A stretch of DNA of 64,000 bases, from positions 1,056,001 to 1,120,000 of the forward strand of contig NZ_CAKAKL010000002.1 in the NCBI RefSeq assembly GCF_916619195.1, read 5' to 3'. Positions 1 to 64,000 of this stretch are shown here, piece by piece. Source of the stretch: Inquilinus sp. Marseille-Q2685 (lineage in GTDB: Bacteria > Pseudomonadota > Alphaproteobacteria > DSM-16000 > Inquilinaceae). The notes beneath the pieces are model-generated. The model worked only from the letters and a program-made list of their open reading frames with translations, had not been told where the DNA came from and did no database searches. The position numbers were made by a program, and so were the translations under genes. Each line of letters begins with the position of its first letter. The first letter of the stretch is position 1.

Positions 1-1396
1 CCAGCCGCAGCGGCTTCAACCCGGGATAGATCGGTTCCAGCGCCTTGCGCATGGCGTTGTCGAGCGCGTTGACCGGGCCGTTGCCGAAGGAGACCTCATG
101 CAGGGATTTCTGGCCGACGCGGACCAGCACCGTGGCCTCGGATTCCTGCACCACCTCGCCGCGGGCGTTGAAGCGCCGCTCGTCGACCACGGTGAAGCGG
201 TCCATGGCGAAATAGGCCGGCACCTGGCCCAGCATGCGCCGGGCCAGCAGCTCGAAGCTGGCGGCGGCGGTGTCGTAGGAATAGCCCTCGAACTCGCGCT
301 GCTTCACCAGGTCGACCAGCCGCTCGACATTGCGGTCCTTCGGGTCGATGGCGACGCCGATCTCGGCGAAGCGCGCCAGGATGTTCGCCCGCCCGGCCTG
401 GTCGGAGACGACGAGATGACGGCGGTTGCCCACCCGCTCCGGCGCCACATGCTCGTAGGAGCGCGGGTCCTTGGCGATGGCGGAGACGTGCAGCCCGCCC
501 TTGTGGGCGAAGGCGCGGCCGCCGACATAGGGCGCGCCGGATAGCGGCGAGCGGTTCAGCCGCTCGTCGAACCAGTGGCTGAGATCGGTCAGCGAGGCGA
601 GGCCGGCCTCCGTCACCCCGGTCTCGTAGCCCATCTTCAGCACCAGGGTCGGGATCAGGGTGACGAGGTTGGCGTTGCCGCAGCGCTCGCCCAGGCCGTT
701 CAGCGTGCCCTGGATCTGGCGCACCCCGGCCCGCACCGCCGCCAGGCTGTTGGCGACGGCGTTGCCGGTGTCGTCATGGGCGTGGATGCCCAGCCGGTCG
801 CCCGGGATGTGCCGGGCCACGGCGGAGACGATCTCGGTCACCTCATGCGGCAGGGTGCCGCCATTGGTGTCGCACAGCACCACCCAGCGCGCGCCGGCCT
901 CATAGGCCGCCTTGGCGCAGGCCAGGGCGTAGTCCGGGTTGGCCTTCCAGCCGTCGAAGAAATGCTCGCAGTCGAAGCCGACCTCGCGGCCGCGGCCGAC
1001 CACCTCGGCGACGCTGTCGCGGATCAGCTCGAGATTCTCCTCGCGCGGGATGCCGAGCGCGACGTCGACGTGGAAGTCCCAGGTCTTGCCGACGATCGAG
1101 ATCGACCCGACGTCGCTGTTCAGCAGCGCCGACAGGCCGGGATCGTTGGCGGCGCTGCGGCCCGGCCGCCGGGTCATGCCGAAGGCGGTGAAGCGGGCCT
1201 GGGCCAGCTTCGGCGGGTCGCGGAACAGCGCGTCGTCGGTCGGGTTGGCGCCCGGCCAGCCGCCCTCGACATAGTCGATGCCGAGCGCGTCGAGCTTCCG
1301 GGCGATGGCGATCTTGTCGGCCACCGAGAAGTCCACGCCCTGGGTCTGCGCGCCGTCGCGCAGGGTGGTGTCGAACAGCCAGATCCGCTCGCTCAT
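1..1396 (-). CDS. cimA: (R)-citramalate synthase, 3' end outside window
   Basis: The enzyme condenses pyruvate with acetyl-CoA to give citramalate, the first step of the pyruvate route to 2-oxobutyrate and isoleucine. The protein opens with MSERIWLFDTTLRDGAQ, the metal-binding DTTLRDG motif of the DRE-TIM metallolyase family, and later shows LGIHAHDDTGNAVANS and GLGERCGNANL, both typical of the isopropylmalate/citramalate synthase group. About 465 codons are present, and the C-terminal regulatory domain runs off the window. The ATG lies 4 bp after the cysS stop, so the two are probably cotranscribed. The GAQT-GVDFS wording after the DTTLRD motif fits the CimA subgroup better than LeuA, but homocitrate synthase-like relatives cannot be fully excluded. 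Confidence 0.88.
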   Translation of the reverse strand, partial: MSERIWLFDTTLRDGAQTQGVDFSVADKIAIARKLDALGIDYVEGGWPGANPTDDALFRDPPKLAQARFTAFGMTRRPGRSAANDPGLSALLNSDVGSISIVGKTWDFHVDVALGIPREENLELIRDSVAEVVGRGREVGFDCEHFFDGWKANPDYALACAKAAYEAGARWVVLCDTNGGTLPHEVTEIVSAVARHIPGDRLGIHAHDDTGNAVANSLAAVRAGVRQIQGTLNGLGERCGNANLVTLIPTLVLKMGYETGVTEAGLASLTDLSHWFDERLNRSPLSGAPYVGGRAFAHKGGLHVSAIAKDPRSYEHVAPERVGNRRHLVVSDQAGRANILARFAEIGVAIDPKDRNVERLVDLVKQREFEGYSYDTAAASFELLARRMLGQVPAYFAMDRFTVVDERRFNARGEVVQESEATVLVRVGQKSLHEVSFGNGPVNALDNAMRKALEPIYPGLKPLRL

Positions 1397-1400
1397 CGCC

Positions 1401-2786
1401 TCACCCCACCCGGCGCCACAGGGTGCGGTCCGGCTTGTCCTCCAGCGCGATGCCGGCGGCGGTCAGCTGGTCGCGGATCCGGTCGGCCTCGGCGAAGTTC
1501 TTCGCCGCGCGCGCCGCCCGCCGGTCCGCCACCAGCGCGTCGATCTCGGCGTCGCTCAAGCCCGTCGCCGCCTTCGGACGCCAGCGGAACCAGTCCTCCG
1601 GAGCCTGGTCCAGAAGGCCGAGCAGCCGGGCGCCGGACAGGAGCTCGCCCTTGAGCCGCGCCTGCACGGCCGGATCGCCCGCCTTGTTCAGCGCGCCGGC
1701 CAGGTCGTGCAGCGCCGCCAGGGCCTGCGGCGTGTTGAGGTCGTCCTCCAGCGCGCTCTGCACCACATGCGGCGCATCCGGCGGCTCGCCCGCCTGCACC
1801 GCCTCGACCGCGCGCAGGGCGCCGTACAGCCGATCAAGCGCCGCCCGGGCCTGCCGCACGCCCTCCTTGGTGAAGTCGAAGGGCTGGCGGTAATGGCCGG
1901 ACAGCAGCGTGTAGCGCAGCGCCTCGCCCGGGAACTCCTCCAGCAGGTCGTGCGGCGTGTAGAAGTTGCCGAGCGACTTCGACATCTTCTCGCCCTCGAC
2001 CTGCACGAAGCCGTTGTGCAGCCAGTAGCGGGCCATCACAGGCGTGCCGTGGGCGCAGCGGCTCTGCGCGATCTCGTTCTCGTGATGCGGGAAGATCAGG
2101 TCCAGGCCGCCGGCATGGATGTCGAACTCGTCGCCGAGATGGGCCGCCGCCATGGCCGAGCACTCGATGTGCCAGCCCGGCCGGCCGCGGCCCCAGGGGC
2201 TGTCCCAGCCCGGCTGGTCGTCGGCCGAGGGCTTCCACAGCACGAAATCCGCCGGGTCGCGCTTGTAGGGCGCGACCTCGACCCGGGCGCCGTCGATCAG
2301 TTCCTCGCGGTTGCGGCGCGACAGCTGGCCGTAATCCGGCATGGACGGCACGTTGAACATGACATGGCCCTGATCGGCATAGGCGTGGCCCTTGTCGACC
2401 AGCGTGCCGATCATCGCCAGCATCTGGGGGATATGCTCGGTGGCGCGGGGCTGGATGTCCGGCGCCTGCGCGCCCAGCGCCGCCATATCCTCCAGGAAGG
2501 CCTGGGTGGTGCGCCGGGTCAGCGCCTCGATCGACTCGCCGTTCGCCTTCGCCCGATCGATGATCTTGTCTTCGATATCGGTGATGTTGCGGACATAGGT
2601 CACCCGCGGATACAGCGTCCGCAGCAGGCGGGACAGCACGTCGAAGACGACGACCGGCCGGGCGTTGCCGATATGGGCATAGTCGTGGACCGTCGGGCCG
2701 CAGACATACATCCGCACATGGCTCGGATCGATCGGGACGAAGGTCTCCTTCGTCCGGGTGAGCGTGTTGTGCAGGGTCAGCGCCAC
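1401..2786 (-). CDS. cysS: Cysteine--tRNA ligase
   Basis: A monomeric class I aminoacyl-tRNA synthetase that charges tRNA-Cys in the cytoplasm. The 461-residue product is of normal length. It has the zinc-ligand and HIGH region [16 protein letters not shown] near residues 29-44, the further zinc-binding region with ECSAMA and HHENEIA in the middle, and the KMSKS loop as [11 protein letters not shown]. The start is a GTG giving V(M)[10 protein letters not shown], the usual beginning of alphaproteobacterial CysRS. It is followed after 4 bp by cimA on the same strand. Confidence 0.96.
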
Positions 2787-2891
2787 GGTCGCAATCCTAG
2801 GTGGGCCCGGTCGGGCCGGTTCGGTCGGGACCGCGACGATTACCAGATCGGGACCATGCCGTCCAAGGCCTGAGGCCGCAGGGCAGCCCGG

Positions 2892-3698
2892 TCAGCGACG
2901 CTTGCCGAACCAGCCCTTGCGCTGCGGCACCACCGGCGTGCCCGCCATCAGCGGCGGGCCGGCGGGGGCGCCCTCCGGCTCCTCGAACTGGGCGGTCAGC
3001 GACGGGCGATGCGCCCGCGCCGCCGCCGAGGGCCGCGGCGGCTCTGCCGCGGCCGGGCCCAGCCGGGTGGTCCGGGCAGGCTCGGCCGGCGGCCGGACGC
3101 GCAGGCGGGGCGCCGGCTCCGCCGCCGGACGGGGCTGGACCGGCGCCGGCTCCGGGCGCAGCGCGGGGGCGGCCGGCATCGCGGCGGCCGGGCGGATCTC
3201 AGTTCGCGTCGGCGCCGGGGCCGGGCGGCCGAGCGCGGCGCTGTCGAAGAAGCGGTCGCATTCCGACTGGAACAGCGGGTCCATGCGGCGGGCGGGGCCG
3301 ATGGCGATCACCTGCTTGCCGTGGCGGCGCAGGCTGCGGACCAGCGGCAGGAAGGCGGCGCTGCCGGTCACCAGCACCACGGTGTCGATGCCGCGCTCCA
3401 GCAACCCCAGCTCCATGGCGTCGACCACGAGGCGCAGCGAGGCCGCGTCGCGGCCCGGCTCGATCTCGGTGGTCTGCACCTGGTCGAAGCCGTGACGGTG
3501 CGCCACGCCGCGCAGGTCGGACAGCGCCGCCCAGTCGGCATAGGCGATGCGGCGGGCCGGGCGGCAGACGGTGCCGAGCGCGCCGAGGATGCGGGCGAGA
3601 TCTTCCGGCTCGTCGCCCGGCAGCGACGCGACGTCGAGGAAGACCGCGGCCACCGGCAGCGCCGGGGTGTCCAGGACAGGCGAAATCTCGTCGGTCAT
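2892..3698 (-). CDS. NYN/PIN-fold domain protein with degenerate active site
   Basis: This 268-residue protein has an N-terminal NYN (LabA/DUF88-type, PIN-fold) domain at about residues 15-150. The first strand reads AVFLDVASLP (D22), a conserved VVDAMELG follows (D93), and then VVLVTGSAAFLPLVRSLRRHGKQV at 107-130. Active NYN nucleases normally carry DxxN in the first motif and a G-D-x-D-F type motif in the last. Here N is Ser25 and both acids are replaced (SAA at 113-115), so metal-dependent RNA cleavage is doubtful. The C-terminal 100 residues are Pro/Ala/Arg-rich low complexity ending in WFGKRR, which may bind nucleic acid. It lies between gltX and cysS on the same strand. The function is unknown. 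Confidence 0.75.
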   Translation of the reverse strand: MTDEISPVLDTPALPVAAVFLDVASLPGDEPEDLARILGALGTVCRPARRIAYADWAALSDLRGVAHRHGFDQVQTTEIEPGRDAASLRLVVDAMELGLLERGIDTVVLVTGSAAFLPLVRSLRRHGKQVIAIGPARRMDPLFQSECDRFFDSAALGRPAPAPTRTEIRPAAAMPAAPALRPEPAPVQPRPAAEPAPRLRVRPPAEPARTTRLGPAAAEPPRPSAAARAHRPSLTAQFEEPEGAPAGPPLMAGTPVVPQRKGWFGKRR

Positions 3699-3780
3699 AT
3701 CGGGCTTCTTACTCCGGACCGCGGGTCGGCGCCAAGAGGGGCAAGGTTAAGTTTTATGCAAGTTTTAGCGGGTGGGGTGT

Positions 3781-5142
3781 TCAGGCCACACGGCCGGCGA
3801 GCCGGGCCAGCGCCCGCTCGCGCCCGATCAGCGGCAGAAGGCCGCGCAGCTCCGGGCCGTGATCGAGGCCGGTCAGGGCCAGGCGCAGGGTCAGGAACAG
3901 CGGCTTGCCCTTGACCCCGGTGCGGTCGCGCACCGCCGCCGTCCACGCGCCCCAGGTGGCGTCGTCCCAGGGCTCGGGCGGCAGCAGCCCGGCCGCGGCG
4001 GCCAGCAGGCCCGCATCGGCGACCACCGGCGTCACCGGCCCGGTGACCACCCGCCACCAGCCGGCGGCGTCCTCGAGCCGCTGCAGGTTCGGACGCAGCA
4101 CCGCCCAGGCGGCCTCGTCGACGGCGCCGAGGCCGAGCGCCGCCAGCCTGTCCCGCACCGCCGCGTAAGGCGTCTCGTGCAGGATGCGGCCGTTCAGCCG
4201 TTCCAGCTCGGTCGGGTCGAAGCGCGGGATGGTGCGGGAGAACTTGGCGAAGTCGAACTCGGCGACGAGGTCGTCGAGCGAATGCCGCGGCTCGATCGGA
4301 TCGGAGGTGCCGAGCTTGGCCAGGAGGCTGGTCACCGCCAGCGGCTCGATCCCCTGCTCCCGCAGGCTGCGCAGCGACAGGCTGCCCAGGCGCTTGGACA
4401 GGCCGTGGCCCTCGGCATCGGCGATCAGCGAGAGATGGGCATAGCCCGGCGGCGCGGCGCCCAGCGCCTCGGCCAGCTGGATGTGCATGGCGGTGTTGGC
4501 GACATGGTCCTCGCCGCGCACCACCAGGGTGACGCCCATGTCGATGTCGTCGACCACCGAGCCGATGTGATAGAGCGCCCGCCCATCCTCGCGCACCAGC
4601 ACCGGGTCGGAGATGTCGCGGCCGTTGAAATGCACCCGGCCGCGGACCTTGTCGTCCCACTCGATCGGCGCGTCCGCCATCTTGAAGCGCCAATGCGGCC
4701 GGTGCCCTTCCGCCTCGAGCCGGGCGCGGTCGGCGTCGGTCAGGGCCAGCGCGGCGCGGTCGTAGAGCGGCGGCAGGCCGCGGGCCAGCAGGCTCTTGCG
4801 CTTGAGCTCCAGTTCCTCCGCCGTCTCGTAGCAGGGATAGAGCCGGCCGGCCGCCTTCAGCCGGTCCTGCGCCGCCCGGTAGCGATCGGTGCGGTCGGAC
4901 TGGCGGGCGAAGCCGTCCCAGTGAAGACCCAGCCAGCGCAGGTCCTGCTCGATCGCCGCGGCGAACTCGGCGCTGCCCCGCTCGGTGTCTGTGTCGTCGA
5001 GGCGCAGCAGGAAGCGGCCGCCCGTGGCGCGGGCGGCGAGCCAGCAGACCAGCGCGGTGCGGACGTTGCCGACATGCAGCAGGCCGGTCGGGCTGGGGGC
5101 GAAGCGGGTGATGATCGGGGCGGAGGTCGGCACGTCGGTCAT
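3781..5142 (-). CDS. gltX: Glutamate--tRNA ligase
   Basis: A class I synthetase that charges tRNA-Glu; alphaproteobacteria often also use one GluRS to mischarge tRNA-Gln for GatCAB. The HIGH motif is seen in [19 protein letters not shown] near the N-terminus, and the KMSKS equivalent is [13 protein letters not shown]. The reading frame stays open 34 codons further upstream, but the family-typical start [20 protein letters not shown] begins at 5142, giving 453 residues. The shorter start also clears the terminator at 5174-5206. Alphaproteobacteria frequently carry two gltX copies, and which copy this is cannot be decided from the window. Confidence 0.93.
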
Positions 5143-5173
5143 GGGGCGGGGAGATAGCACGATCCGGCCGGCA

Positions 5174-5206
5174 ACGGAAAAGGCCCGGTCTCCCGGGCCT
5201 TTCCGT
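5174..5206 (-). terminator. Rho-independent terminator after recA
   Basis: A GC-rich stem (aaggcccgg paired with ccgggcctt, loop tctc) is extended by acgga/tccgt with a one-base bulge. On the minus strand it is followed by a short T run within ccttttccg. It lies just after the recA stop and before the gltX start, separating the two transcripts. Confidence 0.75.
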
Positions 5207-5240
5207 CGCGCAGACTGAGTCAGGTCAGTTCCGGCGGCGG

Positions 5241-6320
5241 TCACTCCTCGCCGTCGCCGTCATTCTCCGCACCGCCGCCGGCGGTCATCATGCGGTCGGA
5301 GACCAGGCCGGCATTGGCCCGGATCTTGGCCTCGACCGCCTTCGCCGTCTCGGGATTGTCGCGCAGGAAGACCTTGGCGTTCTCGCGGCCCTGGCCGATG
5401 CGCTGGCCGTCATAGGAGAACCAGGCGCCCGACTTCTCCACCACCCCGGCCTGGACGCCGAGGTCGAGCAGCTCGCCGGTCTTCGACACGCCCTCGCCAT
5501 ACATGATGTCGAACTCGACGGCGCGGAACGGCGGCGCCAGCTTGTTCTTCACCACCTTCACCCGGGTCTGGTTGCCGGTGACGGTCTCGCGGTCCTTGAT
5601 CGCGCCGATGCGGCGGATGTCGAGCCGGATCGAGGAGTAGAACTTCAGCGCGTTGCCGCCCGTCGTCGTCTCCGGGTTGCCGAACATCACGCCGATCTTC
5701 AGGCGGATCTGGTTGATGAAGATGACCAGGGTGTTGGAGCGCGCGATCGAGCCGGTGAGCTTGCGCATCGCCTGGCTCATCAGCCGGGCCTGCAGGCCGG
5801 GCTGGTTGTCGCCCATCTCGCCCTCGAGCTCGGCCCGCGGCACCAGCGCCGCCACCGAATCGACCACCACCACGTCGATCGCGCCGGAACGGACCAGCGT
5901 GTCGGTGATCTCCAGCGCTTGCTCGCCGGCATCGGGCTGCGAAATCAGGAGCTCGTCGATGTTGACGCCGAGCTTGCGGGCATAGGTCGGGTCGAGCGCA
6001 TGCTCGGCATCGACATAGGCGCAGGTGCCGCCGGCCTTCTGCGCCTCGGCCACCGCATGCAGCGCCAGCGTGGTCTTGCCCGAGCTTTCCGGCCCGTAGA
6101 TCTCGACGATGCGGCCCTTCGGCAGGCCGCCGATGCCGAGCGCGATATCGAGACCCAGCGACCCGGTCGAGATCACCTCCGTCTCGATCTGGGGCCGCGC
6201 CCCGAGCTTCATCACCGAGCCCTTGCCGAAGGCCCGTTCAATCTGAGTCAGGGCGGCTTCCAGCGCCTTGGTCTTGTCCATCGGGGCTCTTTCCACAACA
6301 CGGAGAGTCGGGATCGACAT
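5241..6320 (-). CDS. recA: DNA recombinase RecA
   Basis: An ATP-dependent strand-exchange protein that also serves as co-protease for LexA in the SOS response. The Walker A motif is [13 protein letters not shown], the Walker B region is [10 protein letters not shown], and the DNA-binding loop 2 region [22 protein letters not shown] is intact. The ORF is open for 40 codons further upstream, but the ATG at 6320 gives [20 protein letters not shown], matching the extended N-terminus of alphaproteobacterial RecA, and an AGGA lies 8-9 bp before it. The product is 359 residues with an acidic C-terminal tail (ENDGDGEE). An SOS-box-like sequence sits about 55 bp upstream. Confidence 0.97.
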
Positions 6321-6372
6321 CACCTGTCCTTTCCAGTTGCATGGCGCCATACGCCGCGTCAATGCAGCTCTT

Positions 6373-6387
6373 GTACACGTTTTGTTC
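6373..6387. promoter_or_regulatory. Candidate LexA (SOS) box upstream of recA
   Basis: GTAC-ACGTTTT-GTTC differs at one base from the alphaproteobacterial SOS box GTTC-N7-GTTC (read on the minus strand as GAAC-N7-GAAC). It lies 53 bp upstream of the recA start, where LexA control of recA would be expected. Assignment is by consensus only. Confidence 0.6.
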
Positions 6388-6488
6388 CTATCAAGCAAGA
6401 GCCGAGGCGCAACGCCCCTTCCGCGGCCGCAGCTTCGCAAGCAGGATCAATCCGCTTCGGGCTAGTACGGGATCAGGAGAACGAACCG

Positions 6489-7355
6489 ATGCCCAAGGAC
6501 GCGACGCTCGACCGCCACCTCGCCCGCATCCAGCGGGTGATCGACCACATCGTCGCCCATCTCGACGATCCCATCGACCTGGACCGGCTGGCGGAGGTGG
6601 CCTGCTTCTCGCCCTATCACTTCCACCGGGCCTACCGGTACCTGCTGGGCGAGACGGTGGCCGACACGGTGCGCCGGCTGCGCCTGCACCGCGCCGCCGG
6701 CACCCTCTTGGAGAGCGAGACGGCGGTGGCCCGCATCGCACGGCGGGCGGGGTACGGCAGCACGGCCGCCTTCAGCCGCGCCTTCGCCGAGCGCTACGGC
6801 CGCCCGCCGGGAGCCTATCGCGATACGCGCCGGTCGTTCCCCTTCGACTCACCCGAAGGAGAGACAGTTATGCCCGACGTGACCTACCGCACCCTGGCGC
6901 CGATCCGCGTCGCCGCCGTCCGCCACACCGGCCCCTATATGGAGGTCGGCCGTAGCTTCGACATCCTGATGTCCTGGGCCCGTGCCCGCCAGCTGCTGCG
7001 CCCAGGCGCCCGCAGCCTCGGCGTCTACTACGACGATCCGGCCGCGATAGCACCCGCCACGCTGCGCTCCGACGCCTGCCTGGAGGTGCCGGAGGGCGTG
7101 GCCGGCGAGGGCGAGATCGCGATCCGCACCATTGCCGGCGGGCCGCATGCGGTGCTGCGCCACACCGGCCCCTATGCCGAGCTGGAGCGGTCCTATGCCT
7201 GGCTGTACCGGACCTGGCTGCCGACCAGCGGCGCCGAACCGGCGGAAGCGCCGATCTTCGAGGAGTATGTCAATGATCCGCGCAGCCCCCCGCCGGCGGA
7301 GCTGATCACCGACATCCCCCTGCCGGTCCGGGTGATTCCGGAGGGACAAAGGTAA
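6489..7355 (+). CDS. AraC-family regulator with GyrI-like effector-binding domain
   Basis: A 288-residue transcription factor. Residues 10-110 form two helix-turn-helix motifs of the AraC/XylS type (AEVACFSPYHFHRAYRYLLGE and IARRAGYGSTAAFSRAF), with the DNA-binding domain at the N-terminus as in Rob-like proteins. Residues about 130-288 form a GyrI/SRPBCC-like ligand-binding domain with the repeated signature VRHTGPYMEV and LRHTGPYAEL. The start at 6489 is chosen because AGGAG lies about 10 bp upstream. It is divergent from recA with only the recA promoter region between. Its small-molecule ligand and targets are not evident. Confidence 0.88.
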   Translation: MPKDATLDRHLARIQRVIDHIVAHLDDPIDLDRLAEVACFSPYHFHRAYRYLLGETVADTVRRLRLHRAAGTLLESETAVARIARRAGYGSTAAFSRAFAERYGRPPGAYRDTRRSFPFDSPEGETVMPDVTYRTLAPIRVAAVRHTGPYMEVGRSFDILMSWARARQLLRPGARSLGVYYDDPAAIAPATLRSDACLEVPEGVAGEGEIAIRTIAGGPHAVLRHTGPYAELERSYAWLYRTWLPTSGAEPAEAPIFEEYVNDPRSPPPAELITDIPLPVRVIPEGQR

Positions 7356-7362
7356 GAACGCC

Positions 7363-7394
7363 GGAAGGCCGGATCAGGGATGATCCGGCCTTCC
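7363..7394. terminator. Bidirectional hairpin terminator between convergent genes
   Basis: A perfect 14-bp stem (ggaaggccggatca with tgatccggccttcc) and a 4-base loop lie between the convergent AraC-type gene and the lipoprotein gene. No long T run follows on either side, but position and stem strength fit shared termination. Confidence 0.7.
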
Positions 7395-7413
7395 ACGCTC
7401 GTCCCGTCAGACC

Positions 7414-8142
7414 TCAGAACGGGTAGGCGTCGCCGGTCGGCAGCCGGTTGACGGCCAGCGGCAGCGTGGCGTTGGGCTTGCAGGTCACCGCCCGCCGCCA
7501 GCTCGGCGCCGCCGCGGTGGCGTAGGAGCCTTCGGGCATCGGGCCCGGAGCCTCGGCCGAGACCGGGTTCGGGCCGGTCGGCACGTTGATCGTCTCATAG
7601 GACGGCACGCGCTGCGGCTGCTCGCCGGCAGCGACCGGGACCGCGGCGAAGGGAATGTAGGTGTCGTCCGACTGATCCTCGATCGATGGTCCGGCCGCCG
7701 CGCGACGCGCGGCGCGGCGGTCGCGCGCCGAAGAGACCGGGGCCATGGCCACGATCGGGCCCGGCAGCCGCGCCGCCGCGGCGGGCGGAACGGTGTAGGG
7801 CTGCCCCGGCGCGGCCGAGGTCGAGGCGGCCGGCGCGGCGACGGGGACCGCGGCCGGCGTCAGCGCGACCGGCTGCCCCGAGGCGGCCGCTTCGGCCGGA
7901 TAGCAGTTCGGCACCGGCAGGCACTGGAAGGTCGCCCCCTTGCGGCCGTCGACCACGTCCTCGGCCTTGAACACGGCGAGCCGGTTGATCTGGGCGCATT
8001 GCGCGTTGGCGTAGATGGCGGCCTGATCCGCACTGTTGATGAAACCCGCATAGTCGACACGGGTCTCCTTCGGCGTCACCGGATCGATCCCGCAGCCCGA
8101 GACGGCGAGAACGGCGGCGAAAAGCGCTGCGCCACGAAGCAT
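7414..8142 (-). CDS. Putative lipoprotein, unknown function
   Basis: The 242-residue product starts with a signal peptide MLRGAALFAAVLAVSGCG whose lipobox AVSGC puts the lipidated cysteine at position 17, so it should be anchored in a membrane facing the periplasm. Residues 25-85 form the only globular-looking part and contain four cysteines (AQCAQIN, FQCLPVPNC), which may form disulphides. The rest is Ala/Pro-rich with a short Arg-rich stretch (RDRRAARRAA). The C-terminus holds another cysteine (VTCKPNATLPLAVNRLPTGD). I do not recognise the family. It stands alone, convergent with the AraC-type gene. Confidence 0.7.
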   Translation of the reverse strand: MLRGAALFAAVLAVSGCGIDPVTPKETRVDYAGFINSADQAAIYANAQCAQINRLAVFKAEDVVDGRKGATFQCLPVPNCYPAEAAASGQPVALTPAAVPVAAPAASTSAAPGQPYTVPPAAAARLPGPIVAMAPVSSARDRRAARRAAAGPSIEDQSDDTYIPFAAVPVAAGEQPQRVPSYETINVPTGPNPVSAEAPGPMPEGSYATAAAPSWRRAVTCKPNATLPLAVNRLPTGDAYPF

Positions 8143-8204
8143 CGAATAACCTCGATCTGAAAGCCCCTCGGCGCCACCCTAGCACGGACGCGCAGCGAGG
8201 CGGA

Positions 8205-8292
8205 GACGAGAACGGCGCCTTCGGCCAAAGATGGCACCAGGCGGACGAAACCACGTCTTTCGGCCGAGACCACAGACGAGAACGGCGCCTTC
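8205..8292. repeat. 18-bp direct repeat downstream of dksA
   Basis: gacgagaacggcgccttc occurs at 8205-8222 and again at 8275-8292, 70 bp apart. The second copy forms the left half of the dksA terminator hairpin, and the first lacks its partner arm. It looks like a decayed tandem duplication of the terminator region. Confidence 0.7.
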
Positions 8293-8301
8293 CGGCGCCG
8301 T
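8282..8301 (-). terminator. Hairpin downstream of dksA
   Basis: acggcgcc-ttcc-ggcgccgt is a perfect 8-bp stem beginning 8 bp after the dksA stop. On the minus strand it is followed by ttctcgt, a weak T-rich tail. Confidence 0.6.
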
Positions 8302-8308
8302 GGGTCGG

Positions 8309-8728
8309 TCAATCGTCGCGGTGGGTGCGTTCCAGCCGCTCGTGGCGCTCCTGCGCCTCGAGGCTGAGGGTCGCGGTCGGCCGCGCCTCCAGCCGCTTGA
8401 CGCCGATCGGCTCGCCCGTCTCCTCGCAGAAGCCGTAGGAGCCGTCCTCGATCCGCCGCATCGCCGCGTCGATCTTGGACAGGAGCTTGCGCTCACGGTC
8501 GCGGGTCCTGAGCTCGAGCGAACGGTCGGTCTCGGCGGAGGCCCGGTCGGTCAGATCCGGCTCCTGGATGCCGCCATCCTGCAGGCTGTTCAGGGTCGCG
8601 TTGGATTCGGCGAGGAGGTCGGCCCGCCACTTCAGAAGCTTGCGCCGGAAATATTCCAGCATCATCGGATTCATGAAGTCTTCATCATCCGACGGCCGAT
8701 AATCCGGAGGCAGAAGCATCGCTGTCAT
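8309..8728 (-). CDS. dksA: RNA polymerase-binding protein DksA, zinc-poor type
   Basis: A ppGpp cofactor that binds the RNA polymerase secondary channel. The product of about 139 residues has the N-terminal PPDYRPSDDEDFMNP segment, a coiled coil with its acidic tip (RASAETDRSLELRTRDRERKLL), and the C-terminal globular region ending ERHERLERTHRDD. In E. coli DksA four cysteines bind zinc; here the equivalent positions read C-T-S-A (GFCEETGEP and TLSLEAQE), so only the first is kept and zinc binding is unlikely. This resembles other alphaproteobacterial DksA proteins. Alternative starts are the GTG at 8740 and the ATG at 8719; no strong ribosome-binding site separates them. Confidence 0.9.
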   Translation of the reverse strand: MTAMLLPPDYRPSDDEDFMNPMMLEYFRRKLLKWRADLLAESNATLNSLQDGGIQEPDLTDRASAETDRSLELRTRDRERKLLSKIDAAMRRIEDGSYGFCEETGEPIGVKRLEARPTATLSLEAQERHERLERTHRDD

Positions 8729-8740
8729 CGCAACAACCAC

Positions 8741-9219
8741 TCACTGTCTGACGTGCCGGCCTTCTTCCGAAGCCTGGGCGGCGCGGAGTATAGGGAGACG
8801 CCGGAACGGAAACAATCGAAACGATGTGCCGGTCGCGTTTTGCAACCCGCTGATTTTGTTGGGCTTTAACGACCGCACAAGATCCGTCGCCCCCGGACGC
8901 CGCTTCGCCTCGCGGCATCGGGGTGCCGCAGCGGCCACCGGCTGCGGACCGGTCGGCACATTGCGGCATGCGGCGCCCTGATACCGCCGAACGGGGCGGG
9001 AACGCAAGGGGATCAGAGTATGGCGAAATTCCGATCGGCCCTGCGCGCCACGAAAAGCCCTGCGGGAACCGGCTTCATCGGGCCCGCCGGATGCGGTTCG
9101 GCCCGGCTGCGTCGAACGCTCTCGATCTGCGAACCGCCTGCACACGCCGCGGCCCGATGCCTTGGAAATGCCGATCCGCCGTGCGAGGGTGCGGCGAAAT
9201 CGACAGCCGGGAGCCGATC
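8741..9219. other. 479-bp intergenic region, no gene recognised
   Basis: This divergent region should carry the dksA promoter on its left side and the promoter of the DUF4424 gene on its right. It contains an AT-richer patch near 8810-8870. A 67-codon frame from 9020 has a plausible ribosome-binding site but a low-complexity, unrecognisable product. I see no RNA gene or repeat. Confidence 0.5.
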
Positions 9220-10233
9220 GTGAACACGTCCTTCGCTGCCCTTTCGATCGGCCTGGCCGCCCTCCTCGCCCCGTGCGTCGCCGCCCGGGCCAATGATTCG
9301 ACGGCGGAGCTGGCGGCCGGCGGGCTGGTGCTGACCAAGACCGCCGACATCGAGATGCGGTCCGAGGACCTGTATGTCTCGGCGGAGGAGATCCGGGTCA
9401 CCTACCGCTTCTTCAACCGGGCGGCGCAGGACCGGACGGTGACGGTCGCCTTCCCGATGCCGGACGTGACGCTCGACTTCATCGACGGCATGACCGCGGT
9501 GCCGCATCCCGGCACCGAGAACTTCCTGGATTTCTCGACCAAGGCCGACGGCAAGCCGGTGGCGACCGAGGTCGAGGTCAAGGCCTTCGGCAACGGCGTC
9601 GACCAGACGGCGCTGCTGCGCAGGCTGGGCGTGCCGCTGTATCCCGACGTCGATTACGACGGGCTGACCGGGCTGCCGAAGGCGCAGCGGGACGAGCTGA
9701 TCGCGCTCGGCCTCGCCGCCGTCAACGAGTTCGATTCCGGCCAGGGATGGGAGCAGCATGTGGTCCCGAGCTGGACGCTGAAGACCACCTACCACTTCCA
9801 GCAGACCTTTCCCGCCGGGCGCGAGGTGGTGATCGAGCATCGCTACACGCCCGCCACCGGGTCGAGCGTCGGGTCGGTGATCGGCTCGACCTACGCCGCC
9901 GGCAGCACGGAGTATGCGAAAGACCTGCGGACCTATTGCGTCGACCAGAACCTCCTCGCCGCGGTCAAGCGGGCGCAGGCCAAGGCGGGCCCGGACGGCA
10001 TGCCGTTCATGGAGCAGCGGGTCGCCTACATCCTGACCACCGGTGCCAACTGGGCGGCGCCGATCAAGGATTTCCGCCTGGTGGTCGACAAGGGCGACGC
10101 CCGGAACCTGGTCAGCTTCTGCGGCGACGGGGTGAAGAAGATCTCGCCGACCCAGTTCGAGGTCCGCAAGACCGATTTCACCCCCGACGCGGACCTCAAC
10201 GTGCTGATCCTGCGGCCGAGCCTGGCCCGGTGA
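9220..10233 (+). CDS. DUF4424 domain-containing exported protein
   Basis: A 337-residue secreted protein of unknown function. It begins with a signal peptide (NTSFAALSIGLAALLAPCVAARA, cleavage likely before NDSTAEL), followed by a domain that reads like DUF4424: TADIEMRSEDLYVSAEEIRVTYRFFN, then FPMPDVTLDFIDG, and a C-terminal GDGVKKISPTQFEVRKTDFTPDADLNVLIL. The frame is open another 99 codons upstream, but the GTG at 9220 is preceded by GGGAG at 7 bp and starts directly at the signal peptide. It is convergent with the metal-sensor operon at 10246. No enzymatic motif is visible. Confidence 0.82.
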   Translation: MNTSFAALSIGLAALLAPCVAARANDSTAELAAGGLVLTKTADIEMRSEDLYVSAEEIRVTYRFFNRAAQDRTVTVAFPMPDVTLDFIDGMTAVPHPGTENFLDFSTKADGKPVATEVEVKAFGNGVDQTALLRRLGVPLYPDVDYDGLTGLPKAQRDELIALGLAAVNEFDSGQGWEQHVVPSWTLKTTYHFQQTFPAGREVVIEHRYTPATGSSVGSVIGSTYAAGSTEYAKDLRTYCVDQNLLAAVKRAQAKAGPDGMPFMEQRVAYILTTGANWAAPIKDFRLVVDKGDARNLVSFCGDGVKKISPTQFEVRKTDFTPDADLNVLILRPSLAR

Positions 10234-10245
10234 GAGCCCGCAGAC

Positions 10246-10671
10246 CTACAGCCGCCAGAGCGCGCTGCGCCGTTCCAGAAGCTTCCGCCGCTGCTCGGCC
10301 GGCAGCTTGGGCATGATCTCGAGCGCCGTTCCCTCCACCACGTCGCGCAACTCCTTGAACTTGTCACGCACCGCCGCCAGCGCTGCCGCCGCCTTGTCGG
10401 GGTCGTAAGGATCGGCCGACAGCGCCTGGTTCGCCGACGAGCGCAGCCGGCGCATATCGTTCCAGATCGCGTCGGCCTCGGCCCGGCGCCGGTCGAGCAG
10501 TTGTCCCAGCGTGGCGCGGTCGGGCTCCGGCAGGGTCGCGACCGCCTCGGCCAGCGCCGACGGCCCGGACCGCGAATCCGATCGCCACAACCAGGTGCCG
10601 GTCACGCCGAGCAGCAGGAGGTTGAGCGCCAGCGAGGCGACGAACGCCCAGCGCCAGGTATTAGCCCGCAT
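10246..10671 (-). CDS. Periplasmic heavy-metal sensor (CnrX/CpxP-like)
   Basis: This 141-residue protein has one N-terminal membrane anchor (WAFVASLALNLLLLGVTGTWLW) and a helical periplasmic part with EPDRATLGQLLDRRRAEADAIW and a C-terminal LPAEQRRKLLERR, the pattern of the Metal_resist/CpxP-like family. In cnr/ncc-type systems such a protein senses divalent metals and works through an anti-sigma factor. It is the last gene of a four-gene minus-strand operon and follows the putative anti-sigma gene by 12 bp. It has almost no His or Cys, so strong transition-metal binding is uncertain and envelope-stress sensing is an alternative. Confidence 0.72.
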   Translation of the reverse strand: MRANTWRWAFVASLALNLLLLGVTGTWLWRSDSRSGPSALAEAVATLPEPDRATLGQLLDRRRAEADAIWNDMRRLRSSANQALSADPYDPDKAAAALAAVRDKFKELRDVVEGTALEIMPKLPAEQRRKLLERRSALWRL

Positions 10672-10683
10672 GTCTCACACTCT

Positions 10684-11097
10684 TCACGGCGTTCCTCCGA
10701 AGGGCGACACGTCGTCGGCCAGGGCATAGCCGAGGGTCGAGGACCAGTCGTCGTCGTTGGCCTGCACCGTCGGCACCATGGCGCCGAGATAGATGCCGAC
10801 CACCAGCGCCGCGGCGAAGGCCACGGCCGGCCGCCACGACAGGATCTCGGATATCCAGCGGCGCGGCCGCGGCGCCGCGTCGAGGATCCGGCCGAGCAGC
10901 GCCGCCGAGGGCGGAGCCACCCGCAGGTCGTTGAGGATCGCGGCCACCGCCCGGGCGTCGGCCATGGCGGATCGCGCCTCGTCCGAGGCCGCCAGCAGCG
11001 CCTCCGCACCGTCCTGGTCGGGCGCAGGCCATCGGTCGATCACCGGACCGTGCCGGTCGAGCAGATCGAGGAACCGATCGAGCATCATCTCGGCCAT
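10684..11097 (-). CDS. Putative anti-sigma factor, single-pass membrane protein
   Basis: A 137-residue protein with a cytoplasmic N-terminal segment of about 85 residues, one transmembrane helix (PAVAFAAALVVGIYLGAMV, about 89-107) and a short periplasmic tail ending DDVSPFGGTP. I see no HxxxCxxC zinc motif. The identification rests on topology and position: its ATG follows the ECF sigma stop by one base (TGA-C-ATG), the usual coupled arrangement of sigma and anti-sigma genes. It would hold the sigma factor inactive at the membrane until the neighbouring periplasmic sensor signals. Confidence 0.65.
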   Translation of the reverse strand: MAEMMLDRFLDLLDRHGPVIDRWPAPDQDGAEALLAASDEARSAMADARAVAAILNDLRVAPPSAALLGRILDAAPRPRRWISEILSWRPAVAFAAALVVGIYLGAMVPTVQANDDDWSSTLGYALADDVSPFGGTP

Positions 11098-11098
11098 G

Positions 11099-11659
11099 TC
11101 ACACCTCTCCCATCAGATCGGCCCGTTCCGCCGCCAGGGCCTGGCGGAGGGCGCGCCGGCCGCGCGCCAGGAGCGATTCGACAGCCTCGACTCCGACCCC
11201 GAGGGTCTCGCCGATCTCGCGGTTGCCCTGGCCCTCATAGTGGCTGAGCAGGATCGCCGCCCGTTGCCGCTCGGGCAGCTGGGCCAGCGCCTCGGCGACC
11301 CGGCGCGAGACCCGGGCACGCTGCAGCCCGGCCTCGGCGCCGGCACCGGGGTCCGGCGGCTCCGGCACCGCGTCGAGCGCGACCGAAGGCTGCCGCCGGA
11401 GCCGGTCGATCGCCCGGTTGTAGGTGACGCGGGTGAGCCAGGTCGAGACCGTGGCGCTGCCGTCCGGCCGCCAGCGCCCGGCTTCCTTCCACAGGGCCAG
11501 GAATGCGTCCTGGGCCACGTCCTCGGCATCGGCGCGGCTGCCCAGCATGCGCTGGGCGAAGGCGAGCAGGCGTCCGAGATGCCGGTCGACCAGGCGGCGG
11601 CAGGCGGCGGCGTCTCCCGCCGCCACCGCCGCCACCAGGGCATCGTCGCTCTCGGCCAC
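11099..11659 (-). CDS. ECF-type RNA polymerase sigma factor
   Basis: A 186-residue sigma-70 family protein with only regions 2 and 4. Region 2 contains the core-binding RADAEDVAQDAFLALWKEAGRW, and the -10-recognition part is STWLTRVTYNRAIDRLRR. Region 4 is LPERQRAAILLSHYEGQGNREIGETLGVGVEAVESLLARGRRALRQ with its helix-turn-helix. The start is a GTG 3 bp downstream of the EF-hand gene stop. It probably directs transcription of its own operon and of unknown targets in response to the signal sensed by the last two genes. Confidence 0.92.
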   Translation of the reverse strand: MAESDDALVAAVAAGDAAACRRLVDRHLGRLLAFAQRMLGSRADAEDVAQDAFLALWKEAGRWRPDGSATVSTWLTRVTYNRAIDRLRRQPSVALDAVPEPPDPGAGAEAGLQRARVSRRVAEALAQLPERQRAAILLSHYEGQGNREIGETLGVGVEAVESLLARGRRALRQALAAERADLMGEV

Positions 11660-11662
11660 GCT

Positions 11663-12079
11663 TCAGTTGCGGTGGGTCTTGAGGTCATCGATCGACAGAG
11701 CACCCGTCTTGCCGGTGTCGCGGCGGTCGAAGCGGGCCAGCGCCGGCGCCTCGAACTCGGCCGCGGTCACCTTGCCGTCCTTGTCGGCGTCGAGCTTGTC
11801 GAAACGCTGTTCCAGGCGGGGGCGGATCTGCGCGATCATGGCGTCGACATACTGCTCCTTGGTCAGCGCGCCGTCACCTGCCGCGTCGAGCGCCTTGAAC
11901 CGCGCCTCGGACCAGGCCTGGACCTCCGTCCGTTCGACCTTGCCATCCTTGTTGGTGTCGAGCTGGCGGAAGAAGCCGCCGCGCCAGCCGCCCTGGGGCG
12001 CCCCCTCCTGGGCGGCCGCCAGGGCCGTGCCGGCGACGAGGGCGAGCAGCGCGGAACCGACAATCCACTTCGTCTTCAT
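11663..12079 (-). CDS. Exported EF-hand calcium-binding protein
   Basis: This 138-residue protein starts with a signal peptide (MKTKWIVGSALLALVAGTALAAAQ). It has three recognisable EF-hand loops, DTNKDGKVERTE, DAAGDGALTKEQ and DADKDGKVTAAE, plus a fourth degenerate one, DTGKTGALSIDD. The start at 12079 is preferred to an ATG 27 bp upstream because it begins directly at the signal peptide. Being first gene of the sigma/anti-sigma/sensor operon, it may buffer or report calcium or another divalent metal in the periplasm; that role is inference. Confidence 0.85.
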   Translation of the reverse strand: MKTKWIVGSALLALVAGTALAAAQEGAPQGGWRGGFFRQLDTNKDGKVERTEVQAWSEARFKALDAAGDGALTKEQYVDAMIAQIRPRLEQRFDKLDADKDGKVTAAEFEAPALARFDRRDTGKTGALSIDDLKTHRN

Positions 12080-12235
12080 GATGCTCTCGACGTTGCGCAC
12101 CGCCATGGGTGCCTTATGGTCCCTTCACGACCCAGCCCTCCGCTTCCGTCGCAAGTCAGACCCGCAGGCGCTTGCGCGACCCCGGCACTTGGCCCACCTC
12201 TTGGGGCAGATGCCGATCCGCAACCGGGCGACGCC

Positions 12236-13117
12236 ATGGCCGAATTCACCCTCCTGGACCGCGATGTCCTGCGCCTGACGGGCGAGGACCGCGCCGCCTT
12301 CCTGCAGGGGCTGGTCTCCAACGACATGCGGAAGGTGGCGCCCGACCGCGCCGTCTTCGCCGCCTTCCTGACGCCGCAGGGCAAGTATCTGCACGATTTC
12401 CACGTGGTCGCGCTGGGCGATGCCTGGCTGATCGACTGCGAGGCCGGGCGCGGCGCCGACCTGTTCCGGCGGCTGCGGATGTATAAGCTGCGCTCCAAGG
12501 TCGAGCTGGCCGACGTCACCGCCGACTGGGCGGTGGCCGCGATCCCCGGCGAGGTCGGCACCGCGGCCCTCGGCCTGCCCGACGAACCGGGCGCCGCGCG
12601 AGCCCTGGCCGACGGCATCGCCCATGTCGATGCCCGGACGGCGGCGCTCGGCGCCCGGGCGCTGCTGCCGAAGGCGGCGGCGAAAGCAGCGCTGGAGGGC
12701 CTCGGCCTCACCGAGACCGGCCCCGAAACCTGGGATCGGCTTCGCCTGTCCCTCGGCGTGCCCGACGGCAGCCGCGACCTGGTGCCGGAGAAGACGGTGC
12801 TGCTGGAGGCGAACTACGATTCGCTGAACGCCATCGCCTGGGACAAGGGCTGCTACATGGGCCAGGAGCTGACCGCCCGCACCCGCTACCGCGGCCTGCT
12901 GAAGAAGCGGCTGGCGCCGGTGCTGCTGGACGGGCCGGCGCCGGAGCCCGGCACGCCGATCCTGCGCGACGGCCGCGAGGCCGGCGAGATGCGGTCGAGC
13001 CGCGACGGCATCGGCCTGGCGCTGCTGCGGCTGGAGGCGCTGGGGGGCGATGCCGGGCCGCTGCTGGCCGGCCAGACGCCGGTTCGGCCGACGTCGCCCG
13101 CCGGAAAGGCGGCCTGA
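12236..13117 (+). CDS. ygfZ: Folate-binding protein YgfZ (GcvT-like, iron-sulphur protein maintenance)
   Basis: A 293-residue member of the GcvT-related COG0354 family that uses tetrahydrofolate and supports assembly or repair of certain Fe-S enzymes. The diagnostic KGCYMGQELTARTRYRG signature is present (K-G-C-Y-x-G-Q-E), as is the N-terminal LTGEDRAAFLQGLVSNDM substrate-tunnel region. The ATG at 12236 is chosen because the family begins at MAEFTLLDRDVLRLTGEDR, although the frame is open far upstream through the antisense of the sigma operon. It is divergent from the EF-hand operon. Confidence 0.93.
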   Translation: MAEFTLLDRDVLRLTGEDRAAFLQGLVSNDMRKVAPDRAVFAAFLTPQGKYLHDFHVVALGDAWLIDCEAGRGADLFRRLRMYKLRSKVELADVTADWAVAAIPGEVGTAALGLPDEPGAARALADGIAHVDARTAALGARALLPKAAAKAALEGLGLTETGPETWDRLRLSLGVPDGSRDLVPEKTVLLEANYDSLNAIAWDKGCYMGQELTARTRYRGLLKKRLAPVLLDGPAPEPGTPILRDGREAGEMRSSRDGIGLALLRLEALGGDAGPLLAGQTPVRPTSPAGKAA

Positions 13118-13198
13118 CCCTCCGCGCGCTGGCGACTCACCCCCGCCGCATGGTTTCCTATCCCTTGCGGTGCATTCTCGCCGCGAGGGGGAGTGATC

Positions 13199-14017
13199 AT
13201 GCGCATCTTCGCTGCCATCGGCCTGCTGCTGTGGGCCGCCACCGCCGGTGCGGCCGAGCCGGCGCTCGACCTGACGATCGGCGGCGAGACCCGCCATTTC
13301 ACCCGCGACCAGCTGCTGGCCCGGCCCGACGCCACCACCATCGAGGTGACGAAGGACGCCATCTACGGCCGCGCCATGACCTATCGCGCCGTGCCGGTGG
13401 CAGGGCTGATCGCCGGGCTGACGCCACCGCCCGACACCGTGATCGAGGCGGTGGCGACGGACGGCTACGCGGCGCAGCTGCCGGTCGACCAGCTCCTCGG
13501 CACCGACCCGAAATCCGTGATCGCCTGGGTGGCGATCGAGCCGGCGGACGCCCCCTGGCCCGCCCTTCCGGACAAGACGGTCAGCGCCGGCACCTTCTAC
13601 CTGGTCTGGACCGGCGAGCAGGCGGCGACGGTGCGCAGCGAGCAGTGGCCCTACCAGATGGCCAGGCTGGCGACCCAGCCTTCCCCCGCCGCGCGCTGGC
13701 CCGAGCTGGCGGTCGACCCGGCCCTGCCGGCGGCCGACCCGATCCGCAGCGGGCAGACGCTGTTCGTCACCCAGTGCCTGGTCTGCCACAAGCTGAACGG
13801 CGCCGGGTCGGCCGAGGTCGGGCCGGACCTGAACCGGCCGATGAACCCGACCGAATACCTGGCGCCGGCGGCGCTGCACGCGCTGATCCGCGACCCGGCC
13901 TCGGTGCGCGACTGGCCGGACCGCAAGATGCAGGGCTTCACGCCGGAGCAGATGAGCGACCGCGAGATCGAGCAGGTCATCGCCTATCTCCGCCACATGG
14001 CAGGCCGAAAGGGCTGA
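13199..14017 (+). CDS. Exported c-type cytochrome with molybdopterin-domain-like N-terminus
   Basis: The 272-residue product has a signal peptide (MRIFAAIGLLLWAATAGAAE), a middle domain of about 150 residues and a C-terminal class I cytochrome c domain. The haem site is CLVCHKLNG (CxxCH). A candidate axial methionine is in DRKMQGF, and the final helix is SDREIEQVIAYLRHM. The middle part (TRDQLLARPDATTIEV, TYRAVPVAGLI, GYAAQLPVDQL) resembles the sulphite-oxidase-like molybdopterin-binding fold but has no obvious cofactor cysteine. The ATG at 13199 has GAGGGGGAG 5 bp upstream. It is likely a periplasmic electron carrier; the partner is unknown. Confidence 0.78.
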   Translation: MRIFAAIGLLLWAATAGAAEPALDLTIGGETRHFTRDQLLARPDATTIEVTKDAIYGRAMTYRAVPVAGLIAGLTPPPDTVIEAVATDGYAAQLPVDQLLGTDPKSVIAWVAIEPADAPWPALPDKTVSAGTFYLVWTGEQAATVRSEQWPYQMARLATQPSPAARWPELAVDPALPAADPIRSGQTLFVTQCLVCHKLNGAGSAEVGPDLNRPMNPTEYLAPAALHALIRDPASVRDWPDRKMQGFTPEQMSDREIEQVIAYLRHMAGRKG

Positions 14018-14091
14018 GGCCCCTTCCCCGTTTCCGCCGGCACCGGATCTGCTCTAGGGTCGTGCCAGCGATTTCGAGAGGATTCTCCCCC

Positions 14092-15480
14092 GTGAGCACG
14101 CTCGACCAGGTCCTGTCGGCGATCGACGCCGGCCTCGATTCCAGCCTCGACCGGCTGATGGCCTTCCTGCGCCAGCCCAGCATCTCGACCGACCCCGCCT
14201 ACAAGGAGCAGTGCCGCGCCGCCGCCGAGTGGCTGGCCGGCAGCCTGGGCGAGATCGGCTTCGCCGCCGAGGTCCGGCCGACTCCGGGCCATCCGATGGT
14301 GGTCGGCCACGCGCCCGGCGCCGGGGCCGACCCGTCGGTGCTGTTCTACGGCCATTACGACGTGCAGCCGATCGACCCGCTGGAGCTGTGGGACCACCCG
14401 CCCTTCGAGCCGCGGATCGAGACCGGCGCCGACGGGGTGAAGCGCATCCACGCCCGCGGCGCCTCGGACGACAAGGGCCAGTTGCTGACCTTCCTCGAGG
14501 CCTGCCGCGCCTGGAAGACAGTCACCGGCTCCCTGCCCCTGCCGGTCACCGTGTTCTGCGAGGGCGAGGAGGAATCCGGCAGCCCCAGCCTGAACCCGTT
14601 CCTGGAGGCCAACCGCGAGGAGCTGTCGAAGGACATCGCGCTGGTCTGCGACACCGGCATGTGGGACCCGAAGACCCCGGCGATCACCACCAGCCTGCGC
14701 GGCATGGTGTATGAGCAGGTGACGATCACCGCGGCCAACCGCGACCTGCATTCCGGCATGTATGGTGGCTCGGCCCGCAACCCGATCCACGTCCTGACGA
14801 AGATCCTGGCGGCGCTGCACGACGAGGACGGCCGCATCGCCATCCCCGGCTTCTACGACGGCGTGCCCGAGACCCCGACCCAACTGAAGGCGCAGTGGCA
14901 GTCGATGGGCTTCGACGAGGCCGCCTTCCTGGGCCAGATCGGCCTGTCGATCCCGGCCGGGGAGCGCGACCGGACGACGCTGGAGCGCCTTTGGGCGCGG
15001 CCGACCTGCGACGTCAACGGCATCTGGGGCGGCTACACCGGCGAGGGCAGCAAGACCGTGATCGCCGCCAAGGCGTCGGCCAAGGTGTCGTTCCGGCTGG
15101 TCGGCGACCAGGATCCGGTCAAGGTCCGCGACGCCTTCTACGCCTTCGTCCGCGCCCGCCTGCCGGCGGATTGCACGGCGGAGTTCCAGTCGGAGAAGGG
15201 CAGCCCGGCGCTGGCGCTGGCGATCGACAGCCCGGCCCTGACCCGCGCCCGGGCCGCGCTGCAAGAGGAATGGGGCCGCCCGGCGGCGCTGGCCGGATGC
15301 GGCGGCTCGATCCCCGTTGTCGGGTCGTTCAAGCGCCTGCTGGGCATGGATTCGCTGCTGGTCGGCTTCGCGCTGGAGGACGACCGGGTGCACAGCCCGA
15401 ACGAGAAATACGACCTGACCAGCTTCCACAAGGGCATCCGCTCCTGGGCCCGGATCCTGGCGGCACTGGCGGAGAAGTAG
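14092..15480 (+). CDS. M20-family dipeptidase / metallopeptidase
   Basis: A 462-residue zinc hydrolase of the M20 family, probably a dipeptidase. Metal ligands and catalytic residues are in order: H88 and D90 in FYGHYDVQP, D126-D127 in ASDDKGQ, the general-base region EGEEE at 157-161, CDTG with the next Asp, and a late His in DDRVHSPNEKYD. The central lid/dimerisation domain contains RDLHSGMYGGS. The GTG start at 14092 follows a GAGAGGA site. It is the last plus-strand gene before a convergent acetyltransferase gene 4 bp away. The substrate is not known. Confidence 0.9.
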   Translation: MSTLDQVLSAIDAGLDSSLDRLMAFLRQPSISTDPAYKEQCRAAAEWLAGSLGEIGFAAEVRPTPGHPMVVGHAPGAGADPSVLFYGHYDVQPIDPLELWDHPPFEPRIETGADGVKRIHARGASDDKGQLLTFLEACRAWKTVTGSLPLPVTVFCEGEEESGSPSLNPFLEANREELSKDIALVCDTGMWDPKTPAITTSLRGMVYEQVTITAANRDLHSGMYGGSARNPIHVLTKILAALHDEDGRIAIPGFYDGVPETPTQLKAQWQSMGFDEAAFLGQIGLSIPAGERDRTTLERLWARPTCDVNGIWGGYTGEGSKTVIAAKASAKVSFRLVGDQDPVKVRDAFYAFVRARLPADCTAEFQSEKGSPALALAIDSPALTRARAALQEEWGRPAALAGCGGSIPVVGSFKRLLGMDSLLVGFALEDDRVHSPNEKYDLTSFHKGIRSWARILAALAEK

Positions 15481-15484
15481 GCCC

Positions 15485-16315
15485 TTACCCCAGGTGGAAG
15501 CTGGCCATGGCGGCGATGCGTCCCCGGTCGCTCGGGTGGCGGTCGCCGCCGCGGCGCATGTGGCGCAGCCGCCGCAGCTCCGGCACCCCGCTGCGGCGCA
15601 GATGGTCGAGCATCGCGGCATGGCTGGAGGGCACGGTGATCGTCATCGGCCCCGCCGGCGCGAGAGCGGAGAGCGCCGCGACCAGGGCCGCCGCGGCCTC
15701 CTGGTCCTCGGCCGCAACCGGGCCGACCCGGTCCGGGTGGCGCAGCCCATAGCCGATCAGCCGCCCGTCGCGGCGGCAGACCATGCCGATCGGATGCTCC
15801 CGAAAGAGTGCGGAGAGCCCGGTCGTGCGGTCGGCGCCGAACACCGCCGCGTCATAGGCCGCGACCGCCGGCAGGTCGGCCTCCGCCATCGGCGCCAGGC
15901 CGGGCACCGGCGGCGCCTCGACCGGCCCTTTCGCCTCCAGCACCACCGAGGCGTCGACATCGATGAAGCCGAGCTTCTCGTACAGCGGCGCGCCGGAGGG
16001 CGAGGCGTCGAGCAGGATCACGCGGCCGGCCGGCACCGGGGCCAGCGCCGCCTCGACGATGCGGCGGCCGAGGCCGCGCCCCTGCATCGCCGGATCGGTG
16101 CCGACGATGCCGAGATAGGCCACCCGGCCATAATCGACCACCGCCGCGGCGGCACGCAGCGCGCCGTCGGCCTCCAGCACATGGATCGCGGCGTTGGGCA
16201 TGCGAGACAACCGGGCCACGACCGGCCCGAAGCGCGGATTGCCGAAGGCCGCGCCCAGCAGCGCCGCCAGCGCCTCAGCCTCCTCCGGCCGCATCCGGCG
16301 GCAGACCGGCGTCAT
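15485..16315 (-). CDS. GNAT-family N-acetyltransferase with two GNAT-like halves
   Basis: A 276-residue protein. The N-terminal half (1-130) is a standard GNAT domain with IVGTDPAMQGRGLGRRIVEAAL carrying the acetyl-CoA pyrophosphate loop Q-x-x-G-x-G, then ASPSGAPLYEKLGF. The C-terminal half (145-276) looks like a second, weaker GNAT-type fold (ADLPAVAAYDAAVFGADR ... IGYGLRHPDRVGPV). Its ATG overlaps the stop of the EamA gene (ATGA), implying translational coupling. The acceptor substrate is unknown. Confidence 0.85.
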   Translation of the reverse strand: MTPVCRRMRPEEAEALAALLGAAFGNPRFGPVVARLSRMPNAAIHVLEADGALRAAAAVVDYGRVAYLGIVGTDPAMQGRGLGRRIVEAALAPVPAGRVILLDASPSGAPLYEKLGFIDVDASVVLEAKGPVEAPPVPGLAPMAEADLPAVAAYDAAVFGADRTTGLSALFREHPIGMVCRRDGRLIGYGLRHPDRVGPVAAEDQEAAAALVAALSALAPAGPMTITVPSSHAAMLDHLRRSGVPELRRLRHMRRGGDRHPSDRGRIAAMASFHLG

Positions 16316-16743
16316 CCGACCGCCACCAGCACGGCGCCGCCGCCGATCAGCGCGACGCCCAGCCAAGCGATCCCGGACAGCGACTCGCCCAGGAAGACCG
16401 CGCCGAACACCGCCACCAGCACGACGCTGAGCTTGTCGATCGGCGCCACCTGCCCCGCCTGGCCGAGCTTGAGCGCCCGGAAATAGCAGAGCCAGGAGGC
16501 GCCGGTCGCCAGGCCCGACAGCACCAGGAACAGCCAGGTCCGGCCGGAGATCGAGGAGGTCGGCTGGAACTGCCCGGTGGCGGCGACGATGCCGCCGATC
16601 GCCAGCAGGATGACGATGGTGCGGATGAAGGTGGCGAGGTCGGAGTTGATCGCCTCGATCCCGATCTTGGCGAAGATCGCGGTCAGGGCGGCGAAGACGG
16701 CGGAGAGCAGCGCCCAGAGCTGCCAGGAGGAGAGGAGGTTCAT
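16312..16743 (-). CDS. Small EamA/DMT-type membrane transporter
   Basis: A 143-residue, very hydrophobic protein with about five membrane segments (WALLSAVFAALTAIFAKIGI, FIRTIVILLAIGGIVAATG, WLFLVLSGLATGASWLCYFRAL, LSVVLVAVFGAVFLGE, IAWLGVALIGGGAVLVAVG). It corresponds to a single EamA domain, half the usual 10-helix DMT size, so it should work as a dimer. It is coupled to the downstream acetyltransferase by an ATGA overlap. The cargo is unknown. Confidence 0.85.
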   Translation of the reverse strand: MNLLSSWQLWALLSAVFAALTAIFAKIGIEAINSDLATFIRTIVILLAIGGIVAATGQFQPTSSISGRTWLFLVLSGLATGASWLCYFRALKLGQAGQVAPIDKLSVVLVAVFGAVFLGESLSGIAWLGVALIGGGAVLVAVG

Positions 16744-16879
16744 GCGGGTCGACTCGGCTTGCAGGAGCACCACGCCACCTTGGCCCCGATCCCGAGCGCA
16801 GCGGAAGGGGCCGCGGCGACGCGCCAGCCATGGGACGGCGGCGCATGATGCTTGCAGGCGCCGGATCGGGTGGTTATTT

Positions 16880-16897
16880 TCAAAGCATGGACTTTGA
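16880..16897. promoter_or_regulatory. Dyad overlapping the SufR-like start codon, candidate operator
   Basis: TCAAAG-CATGGA-CTTTGA is a perfect 6-bp inverted repeat with a 6-bp spacer. It sits across the start codon (ATG at 16887) of the SufR-like regulator in the AT-richest spot of the neighbourhood. It could be an autoregulatory site. Confidence 0.4.
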
Positions 16898-17573
16898 CAA
16901 TGATCTTTCCCGGGGGCCGGTGACGGCAGCGGAGCGGCTGCTCCTGCTGCTGAAGACGCGCGGCAGCCAGAGCGCCGCGGCACTCGGCGCCGCGCTCGGC
17001 ACCACCGGAGAGGCGGCGCGCCAGCAGCTGGTCAAGCTGGCCGAGGGCGGGCTGGTCGAGTCCGCGCCGCAGCGCGCCGGAGTCGGCCGGCCGGTCCAGC
17101 TCTGGTCCCTCACCGCCGCCGGCCATGCCCGGTTCCCCGACGGCCATGCCGAGATGGTGGCCGGGCTGATCGCCGGCGTCCGGCGCGAGCTGGGCGACGC
17201 CGCGCTCGACCGCCTGATCGCCGCGCGCGAGGCCGAGACCTTCGCCCGCTATGCGGACGCCGTGGCCGGCGCGACGACGCTGCGCGACCGCATCGCCACC
17301 CTGGCTGGCCTTCGCACCCGCGAGGGCTACATGGCTGGGTGGGAGGAAGACGAAAACGGCTTCCTTCTGGTCGAGAATCATTGTCCGATCTGCGCCGCGG
17401 CGGCGGCCTGCCAGGGCTTCTGCCGCTCCGAGCTCGACTTGTTCCGCCGCGTGCTCGGGCCGGAGGCCCGGGTGGAGCGCACGGAGCACATCCAGGCGGG
17501 GGCGCGCCGTTGCGCCTACCGCATCCTTCCGCAACCAAGCCGATCAGAAAGTGAGCACCACCATGGCGTTTGA
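16887..17573 (+). CDS. SufR-like winged-helix regulator with C-terminal cysteine cluster
   Basis: A 228-residue COG2345-type transcription regulator. Residues 12-90 form a winged helix (AAERLLLLLKTRGSQSAAALGAALG, TTGEAARQQLVKLAEGGLVE, GVGRPVQLWSLTAAGHARFP). The C-terminal part carries a cysteine cluster, ENHCPICAAAAACQGFCRSEL followed by GARRCAYRI, as in Fe-S sensing SufR proteins. The ATG at 16887 has only a weak ribosome-binding site. The stop overlaps the start of sodB by 11 bp, so the regulator and iron superoxide dismutase are translated from one message. Redox or iron sensing is the likely input. Confidence 0.82.
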   Translation: MDFDNDLSRGPVTAAERLLLLLKTRGSQSAAALGAALGTTGEAARQQLVKLAEGGLVESAPQRAGVGRPVQLWSLTAAGHARFPDGHAEMVAGLIAGVRRELGDAALDRLIAAREAETFARYADAVAGATTLRDRIATLAGLRTREGYMAGWEEDENGFLLVENHCPICAAAAACQGFCRSELDLFRRVLGPEARVERTEHIQAGARRCAYRILPQPSRSESEHHHGV

Positions 17574-18171
17574 ACTTCCCCAGCTGCCCTACTCGCAGAA
17601 CGCCCTCGCCGAGCGCGGCATGTGCCAGGAGACGCTGGAGCTGCATCACGGCAAGCACCACCAGGCCTACGTCACGGCGCTGAACGGCTTCGTCGAGAAG
17701 GACGACTCGCTGAAGGGCAAGTCGCTCGAGGAGATCGTCACCTTCGCCTACGGCAAGGACAACCTAGCGCCGGTGTTCAACAATGCCGGCCAGCATTGGA
17801 ACCACATCCTGTTCTGGCAGAACCTGTCGCCGAAAGGCGGCGCCATCCCGGGCGCGCTGGAGAAGAAGATCACCGAGGATCTCGGCGGCGTGCAGGCCTT
17901 CAAGGACGCCTTCAAGGCGGCTGCGATCGGCCAGTTCGGCTCCGGCTGGGCCTGGCTGGTGCTGGGCAAGGACGGTAAGCTGAAGATCACCAAGACCCCG
18001 AACGGCTCCAACCCGCTCGCCACCGGCGAGGGCAAGGTGCTGCTCGGCCTCGACGTGTGGGAGCACAGCTACTATCTGGACTTCCGCAACCGCCGTCCGG
18101 ACTACGCCCAGAACTTCCTCGACAAGCTCGCCAACTACGAGTTCGCCGAGGCCCAGCTCAAGGCCGCCTGA
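17563..18171 (+). CDS. sodB: Superoxide dismutase, Fe type
   Basis: A 202-residue cytoplasmic enzyme converting superoxide to peroxide and oxygen. The metal ligands lie in TLELHHGKHHQAY (first His), AGQHWNHILFW (second His) and LGLDVWEHSYYLDF (Asp and third His). The overall wording (FELPQLPY at the start, FGSGWAWLV) fits bacterial Fe-SOD. The first codons overlap the end of the SufR-like gene in another frame. A strong terminator follows 10 bp after the stop. Confidence 0.96.
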   Translation: MAFELPQLPYSQNALAERGMCQETLELHHGKHHQAYVTALNGFVEKDDSLKGKSLEEIVTFAYGKDNLAPVFNNAGQHWNHILFWQNLSPKGGAIPGALEKKITEDLGGVQAFKDAFKAAAIGQFGSGWAWLVLGKDGKLKITKTPNGSNPLATGEGKVLLGLDVWEHSYYLDFRNRRPDYAQNFLDKLANYEFAEAQLKAA

Positions 18172-18180
18172 CGCCGATCC

Positions 18181-18232
18181 CGCCCGCCAGTCCGGTATCC
18201 TTCAAGGGAATCGGGCTGGCGGGCGCCCTTTT
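18181..18232 (+). terminator. Rho-independent terminator of sodB
   Basis: cgcccgccag (18181-18190) pairs perfectly with ctggcgggcg (18216-18225), and the sequence continues into cccttttcc. It lies directly after the sodB stop. Confidence 0.8.
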
Positions 18233-18255
18233 CCGACGGCCCTCAGGGACAGACC

Positions 18256-18825
18256 TTGGTCGCGCGCACCTCGCTTCGCTACAACCCGGACCCGCACCAC
18301 CCACCGGCGGTGCCCCGCGACCGTTTCGCCGAGGCGCTGTCGCGCCTGACCGCGACCATCTGCGTGGTCGGGGCGACGGAGCCCGACGGCACCCGGCACG
18401 GCCGCACCGCCACGGCGGTGATGTCGCTGGCGGCCGATCCGCCGACCATGCTGGTGTCGATCGACCGCACCAGCGCCATGGCCGGGGTGATCGAGGCGAC
18501 CGAGGGATTCTCTGTCGCCATGCTGGCCGAGCACCAGGACGAGGTCGCCGACGCCTTCGCCGGCAAGCTGCCGATCGCCCGCTCCGAACGCTTCACCCGC
18601 GGCACCTGGTCCGCTTGGCCCTCAGGCCGGCCGAAGCTGGAGGAAGCGGTCGCCGTGATCGACTGCCACCTGATCGGGCTGACCGAGGTGACCACCCATA
18701 TCCTGTTCGTCGGCCTAGTCACCGAGGTCGAGACCCGCGACGCCTCCCCCCTGCTCTGGAGCCTGCGCCGCTATGCCGGCGTCGCCGCACGACGGGCCGC
18801 GACGTCCGGGGTGGATGAGGACTGA
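18256..18825 (+). CDS. Flavin reductase-like, FMN-binding split-barrel protein
   Basis: A 189-residue protein of the flavin reductase family that usually supplies reduced FMN to a monooxygenase or acts as an oxidoreductase. Family features are FAEALSRLTATICVVGATEPDG, RTATAVMSLAADPPTMLVSID, a central FSVAMLAEHQDEVADAFAG and the C-terminal THILFVGLVTEVETRD. The start is a TTG at 18256 with AGGGA about 6 bp upstream; there is no suitable ATG nearby. No partner monooxygenase is in the window. Confidence 0.85.
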   Translation: MVARTSLRYNPDPHHPPAVPRDRFAEALSRLTATICVVGATEPDGTRHGRTATAVMSLAADPPTMLVSIDRTSAMAGVIEATEGFSVAMLAEHQDEVADAFAGKLPIARSERFTRGTWSAWPSGRPKLEEAVAVIDCHLIGLTEVTTHILFVGLVTEVETRDASPLLWSLRRYAGVAARRAATSGVDED

Positions 18826-18826
18826 G

Positions 18827-19321
18827 TCACGGCATTTCAGACCTGATCCGCAGCATCAGGGTCATGGGCTGCACCGGCGATTCCTGGAATCCGTAGTGCT
18901 CGTAGAATCGTTTGGCCCGCTCGTGCAGCGCGTGGACGAGCAGGGCACGGACCCCGGCATTCTGCGAGATGGCCTGGACACGGAGCACCGCATCCTGCAG
19001 CAGCGCTGCTCCCAGTACGATGCCCTGGGCGTGGAGATCGACCGCGAGCCTCGCCAGCACCATCACAGGCACCGGATCGGGCATGTTTCGTCGGACAGCA
19101 CCGGTCGCATCCCGATGCGCGACCGCCCCTGCAGACAATGCGTAATAGCCGAAAACGCGATGCTCGGCGTCGGCCACGACGAAGGTGCGGCTGGCTCCGT
19201 TCAAGTGGTTGGCCAGCGCCCGGCGCTTCAGCCAGTCGTTGAGCGACGGTTCGCCGCAATCAAAGGCGTCGAGGTGATGGGCTGCAGCCAGGGGCTGCGG
19301 CGCCGAGAGCTGCAAGCTCAC
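18827..19321 (-). CDS. GNAT-type toxin (TacT-like acetyltransferase)
   Basis: A 164-residue GNAT protein. TacT toxins acetylate aminoacyl-tRNAs and stop translation. Family hallmarks are LDAFDCGEPSLNDWLKRRALANHL near the N-terminus, VMVLARLAVDLHAQGIVLGAALLQDA for acetyl-CoA binding, and the C-terminal AKRFYEHYGFQESPVQPMTLML. The GTG start overlaps the antitoxin stop (GTGA). It belongs to a two-gene operon with the upstream DUF1778-type antitoxin, the usual gene order. Confidence 0.9.
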   Translation of the reverse strand: MSLQLSAPQPLAAAHHLDAFDCGEPSLNDWLKRRALANHLNGASRTFVVADAEHRVFGYYALSAGAVAHRDATGAVRRNMPDPVPVMVLARLAVDLHAQGIVLGAALLQDAVLRVQAISQNAGVRALLVHALHERAKRFYEHYGFQESPVQPMTLMLRIRSEMP

Positions 19322-19590
19322 GCCTTGCCGGTGCGCCAGGGAGCCTTGACGGCCATCAGGCGTTCAAAGCCCGGATTGGCGGCCGGCGGAGCGTCGAGCA
19401 TGCTCGCGAACTGCCGGAACTTTTCCGCGTCCAGGTTGAAAAAGACCTGATCGAGCACGATCGATTGCGCCCGCTCGCAGGCGGTCTCCAACATGAAATC
19501 CGAGCGGCTCTTGCCCAGCAGGTCCGCAGCGCGGTCGATCAGATCGCGCTGCTCGGGCAGAGCGCGCAGATTGATGGCGGCATCACGCAT
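19318..19590 (-). CDS. DUF1778 (TacA-like) ribbon-helix-helix antitoxin
   Basis: A 90-residue protein with an N-terminal ribbon-helix-helix (AINLRALPEQRDLIDRAADLLGKSRSDFMLETACERA) and a C-terminal toxin-neutralising tail (NPGFERLMAVKAPW). It starts at 19590 (MRDAAINLR); the frame continues upstream through the operator and is rejected there. It should bind the palindrome at 19617-19646 and repress its own operon together with the GNAT toxin. The toxin gene overlaps its stop. Confidence 0.9.
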   Translation of the reverse strand: MRDAAINLRALPEQRDLIDRAADLLGKSRSDFMLETACERAQSIVLDQVFFNLDAEKFRQFASMLDAPPAANPGFERLMAVKAPWRTGKA

Positions 19591-19616
19591 GGCCCACCTC
19601 ACGCTCGCATACACAA

Positions 19617-19646
19617 TTGCTATACAAGATGGATGACGTATAGCAA
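19617..19646. promoter_or_regulatory. Operator/promoter of the tacAT-like pair
   Basis: TTGCTATAC (19617-19625) and GTATAGCAA (19638-19646) are perfect inverted copies 12 bp apart, 27 bp upstream of the antitoxin start. On the minus strand the arms also resemble -35 (TTGCTA) and -10 (TATAGC) elements, so binding would block the promoter. Confidence 0.7.
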
Positions 19647-19659
19647 ATGTCAACACGAT

Positions 19660-20325
19660 CTACCCGTGCCGATGGTCGTCCTCCGGCAGTTCCAGCTTGA
19701 ACGCCTCCTTCAGCTCTGAGATCTGGCCCGGCGACAGCAGCCGCGGGTTGAGGCCGCGCAGCAGCAGGTGCAGCTTCGCCGTCTCCTCCAGCTCCTCCGT
19801 CGCGTAGACCGCCGCCTCCAGGCTCTCCCCCGCCACCACCGGGCCGTGATTGGCCAGCAGCACCGAGGAATAGCGGCCGGCCAGGCCGCGGATGGCGTCG
19901 GCCACCGCCGGGTCGCCCGGCCGGTAATAGGGCACCAGCGCCGTCGCCCCGACCCGCATCAGGTAATAGGCGGTCAGGGGCGGCAGCACCGCCTTCGGAT
20001 CGATGCCCGGCAGCATCGACACCGCGACCGAATGGGTCGAGTGCAGATGCACGATGGCGCGGGCCGAACCGCGCGTCTCGTAGAGCGCCCCGTGCAGCGG
20101 GATCTCCTTGGTCGGCTTGTCGCCCGACAGCAGGCGTCCTTCGGCGTCGAGCCGCGACAGCCGCGCCGGGTCGAGGAAGCCGAGCGAGGCGTTGGTCGGC
20201 GTCACCAGCCAGCCGCCATCGTCCAGCCGGACGCTGATGTTGCCGGAGGAGCCGGGCGTCAGCCCGCGCTCGAACAGCGAGCGGCCGAAGCGGCAGATGT
20301 CCTCGCGCAGCCTGGTCTCGTCCAT
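19660..20325 (-). CDS. otnC: 3-oxo-tetronate 4-phosphate decarboxylase (class II aldolase family)
   Basis: A 221-residue class II aldolase/adducin protein. OtnC decarboxylates 3-oxo-tetronate 4-phosphate to dihydroxyacetone phosphate. The fold markers are ERGLTPGSSGNISVRL for phosphate binding, the metal histidines in AIVHLHSTHSVAVS, and a third His in LLANHGPVVAG. The assignment is made by context: ltnD, otnI and otnK homologues lie across the divergent promoter. It follows the LacI-type gene by 21 bp and has GGAAGGA before its ATG. Confidence 0.88.
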   Translation of the reverse strand: MDETRLREDICRFGRSLFERGLTPGSSGNISVRLDDGGWLVTPTNASLGFLDPARLSRLDAEGRLLSGDKPTKEIPLHGALYETRGSARAIVHLHSTHSVAVSMLPGIDPKAVLPPLTAYYLMRVGATALVPYYRPGDPAVADAIRGLAGRYSSVLLANHGPVVAGESLEAAVYATEELEETAKLHLLLRGLNPRLLSPGQISELKEAFKLELPEDDHRHG

Positions 20326-20346
20326 GGATCCTTCCTTCTATGCCGG

Positions 20347-21351
20347 TCAGGCGGTGGCGCCGGCGATGAGCTCGAAGCCGAGATCGACGACGGCCGGCGG
20401 CTCGCGGCCGCACACCAGCCGCGCCCCGACCTCGCCCATCTCCACCCGCGGCGAGCGGATGGTGGACAGCGGCTGCGGCAACGCCTGGCCCAGGTCGAGC
20501 CCGTTGAAGCCGAACAGCGCCACCCGGCCCGGCACCGCGAGGCCGCGGGCGAGGCACAGGAAACAGCCGCCCATCGCCATGTCGTCGTTGGAGAAATAGA
20601 CCGCGTCGACCCGGTCGTCGCGGTCGAGGATGCGGGCCAGCCCTTCCCGCCCCGAGGCGGCGGAGGACCGGCCCGGCAGCAGCTCGGTCGCGACCAGGGC
20701 CGCCGGGCTCTCCGCCAGCGCCTCGCGGAAGCCCTCGAAGCGCTTGGCCGCGCGCCGGTCGTGGCCCAGATCGTGGCCGACATAGGCGAGGCGGCGATAG
20801 CCGCGCTCGACCAGGTGCCGGGCGCTGGCCCGGCCGACCGCCCGGTTCGACAGGCCGACGACGATGTCGAGCCCGGCGCCGTCGAGATCCATCAGCTCGG
20901 CCACGCGGATCCCGGCATTGGCCAGCATCGCCCGGCCGCGGTCGGTGTGCTCCAGCCCGGTGACGATCAGCCCGGCCGGGCGCCAGGCCAGCATCGCCTC
21001 GATCAGCCCCTCCTCCCGCTCCGGGTCGTAGTCGGTGACACCGACGACCGGCCGGTACCCCGCGGCGTCGAGCACGTCCTCAGCCCCGCGCAAGACGTCG
21101 GGAAAGACGATGTTGGCCAGCGACGGGATGATCACCCCGACCAGGTTCGAGCCGGCGGAGGACAGGGTGCCGGCCAGGCGGTTCGGCACGTAGCCGAGGC
21201 GCCGCACCACCTCCAGCACCCGCTCGCGCGTCTCGCCGGCCACCGGCCCGCCGCGCAGCACCCGCGACGCGGTGATCTTGCTGACCCCGGCGCCGCGCGC
21301 GACATCCGCCAGCGTGATGCCCCTGGGATCGGGCCGTCTCGTGCGCGCCAT
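20347..21351 (-). CDS. LacI-family regulator of the acid-sugar cluster
   Basis: A 334-residue repressor with an N-terminal LacI helix-turn-helix (TLADVARGAGVSKITASRVLRGG, then a hinge VVRRLGYVPNRLAGTL) and a periplasmic-binding-protein-like sensor domain (NLVGVIIPSLANIVFPDVLRGAE ... VALFGFNGLDLGQALPQPLSTI). The start at 21351 has AGAGGA 6 bp upstream; ATGs at 21381/21384 are less well placed. It is cotranscribed with otnC and divergent from the transport and catabolic genes. It probably binds the two operators between the arms and is released by an acid-sugar metabolite. Confidence 0.9.
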   Translation of the reverse strand: MARTRRPDPRGITLADVARGAGVSKITASRVLRGGPVAGETRERVLEVVRRLGYVPNRLAGTLSSAGSNLVGVIIPSLANIVFPDVLRGAEDVLDAAGYRPVVGVTDYDPEREEGLIEAMLAWRPAGLIVTGLEHTDRGRAMLANAGIRVAELMDLDGAGLDIVVGLSNRAVGRASARHLVERGYRRLAYVGHDLGHDRRAAKRFEGFREALAESPAALVATELLPGRSSAASGREGLARILDRDDRVDAVYFSNDDMAMGGCFLCLARGLAVPGRVALFGFNGLDLGQALPQPLSTIRSPRVEMGEVGARLVCGREPPAVVDLGFELIAGATA

Positions 21352-21484
21352 CGGGATCCTCTGCGTCGACTCGGCCTCCATCATCCCCGCATCCCCGGTG
21401 CGAGCGGAAGCCCTCGTTCCGCCCGGCTCCGGCCCCCCGGGCAGCCTCGCCCTTGACGCCGCGGCCGGCTTCGCCCAAGAGTAT

Positions 21485-21498
21485 TGATACCGATATCA
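21485..21498. promoter_or_regulatory. LacI-type operator O1
   Basis: TGATACCGATATCA is a near-palindrome with central CG, typical of LacI-family operators. It matches O2 at 12 of 14 positions. Confidence 0.65.
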
Positions 21499-21551
21499 TC
21501 ATAGCGCAACGAGATCCAAAGCCTTTGAGGAGATCGGCCACGGCCCGATGA

Positions 21552-21565
21552 TGATACCGGTGTCA
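21552..21565. promoter_or_regulatory. LacI-type operator O2
   Basis: TGATACCGGTGTCA is a near-palindrome 67 bp from O1 and 32 bp upstream of the MFS start codon. The shared consensus is TGATACCGRTRTCA. Confidence 0.65.
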
Positions 21566-21597
21566 ATATCCGTCACGGACGAGCCGAGGGAGGAAGG

Positions 21598-22905
21598 ATG
21601 AGCGTCCAAGCCATGCCGTTGCCGCGCGAAACGGCGGGAGCGATCGAGAAGCGGGTCTACCGCAAGGTGTTCTGGCGCATCGTGCCGTTCCTGATGCTGT
21701 GCTACGTGATCGCCTATCTCGACCGCGTCAATGTCGGCTTCGCCAAGCTGCAGATGTCGCAGGACCTCGGCTTCAGCGAGGCGGTGTTCGGCCTGGGCGC
21801 CGGCATCTTCTTCGTCGGCTATTTCCTGTTCGAGGTGCCGAGCAACGTCATCCTGCACCGGGTCGGCGCCCGGGTCTGGATCGCCCGGATCATGATCACC
21901 TGGGGCATCGTCTCCGCCGCCTTCATGTTCGTGCCCTCGGCACCGTGGTTCTACGCCCTGCGCTTCCTGCTGGGCCTCGCCGAGGCCGGCTTCTACCCCG
22001 GCATCATCCTGTACCTGACCTATTGGTACCCGTCGCATCGCCGGGCCAAGATCATCGCCGTGTTCATGGCCGCGATCCCGGTGTCCGGCATCTTCGGCAA
22101 CCCGCTGTCGGGCTGGATCATGGATGCCTTCCACGAGACGCACGGCCTGGCCGGCTGGCAGTGGATGTTCCTGATCGAGGCGATTCCCGCCGTGCTGATC
22201 GGCCTGGCCGTGCTGCTGGTGCTCGACAACAGCGTCCGCGACGCGAAATGGCTGACAGACGAGGAGAAGGCGGTGATCGAGCGCGAGATCGCGGCCGACG
22301 CCAAGGGCAAGGACAGCCCCGCCTCGCTCGGCGCCGTGTTCCGTGACGGCCGGGTCTGGCTGTCCTGCTTCATCTACTTCGCCTTCGTCAGCGGCCAGTA
22401 CGGGCTGACCTTCTGGATGCCGACCCTGGTCAAGGCCACCGGCGTCACCGGCAACCTCAACATCGGCCTGATCAGCGCCATCCCCTTCCTGTGCGCTGTC
22501 GTCGCCATGATCCTGTTCGGGCAGAGCGCCGACCGGCGCCGCGAGCGGCGCTGGCACCTGGTGATCCCGGCGGCCATGGGCGCGGTCGGCTTCGTCGTCG
22601 CGGCGACCGCCAGCGACACCGCGGTCGCGATCGCCTTCCTGTCGCTGGCCGCGGCCGGCGTCCTGACCTGCGCGCCGCTGTTCTGGTCGCTGCCCACCGC
22701 CTTCCTGCACGGCGCAGCCGCCGCGGCCGGCATCGCCATGATCAACTCGATCGGCAACCTGGCCGGCTTCGTCAGCCCCTATGCCATCGGCCTGTTGAAG
22801 GACCTGACCGGCAGCACCGAATTCGGCATGTATATGCTGGCGGTCATGCTGGTGCTGGGCGCCGCCGCCGTCCTGACCACCCCCGCGAAGCTCGTCAACC
22901 GCTAG
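21598..22905 (+). CDS. MFS transporter, anion:cation symporter type (acid-sugar uptake)
   Basis: A 435-residue, 12-helix major facilitator. The N-terminal part (VFWRIVPFLMLCYVIAYLDRVNVGFAKLQM) and FFVGYFLFEVPSNVILHRVGARVWIARIM are characteristic of the ACS/tartrate-permease subgroup. A well-placed AGGGAGGAAGG precedes the ATG. It leads the plus-strand operon MFS-ltnD-otnI-otnK, so the likely substrate is a four-carbon sugar acid such as L-threonate or erythronate. The operator O2 is immediately upstream. Confidence 0.9.
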   Translation: MSVQAMPLPRETAGAIEKRVYRKVFWRIVPFLMLCYVIAYLDRVNVGFAKLQMSQDLGFSEAVFGLGAGIFFVGYFLFEVPSNVILHRVGARVWIARIMITWGIVSAAFMFVPSAPWFYALRFLLGLAEAGFYPGIILYLTYWYPSHRRAKIIAVFMAAIPVSGIFGNPLSGWIMDAFHETHGLAGWQWMFLIEAIPAVLIGLAVLLVLDNSVRDAKWLTDEEKAVIEREIAADAKGKDSPASLGAVFRDGRVWLSCFIYFAFVSGQYGLTFWMPTLVKATGVTGNLNIGLISAIPFLCAVVAMILFGQSADRRRERRWHLVIPAAMGAVGFVVAATASDTAVAIAFLSLAAAGVLTCAPLFWSLPTAFLHGAAAAAGIAMINSIGNLAGFVSPYAIGLLKDLTGSTEFGMYMLAVMLVLGAAAVLTTPAKLVNR

Positions 22906-22926
22906 GATCGGACGAGGAGGATCGAA

Positions 22927-23835
22927 ATGACCAAACGTGCTGCCGTGATCGGGCTGGGCTCGATGGGTCTGGGCATGGCCCTGTCGCTGCGCCGGGCCGG
23001 CTTCGAGGTCGCCGGCTGCGACCTGTCCACCGCCGCGGTCGAGCGCCTGGTCGCCGCCGGCGGCACCGGCGCCGCCACCCCGGCCGAGGCCGCGGCGGGC
23101 GCCGACATCGTCATCTCGGTCGTGGTCAACGCGGCCCAGACCGAATCGGTGCTGTTCGGCGAGTCCGGCTGCGCCGCCGCGATGCCGCAGGGAGCGGTCT
23201 TCGTCTCGTCCGCCACCATGGCGCCGGAAGCGGCACGCAGCCTGGCCGAGCGGCTGGAGGCGACCGGCCGGCACTATCTCGACGCGCCGATCAGCGGCGG
23301 CGCCCAGCGCGCGGCCGAGGGCGCGCTGACCATCCTCGCCTCCGGCAGCGCCGCAGCCTTCGCCGCGGCCCGGCCGGCGCTCGACGCCATGGCGGCGAAG
23401 CTCTACGAGCTCGGCGACGCGCCCGGCACCGGGGCCGCCTTCAAGATGGTGAACCAGCTGCTGGCCGGGGTGCACATCGCCGCCGCCTGCGAGGCGATCG
23501 CCTTCGCCGCCCGCCAGGGCCTGGACATCCGCAAGGTCTATGAGGTGATCACCGCCTCGGCCGGCAATTCCTGGATGTTCGAGAACCGCATCCCGCATGT
23601 GCTGGACGGCGACTATGCGCCGCGCAGCGCGGTCGACATCTTCACCAAGGATCTCGGTATCGTGATGGACATGGCGCGCAGCGGGAAGTTCCCGGTGCCG
23701 GTGGCCGGCGCCGCGCTGCAGATGTTCCTGATGACCGCCGCCGCGGGTATGGGCCGGGACGACGACGCCTCCGTCGCCCGGCTCTACGCCCAGATCGCCG
23801 GCCTCGACCTGCCCGGCGCGCCGAAGGAAGGATAG
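22927..23835 (+). CDS. ltnD: L-threonate dehydrogenase (beta-hydroxyacid dehydrogenase family)
   Basis: A 302-residue NAD-dependent enzyme expected to oxidise L-threonate at C2 to 2-oxotetronate. The N-terminal Rossmann motif is GLGSMGLGMALSLRRAGFEVAGCDL, the substrate loop is DAPISGGAQRAAEGALTI, and the catalytic-lysine region is FKMVNQLLAGVHIAAACEA (K in KMVN). The closest family is 3-hydroxyisobutyrate dehydrogenase; the LtnD role is given by its neighbours otnI and otnK. A DenD-like erythronate specificity cannot be excluded. It lies 21 bp after the transporter and 5 bp before otnI. Confidence 0.88.
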   Translation: MTKRAAVIGLGSMGLGMALSLRRAGFEVAGCDLSTAAVERLVAAGGTGAATPAEAAAGADIVISVVVNAAQTESVLFGESGCAAAMPQGAVFVSSATMAPEAARSLAERLEATGRHYLDAPISGGAQRAAEGALTILASGSAAAFAAARPALDAMAAKLYELGDAPGTGAAFKMVNQLLAGVHIAAACEAIAFAARQGLDIRKVYEVITASAGNSWMFENRIPHVLDGDYAPRSAVDIFTKDLGIVMDMARSGKFPVPVAGAALQMFLMTAAAGMGRDDDASVARLYAQIAGLDLPGAPKEG

Positions 23836-23840
23836 GATCG

Positions 23841-24626
23841 ATGCCGCGCTTCGCCGCCAATCTCAGCCTGATGTTCACCGAGTGGGACTTCCTCGACCGC
23901 TTCGACGCGGCGGCCGGGGCGGGCTTCACCGCGGTCGAGTACCTGTTCCCCTACGAGCATCCGCCCGAGGCGATCGCCGAACGGCTGTCCCGCAACGGCC
24001 TGACCCAGGCCCTGTTCAACCTGCCGCCCGGCGACTGGGCCAAGGGCGAGCGCGGCCTGGCCGCCCTGCCCGAACGGGCGGAGGAGTTCCGCGCCTCCGT
24101 CGCCACCGCCCTGACCTACGCCGAGGCCACCGGCGTCGGCCGCGTGCACATGATGAGCGGCAATGCCGACCCGGCCGACCCGCGGGCGCAGCAGGCCTGG
24201 CGCGAGGCGACATCCTTCGCCGCCGAGGCCTTCGCCGCCAAGGGCATCGACGTGCTGCTGGAGCCGCTGAACACGCGCGACATGCCGGGTTATTTCCTGG
24301 GCGACTTCAACCGGGCCGCGGCGCTGATCCAGGAGCTGGGGCTGCCCAACCTGAAGCTGCAGTTCGACTGCTACCACCGGCAGATCCTGCACGGCGACGT
24401 GGCCATGGCGCTGCGGGCACTGCTGCCGATCACCGCCCATGTCCAGATCGCCAGCGTGCCGGGCCGGCACGAGCCGGATATCGAGGAGCTGAACTACCCG
24501 TTCCTGTTCCAGGAGCTGGAGCGGCTGGGCTATGCCGGCTTCATCGGCTGCGAGTACCGGCCCCGCGCCGGCACGCTCGAAGGCCTCGGCTGGTTCGCGC
24601 CCTATGCCGGCCGCAAGGAAGGATGA
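23841..24626 (+). CDS. otnI: 2-oxo-tetronate isomerase (hydroxypyruvate isomerase family)
   Basis: A 261-residue TIM-barrel of the hydroxypyruvate isomerase group, converting 2-oxotetronate to 3-oxotetronate. Typical segments are MPRFAANLSLMFTEWDFLDRF, FNLPPGDWAKGERGLAALPER, the metal-binding LLEPLNTRDMPGYFL (Glu) and LQFDCYHRQILHGD (Asp, His), and IGCEYRP (late Glu). It begins 5 bp after ltnD, and otnK begins 10 bp after its stop, so the three are one translation unit. Confidence 0.9.
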   Translation: MPRFAANLSLMFTEWDFLDRFDAAAGAGFTAVEYLFPYEHPPEAIAERLSRNGLTQALFNLPPGDWAKGERGLAALPERAEEFRASVATALTYAEATGVGRVHMMSGNADPADPRAQQAWREATSFAAEAFAAKGIDVLLEPLNTRDMPGYFLGDFNRAAALIQELGLPNLKLQFDCYHRQILHGDVAMALRALLPITAHVQIASVPGRHEPDIEELNYPFLFQELERLGYAGFIGCEYRPRAGTLEGLGWFAPYAGRKEG

Positions 24627-24636
24627 GGAGGAGACG

Positions 24637-25908
24637 ATGACCCTCGTGCTCGGCTGCGTCGCCGACGACTACACCGGCGCGTCGGATCTTGCGAACACCC
24701 TGTCCAAGGCCGGGCTGCGCACGGTCCAGACCATCGGCGTGCCGCGCGACGACCTGAAGCTGCCCGCGGTCGACGCCGTGGTGGTGGCGCTGAAGAGCCG
24801 GTCGATCCCGGCCGCCGATGCGGTGGAGCGCAGCCTGGCCGCGGCCCGTTGGCTGCGCGGCCGCGGCACCGGCCATGTGCTGTTCAAGATCTGTTCGACC
24901 TTCGATTCGACCGATGCCGGCAACATCGGCCCGGTGACCGATGCGCTGCGGGCCGAGATCGGCGCCGGGCCGGCCCTGGTCACTCCCGCCTTCCCGGAGA
25001 CCGGCCGGACCGTCTATCTCGGCCATCTCTTCGTCGGCACCGCGCCGCTGCACGAGAGCCCGCTGAAGGACCACCCGCTGAACCCGATGCGGGATTCGAA
25101 CCTGGTCCGCGTTCTGGGCCGGCAGAGCAAGGCGCCGGTCGCCCTGCTGCCCCTGGCCACGGTGGAGGCCGGGCCGGAGACGGTGCGAACCTATCTCCGC
25201 CAACTGGCCGTGGAAGGCGCCGGCGCGGTGATCGCCGACGCGGTGCTGGACCGGCATCTGGAGACCTTGGGCGTGGTGGCGCTGGACCAGCCGGTGTCGA
25301 CCGGCGCCTCCGGCCTTGGCCTCGGCATCGCCCGGGCGCTGGTCGCCGCCGGCCGGATCATGGCCGCGGACGGGGCCGAGGCGCCGACCCCGACCGGCGG
25401 CCCGGCCGCGATCCTGGCCGGCAGCTGTTCGCAGGCGACGCTGGGCCAGATCGCCGCGGCGGAGCGGAGCATGCCCGTGCTGCGCCTTGACCCGGAGGCG
25501 CTGGCCGCCGATCCCGGCGAGGTCGGGCGGGCGCTCGCCTGGGCCGAGCGGCATCGCGCCGAAGGGCCGGTGCTGATCGCCAGCAGCGCCCCGCCGGAGC
25601 AGGTGGCGGCGGTGCAGCGGAAGCTCGGCCGCGAGGCCGCCGGCCACGCCATCGAGCAGGCGATGGCGCGGATCGCGCTCGGCCTGGTCGAGGCCGGCGT
25701 CCGCCGGCTGGTGGTGGCCGGCGGCGAGACCTCCGGCGCCGTGGTCGATGCCCTGGCCCTGCCCGCCTTCCGCATCGGCGCCGAGATCGCCCCGGGCGTG
25801 CCGGTGCTCTATACGGTCGGCCGCGAGCCGCCGATGGTGCTGGCGCTGAAATCCGGCAATTTCGGCGGCCCGGACTTCTTCGCTGACGCGCTCAGGGCGA
25901 TGCCGTAA
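24637..25908 (+). CDS. otnK: 3-oxo-tetronate kinase (four-carbon acid sugar kinase)
   Basis: A 423-residue kinase of the former DUF1537 family; it phosphorylates 3-oxotetronate at O4 for OtnC. The N-terminal domain begins LGCVADDYTGASDLANTLSKAGL, a family signature, and continues with FKICSTFDSTDAGNIGP and TPAFPETGRTVYLGHLFV. The C-terminal nucleotide-binding domain has ILAGSCSQATLGQI and RLVVAGGETSGAVVDAL. The start at 24637 has GAGGAGGAG-type sequence just upstream. It ends the operon; murB is convergent 10 bp away. Confidence 0.93.
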   Translation: MTLVLGCVADDYTGASDLANTLSKAGLRTVQTIGVPRDDLKLPAVDAVVVALKSRSIPAADAVERSLAAARWLRGRGTGHVLFKICSTFDSTDAGNIGPVTDALRAEIGAGPALVTPAFPETGRTVYLGHLFVGTAPLHESPLKDHPLNPMRDSNLVRVLGRQSKAPVALLPLATVEAGPETVRTYLRQLAVEGAGAVIADAVLDRHLETLGVVALDQPVSTGASGLGLGIARALVAAGRIMAADGAEAPTPTGGPAAILAGSCSQATLGQIAAAERSMPVLRLDPEALAADPGEVGRALAWAERHRAEGPVLIASSAPPEQVAAVQRKLGREAAGHAIEQAMARIALGLVEAGVRRLVVAGGETSGAVVDALALPAFRIGAEIAPGVPVLYTVGREPPMVLALKSGNFGGPDFFADALRAMP

Positions 25909-25917
25909 GGCGCCGCC

Positions 25918-26928
25918 TCAGAGGATCACCGGCTCGGGCTCCAGCGCCACGCCGTAGGTGGCGCGGACGTCACGCTGGATCTGCCGGGCCAGGTCGAGGA
26001 TCTCGGCCCCGGTGGCGCCGCCGCGGTTGACCAGGACCAGAGCCTGCCGGTCGTGGACCGCGGCGCGGCCGACCGCCCGCCCCTTCCAGCCGCAGCGGTC
26101 GATCAGCCAGCCGGCGGCCAGCTTCACCCGGCCGTCCGGCTGCGGATAGCCGACGATTCCCGGGAAGGACGCGGACAGGTCGTCATACTGCTCCCCCGGC
26201 ACGATCGGGTTCTTGAAGAAGCTGCCGGCATTGCCGATCACCGCCGGGTCCGGCAGCTTCTGCCGCCGCACCGCGACCACGGCGTCGAAGATCTCCGCCG
26301 CCGTGACGTCCGTCCTGTCGCCGAACACGCGGGCCAGGTCGGGATAGGCCGTCACCGGCGCCCAGGGCCGCGGCAGGCGCAGGGTGACGGATGTGACGAT
26401 CCAGCGGTCGGGCTCGCGCTTGAACAGGCTGTCGCGATAGCTGAAGCGGCAGGCCGCGCGGTTGAGCGTGACGAAGCCGCCGGTCGCGGTGTCGAAGGCG
26501 CGCAGGCTCTCGAACCGCTCCTCCAGCTCAACGCCATAGGCGCCGATGTTCTGGATCGGCGCGGCGCCCACGGTGCCCGGGATCAACGCCAGATTCTCCA
26601 GCCCCGGCCGGCCCTGGGCGATGGTCCAGGCCGCCAGGTCGTGCCAGACCTCGCCGGCCCCGGCCTCGACCAGCACCGCCTCCGGGCTCTCCCCCGCCAG
26701 CCGGCGTCCGGGGATGCGCATCAGCAGCGTCAGCCCGTCGAAATCACCGGTCAGCACGACATTGCTGCCGCCGCCCAGCAGCCGGCGCGGCAGCCCGGCG
26801 AAGCGCGGATCCGCCAGCACCGCCGGCAGCTCGGCCTCGTCGCGGATCTCGATCGCAAAGCGGCTGCGCGCAGCGATGCCGAAGCTGTTGGCGGATTGCA
26901 GCGGGTGGTCGGTCAGGATCTGGTACAT
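25918..26928 (-). CDS. murB: UDP-N-acetylenolpyruvoylglucosamine reductase, E. coli type
   Basis: A 336-residue FAD enzyme that reduces UDP-GlcNAc-enolpyruvate to UDP-MurNAc in peptidoglycan synthesis. FAD-binding signatures are [18 protein letters not shown] and [25 protein letters not shown]; the catalytic serine region is [11 protein letters not shown]; a late Glu is in ALEPEPVIL. The beginning [19 protein letters not shown] and the length are those of type I (E. coli) MurB. Alphaproteobacteria usually carry a shorter type II murB in the division cluster, so this solitary copy may be an extra or transferred gene. Confidence 0.93.
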
Positions 26929-26962
26929 CAGGCGACTTCGGAACGAGGGCCATCTTCAGTCT

Positions 26963-27038
26963 GTCATGCCCGGGCTTGACCCGGGCATCCAGAAGATGTC
27001 GAGGCCCCCTGGATTGCCGGGTCAAGCCCGGCAATGAC
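26963..27038. repeat. REP-like palindromic element
   Basis: The element starts GTCATGCCCGGGCTTGACC and ends GGTCAAGCCCGGCAATGAC. It contains two nested hairpins (gcccgggcttgacccgggc and gccgggtcaagcccggc) arranged head to head. It lies between divergent murB-side and DUF1194-side sequences in an intergenic gap. A related half copy is near 58730. Confidence 0.75.
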
Positions 27039-27063
27039 AAGAAGAAAGATCGTTCAGGTGGCT

Positions 27064-27780
27064 CTACACGATCTCGTCGATCAGCTTCGCGATCAGCGCC
27101 TGGATGAAGGTGTCCCGGCCCTCGGCAGCGCGGACGAAGGCGCCGATGCCGCCAATCACCTGCTGCCGGTAGTAGCCTTCGAGCCAGTCGTATTCGTCGA
27201 GGATGACCAGCGCGTTGACCGTCACCCCGGCGGCCTCCGCCGCATCGCGCGCCAGCGTCGGATCGATCCCGGCATTCGAGAAGCCGTTCGAGACGATGTC
27301 GATGGTCCGGCGCGGACTGTCGAAGCCGCTGCCCTTGAACAGGTCGAGCGCGTCCAGCACGGCGCTGCCGATTGCGGTCGACCCGGCCTCCTGTCCCGCC
27401 GGCGCCGCCAGAACGGCCTCGGCGAAAGCGTCGGCGTCGGCGGCGCTGGCCAGGCGTCGCCAGGGCAGCAGCACCTTCAGGCTGCGCGGCCCGTCGAAGC
27501 GGGCGACGGTCACCGCGATGCCGCCCCGCGGCCCGGCGGCGATCGCCGCCTTGACCTTCTCGTCGCGGAAGGCGGCGGCATGGCCGCGCAACTGGAAGTC
27601 GAGCGCGCCGGTCGTGATGCTGGCCGAGGCGTCCACCAGCAGCACCAGCTCGAGATCGGCCGGCTCTCCCGCCGGCGCTGGCTTGGGCTCTGGCGATGGC
27701 TGCGGCGCCGGACTCTGGGCGAGGAGCGGCCGGGCCAGCAGGGCACCCGTCAGCCAGCCGGCGAAGTGCCGCCGCCTCAT
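27064..27780 (-). CDS. DUF1194 (von Willebrand A-like) exported protein
   Basis: A 238-residue protein with an N-terminal signal (MRRRHFAGWLTGALLARPLLAQ), a Pro-rich spacer and a VWA-like domain starting LELVLLVDASASITTGALDFQ, where DASAS corresponds to the MIDAS DxSxS motif. Further family text is GSTAIGSAVLDALDLF and RRTIDIVSNGFSNAG, with the end FIQALIAKLIDEIV. The ATG overlaps the hydrolase stop (ATGA), so it is translationally coupled and last in the ppdK-hydrolase-DUF1194 string. The function is unknown. Confidence 0.88.
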   Translation of the reverse strand: MRRRHFAGWLTGALLARPLLAQSPAPQPSPEPKPAPAGEPADLELVLLVDASASITTGALDFQLRGHAAAFRDEKVKAAIAAGPRGGIAVTVARFDGPRSLKVLLPWRRLASAADADAFAEAVLAAPAGQEAGSTAIGSAVLDALDLFKGSGFDSPRRTIDIVSNGFSNAGIDPTLARDAAEAAGVTVNALVILDEYDWLEGYYRQQVIGGIGAFVRAAEGRDTFIQALIAKLIDEIV

Positions 27781-28694
27781 GGCGCCAGCGTCGCCAGGAA
27801 ACCGTCGGCGTCGCGCCAGAAGGCGCCTCGGATGTCGTCGCGTTCCATCAGGATCTCGTGCAGGGCGTCCGGATAGACGCTGACCCGGCAATGGGGCATC
27901 CGTCGGGCGACCTGGCGCGCGGCGCCGTTGTCGACCAGCGACTCGCGCCCCGCCAGCAGCATCAGCACCGGCACGCGGATGCCGGACGCGCCCTGCCGGA
28001 TCGCCGCGGCCGAGCGGAAGGCCGCGGCCAGCCAGCCCCAGGTGATCCCCGAGACGCGATATTCCGGATGATCGCGGAACCAATCGGCATGGATGCGGTT
28101 GCGCACCGGATCGCTGGAGAGAAGCCGCCGCGGGTCGAGCATGCGGTCGGGATCGTAGCCCCCCTCGCCCGGCGCGTAGCCGCGGCCGCGGCCCAGGGCA
28201 GCCGCCATCGGCGACAGCAGCCGCGCAGCCTGGCGGACATAGGACAGAGTGATCGGCATCACCATCGGCGCGGTCAGGATCGCGCCTGCCGCCAGATCGG
28301 GCCGGGCGGCCAGCAGCCGCAGCGCCAGATGCCCGCCCATGGAATGGCCGAGCAGGATCAGCGGCCCCTCCCCCGCCGGCCGGACCACCCGGTCGGCGAT
28401 CAGGGCAGCGTCGCGCACCAGCGGGTCGAAGCTGTCGTAATGGCCGGTCTCGTCGCCCGTCGGCGTGCGCGACGACAGGCCCTGGCCGCGCCAGTCGAAG
28501 CCGAAGACGCGAAAACCGCGGGCGATCAGCTCGCCCGCGGTCTCGCGGTACTTCTCGATGAACTCGCTGCGGCCGTTCAGGATCAGCACGGTGCCGCGCA
28601 CCCGCCCCTCGGGCTCCGGCCACGCGCCCCAGCGCAGCCGCGCCCCGTCCGGCGTCGTCAGGACATCCGTGCGGGGCGCGGCGGCGAGGTCCAT
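27777..28694 (-). CDS. Alpha/beta hydrolase, lysophospholipase/monoacylglycerol lipase type
   Basis: A 305-residue alpha/beta hydrolase. The oxyanion region is LILNGRSEFIEKYRETAGEL, the nucleophile elbow GHSMGGHLALRLL, the acid probably D in AGRESLVDNGAA, and the catalytic His in DALHEILMERDD. This pattern is that of PldB-like hydrolases. The likely substrate is a lysophospholipid or monoacylglycerol, by family only. It starts 4 bp after the ppdK stop and overlaps the DUF1194 gene. Confidence 0.88.
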   Translation of the reverse strand: MDLAAAPRTDVLTTPDGARLRWGAWPEPEGRVRGTVLILNGRSEFIEKYRETAGELIARGFRVFGFDWRGQGLSSRTPTGDETGHYDSFDPLVRDAALIADRVVRPAGEGPLILLGHSMGGHLALRLLAARPDLAAGAILTAPMVMPITLSYVRQAARLLSPMAAALGRGRGYAPGEGGYDPDRMLDPRRLLSSDPVRNRIHADWFRDHPEYRVSGITWGWLAAAFRSAAAIRQGASGIRVPVLMLLAGRESLVDNGAARQVARRMPHCRVSVYPDALHEILMERDDIRGAFWRDADGFLATLAP

Positions 28695-28698
28695 CAGG

Positions 28699-31373
<2,675 letters not shown>

Positions 31374-31689
31374 TTCGTTCTTCTCTCCGCCTTGGCGTTC
31401 GTGGGAGATGATTGAGTCGGATCTTAGACCCGAAACGGCGGAAGCGGTACGCCGACCCCGGACCGGGCGTTCGGGCGGGCGACGGGCAGACAGCCGCCTT
31501 CCAGAGCCCTTGCGGTCGGAATCATGGTACCTCCGCCTCGATCCAGCGCAGCGGGAACAACGGTTCGATCCCCGTGCGTGTTCCCTGTCTTGCAGCGCAG
31601 CGAGACAACGAAGTCAAGCGCGGAAAAGCCGCGGAATTCCTCAGAGTTTTATCCGTTTGCGATGCAACATCATCGATTCTGGAGTTGCT

Positions 31690-31869
31690 ATGGGCGAAGA
31701 TGGAAATCTGCACGCATTTGATAAGTGGACATATCGGATAACGGTCGTTCGAGGGCTTCCGCATCGATATGCCGATGCCGTCGCATCCACCAGGAAACAC
31801 GAACGAATCTGTCTCACAGGCGCGACCAGCCGACAATTTGCCCGATCGTGGTATTGTTCGGCAGGGTAA
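31690..31869 (+). CDS. Possible small protein of 59 residues, unrecognised
   Basis: An ATG with GGAG 5 bp upstream opens a frame beginning MGEDGNLHAFDKWTYRITVV and ending ARSWYCSAG. Its composition is not the low-complexity Arg/Ala/Pro text of shadow frames in this genome, but no family is recognised and the surrounding DNA is compositionally odd. It may equally be chance. Confidence 0.25.
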   Translation: MGEDGNLHAFDKWTYRITVVRGLPHRYADAVASTRKHERICLTGATSRQFARSWYCSAG

Positions 31870-31922
31870 CGGAATGCCACGGCGCTGCCCCTTAGGCGCA
31901 GCTTCGACGACGATGGAGCAGA

Positions 31923-31952
31923 GGTCGGGTTCGCGCAAATGTGAACCCGACC
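31923..31952 (-). terminator. Hairpin downstream of glyS
   Basis: ggtcgggttc pairs perfectly with gaacccgacc over a 10-base loop, starting 5 bp beyond the glyS stop. There is no clear T run, so it is a candidate only. Confidence 0.45.
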
Positions 31953-31956
31953 GCCC

Positions 31957-34149
31957 CTACCCTTCCACCTTCGAGAAGTCGGCGACCGCATCCATCGAGC
32001 GCGCCAGATCCTCCAGCAGCGCCAAGCGATTGCGGCGCAACGCCGAATCCGGATCGTTGACCAGCACGGCGTCGAAGAAGGCGTCGACCGCGGGCCGCCA
32101 GCCGGCCAGCGTGCTCATCGCCCCAGCGAAATCGCCGGCCGCCAGCGCCGTCTTCAGCGGCTGCACATCCGCCTCCAGCCGCTCGAACAGCGCCCGCTCC
32201 TCGGCCATGGCGAAGCGGGCGGGGTCGACCGAGCCGAAGCCCTCCACCCCGTCCTTCTTGCGCTCGATCCGGACGATGTTGCCGGCGCGGCGATAGGCGG
32301 TGAGGAGGTTGGCGCCGTCCTCGCTGCCCAGGAAGCCGGCCAGGGCCTCGGCCCGGCCGAGCAGGCGCAGCAGGTCGTCCTCGGCCCCGACGGCGAAGAC
32401 CGCGTCGATCAGGTCGTGGCGCACGCCCTTCTCGCGCATCGCCACCTTCAGCCGGTCGGCGATGAAGGACAGCAGTTCCTCGACCACCGTGACCTGGTCG
32501 CGCAGCGGCGTCGCCGGCGGACGACTGCCCGGGACGGCTTCGGGAACACGGCCACTTCCGTCGCGCGACTGCTCCAGGCGCGCATAGCCCGGGGCGGCCC
32601 CGCTCTCGTACAGCCGATGAGCGGTGGCGAAAGCCTCGCGCAACGGCAGGGCGGCGCGGTTCTCGATCACCAGCCGGATCACGCCGAGCGCGGCGCGGCG
32701 CAGCGCATAGGGGTCGCGGCTGCCGGTCGGCTTCTCGTCGATGGCGAAGAACCCGGCCAGGGTGTCGAGCTTGTCGGCCAGCGCCACGGCGATCGACACC
32801 GGCGCGGTCGGGCAGCGGTCGCTCGGCCCCACCGGCTTGTAGTGGTCGGCGATCGCCTCGGCGACGTCCGGCGCCTCGCCCTGGGCCAGGGCATAGTAGC
32901 GGCCCATCAGCCCCTGCAGCTCCGGGAACTCGCCGACCATGCCGGAGGTCAGGTCGGCCTTCGCCAGCCGCGCGGCCCGGTCCGCCCGCGACGGGTCGGC
33001 GCCGAGCTTCTGCGCCAGCCAGGCGGCCAGCGCCGCCATGCGCTCGACCTTCTGCGCCACGCTGCCGAGCTTGGCGTGGAAGATGATCGGCTCCAGGTCC
33101 TTGACCCGGCTCTCCAGCGGGGCCTTGCGGTCCTGGTCCCAGAAGAACTTGGCGTCCGATAGACGGGCGCGCAGCACCCGCTCGTTGCCGGCGACCACGG
33201 TCGCGCCACCGTCCCTGGTCTCGGTGTTCGCGACGACGGCGAAGCGCGCCGCCAGCTTGCCGTCCGCCCCCTCCAGGGCGAAGTAGCGCTGATGGGTGCG
33301 CATCGAGGTGACCAGCACCTCCTCCGGCACCTCCATGAAGGCCTCGTCGATGCGGCCGAGATGGGCCACCGGCCATTCGACCAGCCCCGCCACCTCCTCC
33401 AGCAGGCCCGGATCGTCGCGCAGCGCGAGGCCCGCCGCCTTCGCCTGCGCCTCGACCTGCTCGCGGATCAGCGCCTTCCGCTCCTCGCGGTCGAGCACGA
33501 CATAGGCGTCGAGCAGCTTCGCCTTGTAGTCGGCAAATCCAGCGACCGTGATCCGGCCGGGCGCCAGGAAGCGGTGGCCCACCGTCGAATCGACCGCTGT
33601 CTTGGCGCCCTCGCCCGAACCGTCGATGTCCGGCTTGTTCAGGTCGTAGCGGAACGGCACGAGCCTGCCGTCGAACAGCGCCAGCACGTGGTGCAGCGGG
33701 CGGACCCAGCGCACCACCTCCTCCGCCGCACGCATCGACTTCGGCCAGGGCAGGCCGAGGATCGCCTTGCGGATCACCTCCGGCAGCAGCTCCGCGGTCG
33801 GGCCGCCGGGGATGGTGAGATTGGCGAACCAGATCTTGCCCTTCGGCGTGTCGCGCTGCTCGCACCGGTCGAGGGTCAGGCCGGTCGACTTCAGGAAGCC
33901 GTCGATCGCCTGCTGCGGCGCGTCGACCTTCGGCCCCTTGCGCTCCTCCACCACGTCGGGACGGGCCGCCGGCAGGCCGTCGACCACCAGGGCGAGGCGC
34001 CGCGGCGTGACGAAGGCCTCGGCCCGGTCGAAGGTCAGGCCCGCCGCCTTCAGCGCGTAGGTGACGAGGGTCTTGAGGTCCTCCGCGGCTCGCGCCTGCA
34101 TGCGGGCCGGGATCTCCTCGGAGAAGAGTTCGAGCAGGAATTCAGCCAT
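31957..34149 (-). CDS. glyS: Glycine--tRNA ligase beta subunit
   Basis: The large subunit of the bacterial alpha2beta2 GlyRS. The 730-residue product starts [18 protein letters not shown], the canonical beginning, and includes [31 protein letters not shown] and the C-terminal anticodon-binding-like domain ([17 protein letters not shown]). An upstream extension of the frame is rejected because GAGGGGGG precedes the 34149 ATG. It follows glyQ by 11 bp. Confidence 0.96.
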
Positions 34150-34160
34150 GTCAGCCCCCC

Positions 34161-35042
34161 TCAGGCCGCGTCCAGCCAGAGTCGGCAGCAGGCCCGGGCG
34201 AGGTCGCGCACGCGGCCGATATAGGCGGCGCGCTCGACCACGGAGATCACGCCGCGGGCGTCGAGCAGGTTGAAGGTGTGGCCGGCCTTGAGGCACTGGT
34301 CATAGGCCGGCAGCGCCAGGCGGCGCTCCAGCAGCGCCCGGCATTCCTGCTCCGCATCCTTGAAGTGCTGCAGCAAGATGGCCGTGTCGGCGTGCTCGAA
34401 ATTGTAGGCCGAGTATTCCCGTTCGGCCCGCAGGAACACCTCGCCGTAGCGCTTGGCGCCGGGCGTCTGCGGATCATTGAACGGCAGGTCGTAGACGCTC
34501 TTCACGTCCAGCAGATACATCGCCAGCCGCTCCAGCCCGTAGGTCAACTCGACCGGCACCGGGTCGCATTCGATGCCGCCGACCTGCTGGAAATAGGTGT
34601 ACTGGGTGACCTCCATGCCGTCGCACCAGACCTCCCAGCCGAGGCCCCAGGCGCCAAGCGTCGGGTTCTCCCAGTCGTCCTCGACGAAGCGGATGTCGTG
34701 CAGCGCCGGGTCGATGCCGAGGGCATAGAGGCTCTGCAGGTACAGGTCCTGGGCGTCGGCCGGCGCCGGCTTCATCAGCACCTGGAACTGGTAATAGTGC
34801 TGCAGCCGGTTCGGGTTCTCGCCGTAACGTCCGTCCTTGGGGCGCCGCGAGGGCTGGACATAGGCGCAGTTCCAGACCCGGTCGGGGCCGAGCGAGCGCA
34901 GCGTCGTCGCCGGGTGCGAGGTGCCGGCGCCGACCTCCATGTCGTAGGGCTGCAGGATCAGGCATCCCTGGGCGGCCCAGAAAGTCTGCAGCCGCAGGAT
35001 GATCTCCTGGAAACTCTTCGGGGGTGGGGCGACCGTCGGCAT
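34161..35042 (-). CDS. glyQ: Glycine--tRNA ligase alpha subunit
   Basis: The catalytic class II subunit of GlyRS, 293 residues. It shows [39 protein letters not shown], the [28 protein letters not shown] motif 2 region and [21 protein letters not shown] (motif 3). The start at 35042 ([14 protein letters not shown]) is family-typical; 20 further upstream codons are not. It forms a unit with glyS. Confidence 0.96.
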
Positions 35043-35142
35043 GTCTCGGGCTGGCGCTGAAGGAAGGCGGCGCACCATAGGGCGCCGGGCGGGAGGCTTC
35101 AAGCGCGCGGGGCGTCAAACGCCCATGAACGCTCGGGAGCCG

Positions 35143-35367
35143 CTACCCCTCGCAGCGGTGGCTCAGGCCGTCGGCGTGGTAGGCGCCGCAGTTCGAGCAG
35201 CGGACCAGATCCTCGGCGCCCTTCCCCGCCTTGCGGGCCCGGTGCTGCTGCGACAGCGCGTCCCGCCGCGCCGCCGTCTCGCGGGCGACGCCGACGCGGC
35301 GGACCATGCCCATCAGCCAGAGCACGCCGACCAGGAGGGCGATCGCGACGAGGATCTTGCCGAGCAT
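35143..35367 (-). CDS. Small membrane-anchored zinc-ribbon-like protein (PP0621 type)
   Basis: A 74-residue protein with an N-terminal membrane helix (ILVAIALLVGVLWLMGMV), a basic linker and a C-terminal CSNCGAYHADGLSHRCEG containing Cys and His residues spaced like a zinc ribbon. AAGGA precedes the ATG. It lies 8 bp after the peptidase gene on the same strand. The function is unknown. Confidence 0.8.
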   Translation of the reverse strand: MLGKILVAIALLVGVLWLMGMVRRVGVARETAARRDALSQQHRARKAGKGAEDLVRCSNCGAYHADGLSHRCEG

Positions 35368-35375
35368 CGGAGTCC

Positions 35376-36215
35376 TTACAGCCCGTAGCGGGACCAGAGC
35401 AGCCGATCCTCCACCGCGCCGACGGCGCTGTCCACAGCGGCGGCGGCCAGGCTGTCGGCCCGGGTCAGGCGGCGCAGCCAGCCGGTCGGCTGCTGCACCA
35501 GCTTCAGCCGCACCTTCGGCCCGAACTTGGCGCGCAGCACGCCATGGGCATGGCCGATGCCGTCGGCCAGGCCGAGGGCGCGGCCCTTCGCGCCGGTCCA
35601 GAACTCGCCGCTGAACAGGGTGGCGTCGTCTGCCGTCAGCCGCCCGCCGCGCCGGGCGCGGATATGGGCGATGAAGGCGGCATGGATTTCGCGCTGCAGT
35701 TCCTCCAGCTTGGCCAGGTCCTCCGGCCGCTCCGGCTGGAACGGATCGAGGATCGATTTGCGCGTGCCGGCGGTGTGCACCCGGCGCTCGACGCCGATGC
35801 GGGTGATCGCGTCCTGGAAGCCGAAGCCGGCGGAGATCACGCCGATCGAGCCGATGATCGAGCTGTCGTCGACCCAGATCTCGTCACCGGCACAGGCCAG
35901 CCAATAGCCGCCCGAGGCGGCGACGTCCTCGACGAAGGCGTAGACCGGGACCTTCTTCTCCTCCGCCAGGTCGCGGATGCAGCGCGCGATCAGCGAGGAC
36001 TGCACCGGCGACCCGCCGGGGGAGTTCACCAGCAGGGCAACCGCGGCCAGGCGCTTGGGGCTGAAGGCGGCGGCGATCGGCCGCGCCAGCTTCTCCATCG
36101 ACAGGCCCTGGGCCAGGAAGCCGCGCCCGCCCCCGATCACGCCGCGCAGCGGCAGAACGGTCACCAGCGGCGCGTCGCCGCGGCCGAGCAGGGGAAGTCG
36201 GGACAGAAGGCCCAT
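35376..36215 (-). CDS. S49-family serine peptidase (SppA/SohB-like)
   Basis: A 279-residue protein of the signal peptide peptidase A class. The catalytic serine is in VEDVAASGGYWLACAGDEIW and the general-base lysine in VHTAGTRKSILDPFQ, as in the Ser-Lys dyad of S49 enzymes. LLVNSPGGSPVQSSLIARCI forms the oxyanion region. No clear signal peptide or membrane helix is visible, so the location is uncertain; it is half the size of E. coli SppA. It is part of the minus-strand string DUF2007-methyltransferase-peptidase-zinc ribbon-glyQS. Confidence 0.9.
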   Translation of the reverse strand: MGLLSRLPLLGRGDAPLVTVLPLRGVIGGGRGFLAQGLSMEKLARPIAAAFSPKRLAAVALLVNSPGGSPVQSSLIARCIRDLAEEKKVPVYAFVEDVAASGGYWLACAGDEIWVDDSSIIGSIGVISAGFGFQDAITRIGVERRVHTAGTRKSILDPFQPERPEDLAKLEELQREIHAAFIAHIRARRGGRLTADDATLFSGEFWTGAKGRALGLADGIGHAHGVLRAKFGPKVRLKLVQQPTGWLRRLTRADSLAAAAVDSAVGAVEDRLLWSRYGL

Positions 36216-36287
36216 GGTCGCGCTCTCGATCGGTTTCCGTCGGCAGGATATGGCCAGCCGGGCTTCGATTTCAAAAGGTGCGGTGCT

Positions 36288-37031
36288 TCAGAGCGTCAGC
36301 GGCGCCGCGTCGCGCAGCACCACCTGCGCCGCCGGGGTGAAGCCGCCGCCGGCCTCGTGCAGCACCAGCCCGGCCGCCAGCACCGCCGGCGCCCGGCCGC
36401 CCCGCCGCGCCTGCACCAGCACCCGCCGGGCCGCCTCCCCGGCCCGGGGCCAGAGCGGGAACAGGGTCAAGGAGCCGAAGCCGGGCCGCAGCGCGGTGCA
36501 GATCTCGTCGACCCGGTCGGCCCGATGGATCAGGGTCAGCCAGCCGCGCGGCTTCAGCACTCGCGCGGCGGCAACGACCCAGCCGGCGAGATCCAGCCCG
36601 TCCTCGACATTCGCCGCCGCCTTGACCGGATGGGCGGAAGCCCGGCCGCGGCCGGGCGGCAGGAAAGGCGGGTTCATCATCACCCGGTCAAAGGGGGCAC
36701 CCGGGATCGAATCGGCGACGCTGCCTTCGACGATCGCGGCGCGTCCGCCGAGGCCGTTCAGCCCGAGATTCTCGCGCGCCAGCGCCGCCAGCCCGGGATC
36801 GCGCTCGACGCCGGTGACCGAGACCTCCGGGCAGCGTGCGGCGAGGCAGAGCAGTGCCGCGCCGACGCCGCAGCCGAGATCGGCGACCCGCTCACCGGGC
36901 GCGGCGGGCACGGCGGCCGCCAGCAGCACCGGGTCGATCGCGGCGCGGTAGCCGTCCCGCGGCTGCCGCAGCCGGACCCGGCCGTCGAGCAGCCGGTCCT
37001 CACTGGCCGCACGGTTCGCGGCCTCAGGCAT
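36288..37031 (-). CDS. Class I SAM methyltransferase, TrmN6-like
   Basis: A 247-residue methyltransferase. The SAM motif is VADLGCGVGAALLCLAARCP, the acidic loop follows in VTGVERDPGLAALARENL, and the catalytic NPPF motif is RVMMNPPFLPPG, which marks methylation of an exocyclic amino group. The closest named family is tRNA1(Val) (adenine-37-N6) methyltransferase; the N-terminal RLRQPRDGYRAAIDPVLLAAAV fits it. The ATG at 37031 overlaps the end of the DUF2007 gene by 8 bp. Confidence 0.85.
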   Translation of the reverse strand: MPEAANRAASEDRLLDGRVRLRQPRDGYRAAIDPVLLAAAVPAAPGERVADLGCGVGAALLCLAARCPEVSVTGVERDPGLAALARENLGLNGLGGRAAIVEGSVADSIPGAPFDRVMMNPPFLPPGRGRASAHPVKAAANVEDGLDLAGWVVAAARVLKPRGWLTLIHRADRVDEICTALRPGFGSLTLFPLWPRAGEAARRVLVQARRGGRAPAVLAAGLVLHEAGGGFTPAAQVVLRDAAPLTL

Positions 37032-37242
37032 CCGGCAGGCTTTCCCCCGCGGATTGAAGGACATACCGCGCCCGGACCCAGTCCTCGGCCGCCACCATCA
37101 GGCGGCGCGGCAAGATGCCCAAGCTTCCTTCCAGCACGGATGTGTGCATATCAAGGATGACGGTTTCGATCCGGGCATCGGCCAGCAACGCCGTCAGGAA
37201 GGACAGCCGGACCGGGTCATTGGTTCGCAGAAGCTCTTTCAC
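37024..37242 (-). CDS. DUF2007 domain protein
   Basis: A 72-residue protein with VKELLRTNDPVRLSFLTALLADARIETVILD and SLGILPRRLMVAAEDWVRARYVL, matching the small DUF2007 family (putative signal-transducing, PII-like fold). It starts at the GTG at 37242, where the family begins; an 11-codon extension is possible. It is the first gene of the minus-strand string leading to glyQS and is divergent from the prenyl synthase gene. Confidence 0.85.
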   Translation of the reverse strand: MKELLRTNDPVRLSFLTALLADARIETVILDMHTSVLEGSLGILPRRLMVAAEDWVRARYVLQSAGESLPDA

Positions 37243-37341
37243 GGGGCCAGTTTCTCGTTTATGCAGCGCACACAAGGGTCATGGTGACACAATCCGGTCC
37301 GGATCGCTGCCCCGCTGCAGGCCGGTGCCGGAGATCGGAAT

Positions 37342-38400
37342 GTGGATGTTGAGGAGCCGGGCTTGACCGCCAGTCTTGGAGCGACGAGAGCCGAGTCCCT
37401 GCCGCCGGAGCCGACCACCGACGCCGGCGCGCTCGACCGCCTGACGGCCCTCGTCGCCGGGGATCTGGAGGCGGTGAACGCCCTGATCCTGGAGCGGATG
37501 CAGAGCTCGGTCGAGCTGATCCCGCAGCTGGCCGGCTATCTTATCGCGTCGGGCGGCAAGCGGATCCGGCCGGTGCTCACCCTCGCCTCGGCCCGGCTGT
37601 GCGGCCATCGAGGCCAGCGCCATGTCGGCCTGGCCGCCGCCGTCGAGTTCATACACACCGCCACGCTGCTGCATGACGACGTGGTCGACGAGAGCGACCT
37701 GCGCCGCGGCCAGGCCTCGGCCAATGTCGTGTTCGGCAATCAGGCCAGCGTGCTGGTCGGCGACTTCCTGTTCTCCCGCGCCTTCCAGGTGATGGTCGAG
37801 GACGGCTCGCTGGAGACGCTGCGCATCCTGGCCAACGCCTCGGCCGTGATCGCCGAGGGCGAGGTGCTGCAATTGTCGGCGGCGCACGACACCGTGACCA
37901 GCCGCGACACCTATCTGCGGATCATCCGCGCCAAGACGGCGGAGCTGTTCGCCGCGGCCTGCGAGATCGGCGCCGTGGTGGCCGACCGCAGCCCGGCCGA
38001 ATGCGCCGCCATGCGCAGCTTCGGCACCGAGCTGGGCATCGCCTTCCAGATCGTCGACGACGTGCTGGACTATTCCGCCCGCCAGGCCCGCCTGGGCAAG
38101 ACCATCGGCGACGATTTCCGCGAAGGCAAGATCACCCTGCCGGTGATCCTGGCCATGGAGCGCGGCAGCGAGGAGGAGCGCGGCTTCTGGCGCCGGACGC
38201 TGGAGGACGGCGAGCAGGCCGAGCAGGATCTCGACCAGGCCGTGGCCCTGCTGCAGCGCCACGACGCGCTGGCCGACAGCATGGCGGCGGCGCGCACCCA
38301 TGCCGAGAATGCCATCCGGGCGATCCGCCTCCTGCCCGCCTCGCCGATGCGGAAGGCGCTGGAGGACGTGGTCGAGTTCGTGGTCGAGCGAGATTTCTGA
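37342..38400 (+). CDS. ispB: Long-chain polyprenyl diphosphate synthase (quinone side chain)
   Basis: A trans-prenyltransferase that builds the octa- to decaprenyl tail of ubiquinone. The first aspartate-rich motif is TATLLHDDVVDESDLRRG and the second is AFQIVDDVLDYSARQ; substrate binding is in ASGGKRIRPVLTLASARL. The GTG at 37342 gives 352 residues. A TTG at 37363 preceded by GAGGAG at 6 bp is an equally good start and would give 345. Chain length cannot be read from the sequence alone; alphaproteobacteria mostly make Q-10. Confidence 0.92.
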   Translation: MDVEEPGLTASLGATRAESLPPEPTTDAGALDRLTALVAGDLEAVNALILERMQSSVELIPQLAGYLIASGGKRIRPVLTLASARLCGHRGQRHVGLAAAVEFIHTATLLHDDVVDESDLRRGQASANVVFGNQASVLVGDFLFSRAFQVMVEDGSLETLRILANASAVIAEGEVLQLSAAHDTVTSRDTYLRIIRAKTAELFAAACEIGAVVADRSPAECAAMRSFGTELGIAFQIVDDVLDYSARQARLGKTIGDDFREGKITLPVILAMERGSEEERGFWRRTLEDGEQAEQDLDQAVALLQRHDALADSMAAARTHAENAIRAIRLLPASPMRKALEDVVEFVVERDF

Positions 38401-38465
38401 CGGAACTGCGACACAGGCCTTGCAGCCCCCCGCCAGTCTCGCTATAAGCCCATCCGCCGGTGCGA

Positions 38466-38542
38466 CGGAGTGTAGCTCAGCCTGGTAGAGCGCTACGTTC
38501 GGGACGTAGAAGCCGGAGGTTCGAATCCTCTCACTCCGACCA
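38466..38542 (+). tRNA. tRNA-Pro (anticodon CGG)
   Basis: A 77-nt cloverleaf with encoded CCA. The acceptor stem cggagtg pairs with cactccg, the anticodon stem ctacg/cgtag encloses loop ttcggga with anticodon CGG, and the T arm ggaggttcgaatcctc is canonical. It is followed by a strong terminator. Confidence 0.97.
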
Positions 38543-38558
38543 TTTCCAACCGGTTCGA

Positions 38559-38590
38559 CGGCGCCCTCCCGAGGCGCCGCTTTTGTTTTT
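38559..38590 (+). terminator. Rho-independent terminator after tRNA-Pro
   Basis: cggcgcc-ctcccga-ggcgccg followed by cttttgttttt, starting 17 bp after the tRNA. Confidence 0.9.
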
Positions 38591-38605
38591 GCACCCCGCC
38601 CCGGA

Positions 38606-38643
38606 GATAAAAGAGGCCGGCCCGGTTGCGGTGCGGGCCGGCC
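38606..38643 (-). terminator. Rho-independent terminator on the rhaM side
   Basis: ggccggcccg (38615-38624) pairs with cgggccggcc (38634-38643). On the minus strand it is followed by tcttttatc. It would stop transcription coming from rhaM, about 190 bp downstream of its stop. The space between holds no recognised gene. Confidence 0.7.
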
Positions 38644-38832
38644 CTGAAGTGGAGCAATGGAGTCAGTCCGGCGAAGCCTTCGCCGGCCGCCCCGACGGGG
38701 TCGAGGCGGTAGCTGAAGTCTCCGTGATCCGGCACCGCCCCGACACCCCCATTTGGGAGGGCCGAGTCGGAATTCCGCGACGCGGAATTGCGCCGTTCAC
38801 GAGCGATTCACGGCAGGCGCCGGGCCGGCTTG

Positions 38833-39162
38833 TCAGTCGTGATGGAACACCTCCGGCATCATCGCCCACCATTCCCCCTCCTGCCGGGTCTCGAAGGGTT
38901 CCTGACAGGGCGAGCACAGCGCCCACCACTCGCGAGTCTTCGGGTCGGCCGCCATCCGCGCCATGTCGGCGGCGAAATCCGGGCCGTGATACTCCCAGGT
39001 GCCGAACAGGATGTTCTCCGGCTGCTTCAGGAAGATCGAGTAGTTCCGGATATGGCAGGCGCTGATCATGGCCAGCACCTCCGGCCACACGGCCCGGTGC
39101 AGCCGCAGATACTCCGCCACCGCCTCCGGCTTCAGCCGGATGCACATGCCCATGCGCTGCAT
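38833..39162 (-). CDS. rhaM: L-rhamnose mutarotase
   Basis: A 109-residue protein that interconverts alpha and beta L-rhamnose. It starts MQRMGMCIRLKPEAVAEYLRLHRAVWPEVL, with the conserved Tyr/His region, and continues with HIRNYSIFLKQPENILFGTWEY and FAADMARMAADPKTREWWALCSPCQEPFET, all family-typical. No other rhamnose genes are in the window, so its metabolic partner lies elsewhere or it acts on a related sugar. Confidence 0.93.
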   Translation of the reverse strand: MQRMGMCIRLKPEAVAEYLRLHRAVWPEVLAMISACHIRNYSIFLKQPENILFGTWEYHGPDFAADMARMAADPKTREWWALCSPCQEPFETRQEGEWWAMMPEVFHHD

Positions 39163-39186
39163 CGCCCTCTCCTCGTCCTATCCTCA

Positions 39187-39329
39187 GAGACCGTTTGGAA
39201 ATGCGCTGGCGTGAGTCAGGCGGTGGTGGTTTCAAGAACCGGAGCGCAGCGGACGTTATAGTCCGTGAGCACCGGAAGCGCAGAAACCGCCGTCAGACGG
39301 CCACGCCAGTAGCATTTCCGAACGGTCTC
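39187..39329. repeat. MITE-like element with long imperfect terminal inverted repeats
   Basis: The 143-bp element starts GAGACCGTTTGGAAATGC and ends GCATTTCCGAACGGTCTC. The arms continue imperfectly inward for about 45 bp (tggcgtg/cacgcca, ggtttc/gaaacc). The centre holds a small hairpin (ggac-gttata-gtcc). There is no coding capacity. It abuts the stop codon of the DUF2252 gene, and TCA flanks both ends, which could be a short target duplication or chance. Confidence 0.7.
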
Positions 39330-40400
39330 TCAGCGCCGCCCTCGCCAGGCCACCCGGTCCTGCCGCGTCGCCTCGACCACCTTGCCGGCGGCGTCGCGCA
39401 GCCAGGCCGGCTTGCGCGCCGCGAGATCGTCGGCGACGGCACGGGCGCGCGAGCGGCGGGCGGAATGCAGATTGGCGAGCTCGGCCCCCATCGCCGTCAG
39501 CAGGCGGCGCAGCAGCCCGGGATCGGCCAGGGTCGGGACATCGAGCTTGCGGCTGTTCGGCGCCAGACGGCGGACGATGACGCCTTTGCGCGCCTTGAGC
39601 CAGGGATCGGCGACGCGGAACCGGCTGGCGGCGATCTCGGCGCAGCGCAGCTTGCGGTCCCCGCCCCGGACCAGCGACCAGGCCGAAGGCAGCAGCGGCT
39701 TGGCCTCGCGAGCGACCGGTCCGCCATGCCAATCGGCAAGAGCGACCCAGCGCGGCCGGCCGAGGCTGCCGATCCCCGCCGTCCGCCGCGCGGTGGCCAG
39801 GGCGAGATCCGGCTCGGGCATCGCCGCGGCCAGCGCCTCGCGGTAGCTGCGCGGCGGCGACTCGCGCGGCAGGTCCTCCAGCGCCGACCAGAACCGCTCG
39901 CGCTGCTCGTCGCTGGCCAGGACGAGATCGCGCAGCCACAGGTTCCGGCGTTCCAGCAGGAAGGCGCCGGGCACGCGCAGCCCCTCGACATAGCCGCCGA
40001 GGATGGCGGCGCAGATCTCGTCGGTGGAGACCGAGCGGTCGCGGCCGCGCGCCAGCACCGCGCTGGCGGCCAGGCGGACGAGGTCGAGCGCATAGGGCGT
40101 CTCCGCCGCCTCGTCGAAATCGTTGACGCCCCAGACCAGGCGTCCCTCGGCATCGCGCCACAGCCCGAAATTGCCGATATGGGCATCGCCCACCGCGATC
40201 ACGCGCGGCGCCTCCATCAGGCCGGGGCACAGCTCATGCGCCGTCTCGGTCCAGCGGAAGCAGGTGGCGCGAAGGAAAAGGAAGTCGCTCTCTTCCATCC
40301 GGCGATGCTTGCGGTCGAGATCGGCCTGGACGAGCTGCCGGCCGAGCTGGTCCTCGAGCCAGACCTCGTAGCGCTTGACCGACGCTGTGATGGACCCCAT
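39330..40400 (-). CDS. DUF2252 family protein (kinase-like fold)
   Basis: A 356-residue protein. The motif VIAVGDAHIGNFGLWRDAEGRLVWGVNDFDEA resembles the HxxN and DFD-type catalytic loop and metal site of aminoglycoside-phosphotransferase-like kinases. This and the RATCFRWTETAHELCPGL text place it in DUF2252. The substrate is unknown. The stop codon sits on the edge of the MITE-like element, so the insertion lies immediately downstream without visibly truncating the protein. Confidence 0.85.
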   Translation of the reverse strand: MGSITASVKRYEVWLEDQLGRQLVQADLDRKHRRMEESDFLFLRATCFRWTETAHELCPGLMEAPRVIAVGDAHIGNFGLWRDAEGRLVWGVNDFDEAAETPYALDLVRLAASAVLARGRDRSVSTDEICAAILGGYVEGLRVPGAFLLERRNLWLRDLVLASDEQRERFWSALEDLPRESPPRSYREALAAAMPEPDLALATARRTAGIGSLGRPRWVALADWHGGPVAREAKPLLPSAWSLVRGGDRKLRCAEIAASRFRVADPWLKARKGVIVRRLAPNSRKLDVPTLADPGLLRRLLTAMGAELANLHSARRSRARAVADDLAARKPAWLRDAAGKVVEATRQDRVAWRGRR

Positions 40401-40466
40401 GGAGACCCCGGCGCTGCACCGCGGCCATCATAATCGGCCGCGGCCCGCCGTCCACCGTCACGCATG

Positions 40467-40482
40467 GCTCCGCTGCCGGAGC
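40467..40482. terminator. Weak hairpin near the end of the formate dehydrogenase operon
   Basis: gctccg-ctgc-cggagc lies 8 bp beyond the fdsD stop. A short T run follows only on the plus strand, opposite to the operon, so its role is doubtful. Confidence 0.3.
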
Positions 40483-40489
40483 GGTCTTT

Positions 40490-40705
40490 TCAGCGTGGGA
40501 GCGTCTCGACCGCCTCCACCACCAGCGGGTTCAGCGCGGCGTTCTTCGCCGCGACCTGGGCCCGGATCTGGTCCTTCATCCGCGGCTCCCAGAAATCCTT
40601 GATGTGCTTGCGCACGCCGGCCACCGCCTCCTCCTTGGGATAGGAGGCGAAGAAGGTGGCGATCTGGTTCGCCATCCGGATGATCTTGTCGGCGCTGCCG
40701 CTCAT
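40490..40705 (-). CDS. fdsD: NAD-dependent formate dehydrogenase delta subunit
   Basis: A 71-residue protein found only at the end of fds operons and needed for assembly or activity of the Mo enzyme. ADKIIRMANQIATFFASYPKEEAVAGVRKHIKDFWEPRMK is family-typical. Its ATG overlaps the fdhD stop (ATGA). It is the last gene of fdsGBA-fdhD-fdsD. Confidence 0.92.
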   Translation of the reverse strand: MSGSADKIIRMANQIATFFASYPKEEAVAGVRKHIKDFWEPRMKDQIRAQVAAKNAALNPLVVEAVETLPR

Positions 40706-41526
40706 GCTTCGACCTTGGCTGGAAGCAGGGGGGAGAAATCGGTGTAGGCGGTCATGCCGTCGCCGCGGGCGAAGGCGATCAGGGTGACGCCGGCCGCCTT
40801 CGCCGTGTCGATGGCCAGGGTGGTCGGCGCCGAGATCGCGACCAGGATCGGGATCCCCGCCGCCGCCGACTTCTGCACCATCTCGAAGCTGCAGCGGCTG
40901 GTGATCACGCAGAAACCCTGGCCGGCGTCGATGTCCGCGCGAGCCAGAGCGCCGACCAGCTTGTCGAGCGCGTTGTGCCGGCCGACATCCTCGCGCACCA
41001 GCCGGATCCGTCCATCGCGGTCGGCCCAGGCGGCAGCGTGGACGGCGCCGGTGCGGCTGCGGATGTCCTGCAGACCGTCCAGATCGCGCAGCGCCCGGCG
41101 GATCGCCGCCCGCTCCACCTCGATCGGCTTCGGCGCGCGGCGATTGCGGCCGTGCAGGGTGTCGAGATCGCTGGTGCCGCAGATGCCGCAGCCGGTGCGG
41201 CCGGTGATGTTCCGCACCTTCTGCAGCATCTGCGAGAACTGCGCGCCGCGCAGCGCCATCCGCACCTCGACGCCGCGCTCCTCGTCGGCCGCGACCTCCT
41301 CGACCGTCAGATCGGCCGGCGCCTCGGCCAAGCCTTCGGTCAGGCTGAATCCGAGGGCGAAGTCCTCGAGATCGGCCGGCGATGCCATCATCACGGCATA
41401 GGACATGCCGTTGTAGACCAGCGCCACCGGCACCTCGGCCGCGACCACCTCCTCCACCGGCTCGGCCCGGTCGTCCCGGGTCAGCCGCCGGGCCGGCAGG
41501 CGCAGATCCGTCGGAGGCAGAGCCAT
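40702..41526 (-). CDS. fdhD: Formate dehydrogenase accessory sulphurtransferase
   Basis: A 274-residue protein that delivers sulphur to the Mo cofactor of formate dehydrogenase. The conserved CGICG (CxxC) in RTGCGICGTSDL is the sulphur-carrying loop; EDVGRHNALDKLVGAL and TSRCSFEMVQKSAAAGIP are further family blocks. It lies 2 bp after fdsA and overlaps fdsD. Confidence 0.95.
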   Translation of the reverse strand: MALPPTDLRLPARRLTRDDRAEPVEEVVAAEVPVALVYNGMSYAVMMASPADLEDFALGFSLTEGLAEAPADLTVEEVAADEERGVEVRMALRGAQFSQMLQKVRNITGRTGCGICGTSDLDTLHGRNRRAPKPIEVERAAIRRALRDLDGLQDIRSRTGAVHAAAWADRDGRIRLVREDVGRHNALDKLVGALARADIDAGQGFCVITSRCSFEMVQKSAAAGIPILVAISAPTTLAIDTAKAAGVTLIAFARGDGMTAYTDFSPLLPAKVEA

Positions 41527-41528
41527 GA

Positions 41529-44375
41529 TTACTCCGCCGCCTCCTGCGGACGCTCGATCCGGATCGTCTTCTCGCGCAGCTCGCGATAGGCGATCTGCCA
41601 GTCGGACAGGCGGTTCACCCGCCGCACCTGCACCGCCGTCACCTTGTATTCCGGGCAGTTCGTGGCCCAGTCGGAATAGTCGGTGGTGACCACGTTGGCG
41701 CCGGTCTCGGCGTGGTGGAAGGTGGTGTAGACGACGCCGGGCTGCATCCGGTCGGAGATCCTGGCCCGCAGGCTGGTTTCGCCCGACCGGCTGGCCAGCG
41801 CCACCCAGTCGCCGTCGCGGATGCCGCGGTTCTCGGCGTCGGACGGATGGATCTCCAGCACGTCCTCGTCATGCCAGGCGATGTTGTCGGTGCGCCGGGT
41901 CTGGGCGCCGACATTGTACTGGCTGAGGATGCGGCCGGTGGTCAGCACCAGCGGGAAGCGCGGGCCCGTGCGCTCCTCGGTCGGCACGAACTCGGTGATC
42001 ATGAACCGGCCCTTGCCGCGGACGAAGCGGTCGATATGCATGATCGGCGTGCCTTCCGGCGCCGCGTCGTTGCACGGCCACTGCACCGAGCCGAGCTCGT
42101 CCAGCCGCTGGAACGAGACGTTCTTGAAGGTCGGCGTGGTCCGGGCGATCTCGTCCATGATCTCGCTCGGATGGTTGTAGCGCATCGGGTAGCCGATCGC
42201 CTCCGACAGCATCATCGTCACCTCCCAGTCGGCATAGCCGGCCTTGGGCGGGATGGCGCGCCGGACACGGCTGATCCGCCGCTCGGCATTGGTGAAGGTG
42301 CCGTCCTTCTCGAGGAAGGAGGAGCCGGGCAGGAACACATGGGCATAGCTGGCGGTCTCGTTCAGGAACAGGTCCTGGACGATGACGCATTCCATCGCCG
42401 CGAGGCCGGCGGTGACGTGCTTCACGTCGGGGTCGGATTGGGCGATGTCCTCGCCCTGGATGTAGATGCCCTTGTAGGTGCCCTCGACCGCGGCATCGAG
42501 CATGTTCGGGATGCGCAGGCCCGGCTCGGCCGACAGCGACACCTCCCACATCTCCTCGTAGATCTTGCGCACCTCGTCGCCGGAGACGTGACGGTAGCCC
42601 GGGAACTCGTGCGGGAAGGACCCCATGTCGCAGGAGCCCTGGACGTTGTTCTGGCCGCGCAGCGGGTTCACGCCGACTCCGCGCCGGCCGATATTGCCGG
42701 TCAGCATCGCCAGGTTCGCCATGCCCATGACCATGGTCGAGCCCTGGCTGTGCTCGGTGACGCCGAGGCCGTAATAGATCGCGGCCCGGCCGCCGGTGGC
42801 GTAGAGCCGCGCCGCCGCCCGCACCTCCGCCGCCGGCACGCCGGTGATCTGCTCCACCGCCTCCGGCGAATGGCGCGGATCGGCGATGAACTCGGCCCAC
42901 CGCGAGAACTCGGCCAGGTCGCAGCGCTCGCGGATGTAGTCATCCGCCGCCAGCCCCTCGGTCACGATCACATGCGCCATAGCATTGATGACCGCGACAT
43001 TGCTGCCGGGCTTCAGCTGCAGGTGATGGTCGGCCTTGATGTGGGCCGACTTCACCAGGTCGATGCGGCGCGGATCGACCACGATCAGCCGGGCGCCCTC
43101 GCGCAGCCGGCGCTTCATCCGGCTGCCGAACACCGGATGAGCATCGGTCGGGTTGGCGCCGATCACCACCATCACATCGGTCTCGTCGACGCTGTCGAAA
43201 TCCTGGGTGCCGGCCGAGGTGCCGAAAGTCTGGCCCAGGCCGTAGCCGGTCGGCGAATGGCAGACCCGGGCGCAGGTGTCGACATTGTTGTTGCCGAAGC
43301 CCGCGCGGATCATCTTCTGGACGAGATAGGTCTCCTCGTTGGTGCAGCGCGACGAGGTGATGCCGCCGATCGAATCCCGGCCGTAGGTGGCCTGGATCCG
43401 CTTCAGTTCGGAGGCGGCATAGGCGATCGCCTCCTCCCACGACACCTCGCGCCACGGATCGGTGATCTTCTTCCGGATCATCGGCTTGGTGATCCGGTCC
43501 TTGTGCGTGGCGTAGCCCCAGGCGAAGCGGCCCTTGACGCAGCTGTGGCCGTGATTGGCCTTGCCGTCCTTGTACGGCGTCATCCGCACCACCTCGGTGC
43601 CCTGCATCTCGGCCTTGAAGGCGCAGCCGACGCCGCAATAGGCGCATGTGGTGACCACCGAATGCTCGGGCTGGCCCGCATTGATGATGCTGTTCTCCAT
43701 CAGCGTCGCGGTCGGGCAGGCCTGGACGCAGGCGCCGCAGGACACGCACTCGCTCTCCTTGAAGCCATCATCCTGGCCGGCCGAGACGAAGGAGGCGAAG
43801 CCGCGCCCGTCGATGGTCAGGGCGAAGGTGCCCTGGACCTCCTCGCAGGCCCGGACGCAGCGCGAGCAGACGATGCACTTGGTGGGGTCGAAGGTGAAAT
43901 ACGGGTTGGAGGTGTCCTTCTCGCCGACCAGGTGGTTGGCGCCGTCATAGCCGTAGCGCACCTCGCGCAGGCCCACGACGCCGGCCATGTCCTGCAGCTC
44001 GCAGTCGCCGTTGGCGGCGCAGGTCAGGCAGTCCAGCGGGTGGTCCGAGATGTACAGCTCCATCACGTTCCGGCGCAGCTTCGCCAGCTTCGGCGTCTGC
44101 GTCCGGACCTTCATGCCGGGCTCGACCGGCGTCGTGCAGGAGGCGGGCGTGCCGCGCCGCCCCTCGATCTCGACGACGCAGAGCCGGCAGGAGCCGAAGG
44201 GCTCCAGGCTGTCGGTCGCGCACAGCTTCGGGATCGCGGTCTCGATCTCCGCCGCCGCGCGCATCACAGAGGTGCCGGCGGGCACGGTCACGACCTGGCC
44301 GTCGATCTCCAGCGTCACCAGGCTGGTCGACGTCCGGGCCGGGGTCCCGAAATCCTGTTCCGTCACGAGAGCCAT
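41529..44375 (-). CDS. fdsA: NAD-dependent formate dehydrogenase alpha subunit (Mo, Fe-S)
   Basis: The 948-residue catalytic subunit oxidises formate to CO2. The N-terminus carries a [2Fe-2S] domain (GSCRLCVVEI, LDCLTCAANGDCELQ) and ferredoxin-like 4Fe-4S clusters (CIVCSRCVRACEE, CVSCGACVQACPT). Next comes the CAYCGVGCAF cluster of the molybdopterin domain. The Mo-ligand region is VDTCARVCHSPTGYGLGQTFG; the residue expected to bind Mo is a cysteine, so no selenocysteine is needed. The C-terminal MGD-binding domain ends in the QIAYRELREKTIRI text. It lies 12 bp after fdsB. Electrons pass through the Fe-S chain to FdsB. Confidence 0.96.
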   Translation of the reverse strand: MALVTEQDFGTPARTSTSLVTLEIDGQVVTVPAGTSVMRAAAEIETAIPKLCATDSLEPFGSCRLCVVEIEGRRGTPASCTTPVEPGMKVRTQTPKLAKLRRNVMELYISDHPLDCLTCAANGDCELQDMAGVVGLREVRYGYDGANHLVGEKDTSNPYFTFDPTKCIVCSRCVRACEEVQGTFALTIDGRGFASFVSAGQDDGFKESECVSCGACVQACPTATLMENSIINAGQPEHSVVTTCAYCGVGCAFKAEMQGTEVVRMTPYKDGKANHGHSCVKGRFAWGYATHKDRITKPMIRKKITDPWREVSWEEAIAYAASELKRIQATYGRDSIGGITSSRCTNEETYLVQKMIRAGFGNNNVDTCARVCHSPTGYGLGQTFGTSAGTQDFDSVDETDVMVVIGANPTDAHPVFGSRMKRRLREGARLIVVDPRRIDLVKSAHIKADHHLQLKPGSNVAVINAMAHVIVTEGLAADDYIRERCDLAEFSRWAEFIADPRHSPEAVEQITGVPAAEVRAAARLYATGGRAAIYYGLGVTEHSQGSTMVMGMANLAMLTGNIGRRGVGVNPLRGQNNVQGSCDMGSFPHEFPGYRHVSGDEVRKIYEEMWEVSLSAEPGLRIPNMLDAAVEGTYKGIYIQGEDIAQSDPDVKHVTAGLAAMECVIVQDLFLNETASYAHVFLPGSSFLEKDGTFTNAERRISRVRRAIPPKAGYADWEVTMMLSEAIGYPMRYNHPSEIMDEIARTTPTFKNVSFQRLDELGSVQWPCNDAAPEGTPIMHIDRFVRGKGRFMITEFVPTEERTGPRFPLVLTTGRILSQYNVGAQTRRTDNIAWHDEDVLEIHPSDAENRGIRDGDWVALASRSGETSLRARISDRMQPGVVYTTFHHAETGANVVTTDYSDWATNCPEYKVTAVQVRRVNRLSDWQIAYRELREKTIRIERPQEAAE

Positions 44376-44387
44376 AGGATGGACTCC

Positions 44388-45956
44388 TTACTCCGCCGCC
44401 TGCGCCGGGGCGGGCGCGCGGTCGAAATCCTCGGGGAAATGGGTCAGGGCGCTGAGCACCGGATAGGGGGTGAGGCCGCCGAGGGCGCAGAGCGACCCGT
44501 CCAGCATGGTCTCGCACAGGTCCTCGATCAGCGTCAGGTTGCGGCCGAGCTCGCGCCCGCCGGTGTCCCGGTTGGCGATGATCTTGTCGATCGTCTCGGC
44601 GCCGCGGGTCGAGCCGATGCGGCAGGGCGTGCACTTGCCACAGCTCTCGATGGCGCAGAACTCCATGGCGAAGCGGGCCTGGACCGCGAGGTCGACACGG
44701 TCATCGAACACCACCACGCCGCCGTGGCCCAGCATGCCCTTCTTCGCCGCCATCGACTCGTAGTCGAGCGGCGTGTCCAGCAGGCTCTCCGGGAAATAGG
44801 CGCCGAGGGGGCCGCCGACCTGGACCGCACGCAGCGGCCGGCCGCTGGCGGTGCCGCCGCCGAAGCCCTCGATCAGCTCGCGCAGGGTCAGGCCGAAGGC
44901 GACCTCGACCAGCCCGCCGCGCTTGACGTTGCCGGCCAGCTGCAGCGGCTGGGTGCCGCGCGACCGGCCGGTGCCGTAATCGGCGTAGAAGGCGGCGCCC
45001 TTGTCGAGAATGATCGGCACCGAGGTCAGCGACAGCACGTTGTTGATCACGGTCGGCCGGCCGAACAGGCCCTTCAGCGCCGGCAGCGGCGGCTTCGGCC
45101 GGACCATGCCGCGCTTGCCTTCCAGGCTCTCCAGCAGCGAGGTCTCCTCGCCGCAGATATAGGCGCCGGCGCCGACCCGGACCTCCAGATCGAAGCGCTT
45201 GCCGCTGCCCAACACGCTGGGGCCCAGCACGCGGCGCTGATAGGCGATGTCGATCGCCGCGTTCATCGCCGCCACCGCATGCGGGTATTCGGAGCGGATG
45301 TAGACAAAGCCCTTGGTGGCGCCGGTGGCGATGCCGGCGATGATCATGCCTTCGACCAGCAGGAACGGGTCGCCTTCCATGATCATGCGGTCTGCGAAGG
45401 TGCCGCTGTCGCCCTCGTCGGCGTTGCAGACGATGTACTTCCGGTCGGCCTCGGCCTGCAGCACGGTGCGCCACTTGATGCCGGTGGGGAAGCCGGCGCC
45501 GCCGCGGCCGCGCAGGCCGGAGGCCACAACCGTCTCGACGATCGCCGCCGGCTCCATGGCGAGGGCGGCGCGCAGGCCCTTCAGCCCGTCATGCGCCTCG
45601 TAATCGTCCAGCGACAGCGGGTCGGTGATGCCGCAGCGGGCGAAGGTCAGGCGCTGCTGCCTGGCGAGATAGGGAATCTCCTCCGGCCGGCCGTGGCGGA
45701 GCGGGTGGTCGCCGCCCTCGGCAAATCCGGCGGCGAAGAGGCCGGGCACGTCCTCTGGCGCGACCGGGCCGTAGCCGATACGGCCGGCCGGCGTCTCGAC
45801 CTCGACGAAGGGCTCCAGCCACAGCAGGCCGCGCGAGCCGTTGCGGACCAGCTGCAGCGCGATGCCGCGGGCGGCGGCCTCGGCCTGGATCGCGCGGGCA
45901 ACGTCGTCGGCCCCGACCGAGATCGCAGCGGCGTCGCGGGGGACGAAGACCTTCAT
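44388..45956 (-). CDS. fdsB: NAD-dependent formate dehydrogenase beta subunit (FMN, NADH)
   Basis: A 522-residue NuoF-like diaphorase subunit. An N-terminal thioredoxin-like stretch (about 1-90) precedes the core. The NAD site is GLRGRGGAGFPTGIKWRTV, the FMN site is YIVCNADEGDSGTFADRMIME, and the 4Fe-4S ligands are ESCGKCTPCRIG with a later Cys in GSLCALGG. The ATG at 45956 overlaps the fdsG stop (ATGA). Confidence 0.95.
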   Translation of the reverse strand: MKVFVPRDAAAISVGADDVARAIQAEAAARGIALQLVRNGSRGLLWLEPFVEVETPAGRIGYGPVAPEDVPGLFAAGFAEGGDHPLRHGRPEEIPYLARQQRLTFARCGITDPLSLDDYEAHDGLKGLRAALAMEPAAIVETVVASGLRGRGGAGFPTGIKWRTVLQAEADRKYIVCNADEGDSGTFADRMIMEGDPFLLVEGMIIAGIATGATKGFVYIRSEYPHAVAAMNAAIDIAYQRRVLGPSVLGSGKRFDLEVRVGAGAYICGEETSLLESLEGKRGMVRPKPPLPALKGLFGRPTVINNVLSLTSVPIILDKGAAFYADYGTGRSRGTQPLQLAGNVKRGGLVEVAFGLTLRELIEGFGGGTASGRPLRAVQVGGPLGAYFPESLLDTPLDYESMAAKKGMLGHGGVVVFDDRVDLAVQARFAMEFCAIESCGKCTPCRIGSTRGAETIDKIIANRDTGGRELGRNLTLIEDLCETMLDGSLCALGGLTPYPVLSALTHFPEDFDRAPAPAQAAE

Positions 45957-46432
45957 CGCGCCGCCTCCATGGCATCCACGATGCGGTCGAGGCGCCTCGC
46001 GTCGATACGGCCGACCAGCTCGCCATCGGCCATCGCCGCCGGGGCGCAGGCGCAGTTGCCGAGGCAGTAGACCGGCTCGACCGTGATCCTGCCATCCGCC
46101 GTGGTCTCGTGCAGGCCGATGTCGAGCCGCCGCCGCAGATGCTCGGCCAAGTCGCGCGCGCCCATCGACTGGCAGGCCTCGGCCTGGCACAGCTTCAGCA
46201 CATGGCGCCCCGCGGGCTCGGCCCGGAAATCGTGATAGAAGGTGACGACCCCGTGCACCTCGGCGCGGGACAGGTTCAGCGCGTCGGCCAAGAGAGGCAC
46301 CGCCTCGCGCGGCACATGGCCGAAGATCGACTGCAGGTCGTGCAGGATGGGCAGCAACGGCCCTTCGGTCGCACCATGCGATGCGATCACGTCACGCGCC
46401 ACCTCGGCGTCCCAGCCCCGGTGTTCGGGCAT
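45953..46432 (-). CDS. fdsG: NAD-dependent formate dehydrogenase gamma subunit ([2Fe-2S])
   Basis: A 159-residue NuoE-like subunit. The [2Fe-2S] ligands are LCQAEACQSMG and VYCLGNCACAPAA; PILHDLQSIFGHVPREAVPLLA is the typical helical N-terminus. The start at 46432 has AGGGAG 8 bp upstream; a GTG three codons earlier is less likely. It is the first gene of the fds operon, 128 bp downstream of the regulator stop. Confidence 0.94.
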   Translation of the reverse strand: MPEHRGWDAEVARDVIASHGATEGPLLPILHDLQSIFGHVPREAVPLLADALNLSRAEVHGVVTFYHDFRAEPAGRHVLKLCQAEACQSMGARDLAEHLRRRLDIGLHETTADGRITVEPVYCLGNCACAPAAMADGELVGRIDARRLDRIVDAMEAAR

Positions 46433-46542
46433 CCGTCCCACTCCCTTTTCGGGTTCGTTGGTCCGGGCGGCCCTTGGCTGCCACCCGATAATTTAGGATG
46501 GCCGGGGGCGTATACCAGATTCAAATACAAAGCCCGGATGAA

Positions 46543-46563
46543 TTGATAAGAAATGTTTATCAA
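46543..46563. promoter_or_regulatory. LTTR box upstream of fdsG
   Basis: TTGATAA-N7-TTATCAA is an inverted repeat of the T-N11-A type, overlapping the stop codon of the LysR gene and about 110 bp upstream of fdsG. It matches the site at 47503 in register. Confidence 0.65.
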
Positions 46564-47483
46564 GAAACCGGCTGGAGCGGCGTGGCCTGCAGCTCGGCGT
46601 CGAGGTCGAGGGTGCGGGCCGTGTCGAACAGGCCGCGGGCCAGCGGGGACGGCGGGTCGCGGTCGGCCATCACCAGGCCGACGGTGCGGGTCGCGGCTGG
46701 ATCGACCAGGCGCAGGGCGCGGGTGCCCGCCGGCACCCCGAACAGGTGCAGGAGCGCCCGCGGCATGACGCTGGACCAGAAGCCGGACCGGACATGCGAG
46801 CACAGGTTGATGATGCTGTCGGTCTCCACCGCCGCATGCGGCGAGCAGCCGACCGAGCGGAAGATGCCGTCGATGATCCGCCGGTTCTGCATGGTCGGGG
46901 TCAGGAGACACAGCGGCAGCTCGGCCGCCTCGGTCCAGGGGATGGTCCGGCGCGACGGCGGCGCCTGGTCCGCCGGCATCAGCAGGACATAGTCCTCCTG
47001 GTACAGCGGCAGGCTGCGGACATGGCGCAGCGGCTCGTTGTCGAGATAGGTCACGCCGACATCGATCTCGAAATTCTCCAGCCCGGCCTCGATCTGGATC
47101 GAGGTCTGCGACAGCACCGAGACGGTGACGGCCGGGTGAGTCTGGGCGAAGGGCGAGGTGATCAGCGACACGATCGGCAGCGCCGAGGGCACGGCGCCGA
47201 TCCGCAGCTTGCCGGCCAGGCCTTGCTGCAGCATCGCCAGCTCCTGCGCCAGGCCGTCGCGGTCGGCCAGGATCTTCTTGGCCCAGTCGAGCACGCAGGC
47301 GCCTTCGCGGGTGAAGCCCTGGAAGCGGTGGCCGCGCTCGACGATCGGCACCTGCAGTTCCTCCTCCAGCTGGCGCAGGGCGGTGGACAGGGCCGGCTGC
47401 GACACGCGGCAGGCCTCGGCAGCGCGGGCGAAGTGCTTCTCGCGGGCGAGCGCGACGAGATATTCGAGCTGGCGGATGACCAT
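46560..47483 (-). CDS. LysR-family regulator of formate dehydrogenase
   Basis: A 307-residue LysR protein. The winged helix is MVIRQLEYLVALAREKHFARAAEACRVSQPALSTALRQLEEEL, followed by the effector-binding domain (GKLRIGAVPSALPIVSLITSPFA). It sits directly upstream of and codirectional with fdsGBA, the usual place of FdsR. The two LTTR boxes on either side suggest that it activates the fds operon, probably with formate or a related signal, and controls itself. Confidence 0.88.
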   Translation of the reverse strand: MVIRQLEYLVALAREKHFARAAEACRVSQPALSTALRQLEEELQVPIVERGHRFQGFTREGACVLDWAKKILADRDGLAQELAMLQQGLAGKLRIGAVPSALPIVSLITSPFAQTHPAVTVSVLSQTSIQIEAGLENFEIDVGVTYLDNEPLRHVRSLPLYQEDYVLLMPADQAPPSRRTIPWTEAAELPLCLLTPTMQNRRIIDGIFRSVGCSPHAAVETDSIINLCSHVRSGFWSSVMPRALLHLFGVPAGTRALRLVDPAATRTVGLVMADRDPPSPLARGLFDTARTLDLDAELQATPLQPVS

Positions 47484-47502
47484 CGGGCCTCCGGGATGCG
47501 GC

Positions 47503-47523
47503 TTGATAACGCATGGTTATCGG
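47503..47523. promoter_or_regulatory. LTTR box upstream of the LysR gene
   Basis: GATAAC-GCATG-GTTATC is a perfect inverted repeat 20 bp upstream of the LysR start and within the divergent region shared with the MFS gene. The 21-bp context shares TTGATAA, ATG and TTATC in register with the site at 46543. Confidence 0.65.
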
Positions 47524-47628
47524 ACGCATCCGCCCTCGCCGCAAGCGGATCAGCCCGGCGCCGTTTCGATTGGTCCTCCGCAACTCGGCCGCTAATCTGC
47601 CGCCCTCCGCATCCGAGACCGCGATCCC

Positions 47629-48852
47629 GTGACGACCACAACCCTGGGCAGCGACCGCCTGCTCGACCACCCCTCCTTCCTGGTGTTCTGGGGCGCGCGG
47701 GTGCTGTCCGCCATCGGCTTCCAGATGTCGGCCGTCGCCATCGGCTGGCTGGCTTATGCCCTGACAGGCAGCGCCTATACGCTGGGGCTGGTCGGGCTGT
47801 TCCAGTTCCTGCCGATGGTCGTGCTGACGCTGCTGGTCGGCCATGTCGCCGACCGCTACGACCGCCGCCGGATCGTCCAGGTCTGCGTGTTCGTCGAGGG
47901 CGCGACCCTGGTGGTGCTGGCGCTCGGCATCCTGGATGGCTGGCTGACCGTGCCCGGCATCTTCGCCGCGGTGCTGGTGCTGGGCGCGGCCCGCGCCTTC
48001 GAGCAGCCGACCATGGCGGCGCTGCTGCCGGGGGTGGTGCCGGCGACGGTGCTGCCCCGGGCGCTCGCCGTCTCCTCCTCCGCGAGGCAGACGGCGACGA
48101 TCGTCGGCCCGTCGATCGGCGGGCTGCTCTACGCCGTCGGCACCACCGCGCCCTTCGCCGTCGCCGCCGCCTGCTTCCTCGGCGCCTGCGGGCTGATGCT
48201 GCTGATGCGACTGGAGCGGCCGGCGCCGCGGCGCGAGCCGGCGACGTTGCGCTCGGTGTTCTCCGGCATCGCCTTCATCCGCGGCCAGCCGATGATCCTC
48301 GGCGCCATCTCGCTCGATATGTTCGCCGTGCTGCTGGGCGGGGCCACGGCGCTGCTGCCGATCTATGCCCACGACATCCTGCAGACCGGCCCCTGGGGCC
48401 TGGGCCTGCTGCGCGCCGCCCCCGCCGCCGGGGCGCTGGTCATGTCGGCGGTGCTGACCCGGGTGCCGCTGCGCCGCGCCGTCGGCCATAAGATGTTCGC
48501 GGCGGTGATCGTGTTCGGCGCCGCCACCGTGGTCTTCGCCGCCTCCACCAGCCTCGCCGTGTCGCTGGTGGCGCTGGCCGTGCTCGGCGCCGCCGACAAC
48601 GTCAGCGTGGTGATCCGCAGCTCGCTGGTGCAGCTCTTGACGCCGGACGAGATGCGCGGCCGGGTCAGCGCCGTGAACTCGCTGTTCATCGGCACCTCGA
48701 ACCAGCTCGGCGAGTTCGAATCCGGCATGGCCGCCGGGCTGCTCGGCGCCGTGCCGGCCGGCATCATCGGCGGCGTCGGCACGGTCGTGGTCGCGCTGCT
48801 GTGGATGCGGCTGTTCCCCGCCCTGCGCAAGGCGCAGACCCTGTCAGGCTGA
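47629..48852 (+). CDS. MFS transporter, EntS-like exporter type
   Basis: A 407-residue, 12-helix major facilitator of the MFS_3 group. It shows FWGARVLSAIGFQMSAVAIGWLAYALTG, the loop motif GHVADRYDRRRIVQ and AARAFEQPTMAALLPGVVPATVLPRALA. The start is a GTG. It is divergent from the formate dehydrogenase regulator and followed after 4 bp by the cyclase gene. The substrate cannot be read from the sequence; a formate role is not implied. Confidence 0.88.
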   Translation: MTTTTLGSDRLLDHPSFLVFWGARVLSAIGFQMSAVAIGWLAYALTGSAYTLGLVGLFQFLPMVVLTLLVGHVADRYDRRRIVQVCVFVEGATLVVLALGILDGWLTVPGIFAAVLVLGAARAFEQPTMAALLPGVVPATVLPRALAVSSSARQTATIVGPSIGGLLYAVGTTAPFAVAAACFLGACGLMLLMRLERPAPRREPATLRSVFSGIAFIRGQPMILGAISLDMFAVLLGGATALLPIYAHDILQTGPWGLGLLRAAPAAGALVMSAVLTRVPLRRAVGHKMFAAVIVFGAATVVFAASTSLAVSLVALAVLGAADNVSVVIRSSLVQLLTPDEMRGRVSAVNSLFIGTSNQLGEFESGMAAGLLGAVPAGIIGGVGTVVVALLWMRLFPALRKAQTLSG

Positions 48853-48856
48853 TCGG

Positions 48857-50017
48857 ATGATGACCAACCCCGATCCCGGCGTCGCCGGGCTGATCGAATG
48901 GCTGTCGGGCGACGAATGCCACGACGCCACGGATGCGGCGATGCTGGCCGGGCTCGGCCGGCGGCTGCGCGCGCTGGGGCTGCCGGTCGACCGGCTGAGC
49001 CTGCATCTGCGCACACTGCACCCGCAGATCCTGGCCCGCACCCTGGCCTGGAGCGAGGGCGAGCCGGTGGAGCTGCGCGACCGCGACAACTCGATCGAGC
49101 GCCAGCCCTTCTTCGCCGGCAATCCGATCCGAAGGACCACCGAGAGCCGGACCTGGCTGAGCCTGACGACGCCGGAGGGGATGGCCGGGCTGGAGGAGCT
49201 GGACTTCTTCCACGGCCGCGGGCTGGCGGTGGCGGAGGTGGTGCCGCTGGTGATGGGCCAAGGCCCGGCCAGCGCCGCCGTCTTCGCCACCCGGCGGCCG
49301 GAGGGGTTCGGGCCGGACGGCCGCGCGCTGCTGCAGCGCATCGTCCCGGCCTTCCGAAGCGCCTGCGAGGTTCGCCTGCTGCGGCTGACCGAGGCGACGC
49401 TGCTGGACACCTATGTCGGCCCGATCACCGGCCGGCGCATCCTGGAGGGGCACATCCGGCGCGGCGACGTCGAAACGCTGGAGGCGGCGCTGCTGCTGTG
49501 CGACCTGCGCGACTTCACCGTGCTGTCGAACCGGCTGCCGGCCGAGCAGATGCTGGACCGGCTGAACCTCTACTTCGACCAGCTGGTGCCGCCGATCGAG
49601 GCCGCCGGCGGCGAGGTGCTGAAGTTCATGGGCGACGCCGTGCTGGCCTTCTTCCACCTGGAGGCCGGGCCGGCGGCGAGCTGCGCCGCGGCGTTCGACG
49701 CGGCCCGCCAGGCCCTGGCCAGCATCCACTCCGCCTCACAGGCCGGAACCCCGCTGAGCGCCGGGGTGGCGCTGCATCACGGCGAGGTCGCCTACGGCAA
49801 CATCGGCTCCGGCGGGCGGCTGGACTTCACCGTGATCGGCCGCGACGTCAACCTGGTCAGCCGGATCCAGACCGCCTGCGCCGCCACCGGCCAGCCCCTC
49901 CTGATGTCGCCGCGCTTCGCGGCGCTGCTGGACCGGCCGGGCAGCCGCAGCATCGGCCCGCATCCGCTGAAGGGCTTCGCCGAGCCGCTGGAGCTGTTCG
50001 CCTGGAGCCCCGGATAG
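48857..50017 (+). CDS. Class III adenylate/guanylate cyclase domain protein
   Basis: A 386-residue protein with an N-terminal sensor-like region of about 190 residues and a C-terminal cyclase domain. Metal-binding Asp residues lie in LLLCDLRDFTVLSNRLP and KFMGDAVLAFF, and TVIGRDVNLVSRIQTACA carries the conserved Asp/Asn/Arg. The Lys in LKFMGD favours ATP over GTP. The N-terminal half (TESRTWLSLTTPEGMAGLEELDFFHGRG) is like those attached to many proteobacterial cyclases and may sense a ligand. It is probably cotranscribed with the MFS gene. Confidence 0.9.
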   Translation: MMTNPDPGVAGLIEWLSGDECHDATDAAMLAGLGRRLRALGLPVDRLSLHLRTLHPQILARTLAWSEGEPVELRDRDNSIERQPFFAGNPIRRTTESRTWLSLTTPEGMAGLEELDFFHGRGLAVAEVVPLVMGQGPASAAVFATRRPEGFGPDGRALLQRIVPAFRSACEVRLLRLTEATLLDTYVGPITGRRILEGHIRRGDVETLEAALLLCDLRDFTVLSNRLPAEQMLDRLNLYFDQLVPPIEAAGGEVLKFMGDAVLAFFHLEAGPAASCAAAFDAARQALASIHSASQAGTPLSAGVALHHGEVAYGNIGSGGRLDFTVIGRDVNLVSRIQTACAATGQPLLMSPRFAALLDRPGSRSIGPHPLKGFAEPLELFAWSPG

Positions 50018-50020
50018 GCC

Positions 50021-51610
50021 TCAGGTGAAGGCGTCGGGCATGCTGTCCTTCTTGCGCCGCATGAAGTCCTGCAGCGCCTCGTCCACCGCGGGGTCGATCG
50101 CCGGCGCCTCGTATTCCTCCAGCATCCGCTTCCACAGCGTGTTGGCGCGCTGCGCCGCGTCCTGCCGGCCCTCGGCCTCCCATTGCTCGTAGGAGTTGTT
50201 GTCGGCGACGGTCGAGCGGTAGAAGGCGGTCTCGAAGTTGCGCTGGGTGTGGTCGCAGCCGAGATAGTGGCTGCCCGGGCCGACCTGGCGGATCGCATCC
50301 ATCGCCTGGCCGTTCTCGCTGAGGTCGATGCCCTCGGCCATCACCTGCATCATGCCGAGCTGGTCGGCGTCGAGGATGAACTTCTCGTAGGAGCTGACCA
50401 GCCCGCCTTCGAGCCAGCCGGCGGCGTGCAGCACGAAGTTCACCCCGCCCAGCATGGTCGGCAGCAGGGTCTGGGCGCTCTCGAACGCCGCCTGCGCGTC
50501 CGGGGCCTTGGAGCCGCAGAGCGACCCGCCGGAGCGGAACGGCACGCCCAGGCGCCGGGCCAGGGCGGCGGCGCCGTACAGCACCAGCGCCGGCTCCGGC
50601 GTGCCGAAGGTCGGCGCGCCCGACTGCATCGAGATCGAGCTGGCGAAGGAGCCGAACACGACGGGCGCGCCGGGGCGGCACAGCTGCGCCGTGGCCATGC
50701 CGGCCAGGCTTTCGGCCAGGGTCTGGGTCAGCACCCCGGCGCTGGTCACCGGCGCCATGGCGCCGGCCAGGATGAACGGGGTGACGATCACCGCCTGGTT
50801 GGCGCGGGCGTAGGTCTTGAGCGCGCCGAGCATGGTGCCGTCCCACACCATCGGCGAGTTGGCGTTGATCAGGCTGATCAGCACGCAGTTCCGGTCGACG
50901 AACTCCTCGCCGAACACCAGCCGCGCCATGGCGACCGTGTCCTCCGCCCGCTCCGGCGCCGTGACCGAGCCCATGAACGGCTTGTCGGAGTATTTGATGT
51001 GGGAATAGACCATGTCGAGATGCCGCTTGTTCACCGGCAGGTCGACTGGCTCGCACACGGTGCCGCCGGAATGGTGCATGGCCGGCGTCATGTAGGCGAG
51101 CTTCACGAAGTTGCGGAAGTCCTCGATCCGGGCGTAGCGGCGGCCCTCGTCGAGGGTGCGGATGAAGGGCGGGCCATAGACCGGGGCGAAGACCGTGTTG
51201 CCGCCGCCGATCTGCACGTTGCGCTCCGGGTTGCGGGCATGCTGGGTGAACTCGCGCGGCGCGGTCGCCTGCACCAGCTGGCGGCACAGGCCGCGCGGGA
51301 AGCGGATGCGGGTGCCCTGGACGTCGGCGCCGGCGGCGCGCCACAGCTCCAGCGTCTCCTCGTCGTCGCGGAACTCGAGGCCGATCTCCTCCAGCACCGT
51401 GTCGGCGTTGTGCTCGATCAGCTCCAGCCCGTCGGTCTTCAGCACCTCGTAGAGCGGGATCTTGCGGGAGATGTATTTCAGCTGCTGCAGCCCGCCGCCG
51501 CGGCGCAGGGCCCGCCGGGCCTCGGCCCCGCCGCGGCCACGCCGGCCGGCCCGGCCGCCGGTTTCCTCGGGGGCGGTCTGGTCCGTTGGGGTCGGGGCAG
51601 GCTCGGTCAT
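50021..51610 (-). CDS. MttB-family (trimethylamine/betaine) methyltransferase, non-pyrrolysine
   Basis: A 529-residue corrinoid-linked methyltransferase homologue. Family text is KTDGLELIEHNADTVLEEIGLEFRDD, VYGPPFIRTLDEGRRYARIEDFRNFVKLAY and LGCDHTQRNFETAFYRSTVADNNSYEQW. The frame is continuous with no in-frame UAG, so this is a pyrrolysine-free member; relatives demethylate glycine betaine or other quaternary amines. The N-terminal 40 residues are Gly/Arg-rich and unusual. No corrinoid-protein gene is adjacent in the window. Confidence 0.88.
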   Translation of the reverse strand: MTEPAPTPTDQTAPEETGGRAGRRGRGGAEARRALRRGGGLQQLKYISRKIPLYEVLKTDGLELIEHNADTVLEEIGLEFRDDEETLELWRAAGADVQGTRIRFPRGLCRQLVQATAPREFTQHARNPERNVQIGGGNTVFAPVYGPPFIRTLDEGRRYARIEDFRNFVKLAYMTPAMHHSGGTVCEPVDLPVNKRHLDMVYSHIKYSDKPFMGSVTAPERAEDTVAMARLVFGEEFVDRNCVLISLINANSPMVWDGTMLGALKTYARANQAVIVTPFILAGAMAPVTSAGVLTQTLAESLAGMATAQLCRPGAPVVFGSFASSISMQSGAPTFGTPEPALVLYGAAALARRLGVPFRSGGSLCGSKAPDAQAAFESAQTLLPTMLGGVNFVLHAAGWLEGGLVSSYEKFILDADQLGMMQVMAEGIDLSENGQAMDAIRQVGPGSHYLGCDHTQRNFETAFYRSTVADNNSYEQWEAEGRQDAAQRANTLWKRMLEEYEAPAIDPAVDEALQDFMRRKKDSMPDAFT

Positions 51611-51762
51611 GCGCTTCCTCCTCGCAATGGGCCGATGCTACGCCGCGAGGCCATGCCGACCATCGCGCCTGCGACCCGGCCTCGCTCGCCCACGACACCA
51701 CCGCCGCGCCCCGCACGCGCCGCCTTGAACCCGGCCCGCCGCCGGGTTACCTGGAGAGGGCC

Positions 51763-51999
51763 ATGGTCTCCGACCTGCCCCCCATTGTCTCGCCCTGCAT
51801 CGGCGTCTGCACGCTCGAGGCCGAGACCGGCCTGTGCGCCGGCTGCCTGCGCACGGCGGACGAGATCGCGGCCTGGCGCGACGCCGACAACGGCTGGCGC
51901 CTGGCCACCCTGCAGCGGCTGAAGGAGCGCCGCCGCGCCCGCGGCCGCACCAGCGCCGCCGACGGTCGGCCGCGCCGGCGCCAGATGCAGAGCGTCTAG
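51763..51999 (+). CDS. DUF1289 domain protein
   Basis: A 78-residue protein. The family core is IVSPCIGVCTLEAETGLCAGCLRTADEIAAWRD, with four cysteines that probably bind a metal, followed by a basic tail. The ATG at 51763 has GGAGAGGG upstream. It is 9 bp before aguB and in the same direction. Confidence 0.88.
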   Translation: MVSDLPPIVSPCIGVCTLEAETGLCAGCLRTADEIAAWRDADNGWRLATLQRLKERRRARGRTSAADGRPRRRQMQSV

Positions 52000-52008
52000 G
52001 AGAACCCG

Positions 52009-52887
52009 ATGACCACCGTCACCGTCGCCGCCACCCAGACATACTGCACCTGGAACGAGGCCGAGACCCTGGACCGGGTCGAGGCGCTGGTGCGCCGGGC
52101 CGCGGCCCAGGGCGCCCAGATCGTGCTGCCGCAGGAGCTGTTCGCCGCCCCGTATTTCTGCCGCGACGAGCTGCAGAAGCACTTCGCCCTGGCCCAGCCG
52201 ATCGACGGCCACCCGGTGGTGGAGCGGTTCCGCCGGCTGGCGGCGGAGCTGCAGGTGGCGATGCCGGTCAGCGTGTTCGAGCGCGCCAACAACGCCTATT
52301 ACAACACCATCGCCATGGTCGACGCCGACGGCAGCGTGCTGGGCGTCTACCGCAAGTCGCACATCCCGGACGGGCCGGGCTACGAGGAGAAGTTCTACTT
52401 CAACCCCGGCGACACCGGCTTCAAGGTGTGGCAGACCCGCTACGGCGCGGTCGGCTGCGGCATCTGCTGGGACCAGTGGTACCCCGAGGCGGCGCGCTGC
52501 ATGGCGTTGATGGGCGCCGACGTGCTGCTGTACCCGACCGCGATCGGCAGCGAGCCGCAGGACGGCGGCCTGGACAGCCAGGCGCACTGGACCCGGGTGA
52601 TGCAGGGCCATGCCGGCGCCAACCTGATCCCGCTGGTCGCCTCGAACCGCATCGGCACCGAGGAGGGCGAGCGCTTCAGCCAGACCTTCTACGGCTCCTC
52701 CTTCATCGCCGGCCCGACCGGCGAGCTGGTGGCCCAGGCCGGCCGCACCGAGGAGGAGGTGCTGGTGGCGAGCTTAGACCTCGACGCCATCCGGGCCCAG
52801 CGCGCCAGCTGGGGCGTGTTCCGCGACCGCCGGCCGGAGCTGTACGGCCCGATCCTGACCTATGACGGCGTGACGCGGCCGGCTTGA
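52009..52887 (+). CDS. aguB: N-carbamoylputrescine amidase
   Basis: A 292-residue nitrilase-superfamily enzyme that hydrolyses N-carbamoylputrescine to putrescine, CO2 and ammonia. The Glu-Lys-Cys triad is in VLPQELFAAPYFC, YRKSHIPDGPGYEEKFYF and GICWDQWYPEAAR, and the wording matches AguB closely. AGGAG precedes the start. No agmatine deiminase (AguA) gene is adjacent in this window. The nearby omega-aminotransferase and PuuR-like regulator suggest an amine catabolism neighbourhood. Confidence 0.9.
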   Translation: MTTVTVAATQTYCTWNEAETLDRVEALVRRAAAQGAQIVLPQELFAAPYFCRDELQKHFALAQPIDGHPVVERFRRLAAELQVAMPVSVFERANNAYYNTIAMVDADGSVLGVYRKSHIPDGPGYEEKFYFNPGDTGFKVWQTRYGAVGCGICWDQWYPEAARCMALMGADVLLYPTAIGSEPQDGGLDSQAHWTRVMQGHAGANLIPLVASNRIGTEEGERFSQTFYGSSFIAGPTGELVAQAGRTEEEVLVASLDLDAIRAQRASWGVFRDRRPELYGPILTYDGVTRPA

Positions 52888-52913
52888 GCCGACGGGCCTG
52901 TGATCGGCCTCGC

Positions 52914-53012
52914 TCACACCGTCATTGCGAGCGCAGCGAAGCAATCCAGGGGCCGCCCGCACCGGCCCCTGGATTGCTTCGTCGGCTTCGCCTCCTCGCA
53001 ATGACGGTGTGA
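52914..53012. repeat. REP-like palindromic element with 18-bp perfect arms
   Basis: The outer arms tcacaccgtcattgcgag and ctcgcaatgacggtgtga are perfect inverted copies. An inner pair caatccaggggcc/ggcccctggattg forms a second stem. It lies between the convergent aguB and LysR genes and may also serve as terminator. Confidence 0.8.
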
Positions 53013-53030
53013 GAAGAGGCATAGCTGTAC

Positions 53031-53957
53031 TCACCCCGCCGTGGAGCCCTGCCTCTCGTCCGCGGCGAGCTCGGACAGGATCCAGTCGCGGAAGGCGGCG
53101 ATCTTCGGCACGTCGCGACGGCTGTCGAGATGGACGAGGTGGTACGACCCCTCGTCCCGGATGCTGACCGGGAAGGGCCGGACCAGCTCGCCCGCGGCGA
53201 GCTCGTCGAGGAAGAAGGTCGGGTTCAGCAGCGCCACCCCCTCCCCCGCCTGCGCCGCGCGGCCCATCATCTGCTGGTTCTCGAGCCGCAGGCCGCCATC
53301 GGACACCGATTCCGGCACCGCCACGCCGGCGGCGGCGAACCAGCGCTGCCAGTAGGAGTCGCCGCCGTCCCACATCAAGGGCAGCCGCAGCAGGTCGCGC
53401 GGATGGGCCAGGCCGCCGGCGCGGTCGCGCAGCGCCGGGCTGCACAGGGCGGTGTATTCGATCGGCATCAGCGGATGCGCCGCCAGGCCGGGCCAGACGC
53501 CCAGGCCGTGGCGGATGCCGACATCGCTGTCGCCGCGGGTGAAGTCGACCAGCTTGGTCCGGGTGTCGAGCCGCACGGCGATGCCGGGATGGGCCAGCTG
53601 GAACCGGCCCAGCCGCGGCACCAGCCAGTTGGTGGCGAAGGTGTGGATCGAGGTGATCGACAGCATGCCGCCGGTGTCGTCGCGCGCCGCGGCGAAGGCG
53701 CCGGCCAGCCGGGCCAGCGCCTCGGTCACCGCCGGCGCCAGCCGCTCCCCGGTCTCGGTCAGCTCGACCTTGCGGGTCAGGCGGCGGAACAGCGGCGCGC
53801 CGACGCGGTCCTCCAGCAGGCGGATCTGATAGCTGACGGCCGCCTGGGTCATGCCCAGCTCCGCCGCCGCCCTGGTGAAGCTGAGGTGGCGCGCCGCGGC
53901 CTCGAACACCCGGATGGCCGGCAGCGGCGGCAGGCGCGAGGCTGAACCTTCATCCAT
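53031..53957 (-). CDS. LysR-family regulator, GcvA-like (paralogue 1)
   Basis: A 308-residue LysR protein with PPLPAIRVFEAAARHLSFTRAAAELGMTQAAVSYQIRLLEDRVG as DNA-binding domain and a GcvA-type effector domain (GGMLSITSIHTFATNWLVPRLGRF). It is closely similar over its whole length to the gene at 54393-55319, which has exactly the same size, so the two come from a duplication. It is divergent from the small DUF1127-like gene, a candidate target. Confidence 0.9.
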   Translation of the reverse strand: MDEGSASRLPPLPAIRVFEAAARHLSFTRAAAELGMTQAAVSYQIRLLEDRVGAPLFRRLTRKVELTETGERLAPAVTEALARLAGAFAAARDDTGGMLSITSIHTFATNWLVPRLGRFQLAHPGIAVRLDTRTKLVDFTRGDSDVGIRHGLGVWPGLAAHPLMPIEYTALCSPALRDRAGGLAHPRDLLRLPLMWDGGDSYWQRWFAAAGVAVPESVSDGGLRLENQQMMGRAAQAGEGVALLNPTFFLDELAAGELVRPFPVSIRDEGSYHLVHLDSRRDVPKIAAFRDWILSELAADERQGSTAG

Positions 53958-54094
53958 AAGGGCAGTTTATCCGTTGCTTATCGAGAACGCGTTGGTCAGA
54001 CGCCCGCGGACCGCCGATATTCCTCTCATACAACGAAACGGCCCGTCGAACCCATCAACAGAGCTGATGCGTTCCGGGCCATCCGGAGACCGAG

Positions 54095-54277
54095 ATGACC
54101 AGCATCGTCCAGCGGGCGCCCGCGCGCCCGATCCCCCGGCTTCGCCCTCGCCGAGGCCTGATCTCCACCCTGCGCGCCGCCGCCCGGCGGATGCTGCGCC
54201 CGGCCGCCGGCCGCGTGCTCGACCCGAACGCACTGTCTAACCAGATGCGGCGGGACCTGGGGTTCGACAGGAGCTGA
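54095..54277 (+). CDS. Small DUF1127-like basic protein
   Basis: A 60-residue Arg-rich protein ending LSNQMRRDLGFDRS, which resembles the C-terminus of DUF1127 (YjiS-like) proteins. ATG follows a GGAGA. Small DUF1127 proteins in alphaproteobacteria have been linked to RNA and phosphate/carbon metabolism; a specific role is not shown here. It lies between the two paralogous LysR genes. Confidence 0.65.
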   Translation: MTSIVQRAPARPIPRLRPRRGLISTLRAAARRMLRPAAGRVLDPNALSNQMRRDLGFDRS

Positions 54278-54300
54278 GCGCCGCCTCCCGGCATCGACAG

Positions 54301-54350
54301 CCCCCTCCCCCTACCCCCTCCCGCGAGGGGAGGGGGAGAGTGAAAGAGGG
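54301..54350. repeat. Partial CTCTCCCC-type palindromic repeat
   Basis: ccccctccccctaccccctcccgcgaggggagggggagag forms one hairpin and resembles one end of the larger elements at 55402 and 57149. Confidence 0.55.
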
Positions 54351-54392
54351 CGCGGCCTTCCCGCGGCAGGATGAAAGGCATGGGCCCGGCGA

Positions 54393-55319
54393 TCATGCGG
54401 TGCGGCCTCCCTGCCCCGCGATGGCCTCCGCCGCCTCGGCCAGGAGCCAGTCGCGGAACAGGGCGATCTTGGGCACGTCGCGGCGGGGCTCGAGGTAGAC
54501 CACATAATAGGCGCTGTCCTCGCGCAGCAGCGTCGGGGAGGGCTGGACCAGCTGGCCCGCGGCCAGCTCCTCGGCGAAGAGCAACGGGTTGAGCAGCGCC
54601 ACGCCCTGCCCCGCCTTGGCCACCTGGCCCATCATCTGCTGGGTGTCGAGCCGCAGCCCCTCATCGGCGATCGAGGCCGGCACCGCCTCCCCCGCCGCGG
54701 CGAACCAGCGCTGCCAGGCGTCGGCGTCGTCCCACAGCAGCGGCAGGCGCAGCAGGTCGCGCGGCTGGCGCAGGCCGCCGGCGCGGTCGCGCAGCGCCGG
54801 GCTGCACATCGGCGTGAAGTCGACCGGCAGCAGCCAGTGCGCGGCCAGGCCCGGCCACACGCCCTTGCCGACGCGGATGCCGAGGTCGTGCTCGCCGCGG
54901 GTGAAATCGACCATCCGGGTGCCGGTGTCGACCCGCACGGTGTAGCCGGGATGGGCGGCCTGGAACCGGCCGAGCCGCGGCACCAGCCAGTTCGAGGCCA
55001 TGGTCAGCACGGTGGTGACCGAGAGCAGCCCGCCGGCGTCGTCGCGCAGCGCGGCGAAGGCCCCGGCCATGCGCGACAGCGCCTCGGTCAGCACCGGGGC
55101 CAGGCGCGCCCCGGCGTCGGTCAGCGCCACCTTGCGGGTCAGGCGGTGGAACAGCGGCGCGCCGACCCGGTCCTCGAGCAGCCGGATCTGGTAGCTGACC
55201 GCCGCCTGGGTCATGCCCAGCTCCGCCGCCGCGCGGGTGAAGCTGAGGTGCCGGGCCGCGGCCTCGAACACCCGCACCGCGGCGAGCGGCGGAAGCTGGA
55301 AGCCGGGCTGGGTGTCCAT
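54393..55319 (-). CDS. LysR-family regulator, GcvA-like (paralogue 2)
   Basis: A 308-residue LysR protein with PPLAAVRVFEAAARHLSFTRAAAELGMTQAAVSYQIRLLEDRVG, nearly identical in this part to the gene at 53031, and a more diverged effector domain (GGLLSVTTVLTMASNWLVPRLGRF). The difference in the C-terminal half suggests distinct ligands. It lies between the DUF1127-like gene and the aminotransferase gene; either could be a target. Confidence 0.9.
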   Translation of the reverse strand: MDTQPGFQLPPLAAVRVFEAAARHLSFTRAAAELGMTQAAVSYQIRLLEDRVGAPLFHRLTRKVALTDAGARLAPVLTEALSRMAGAFAALRDDAGGLLSVTTVLTMASNWLVPRLGRFQAAHPGYTVRVDTGTRMVDFTRGEHDLGIRVGKGVWPGLAAHWLLPVDFTPMCSPALRDRAGGLRQPRDLLRLPLLWDDADAWQRWFAAAGEAVPASIADEGLRLDTQQMMGQVAKAGQGVALLNPLLFAEELAAGQLVQPSPTLLREDSAYYVVYLEPRRDVPKIALFRDWLLAEAAEAIAGQGGRTA

Positions 55320-55401
55320 GGGTCAAAGCGTCGGCGGGCGGTTCAGGATATGTTCCATTCTCGCCGGGGACGCGCGGGACTACAAGTCTGGCGGCAGCTC
55401 T

Positions 55402-55571
55402 CCCCCTCACCCTCCCGTCGCCAACGCGACGGGCCCCTCCCTCTCCCCGGGGAGAGGGGAACAAGAGCTGCGCCCCTTACCTCTCCCCGAGGAGAAGGAA
55501 CAGGAGCCGCGCCCCTCTTACCTCTCCCTCGGGGAGAGGTCGAAATCGCATCGCGATTTCGGGTGAGGGGG
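55402..55571. repeat. Palindromic repeat element (CCCCCTCACCC ... GGGTGAGGGGG), copy A
   Basis: A 170-bp element with several internal hairpins, including ctctccccggggagag, cctctccctcggggagagg and cgaaatcgcatcgcgatttcg. Its reverse complement aligns with the element at 57149-57277 at both ends, so the two are inverted copies on either side of the aminotransferase gene. Confidence 0.8.
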
Positions 55572-55596
55572 CGGCTCCGGCCTCTCCAAGCGCTCC

Positions 55597-56940
55597 TCAG
55601 TCCAGCGACTGCAGGGTCTCGCGCAGGGTGTCGACGATGCGGTCGATCTCGGCCTTCTCGATGATGAAGGGCGGCGACAGGGCGACGATGTCGCCGGTGG
55701 TGCGGATGCCCACCCCCTTCTGGAAGCACTTGACGAACAGGTCGTAGGCCCGGGCGGTCGGGCGGCCGGCGATCGGCTCCAGCTCCACCGCGCCGATCAG
55801 GCCGAGGTTGCGGATGTCGATGACGTGGCGGGTGCCCTTCAGGCTGTGCAGCGCCTGCTCCCAGTACGGCGCCAGGCCGGCCACGCGCTCGAACAGCCCC
55901 TCCTCGCGGTACACGTCGAGGGTCGCCAGGCCGGCGGCCATGGCCAGCGGATGGGCCGAGTAGGTGTAGCCGTGGAACAGCTCGATCATGTGCTCCGGCC
56001 CGGTCATGAAGGCGTCGTAGATGTGCTTGCGCACGCCGACGGCGCCGGCCGGGACGGCGGCGTTGGTCAGGCCCTTGGCCATGGTCACCATGTCCGGCTG
56101 TACCCCGAACCAGTCGGCCGCGAAGCCGGCGCCGAGGCGGCCGAAGCCGGTGATGACCTCGTCGAAGATCAGCAGGATGCCGTGCCGGTCGCAGATCTCG
56201 CGCAGCCGCTGCAGGTAGCCCTTGGGCGGCAGCAGCACGCCGGTCGATCCCGCCACCGGCTCGACGATCACCGCGGCGATGGTCGAGGCGTCGTGCAGCG
56301 CCACGATCCGCTCCAGGTCGTCGGCCAGCTCGGCGCCGTGCTCCGGCAGGCCGCGGCTGTAGGCGTTGCGCGCCAGGTCGTGGGTGTGGCGCAGATGGTC
56401 GACGCCGCTGAGCATGGTGCCGAAGGTGCGGCGGTTGGCGACCATGCCGCCGACCGAGATGCCGCCGAAGCCGACGCCGTGATAGCCGCGCTCGCGCCCG
56501 ATCAGCCGGGTGCGGGTGCCCTGGCCGATCTGGCGCTGATAGGCCAGCGCGATCTTCAGCGCGCTGTCCACCGCCTCGGACCCGCCGCCGGCGGCGAAGA
56601 AGACGTGGTCGAGGTCGCCCGGCAGCAGCTGGGCGACGCGGGAGGACAGCTCGAACGCCTTGGGGTGGCCCATCTGGAAGGACGGGGCGTAGTCCATCTC
56701 CGCCGCCTGGTCCTGGATCGCCTGGACGATCTTCGGGTGGCAGTGGCCGGCGTTGACGCACCATAGGCCGGCGGTGCCGTCCAGCACCTGGCGGCCGTCG
56801 ACCGTGGTGTAGTACATGCCCTTGGCCGAGGCGTAGAGCCGCGGCGCCGCCTTGAACGACCGGTTCGCGGTGAACGGCATCCAGAAGGATTCGAGGTTGT
56901 TCGGGGCGCGCAGGTCGCCGCGGGGCACGCTATCGTCCAT
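55597..56940 (-). CDS. Omega-amino acid:pyruvate aminotransferase (class III)
   Basis: A 447-residue PLP enzyme. Family landmarks are LESFWMPFTANRSFKAAPRLY, DGTAGLWCVNAGHCHPKIVQAI, FFAAGGGSEAVDSALKIAL (phosphate cup), LLIFDEVITGFGRLG (Asp for the pyridine N) and DMVTMAKGLTNAAVPAGAV (PLP lysine). It matches beta-alanine/omega-amino acid:pyruvate transaminases; putrescine or GABA substrates are also possible. The ATG at 56940 is preferred to a very long upstream extension that is antisense to other genes. It is divergent from the XRE-cupin regulator. Confidence 0.9.
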   Translation of the reverse strand: MDDSVPRGDLRAPNNLESFWMPFTANRSFKAAPRLYASAKGMYYTTVDGRQVLDGTAGLWCVNAGHCHPKIVQAIQDQAAEMDYAPSFQMGHPKAFELSSRVAQLLPGDLDHVFFAAGGGSEAVDSALKIALAYQRQIGQGTRTRLIGRERGYHGVGFGGISVGGMVANRRTFGTMLSGVDHLRHTHDLARNAYSRGLPEHGAELADDLERIVALHDASTIAAVIVEPVAGSTGVLLPPKGYLQRLREICDRHGILLIFDEVITGFGRLGAGFAADWFGVQPDMVTMAKGLTNAAVPAGAVGVRKHIYDAFMTGPEHMIELFHGYTYSAHPLAMAAGLATLDVYREEGLFERVAGLAPYWEQALHSLKGTRHVIDIRNLGLIGAVELEPIAGRPTARAYDLFVKCFQKGVGIRTTGDIVALSPPFIIEKAEIDRIVDTLRETLQSLD

Positions 56941-57138
56941 GGATCGCAACTCCGTGTGGAGGGAACCGAACAAGCCGGGCGCCCGGCGCCGGTCCGTCCC
57001 GAGATCGTGAAGGGCCGGAAGGGAGCCTAGGACCGCCCCGATGGCTGGACAAGCGGGCGCGCGCCCGGGAGAATGGGAAAAGCGCCGCCGGAGGCCGCCC
57101 CGATGCCGGCGTTCGGGATTTCGAACAGGAAAACACCC

Positions 57139-57891
57139 ATGGCCGCCACCCCCTCGCCCGAAATCGCTAACGCGATTTCGACCTCTCCCCAAGGAGAGGT
57201 GAAGGAGGAGCGCTCGGATCCCCTCTCCTCGGGGAGAGGGAGGGGCCCGGCCCGCTTGGGCCGGGAGGGTGAGGGGGTGTCGCCGGCCGCCGACGATCCC
57301 GGCATCGACATCGGCGGCCGGCTGCGGCGGCTGCGCGAGGAGCACGGCCTGAGCCAGCGCGAGCTGGCGCGGCGCGCCGGCGTCTCCAACGCCACCGTCT
57401 CGCTGATCGAGCAGAACCGCGCCAGCCCCTCGATCGGCTCGCTGAAGCGCGTTCTGGACGGGCTGCCGCTGAGCCTGGCCGAGTTCTTCGCCCTGCCCGA
57501 GGGGCCGGAGGACCCGGTGTTCTTCGCGGCGGCGGACCTCGTCGAGATCGCCGGCCGGCTGGGCGGGCACGGGGGCGGCGGCGGCGAAGGACCCGAAGGG
57601 CCCGGCCTGATCTCCTACCGCCAGGTGGGCTGCCAGCCCGGCCGGGCGCTGCAGATCCTGCACGAGCGGCTGGCGCCGGGCGCCGACACCGGCCCGACGG
57701 CGCTGAGCCATGCCGGCGAGGAGGGCGGCGTGGTGATCCGCGGCCGGGTGGAGCTGACGGTGGGCCCGCGCCGCCGCATCCTGGGCCCCGGCGACGCCTA
57801 TTACTTCCAGAGCCGCCTGCCGCACCGCTTCCGCGTGGTCGGCGAGGAGCCGGCGGAGATCGTCTCGGCCTGCACCCCGCCGAGCTTCTGA
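57139..57891 (+). CDS. XRE-cupin (PuuR-like) regulator with a repeat element in its 5' end
   Basis: A helix-turn-helix regulator with IGGRLRRLREEHGLSQRELARRAGVSNATVSLIEQNRASPS and a C-terminal cupin domain (LSHAGEEGGVVIRGRVELTVG, GPGDAYYFQSRLPHRFRVVG), the layout of PuuR, repressor of putrescine catabolism. The palindromic element 57149-57277 (129 bp, 43 codons) lies between the start MAA and the domain and has no stop. Removing it would leave an ATG-GCC-GCC-ATG frame with the AGGAAAA site intact. With it, the protein is about 250 residues, longer than the roughly 185 of PuuR. A GTG at 57277 is an alternative start (204 residues). Confidence 0.75.
   Translation: MAATPSPEIANAISTSPQGEVKEERSDPLSSGRGRGPARLGREGEGVSPAADDPGIDIGGRLRRLREEHGLSQRELARRAGVSNATVSLIEQNRASPSIGSLKRVLDGLPLSLAEFFALPEGPEDPVFFAAADLVEIAGRLGGHGGGGGEGPEGPGLISYRQVGCQPGRALQILHERLAPGADTGPTALSHAGEEGGVVIRGRVELTVGPRRRILGPGDAYYFQSRLPHRFRVVGEEPAEIVSACTPPSF
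57149..57277. repeat. Palindromic repeat element, copy B, in frame within the XRE-cupin gene
   Basis: The 129-bp element runs from cccccTCGCCC to gggtgaggggg with internal hairpins cgaaatcgctaacgcgatttcg, cctctccccaaggagagg and ctctcctcggggagag. It is an inverted relative of copy A. Its length is a multiple of three and the frame stays open through it. Confidence 0.75.
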
Positions 57892-57930
57892 CGAGGATTC
57901 CCGGGGACCGGTTGGCGCCCGCCACTCCGG

Positions 57931-57957
57931 ATGATATATATCACTGGTACATATCAT
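57931..57957. promoter_or_regulatory. vapBC operator/promoter
   Basis: ATGATAT (57931-57937) and ATATCAT (57951-57957) are inverted copies, and TGATATATATCA within them is a perfect palindrome. It lies 23 bp upstream of vapB in an otherwise GC-rich region, where VapB is expected to bind. Confidence 0.6.
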
Positions 57958-57979
57958 TCGATCGACGAGCGAGGACGCC

Positions 57980-58249
57980 ATGGGCGACACCGCCATCGCC
58001 AAGCTGTTCCAGACCGGCCGCAGCCAGGCCGTGCGACTGCCGAAGGAGTTCCGCCTTCCGGGCAAGGCGGTGCGGGTGCGGCGCGTCGGGCGCGGCGTGC
58101 TGCTGGAGCCGATGGAGCGGAGCATTGAGGACATCCGGGCGCTCTTCGCCGAGATCGATCGGCTGCGCGGCAGCGGCGACTTCCTGCCCGAGGGCCGGCC
58201 CGAGCAGCCGCCGATGCCCCCGGCCGGCGAAATATCCCTCGACGAGTGA
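57980..58249 (+). CDS. vapB: VapB-type antitoxin (AbrB/SpoVT fold)
   Basis: An 89-residue protein. AIAKLFQTGRSQAVRLPKEFRLPGKAVRVRRVGRGVLLEP is the SpoVT-AbrB DNA-binding domain typical of VapB/MazE-like antitoxins; the C-terminal acidic part (IEDIRALFAEIDRLRG) should bind the toxin. It is followed by vapC with a GTGA overlap. Confidence 0.92.
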   Translation: MGDTAIAKLFQTGRSQAVRLPKEFRLPGKAVRVRRVGRGVLLEPMERSIEDIRALFAEIDRLRGSGDFLPEGRPEQPPMPPAGEISLDE

Positions 58250-58668
58250 CCGGGCGAATGTTCAGCCTCGACACCAACGCCGTCATCGCCGCGGTCAACC
58301 GGCGCAGGCCCGGGGCCCGGCGAAGGGTGGAAGCCGCCCTGGCCGAGGGCACAGGTGTCGGCATCCCCACCATTGTGCTGTACGAGCTGCATTACGGCAT
58401 CGCCAAGAGCGCCCGGCCGCAGGAGAACCGGGCCATCCTGGCCGCCTTCATGGCCCTGGATCTCTCCGTCTGGCCGTTCGAGCCGGAGGATGCCGAGGAG
58501 GCGGGCGAGATCCGCGCGGCGCTGGAGCGCGCGGGAACGCCGATCGGTCCGTACGACCTCCTGATCGCGGCCCAGGCGCGGCGGCGGGGAGCGGTGCTGG
58601 TCACGGCGAACACCGGAGAGTTCGCGCGGGTGCCGGGGCTGAGGACGGAGGATTGGACGGCGGGGTGA
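58246..58668 (+). CDS. vapC: VapC-type PIN-domain toxin
   Basis: A PIN-domain ribonuclease toxin. Acidic residues are D in MFSLDTNAVIAAV, E in IVLYELHYGIAKSA, D in GPYDLLIAAQARRR and the terminal TANTGEFARVPGL. The GTG at 58246 overlaps the vapB stop and would give 140 residues; an ATG at 58258 (MFSLDTN) gives 136. It should cleave specific tRNAs or rRNA unless bound by VapB. Confidence 0.92.
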   Translation: MTGRMFSLDTNAVIAAVNRRRPGARRRVEAALAEGTGVGIPTIVLYELHYGIAKSARPQENRAILAAFMALDLSVWPFEPEDAEEAGEIRAALERAGTPIGPYDLLIAAQARRRGAVLVTANTGEFARVPGLRTEDWTAG

Positions 58669-58729
58669 GCGCGGGCCGGCACCGGCCCCTCCCCTCGCCC
58701 GCACAAGCGCCTCCAGCCCCGCCCGAGGT

Positions 58730-58750
58730 CCCCGGGTCAAGCCCGGGGAG
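58730..58750. repeat. Half copy of the REP-like element
   Basis: A single hairpin around ccccgggtcaagcccgggg, like one half of the element at 26963-27038. Position is approximate to a few bases. Confidence 0.45.
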
Positions 58751-58809
58751 GAGAGGCGAAGCACGTCGATCTGTCGGGAAAAGAAGGCATGTCGCGACCG
58801 CAGCGGCGC

Positions 58810-59520
58810 TCAGCTGCTGTCCGGCTTCGGCAGCCGGGGCAGCGGACAGCCGTCTCCAGACTCGTCCGGCAGTTCGGACCAGCCGTCCCCGGCCGCAGGG
58901 CTTGCGAAGCCCGCGGGGCCTGCGAGGCCCGCTGGGCCCGCGGCGGCGAGATCCATGCGCCTGTCGGGCAGGCTGATCGTGTCGACGGTACCGGCGGCAT
59001 CGGCCCAGCCGCGCGGCAGCCAGGCCGGGTTCGGCGGGCGGCCGATCTTGCGGCAGACCTCGCGCACGAACTCCTCCGCGGTCAGCGAATCGAGCTGGGC
59101 GTCCAGGATCTCGTCCTCGACCAGCCTCTCCCGCACCGCCGACCGCACATATTCGATGTCGTCCTCATCGGGTTTCGCGGCCGCCCGGACGGCGTCCTCG
59201 ACGGCCTGGTCCCGCCGCTGCCGGCGCCGCTGCTCCTCGCCCGACTCCTTGCGTTCTTCCCGGCGCATCAGATGGTCGGCGCGGATCCGCTCGGTCATGG
59301 CGATCGACAGCCGCACGGAGCGGGAGAGCCGCGACTGCTTCAGGTCGAAATCGGGCGCGTCCGGCCCCGCCGGCGTCTGCAGTTGCTGAGTCTCGGTCAT
59401 GCGCTTGGTGCGCACGTCGATCGCGACCAGCTCGCGCAGCGTATCCAGCGCCCACCCCGTCCAATGCATGTCGGGATCGGTCGGCCGGATCTCGTCAGAA
59501 TCGGATTGCGCCTCGTCCAT
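58810..59520 (-). CDS. Hypothetical protein, unrecognised
   Basis: A 236-residue protein starting at MDEAQSDSDEIRPTDPDMHWTGWALDTLRELVAIDVRTKRMTE. It is highly charged and probably mostly helical in the middle (RLSIAMTERIRADHLMRREERKESGEEQRRRQRRDQAVEDAV), with a conserved-looking globular part (LDSLTAEEFVREVCRKIGRPPNPAWLPRGWA) and a low-complexity Ala/Gly/Pro C-terminus. No enzymatic motif is visible. The ATG at 59520 is chosen because it starts the ordered text; 41 further codons are open upstream. It is divergent from the defence-like gene block. Confidence 0.65.
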   Translation of the reverse strand: MDEAQSDSDEIRPTDPDMHWTGWALDTLRELVAIDVRTKRMTETQQLQTPAGPDAPDFDLKQSRLSRSVRLSIAMTERIRADHLMRREERKESGEEQRRRQRRDQAVEDAVRAAAKPDEDDIEYVRSAVRERLVEDEILDAQLDSLTAEEFVREVCRKIGRPPNPAWLPRGWADAAGTVDTISLPDRRMDLAAAGPAGLAGPAGFASPAAGDGWSELPDESGDGCPLPRLPKPDSS

Positions 59521-59649
59521 GGAACATATCATGAACAAGAGTCGCGAGTTAAGGCAATGAACATTGTGTTTCCCACCGATCGGGCGGTCAGACCGTGACC
59601 AGGCATCGGTCTGCGCATCGTGAGCTTTTCGTCCGCAGTGCATGCACAG

Positions 59650-59678
59650 TTGCCTAATTGCCCCAAACGAAGTTTACT
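59650..59678 (+). promoter_or_regulatory. Possible promoter of the DGQHR-dam unit
   Basis: TTGCCT and TTTACT are 17 bp apart, 29 bp upstream of the DGQHR start codon, and AGGAC lies next to that ATG. Pattern match only. Confidence 0.35.
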
Positions 59679-59707
59679 CCTCTCATTGATTCTGAGGTTC
59701 TTAGGAC

Positions 59708-62002
59708 ATGATTGGGGAACTGACTGATACGTCCGCGAAGCGCATTGCTGAATATAAAAGACGCCGCAAACCCTATATAGAACAGACGTTCCAATTGGAC
59801 GAGCAGGAAGACGCGCTCTCCCAAGGATGGGAGCTTGTTCGGGAAAATAAGGCATCGCTTCGCTATCGAAAAATAAGAGATGCCGATGAACAGCTAGAAA
59901 ATGAGTTTTGGAGACTCCTTTACGACTTTGGTTATCCGAAACTAAGTGTCGGAAGAAATTTTAACGTTTTGGTTTCTAAGAAACCCGACATTGAATTAAC
60001 CAAAAATATAGATGTTTTTGCATATGACAACGAAACCATCATAGTGGCGGAATGCATCGCCTATGAAAAGAGAACAAAACAATCTCTTCAAAATGAAATC
60101 AACGACCTTATCACAAATCAAAGAAATATTGCCCAATCTCTCCGATCGCATTTTGAAGGAAATTTTCCTCAAAAGATAATTTGGCTTATAGTTACTCGGA
60201 ATCTAGAGTGGTCAGAAAGTGATATAAAGCGAGCACATGATGGAAATATCAATATTTTGACAGAACGAGAAATCTTTTATTATAAGGAAATTGCAAAGCG
60301 CATTGGTCATTCGGCCCGATTTCAGTTCCATGCAGAGTTTTTAGCAAAGACAAAAGTAGCTGCTTTAGACAATGTAAAAGTATATGCTATTAGAACTAGA
60401 TTAGGAGCTCACAAAGTTTTTACTTTTTTTGCGCCTGCGTCAAAGATTTTGCCAATTTCATTCGTAAATCATCGAGATCTGCGAGATCCTAGTGCAGCAC
60501 CTTCATATCAGAGATTGCTTCAGCGCCCTCGTCTTAGACAAATAACCGATTTTGTCAAGTCAGGTGGCTTTTTTCCCAATACCATTATTTTAAATTTCAA
60601 GCAAAAGGTTCAATTTGATGTTGTTAAGTCGGAAGATGATGACGGAGTTACCAGCGGAATTTTAACTCTTCCAAATACTTATAAGTCGGCTTGGATTATA
60701 GACGGTCAACATCGTATCTATGGATACAGTGAGCTAGAAGATGATACTCCTCAATCTCTTTTACCTTTTCTAGCATTTGAGAACATAAGTATATCAGAAG
60801 AGACTAAACTTTTTAGCGATATCAATAGCAAACAAAAGAGAGTTGAAAAAAAGCTTCTAGATGAGATCACAGGCGAAATTAAATTGGAATCATCTGACAA
60901 ACGGGAGCAAATCAGAGCTATTTCATCTCGAGCATTTGATATGATGCGTGAAGATGACGACGGACCTCTCGGCGGAAAAATCGCAGGAGTTGAAGTAAAG
61001 CAGAATGAATACAGCATACTAACTATACCATACCTTGTTGACGCCGTCATACAATCGGGAATTATGGGCAGAATAACACAAAAGGATGGTCGAAATACTT
61101 ACGTCCATGGTTCTATATATTGGACAGAGCCACGAGAAGCCATCGATCATCTTATGATTTTCCTATCTGAATATCTGAACCTTTTTAGATTGGCCAATCT
61201 CGATCGTTGGGAAGCGGGGAAGAACGGCAAGTTCGCATCCAATCCTGGAGTTGCCGGATTAATCCGCTTTGCCGGTGATCTCATTTCGCACCTTTGCCTG
61301 AAGCGCCACGTCGATACACGTTCGCTGCACCCCAAGGTCCTGGTGGAGGAGATAGAGGAGTTCGCAAAGCCCGCTATATCATACTTCCAGACCGCCACTG
61401 ATCTGGAGGTAGAGCAGAGATTCCAAATCCCATTCGGTAGCGGCGGCCCTCGCATCTTTCAGCACCGCCTTCGCGAGTTGGTGGGTAAGCAATTTTCCGA
61501 TTTCGAACCGCCGGGTTTCCGTGACGACTTAAGAAAGTACGATGCAGAGAGAACGGATACAGCTGATCGCTGGGTGAGAGCCGTTCAAGAGGAGGTTCAT
61601 AGACACGTAGTTGAAGTGCTTCGAAGAGAATATGGGCCAGGCGATGACTATTTAGAAAAGGGAATCGATAATAAGGAAATACTTAAAAAGGCGTTTGACA
61701 AGAGGCTTGATGCAGATGGTGATGACAAGAAAGATATGGCGACTTATCTTGATTTTCTAGATTTAAGAAAAATTGTTGAATCACAAAGAAATTGGTCATT
61801 CTTTTCTGACTCTCTAAATATACAGCTTCCATCTGAACGCAAAGGAAAGGCCAAATACGTAGCATGGTTCGACGAGATAAACAAAGCGCGACGAGTTTCG
61901 GCTCACCCATATAATCGAGGTTATTCTGACGAAGAAGTAAGTACTATTGAATTTGTCTTCAACGAGCTACATAGGCGCGGTGTTATTGCAGGTAGAAACT
62001 GA
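59708..62002 (+). CDS. DGQHR-domain protein with nuclease-like N-terminus and HEPN-like C-terminus
   Basis: A 764-residue protein. About residues 50-190 look like a restriction-endonuclease-like fold (IDVFAYDNETIIVAECIAYEKRTK: D102, E115), but the Lys expected after E-x is Ile117. The middle part contains AWIIDGQHRIYGYSEL (DGQHR at 332-336) and FSDINSKQKRVEKKLLDEI, the hallmarks of DndB-like, ParB-fold proteins. The C-terminus (about 650-764) reads like a Swt1-type HEPN domain, with WFDEINKARRVSAHPYNRGYSDEE giving R728-x4-H733. Composition is much more AT-rich than the chromosome, except for a GC-richer patch near 61190-61560. Its stop overlaps the methylase start (TGATG). A role in phage defence is inference. 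Confidence 0.85.
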   Translation: MIGELTDTSAKRIAEYKRRRKPYIEQTFQLDEQEDALSQGWELVRENKASLRYRKIRDADEQLENEFWRLLYDFGYPKLSVGRNFNVLVSKKPDIELTKNIDVFAYDNETIIVAECIAYEKRTKQSLQNEINDLITNQRNIAQSLRSHFEGNFPQKIIWLIVTRNLEWSESDIKRAHDGNINILTEREIFYYKEIAKRIGHSARFQFHAEFLAKTKVAALDNVKVYAIRTRLGAHKVFTFFAPASKILPISFVNHRDLRDPSAAPSYQRLLQRPRLRQITDFVKSGGFFPNTIILNFKQKVQFDVVKSEDDDGVTSGILTLPNTYKSAWIIDGQHRIYGYSELEDDTPQSLLPFLAFENISISEETKLFSDINSKQKRVEKKLLDEITGEIKLESSDKREQIRAISSRAFDMMREDDDGPLGGKIAGVEVKQNEYSILTIPYLVDAVIQSGIMGRITQKDGRNTYVHGSIYWTEPREAIDHLMIFLSEYLNLFRLANLDRWEAGKNGKFASNPGVAGLIRFAGDLISHLCLKRHVDTRSLHPKVLVEEIEEFAKPAISYFQTATDLEVEQRFQIPFGSGGPRIFQHRLRELVGKQFSDFEPPGFRDDLRKYDAERTDTADRWVRAVQEEVHRHVVEVLRREYGPGDDYLEKGIDNKEILKKAFDKRLDADGDDKKDMATYLDFLDLRKIVESQRNWSFFSDSLNIQLPSERKGKAKYVAWFDEINKARRVSAHPYNRGYSDEEVSTIEFVFNELHRRGVIAGRN

Positions 62003-62892
62003 TGAAACCGTTTCTTAAATGGGCCGGCGGCAAACGCTGGCTTGCCTATCGTCTTGGCATTTCGAAATTGGATGGTGTAAAGAAGTATATCGAACCATTT
62101 GTGGGCAGTGGTGCTATTTTTTTTCATTTCCAACCTGAAAATTCTATATTGAATGATTTCAATAAAAACTTAGTCAATACGTACAAAGCAATTAGAGATA
62201 ACGTTAATGAGGTTGTTTCGATCCTTGAGTCACATCAGAAATGCCACAGTGCTGAATATTATTACAACATAAGAAATAAACGTATGGAAAAAATGGAAGA
62301 GAAGGCGGCACAGTTCATCTACTTAAATAGAACATGCTGGAATGGTCTTTATAGAGAAAACAAATTTGGCGAATTCAATGTTCCGAAAGGGACAAAAGAT
62401 AAGGTAATATTTCCAGATGATGATTTTATATCGGCGAGTATGGCACTTAAAAATGCTGAACTTTATTCTGATGATTTTGAAGCTGTTATCGAAAAGTCTA
62501 ATGAAGGAGATTTGATTTTTGCGGATCCTCCATATACAGTAAAGCACAATCGAAATGGATTTTTAAAGTACAATGAGAAGATATTTTCTTGGGATGACCA
62601 GATAAGACTTCGAGATTGCATTCTTAGAGCTAGCCAAAGAGGAGTAAAAATTGTAATGACCAATGCTTATCATACTTCAATTTCCTGTATATATGAGCCA
62701 TTCGCGGAAATAACTCCACTTGAACGTCACAGTGTACTTTCGGCAAAAAAAAATTATAGATCCACTACACAAGAATCACTCATCACCATAAACATAAGAG
62801 CCGACGAAATTCTTTCGAAAAAAAGAGCTCGCATTTACTATCCTGATGCAGAGAAGAATATAGATATTCAGATGGCAGAGACAAATATCTAA
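62002..62892 (+). CDS. Dam-family DNA adenine-N6 methyltransferase
   Basis: A 296-residue D12-class methyltransferase. FLKWAGGKRWLAYRLG is the SAM-binding motif I region, KKYIEPFVGSGAIFFHF its continuation, and ADPPYTVKHNRNGFLKYN the catalytic DPPY (175-178). It is expected to methylate adenine in a short sequence, either as the self-marking arm of restriction or as an orphan Dam. It is AT-rich and translationally coupled to the DGQHR gene by a one-base overlap. The target sequence cannot be deduced from the sequence. Confidence 0.93.
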   Translation: MKPFLKWAGGKRWLAYRLGISKLDGVKKYIEPFVGSGAIFFHFQPENSILNDFNKNLVNTYKAIRDNVNEVVSILESHQKCHSAEYYYNIRNKRMEKMEEKAAQFIYLNRTCWNGLYRENKFGEFNVPKGTKDKVIFPDDDFISASMALKNAELYSDDFEAVIEKSNEGDLIFADPPYTVKHNRNGFLKYNEKIFSWDDQIRLRDCILRASQRGVKIVMTNAYHTSISCIYEPFAEITPLERHSVLSAKKNYRSTTQESLITINIRADEILSKKRARIYYPDAEKNIDIQMAETNI

Positions 62893-62899
62893 GATAGCT

Positions 62900-63799
62900 A
62901 TGGGATTCGGGATCTTCATCCACCGCTCAGATTCGATCTACGACGACAGCCCCGCTGAGCGATACCAGTTTCCCAGCCAGTATCTCGGTCGGGTTCAGGC
63001 CTGCGTCGGCGACTGGATCATCTACTACGAACCCCGAAAGGTCGCCGCGACGCGCGGCTACTTCGCCGTGGCGAAGGTCCAGCAGGTCATTCGCGATCCC
63101 GGCGCCCCTGGCATGTACCTCGCCCTGATCGAGCCCGGAAGCTATCTCGACTTCGCCAATCCCGTTCCGTTCAGCGATGCCGGCGGCGTGGTCGAGCGAG
63201 GCGTGTTGAACGAGCAAGGGCAGATCTCGGGCCGCGCCCAATCGGCCGTCCGCCCGATCTCTCCGGCCGATTTCAATCGTATCGTCACGCTGGGCCTGGA
63301 TCTTGCCGAGCCCATGTTGCCGCGCGTCGGCGAGCCTATGCCCCCGATCGGCCTTCAGGAAGAGCAAGCGCCGATGGAATTCGAGCAGAGCCGTGAGAGG
63401 ATAAGCGTCATTACCTCGCGGGCCGTTCGCGATCGTGTGTTCCGCCAGATCGTGTTGCGGGCCTATGACCAGCGCTGCGCAATCACAGGACTCAGGCTGA
63501 TCAATGGCGGCGGCCGGGCGGAGGTCGCTGCCGCCCATATCCGGCCGGTCCAGGCGAATGGCCCCGACATTATCAGCAACGGGATTGCCCTTTCCGGCAC
63601 GGCGCACTGGATGTTCGATCGCGGGCTGATCAGTCTGGGCGACGACCTGGAGATCCTGATCTCGCGGCAGGCCAACGACCAGGACAGCATCCGAGCCTTC
63701 ATCAACAGGACCGGTCGGGCGTATCCGCCTCAGCGGGCGTTGGATCGGCCGCATCCACATTTCCTGCAATGGCATCGGGAGCACTGCTTCAAGCAGTAG
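62900..63799 (+). CDS. HNH endonuclease with N-terminal PUA/EVE-like domain
   Basis: A 299-residue protein. The C-terminal half (about 165-290) is an HNH nuclease: FRQIVLRAYDQRCAITGLRL, VAAAHIRPV (H213), NGIALSGTAHWMFDRGLISL (H236). The N-terminal half (GIFIHRSDSIYDDSPAERYQFPSQYLGRVQACVGDWIIYYEPRKV ... YFAVAKVQQVIRDP) looks like a PUA/EVE-type module, a fold that reads modified bases in several restriction enzymes. It begins 7 bp after the methylase but is GC-rich like the chromosome. It is the likely cutting subunit of the unit or a stand-alone modification-dependent nuclease. Confidence 0.85.
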   Translation: MGFGIFIHRSDSIYDDSPAERYQFPSQYLGRVQACVGDWIIYYEPRKVAATRGYFAVAKVQQVIRDPGAPGMYLALIEPGSYLDFANPVPFSDAGGVVERGVLNEQGQISGRAQSAVRPISPADFNRIVTLGLDLAEPMLPRVGEPMPPIGLQEEQAPMEFEQSRERISVITSRAVRDRVFRQIVLRAYDQRCAITGLRLINGGGRAEVAAAHIRPVQANGPDIISNGIALSGTAHWMFDRGLISLGDDLEILISRQANDQDSIRAFINRTGRAYPPQRALDRPHPHFLQWHREHCFKQ

Positions 63800-63923
63800 C
63801 GCGAGCCGGCAACCACCTCATGGCCAAGCTGGCGTGATGCGCTGGGTTCCCTCCCCCGCCGTCCTGCGCTAAACCGGCACCGCCTTCCGGCCGCTCCGGA
63901 CTTCCTCTGCATCGGACCCCGCC

Positions 63924-64000
63924 ATGCCCGACTGGTTCTCGCTCGCCGAGCTCACCGCCCTCGTCCAGGTCGTGATCATCGACGTGGCGCTGGCGGGCGA
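63924..64000 (+). CDS. TerC/YjbE-family membrane protein, 5' end only
   Basis: The first 25 codons (MPDWFSLAELTALVQVVIIDVALAG) match the beginning of TerC-family proteins, whose first helix ends in the metal-binding D-x-x-LAGDN motif; the window ends just at that point. Members export Mn or handle metal/tellurite stress. No yybP-ykoY-type riboswitch is recognisable in the 124 bp upstream. Confidence 0.65.
   Translation, partial: MPDWFSLAELTALVQVVIIDVALAG

Follow-up and report, generated by a model that had tools for sequence, protein, structure and literature searches.

A candidate modification-guarded module pairing a DGQHR-HEPN fusion protein with an adenine methyltransferase in Inquilinus

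The locus and its variable site

The locus lies near the right-hand end of the window, a 64,000-nucleotide stretch of contig NZ_CAKAKL010000002.1 of Inquilinus sp. Marseille-Q2685, and comprises three adjoining open reading frames on the plus strand: gene 1 (59708..62002, 764 aa), gene 2 (62002..62892, 296 aa) and gene 3 (62900..63799, 299 aa), the last of which encodes an HNH_2 nuclease. The ORF coordinates agree with the layout given in the original prediction, with genes 1 and 2 sharing one base in a TGATG overlap and seven bases separating gene 2 from gene 3. The AT-richness reported for the first two genes is equally evident; their GC contents are 0.415 and 0.356, compared with 0.692 for the window, and that of gene 3 is 0.636. 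A profile scan of the genes flanking gene 1 returned the Dam methyltransferase, the HNH_2 nuclease and a 277-aa ORF without a family. No dndC, dndD or dndE was present among the adjacent genes, and none of the window genes scanned matched dnd or ssp families. No direct repeats were detected within 59400-64000 at the settings used, and a promoter and terminator scan of the locus was uninformative.

Comparison with a congener (G001) delimits the cassette to 59572..62899, a segment with no nucleotide counterpart in that genome, which has a kinase gene and a TPR gene in the slot occupied here by the cassette. The right-hand anchor of the site is a conserved plus-strand gene, of which the window contains the start (63924..64000) and which, from its sequence, we take to encode a TerC-like membrane protein. 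The congeners carry other cargo at this variable site, most of it of defence type.

Domain composition of the two conserved proteins

Motifs in gene 1, together with profile matches of its relatives, indicate a fusion of a PD-(D/E)XK-like region, a DGQHR/DndB-type ParB-like domain and a Swt1-like HEPN domain. The DGQHR domain, spanning approximately residues 224-480 with the motif D332-GQHR, was predicted originally and is recovered directly (NCBIfam TIGR03187, E = 3.6e-35, residues 227-480). The two outer domains are inferred from motifs and from Pfam matches to a minority of relatives: HEPN_Swt1 matches 9 of 60 scanned members at E ≤ 0.05 (best 8.4e-6), Card1_endonuc matches 16 of 60 (best 3.2e-6) and Hjc 12 of 60 (best 0.0028) at the same threshold. 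The window protein itself matches none of these, and its Pfam scan returned no families at all, HEPN families included. The predicted HEPN domain carries the C-terminal motif N725..R728-x4-H733, which fits the R-x4-6-H pattern of HEPN RNase effectors. The N-terminal nuclease-like region, absent from the original prediction, retains E64, D102 and E115-C-I117, with isoleucine in the position where lysine is usual. A profile of the gene 1 family found no relative among solved structures, the best matches having E values of 0.2 or worse.

Motif counts were made on 68 of 89 gene 1 rows (80 genome loci, eight viral-collection loci and the window), the other 21 being fragments, near-duplicates or extra close relatives. 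The DGQHR motif and the arginine and histidine of the HEPN motif are present in 68/68 rows, whereas the nuclease signature is intact in 47 and altered in 21, with at least eight changes on the tree (trees were built from 81 rows and from 68 rows). The window copy reads ECI through a lysine to isoleucine change and its closest relative reads MCI; the lysine may have migrated. In the branch of gene 1 associated with radical-SAM genes the corresponding change is from lysine to threonine.

Gene 1 shares the DGQHR family TIGR03187 with DndB and DpdB. Its sole match among the PADLOC models is a partial one to DpdB, in keeping with the remark in the original prediction that no named system is known with exactly this composition. 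In the NCBIfam scan the partial DpdB match has E = 5.4e-21. Both equivalog scores fall far below their cut-offs (DpdB, 74.9 of 300 bits; DGQHR_dnd_1, 65.3 of 450), and gene 1 differs from these proteins in its extra nuclease-like and HEPN regions. Another parallel in architecture is Saro_3948, a fusion of HEPN and ParB-like domains tabulated in 2013 by Anantharaman et al. in the Swt1-like part of their table, which is listed as mostly active (PMC3710099); the cited part of that account names no Dam pair, PD-(D/E)XK region or interchangeable modification partner. The Novosphingobium plasmid pNL1 carries a long relative of gene 1, which is possibly Saro_3948.

The assignment of gene 2 as a Dam-type enzyme is borne out by its profile match (TIGR00571, E = 4e-65), which places it among the D12/Dam-family adenine-N6 DNA methyltransferases; the motifs FVGSG (33) and DPPY (175) are present, and the DpnII methylase (2dpm) is its best solved relative by sequence. 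Gene 2 also matches PD-Lambda-5_B weakly (E = 1e-9). PD-lambda-5 is described in the passages cited as a compacted restriction-modification and abortive infection system with a methyltransferase match (PMC9519451), but gene 1 matches no PD-Lambda-5 model and gene 2 is matched much more strongly by many of the MTase_II models.

Recurrence of the pair across genomes

The gene 1/methylase pair turns up repeatedly, though thinly spread, across many distantly related bacteria and archaea, and we found no account of it in the literature searched. The loci considered here are the best 80 of 132 from a family scan, so that the counts lean towards close relatives of the query. An adenine methyltransferase accompanies gene 1 in 65 of the 80, belonging to the D12/Dam family in 60 and to the MT-A70 family in five; a radical-SAM and/or GHKL-ATPase gene takes its place in 14, and one locus has neither. 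No D12 or MT-A70 methylase was found by tblastn in those 14 loci, and adenine methylation is thus not universal. The ORF table had left 12 loci (11 genome, one viral) as 'other', and tblastn and Pfam identified a methylase in ten of the 11 genome loci. Among 55 methylases located by ORF search, 52 are downstream of gene 1; in 49 cases the two genes are separated by, or overlap by, 60 nt or less, and in 42 they overlap, the overlap counts being upper estimates since the ORF caller picks the most upstream start. DPPY is present in every one of the 62 Dam partners called as ORFs, those of the window and the viral loci among them, and DPPW in all five MT-A70 partners.

For comparison, 45 of 120 genomes of the phylum have D12 genes, and in 30 D12 loci from the phylum search (3-3.8 kb each) gene 1 was present in the window's own locus only. 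Near-full-length gene 1 was found in 2 of 289 genomes of the class, making the module rare, and a phage collection yielded one partial match covering 20% of gene 1. Searched with a single sequence, the genome contigs yielded no relative; searched with a four-sequence alignment, they did. Three of the viral-collection loci (L118, L119 and L121) share their gene 1 with L040, L048 and L078, respectively, and L074 and L027, which lie on contigs of equal length, look like one contig.

Pairwise distances of genes 1 and 2 are correlated (r = 0.66, n = 53; maximum of 0.24 in 2000 permutations), with a value of 0.47 among distant pairs. The closest relative of the window's gene 2 is that of L122 and the closest relative of its gene 1 is that of L038, indicating that partners have been exchanged or that rates differ. 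Four of the five MT-A70 loci are in the gene 1 tree and represent, on the simplest count, three separate replacements of Dam (L066/L069, L072 and L088), so that methylation, and not one particular enzyme, seems to be required. Five radical-SAM partners were scanned and gave two weak B12-binding matches, both outside the main branch.

No recurrent third partner emerged among 131 ORFs near gene 1 in loci L038-L082, with at most three members per Pfam family (top 25 of 150 families) and at most four per PADLOC family (top 25 of 41). This set, assembled mechanically and including some spurious ORFs, is 131 of 137, five partner methylases and one L066 transporter having been scanned separately. As there was no control set, the PADLOC matches of the neighbours are not taken as support.

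A proposed mechanism and its alternatives

We propose, with about an even chance of being right, that genes 1 and 2 form a two-gene modification-guarded module with an immune or addiction-like role. Gene 2 would methylate adenines in a short host motif and so mark self DNA; the ParB-like DGQHR domain of gene 1 would survey DNA with NTP turnover and be kept off methylated self DNA; incoming DNA lacking the mark would activate the C-terminal HEPN RNase, which would stop the infected cell. DNA might also be cut where the PD-(D/E)XK signature is intact, and the window copy would probably act through its RNase arm. Such a module would resemble DndI/SspE, with m6A as the mark and an RNase as the conserved effector. 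In those systems, too, a ParB-like domain is fused to a nuclease and reads a mark made by neighbouring genes, and DndI, a ParB-like (DUF262) NTPase fused to HNH, is reported in the cited passages to harm cells without the DNA mark (PMC11662687). DndI/SspE, however, sense phosphorothioate and employ an HNH effector, whereas here a single enzyme is predicted to methylate adenine and the effector would be HEPN (plus PD-(D/E)XK). If true, this compact module would decide between self and non-self on DNA adenine methylation with RNA cleavage as its conserved response, and would bring restriction-modification and abortive infection together in one polypeptide. With interchangeable modification partners around one core protein, the mark read by DGQHR becomes directly testable, and the radical-SAM branch offers a specific starting point in the search for a possible new DNA modification.

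A broader and tentative version, which we consider rather unlikely, is that the ParB-like sensor and HEPN RNase make up a mark-agnostic immune core that has recruited self-marking SAM-dependent enzymes from different families: adenine methylases of the Dam and MT-A70 types and, in a second branch, a radical-SAM enzyme with a GHKL ATPase. Were this version correct, the radical-SAM enzymes of that branch would produce a hitherto undescribed DNA mark, and the immune response as a whole would consist in cutting RNA when a DNA mark is missing.

Also rather unlikely is an ordinary Type II-like restriction-modification system, in which the PD-(D/E)XK region cuts unmethylated DNA, gene 2 protects and HEPN is a minor back-up. 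As in such systems, a modification methylase (D12, DPPY) adjoins a nuclease-like protein, a pairing that recurs in relatives, and the D..E-x-K signature is complete in 46 of 55 aligned rows outside the radical-SAM class. However, the complete endonuclease signature is lacking in the window copy, where E64, D102 and E115 are present and residue 117 is isoleucine; gene 1 fuses DGQHR and HEPN, the motifs of which stay constant while the nuclease signature is repeatedly altered; and all nine altered rows outside the radical-SAM class keep their adenine methyltransferase.

It is improbable that the DGQHR domain itself both reads the modification and cuts the DNA, in the way predicted for GmrS-type proteins, leaving HEPN a structural or dimerising role. 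DUF262/GmrS does resemble DGQHR, the cited text predicts NTP-binding and endonuclease functions for its DGQQR motif (PMC4619093), and DGQHR is invariant; the HEPN R-x4-H shows the same invariance, more than a purely structural role would require. More doubtful still is a regulatory pair, an epigenetic switch and not a defence system, with gene 1 as a DndB-like repressor of the methylase. DndB is an ATP-dependent negative regulator according to the cited passages (PMC10853773), and DGQHR might accordingly serve here to control gene 2 and not to sense DNA, but gene 1 contains two nuclease-type regions in one polypeptide and the congeners carry defence-type cargo at the site.

The original prediction combined all three genes, with the HNH protein as the DNA-cutting arm; the shared strand and seven-base gap would allow co-transcription in this genome, but the three-gene unit is rejected, and is highly improbable, given a gene 3 homolog at 1 of 88 gene 1 loci (genome and viral; L104, 3.8 kb away on the opposite strand), genes 1 and 2 at 0 of 9 gene 3 loci of other genomes (one being the same site in a congener), and nucleotide homology with G001 that restarts exactly at the HNH start codon. 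What survives of it is the recurrent, defence-like pair of a DGQHR-HEPN protein and an adenine methylase, beside which gene 3 seems to be no more than a bystander; G001 also has gene 3 (85% at the amino-acid level), and G003 and G005 lack a counterpart at the same site. Its HNH half is matched by profile (HNH_2, E = 1.8e-8), whereas its proposed PUA/EVE part found support in no search; among solved structures, the matches of the gene 3 profile were confined to the HNH half of TagI and of 6yex. A further HNH_2 gene, one not recovered with gene 3 as query, adjoins gene 1 at L089.

Gene 1 and its adenine methylase partner

The three same-strand genes of the original prediction are borne out as open reading frames at 59708-62002 (gene 1), 62002-62892 (gene 2) and 62900-63799 (gene 3), all on the forward strand. 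Genes 1 and 2 are AT-rich, as that prediction had held, with GC contents of 0.415 and 0.356 against 0.692 for the whole window; gene 3, the HNH_2 neighbour, has 0.636, and third-position GC is 0.31 in gene 2 versus 0.79 in gene 3. Within gene 1, third-position GC varies between 0.23 and 0.67 across 60-codon blocks and peaks at codons 481-600; the stretch at 61200-61600 has a GC of 0.52-0.57 in a gene that is elsewhere AT-rich, and is possibly a recombination tract.

Gene 2 is the expected Dam methylase, a D12/Dam family member (Pfam, E = 7.3e-49; TIGR00571, E = 4e-65) with both FVGSG and DPPY motifs; at E 0.001 the genome has no second match of that kind. Among solved structures the DpnII methylase (2dpm, E = 5.1e-49) is closest in sequence, and 4gol, 2g1p and other DNA adenine methylase entries come next; from these relatives we would guess at a GATC-like target.

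The DGQHR domain proposed for gene 1 was located at residues 227-480 (NCBIfam, E = 3.6e-35). The protein also matches DpdB and DGQHR_dnd_1 in NCBIfam, far below the cut-offs of both, and DpdB is its sole PADLOC match. Scanning 60 family proteins, the window's included, against Pfam (E up to 0.05) identified DndB in 55, Card1_endonuc in 16 (best 3.2e-6), Hjc in 12 (best 0.0028) and HEPN_Swt1 in nine (best 8.4e-6). In a 68-row alignment the DGQHR motif (332-336) is unchanged throughout. The same holds for two residues, R728 and H733, of a motif N-x2-R-x4-H whose N725 is kept in 65 rows. The proposed HEPN domain has this invariant pair and a profile match in a minority of the family; a Pfam search of the window protein itself gave no match.

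The N-terminal residues E64, D102, E115 and K117 are kept in 62, 67, 62 and 48 of the 68 rows, and read as a PD-(D/E)XK signature. The window protein has ECI where the signature has ECK; its closest relative among the best 80 of 132, from Ochrobactrum (55%), has MCI. With D102, D/E115 and K117 defining an intact site, 47/68 rows are intact and 21/68 altered, with at least eight changes on the tree. ECT occurs in 10 and ECK in one of the 13 aligned rows in which radical-SAM and/or GHKL-ATPase genes replace the methylase (the radical-SAM class); since 13 of 15 such rows form a single clade in a larger tree, the Lys-to-Thr pattern represents one or few events.

Distribution of the pair and the radical-SAM branch

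Scanning genome contigs with a four-member gene-1 alignment yielded 132 relatives, spread over many bacterial phyla and archaea (Methanoperedens, Methanococcoides and an ANME-2 archaeon). Among the best 80 of 132, which were kept, the partner is an adenine methylase at 65 loci and radical-SAM and/or GHKL-ATPase genes at 14, with neither at one (L107, a 5.7-kb contig). An ORF search placed a D12 methylase within 1 kb on the same strand at 55 of these 80; tblastn and Pfam added L056, L079, L051 (an incomplete gene where the contig stops), L071 (a divergent D12 sequence) and L089, whose methylase is on the opposite strand some 0.9 kb from a gene 1 of only 513 aa. Five loci carry an MT-A70 methylase instead (L066, L069, L072, L073 and L088), on the opposite strand in L072 and L073. 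By tblastn, neither D12 nor MT-A70 was found in the 14 radical-SAM/GHKL loci, and L021 queries found no radical-SAM or GHKL gene in 73 fetched loci outside that class. The eight viral-collection loci comprise six with Dam, one with radical SAM and one short relative with neither. In a 289-genome sample of the window's class, five genomes had a match, two of them (the window's and G158) with a near-full-length gene 1. Partner methylases split from 24 other D12 proteins with two label changes, where shuffling gave a mean of 21.3; the tree behind this count has long branches, and its bootstrap values are rough. At L089 (5401-7742) the shortened gene 1 and an HNH_2 gene overlap; the latter has a weak DpnI_C-type match, and the arrangement is perhaps an effector swap.

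The radical-SAM branch, in which DGQHR-HEPN genes accompany radical-SAM and GHKL-ATPase genes, is represented by L021 (4188-14576), L023 (7887-17749) and 14 loci among L094-L117. On pNL1 and on Agrobacterium/Rhizobium plasmids, where the copies amount to a single, nearly identical block, the neighbours of the long DGQHR protein are a radical-SAM protein, a GHKL ATPase, a second, short DGQHR protein and a pair made up of a PIN-like protein and an ATPase. Only some loci of the branch have the short DGQHR and PIN-like genes; of the radical-SAM and GHKL-ATPase genes, L100 has just the ATPase. A CxxxCxxC motif is present in 17/17 radical-SAM partner ORFs checked (two being plasmid copies of one block); of five searched in Pfam, four score below the Radical_SAM cut-off and two (L108 and L124, both outside the main clade of 13) have a weak B12-binding match. 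DNA modification of a new kind is possible in this branch.

Proposed mechanism and precedents

Dam is swapped for MT-A70 in separate lineages, which suggests that the gene-1 system needs methylation rather than one particular enzyme. Outside the radical-SAM class, the methylase is kept in 9/9 nuclease-altered rows, and thus would appear to guard against more than the PD-(D/E)XK site of gene 1. With DGQHR and HEPN unchanged, these are the likely sensor and effector, respectively. In the mechanism we propose, methylation by the partner enzyme would keep gene 1 in check, with DGQHR sensing and HEPN acting. We infer that gene 1 would respond to a trigger, act on an RNA target and protect against phage. 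DndI, a ParB-like NTPase described as mark-reading and as harmful once the mark is absent, offers a precedent for the mark-reading ParB-like protein proposed here (PMC11662687), and ATP and GTP binding is reported for a DndB-like protein (PMC12704722).

The DGQHR-HEPN/adenine-methylase pair is not described in the passages searched, which include text of PMC10853773, PMC12839542, PMC9519451, PMC13092281, PMC12704722, PMC4619093 and PMC3710099. The general idea is not new, because a 2013 HEPN survey lists in a table a ParB fusion (Saro_3948) and an operon that joins an MAE_28990 HEPN to a ParB nuclease and to genes for DNA methylases, and discusses HEPN as a back-up of restriction-modification systems (PMC3710099).

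Surroundings of the cassette

The slot at 59572-63923, before a TerC-like gene, holds different cargo among the four genomes read (the window's, G001, G003 and G005). A 277-aa ORF on the reverse strand at 58810-59643 has no Pfam match; its family is dispersed, with 8 to 28 matches per genome in all six genus genomes searched and in-frame stops in some copies, and one copy lies beside the cassette site both in the window's genome and in G001. Upstream of the cassette lie a MazE-like/PIN toxin-antitoxin pair (57980-58668) and, on the reverse strand at 57150-57202, a whalefall-1 RNA match (Rfam, 42.1 bits against a gathering threshold of 37).
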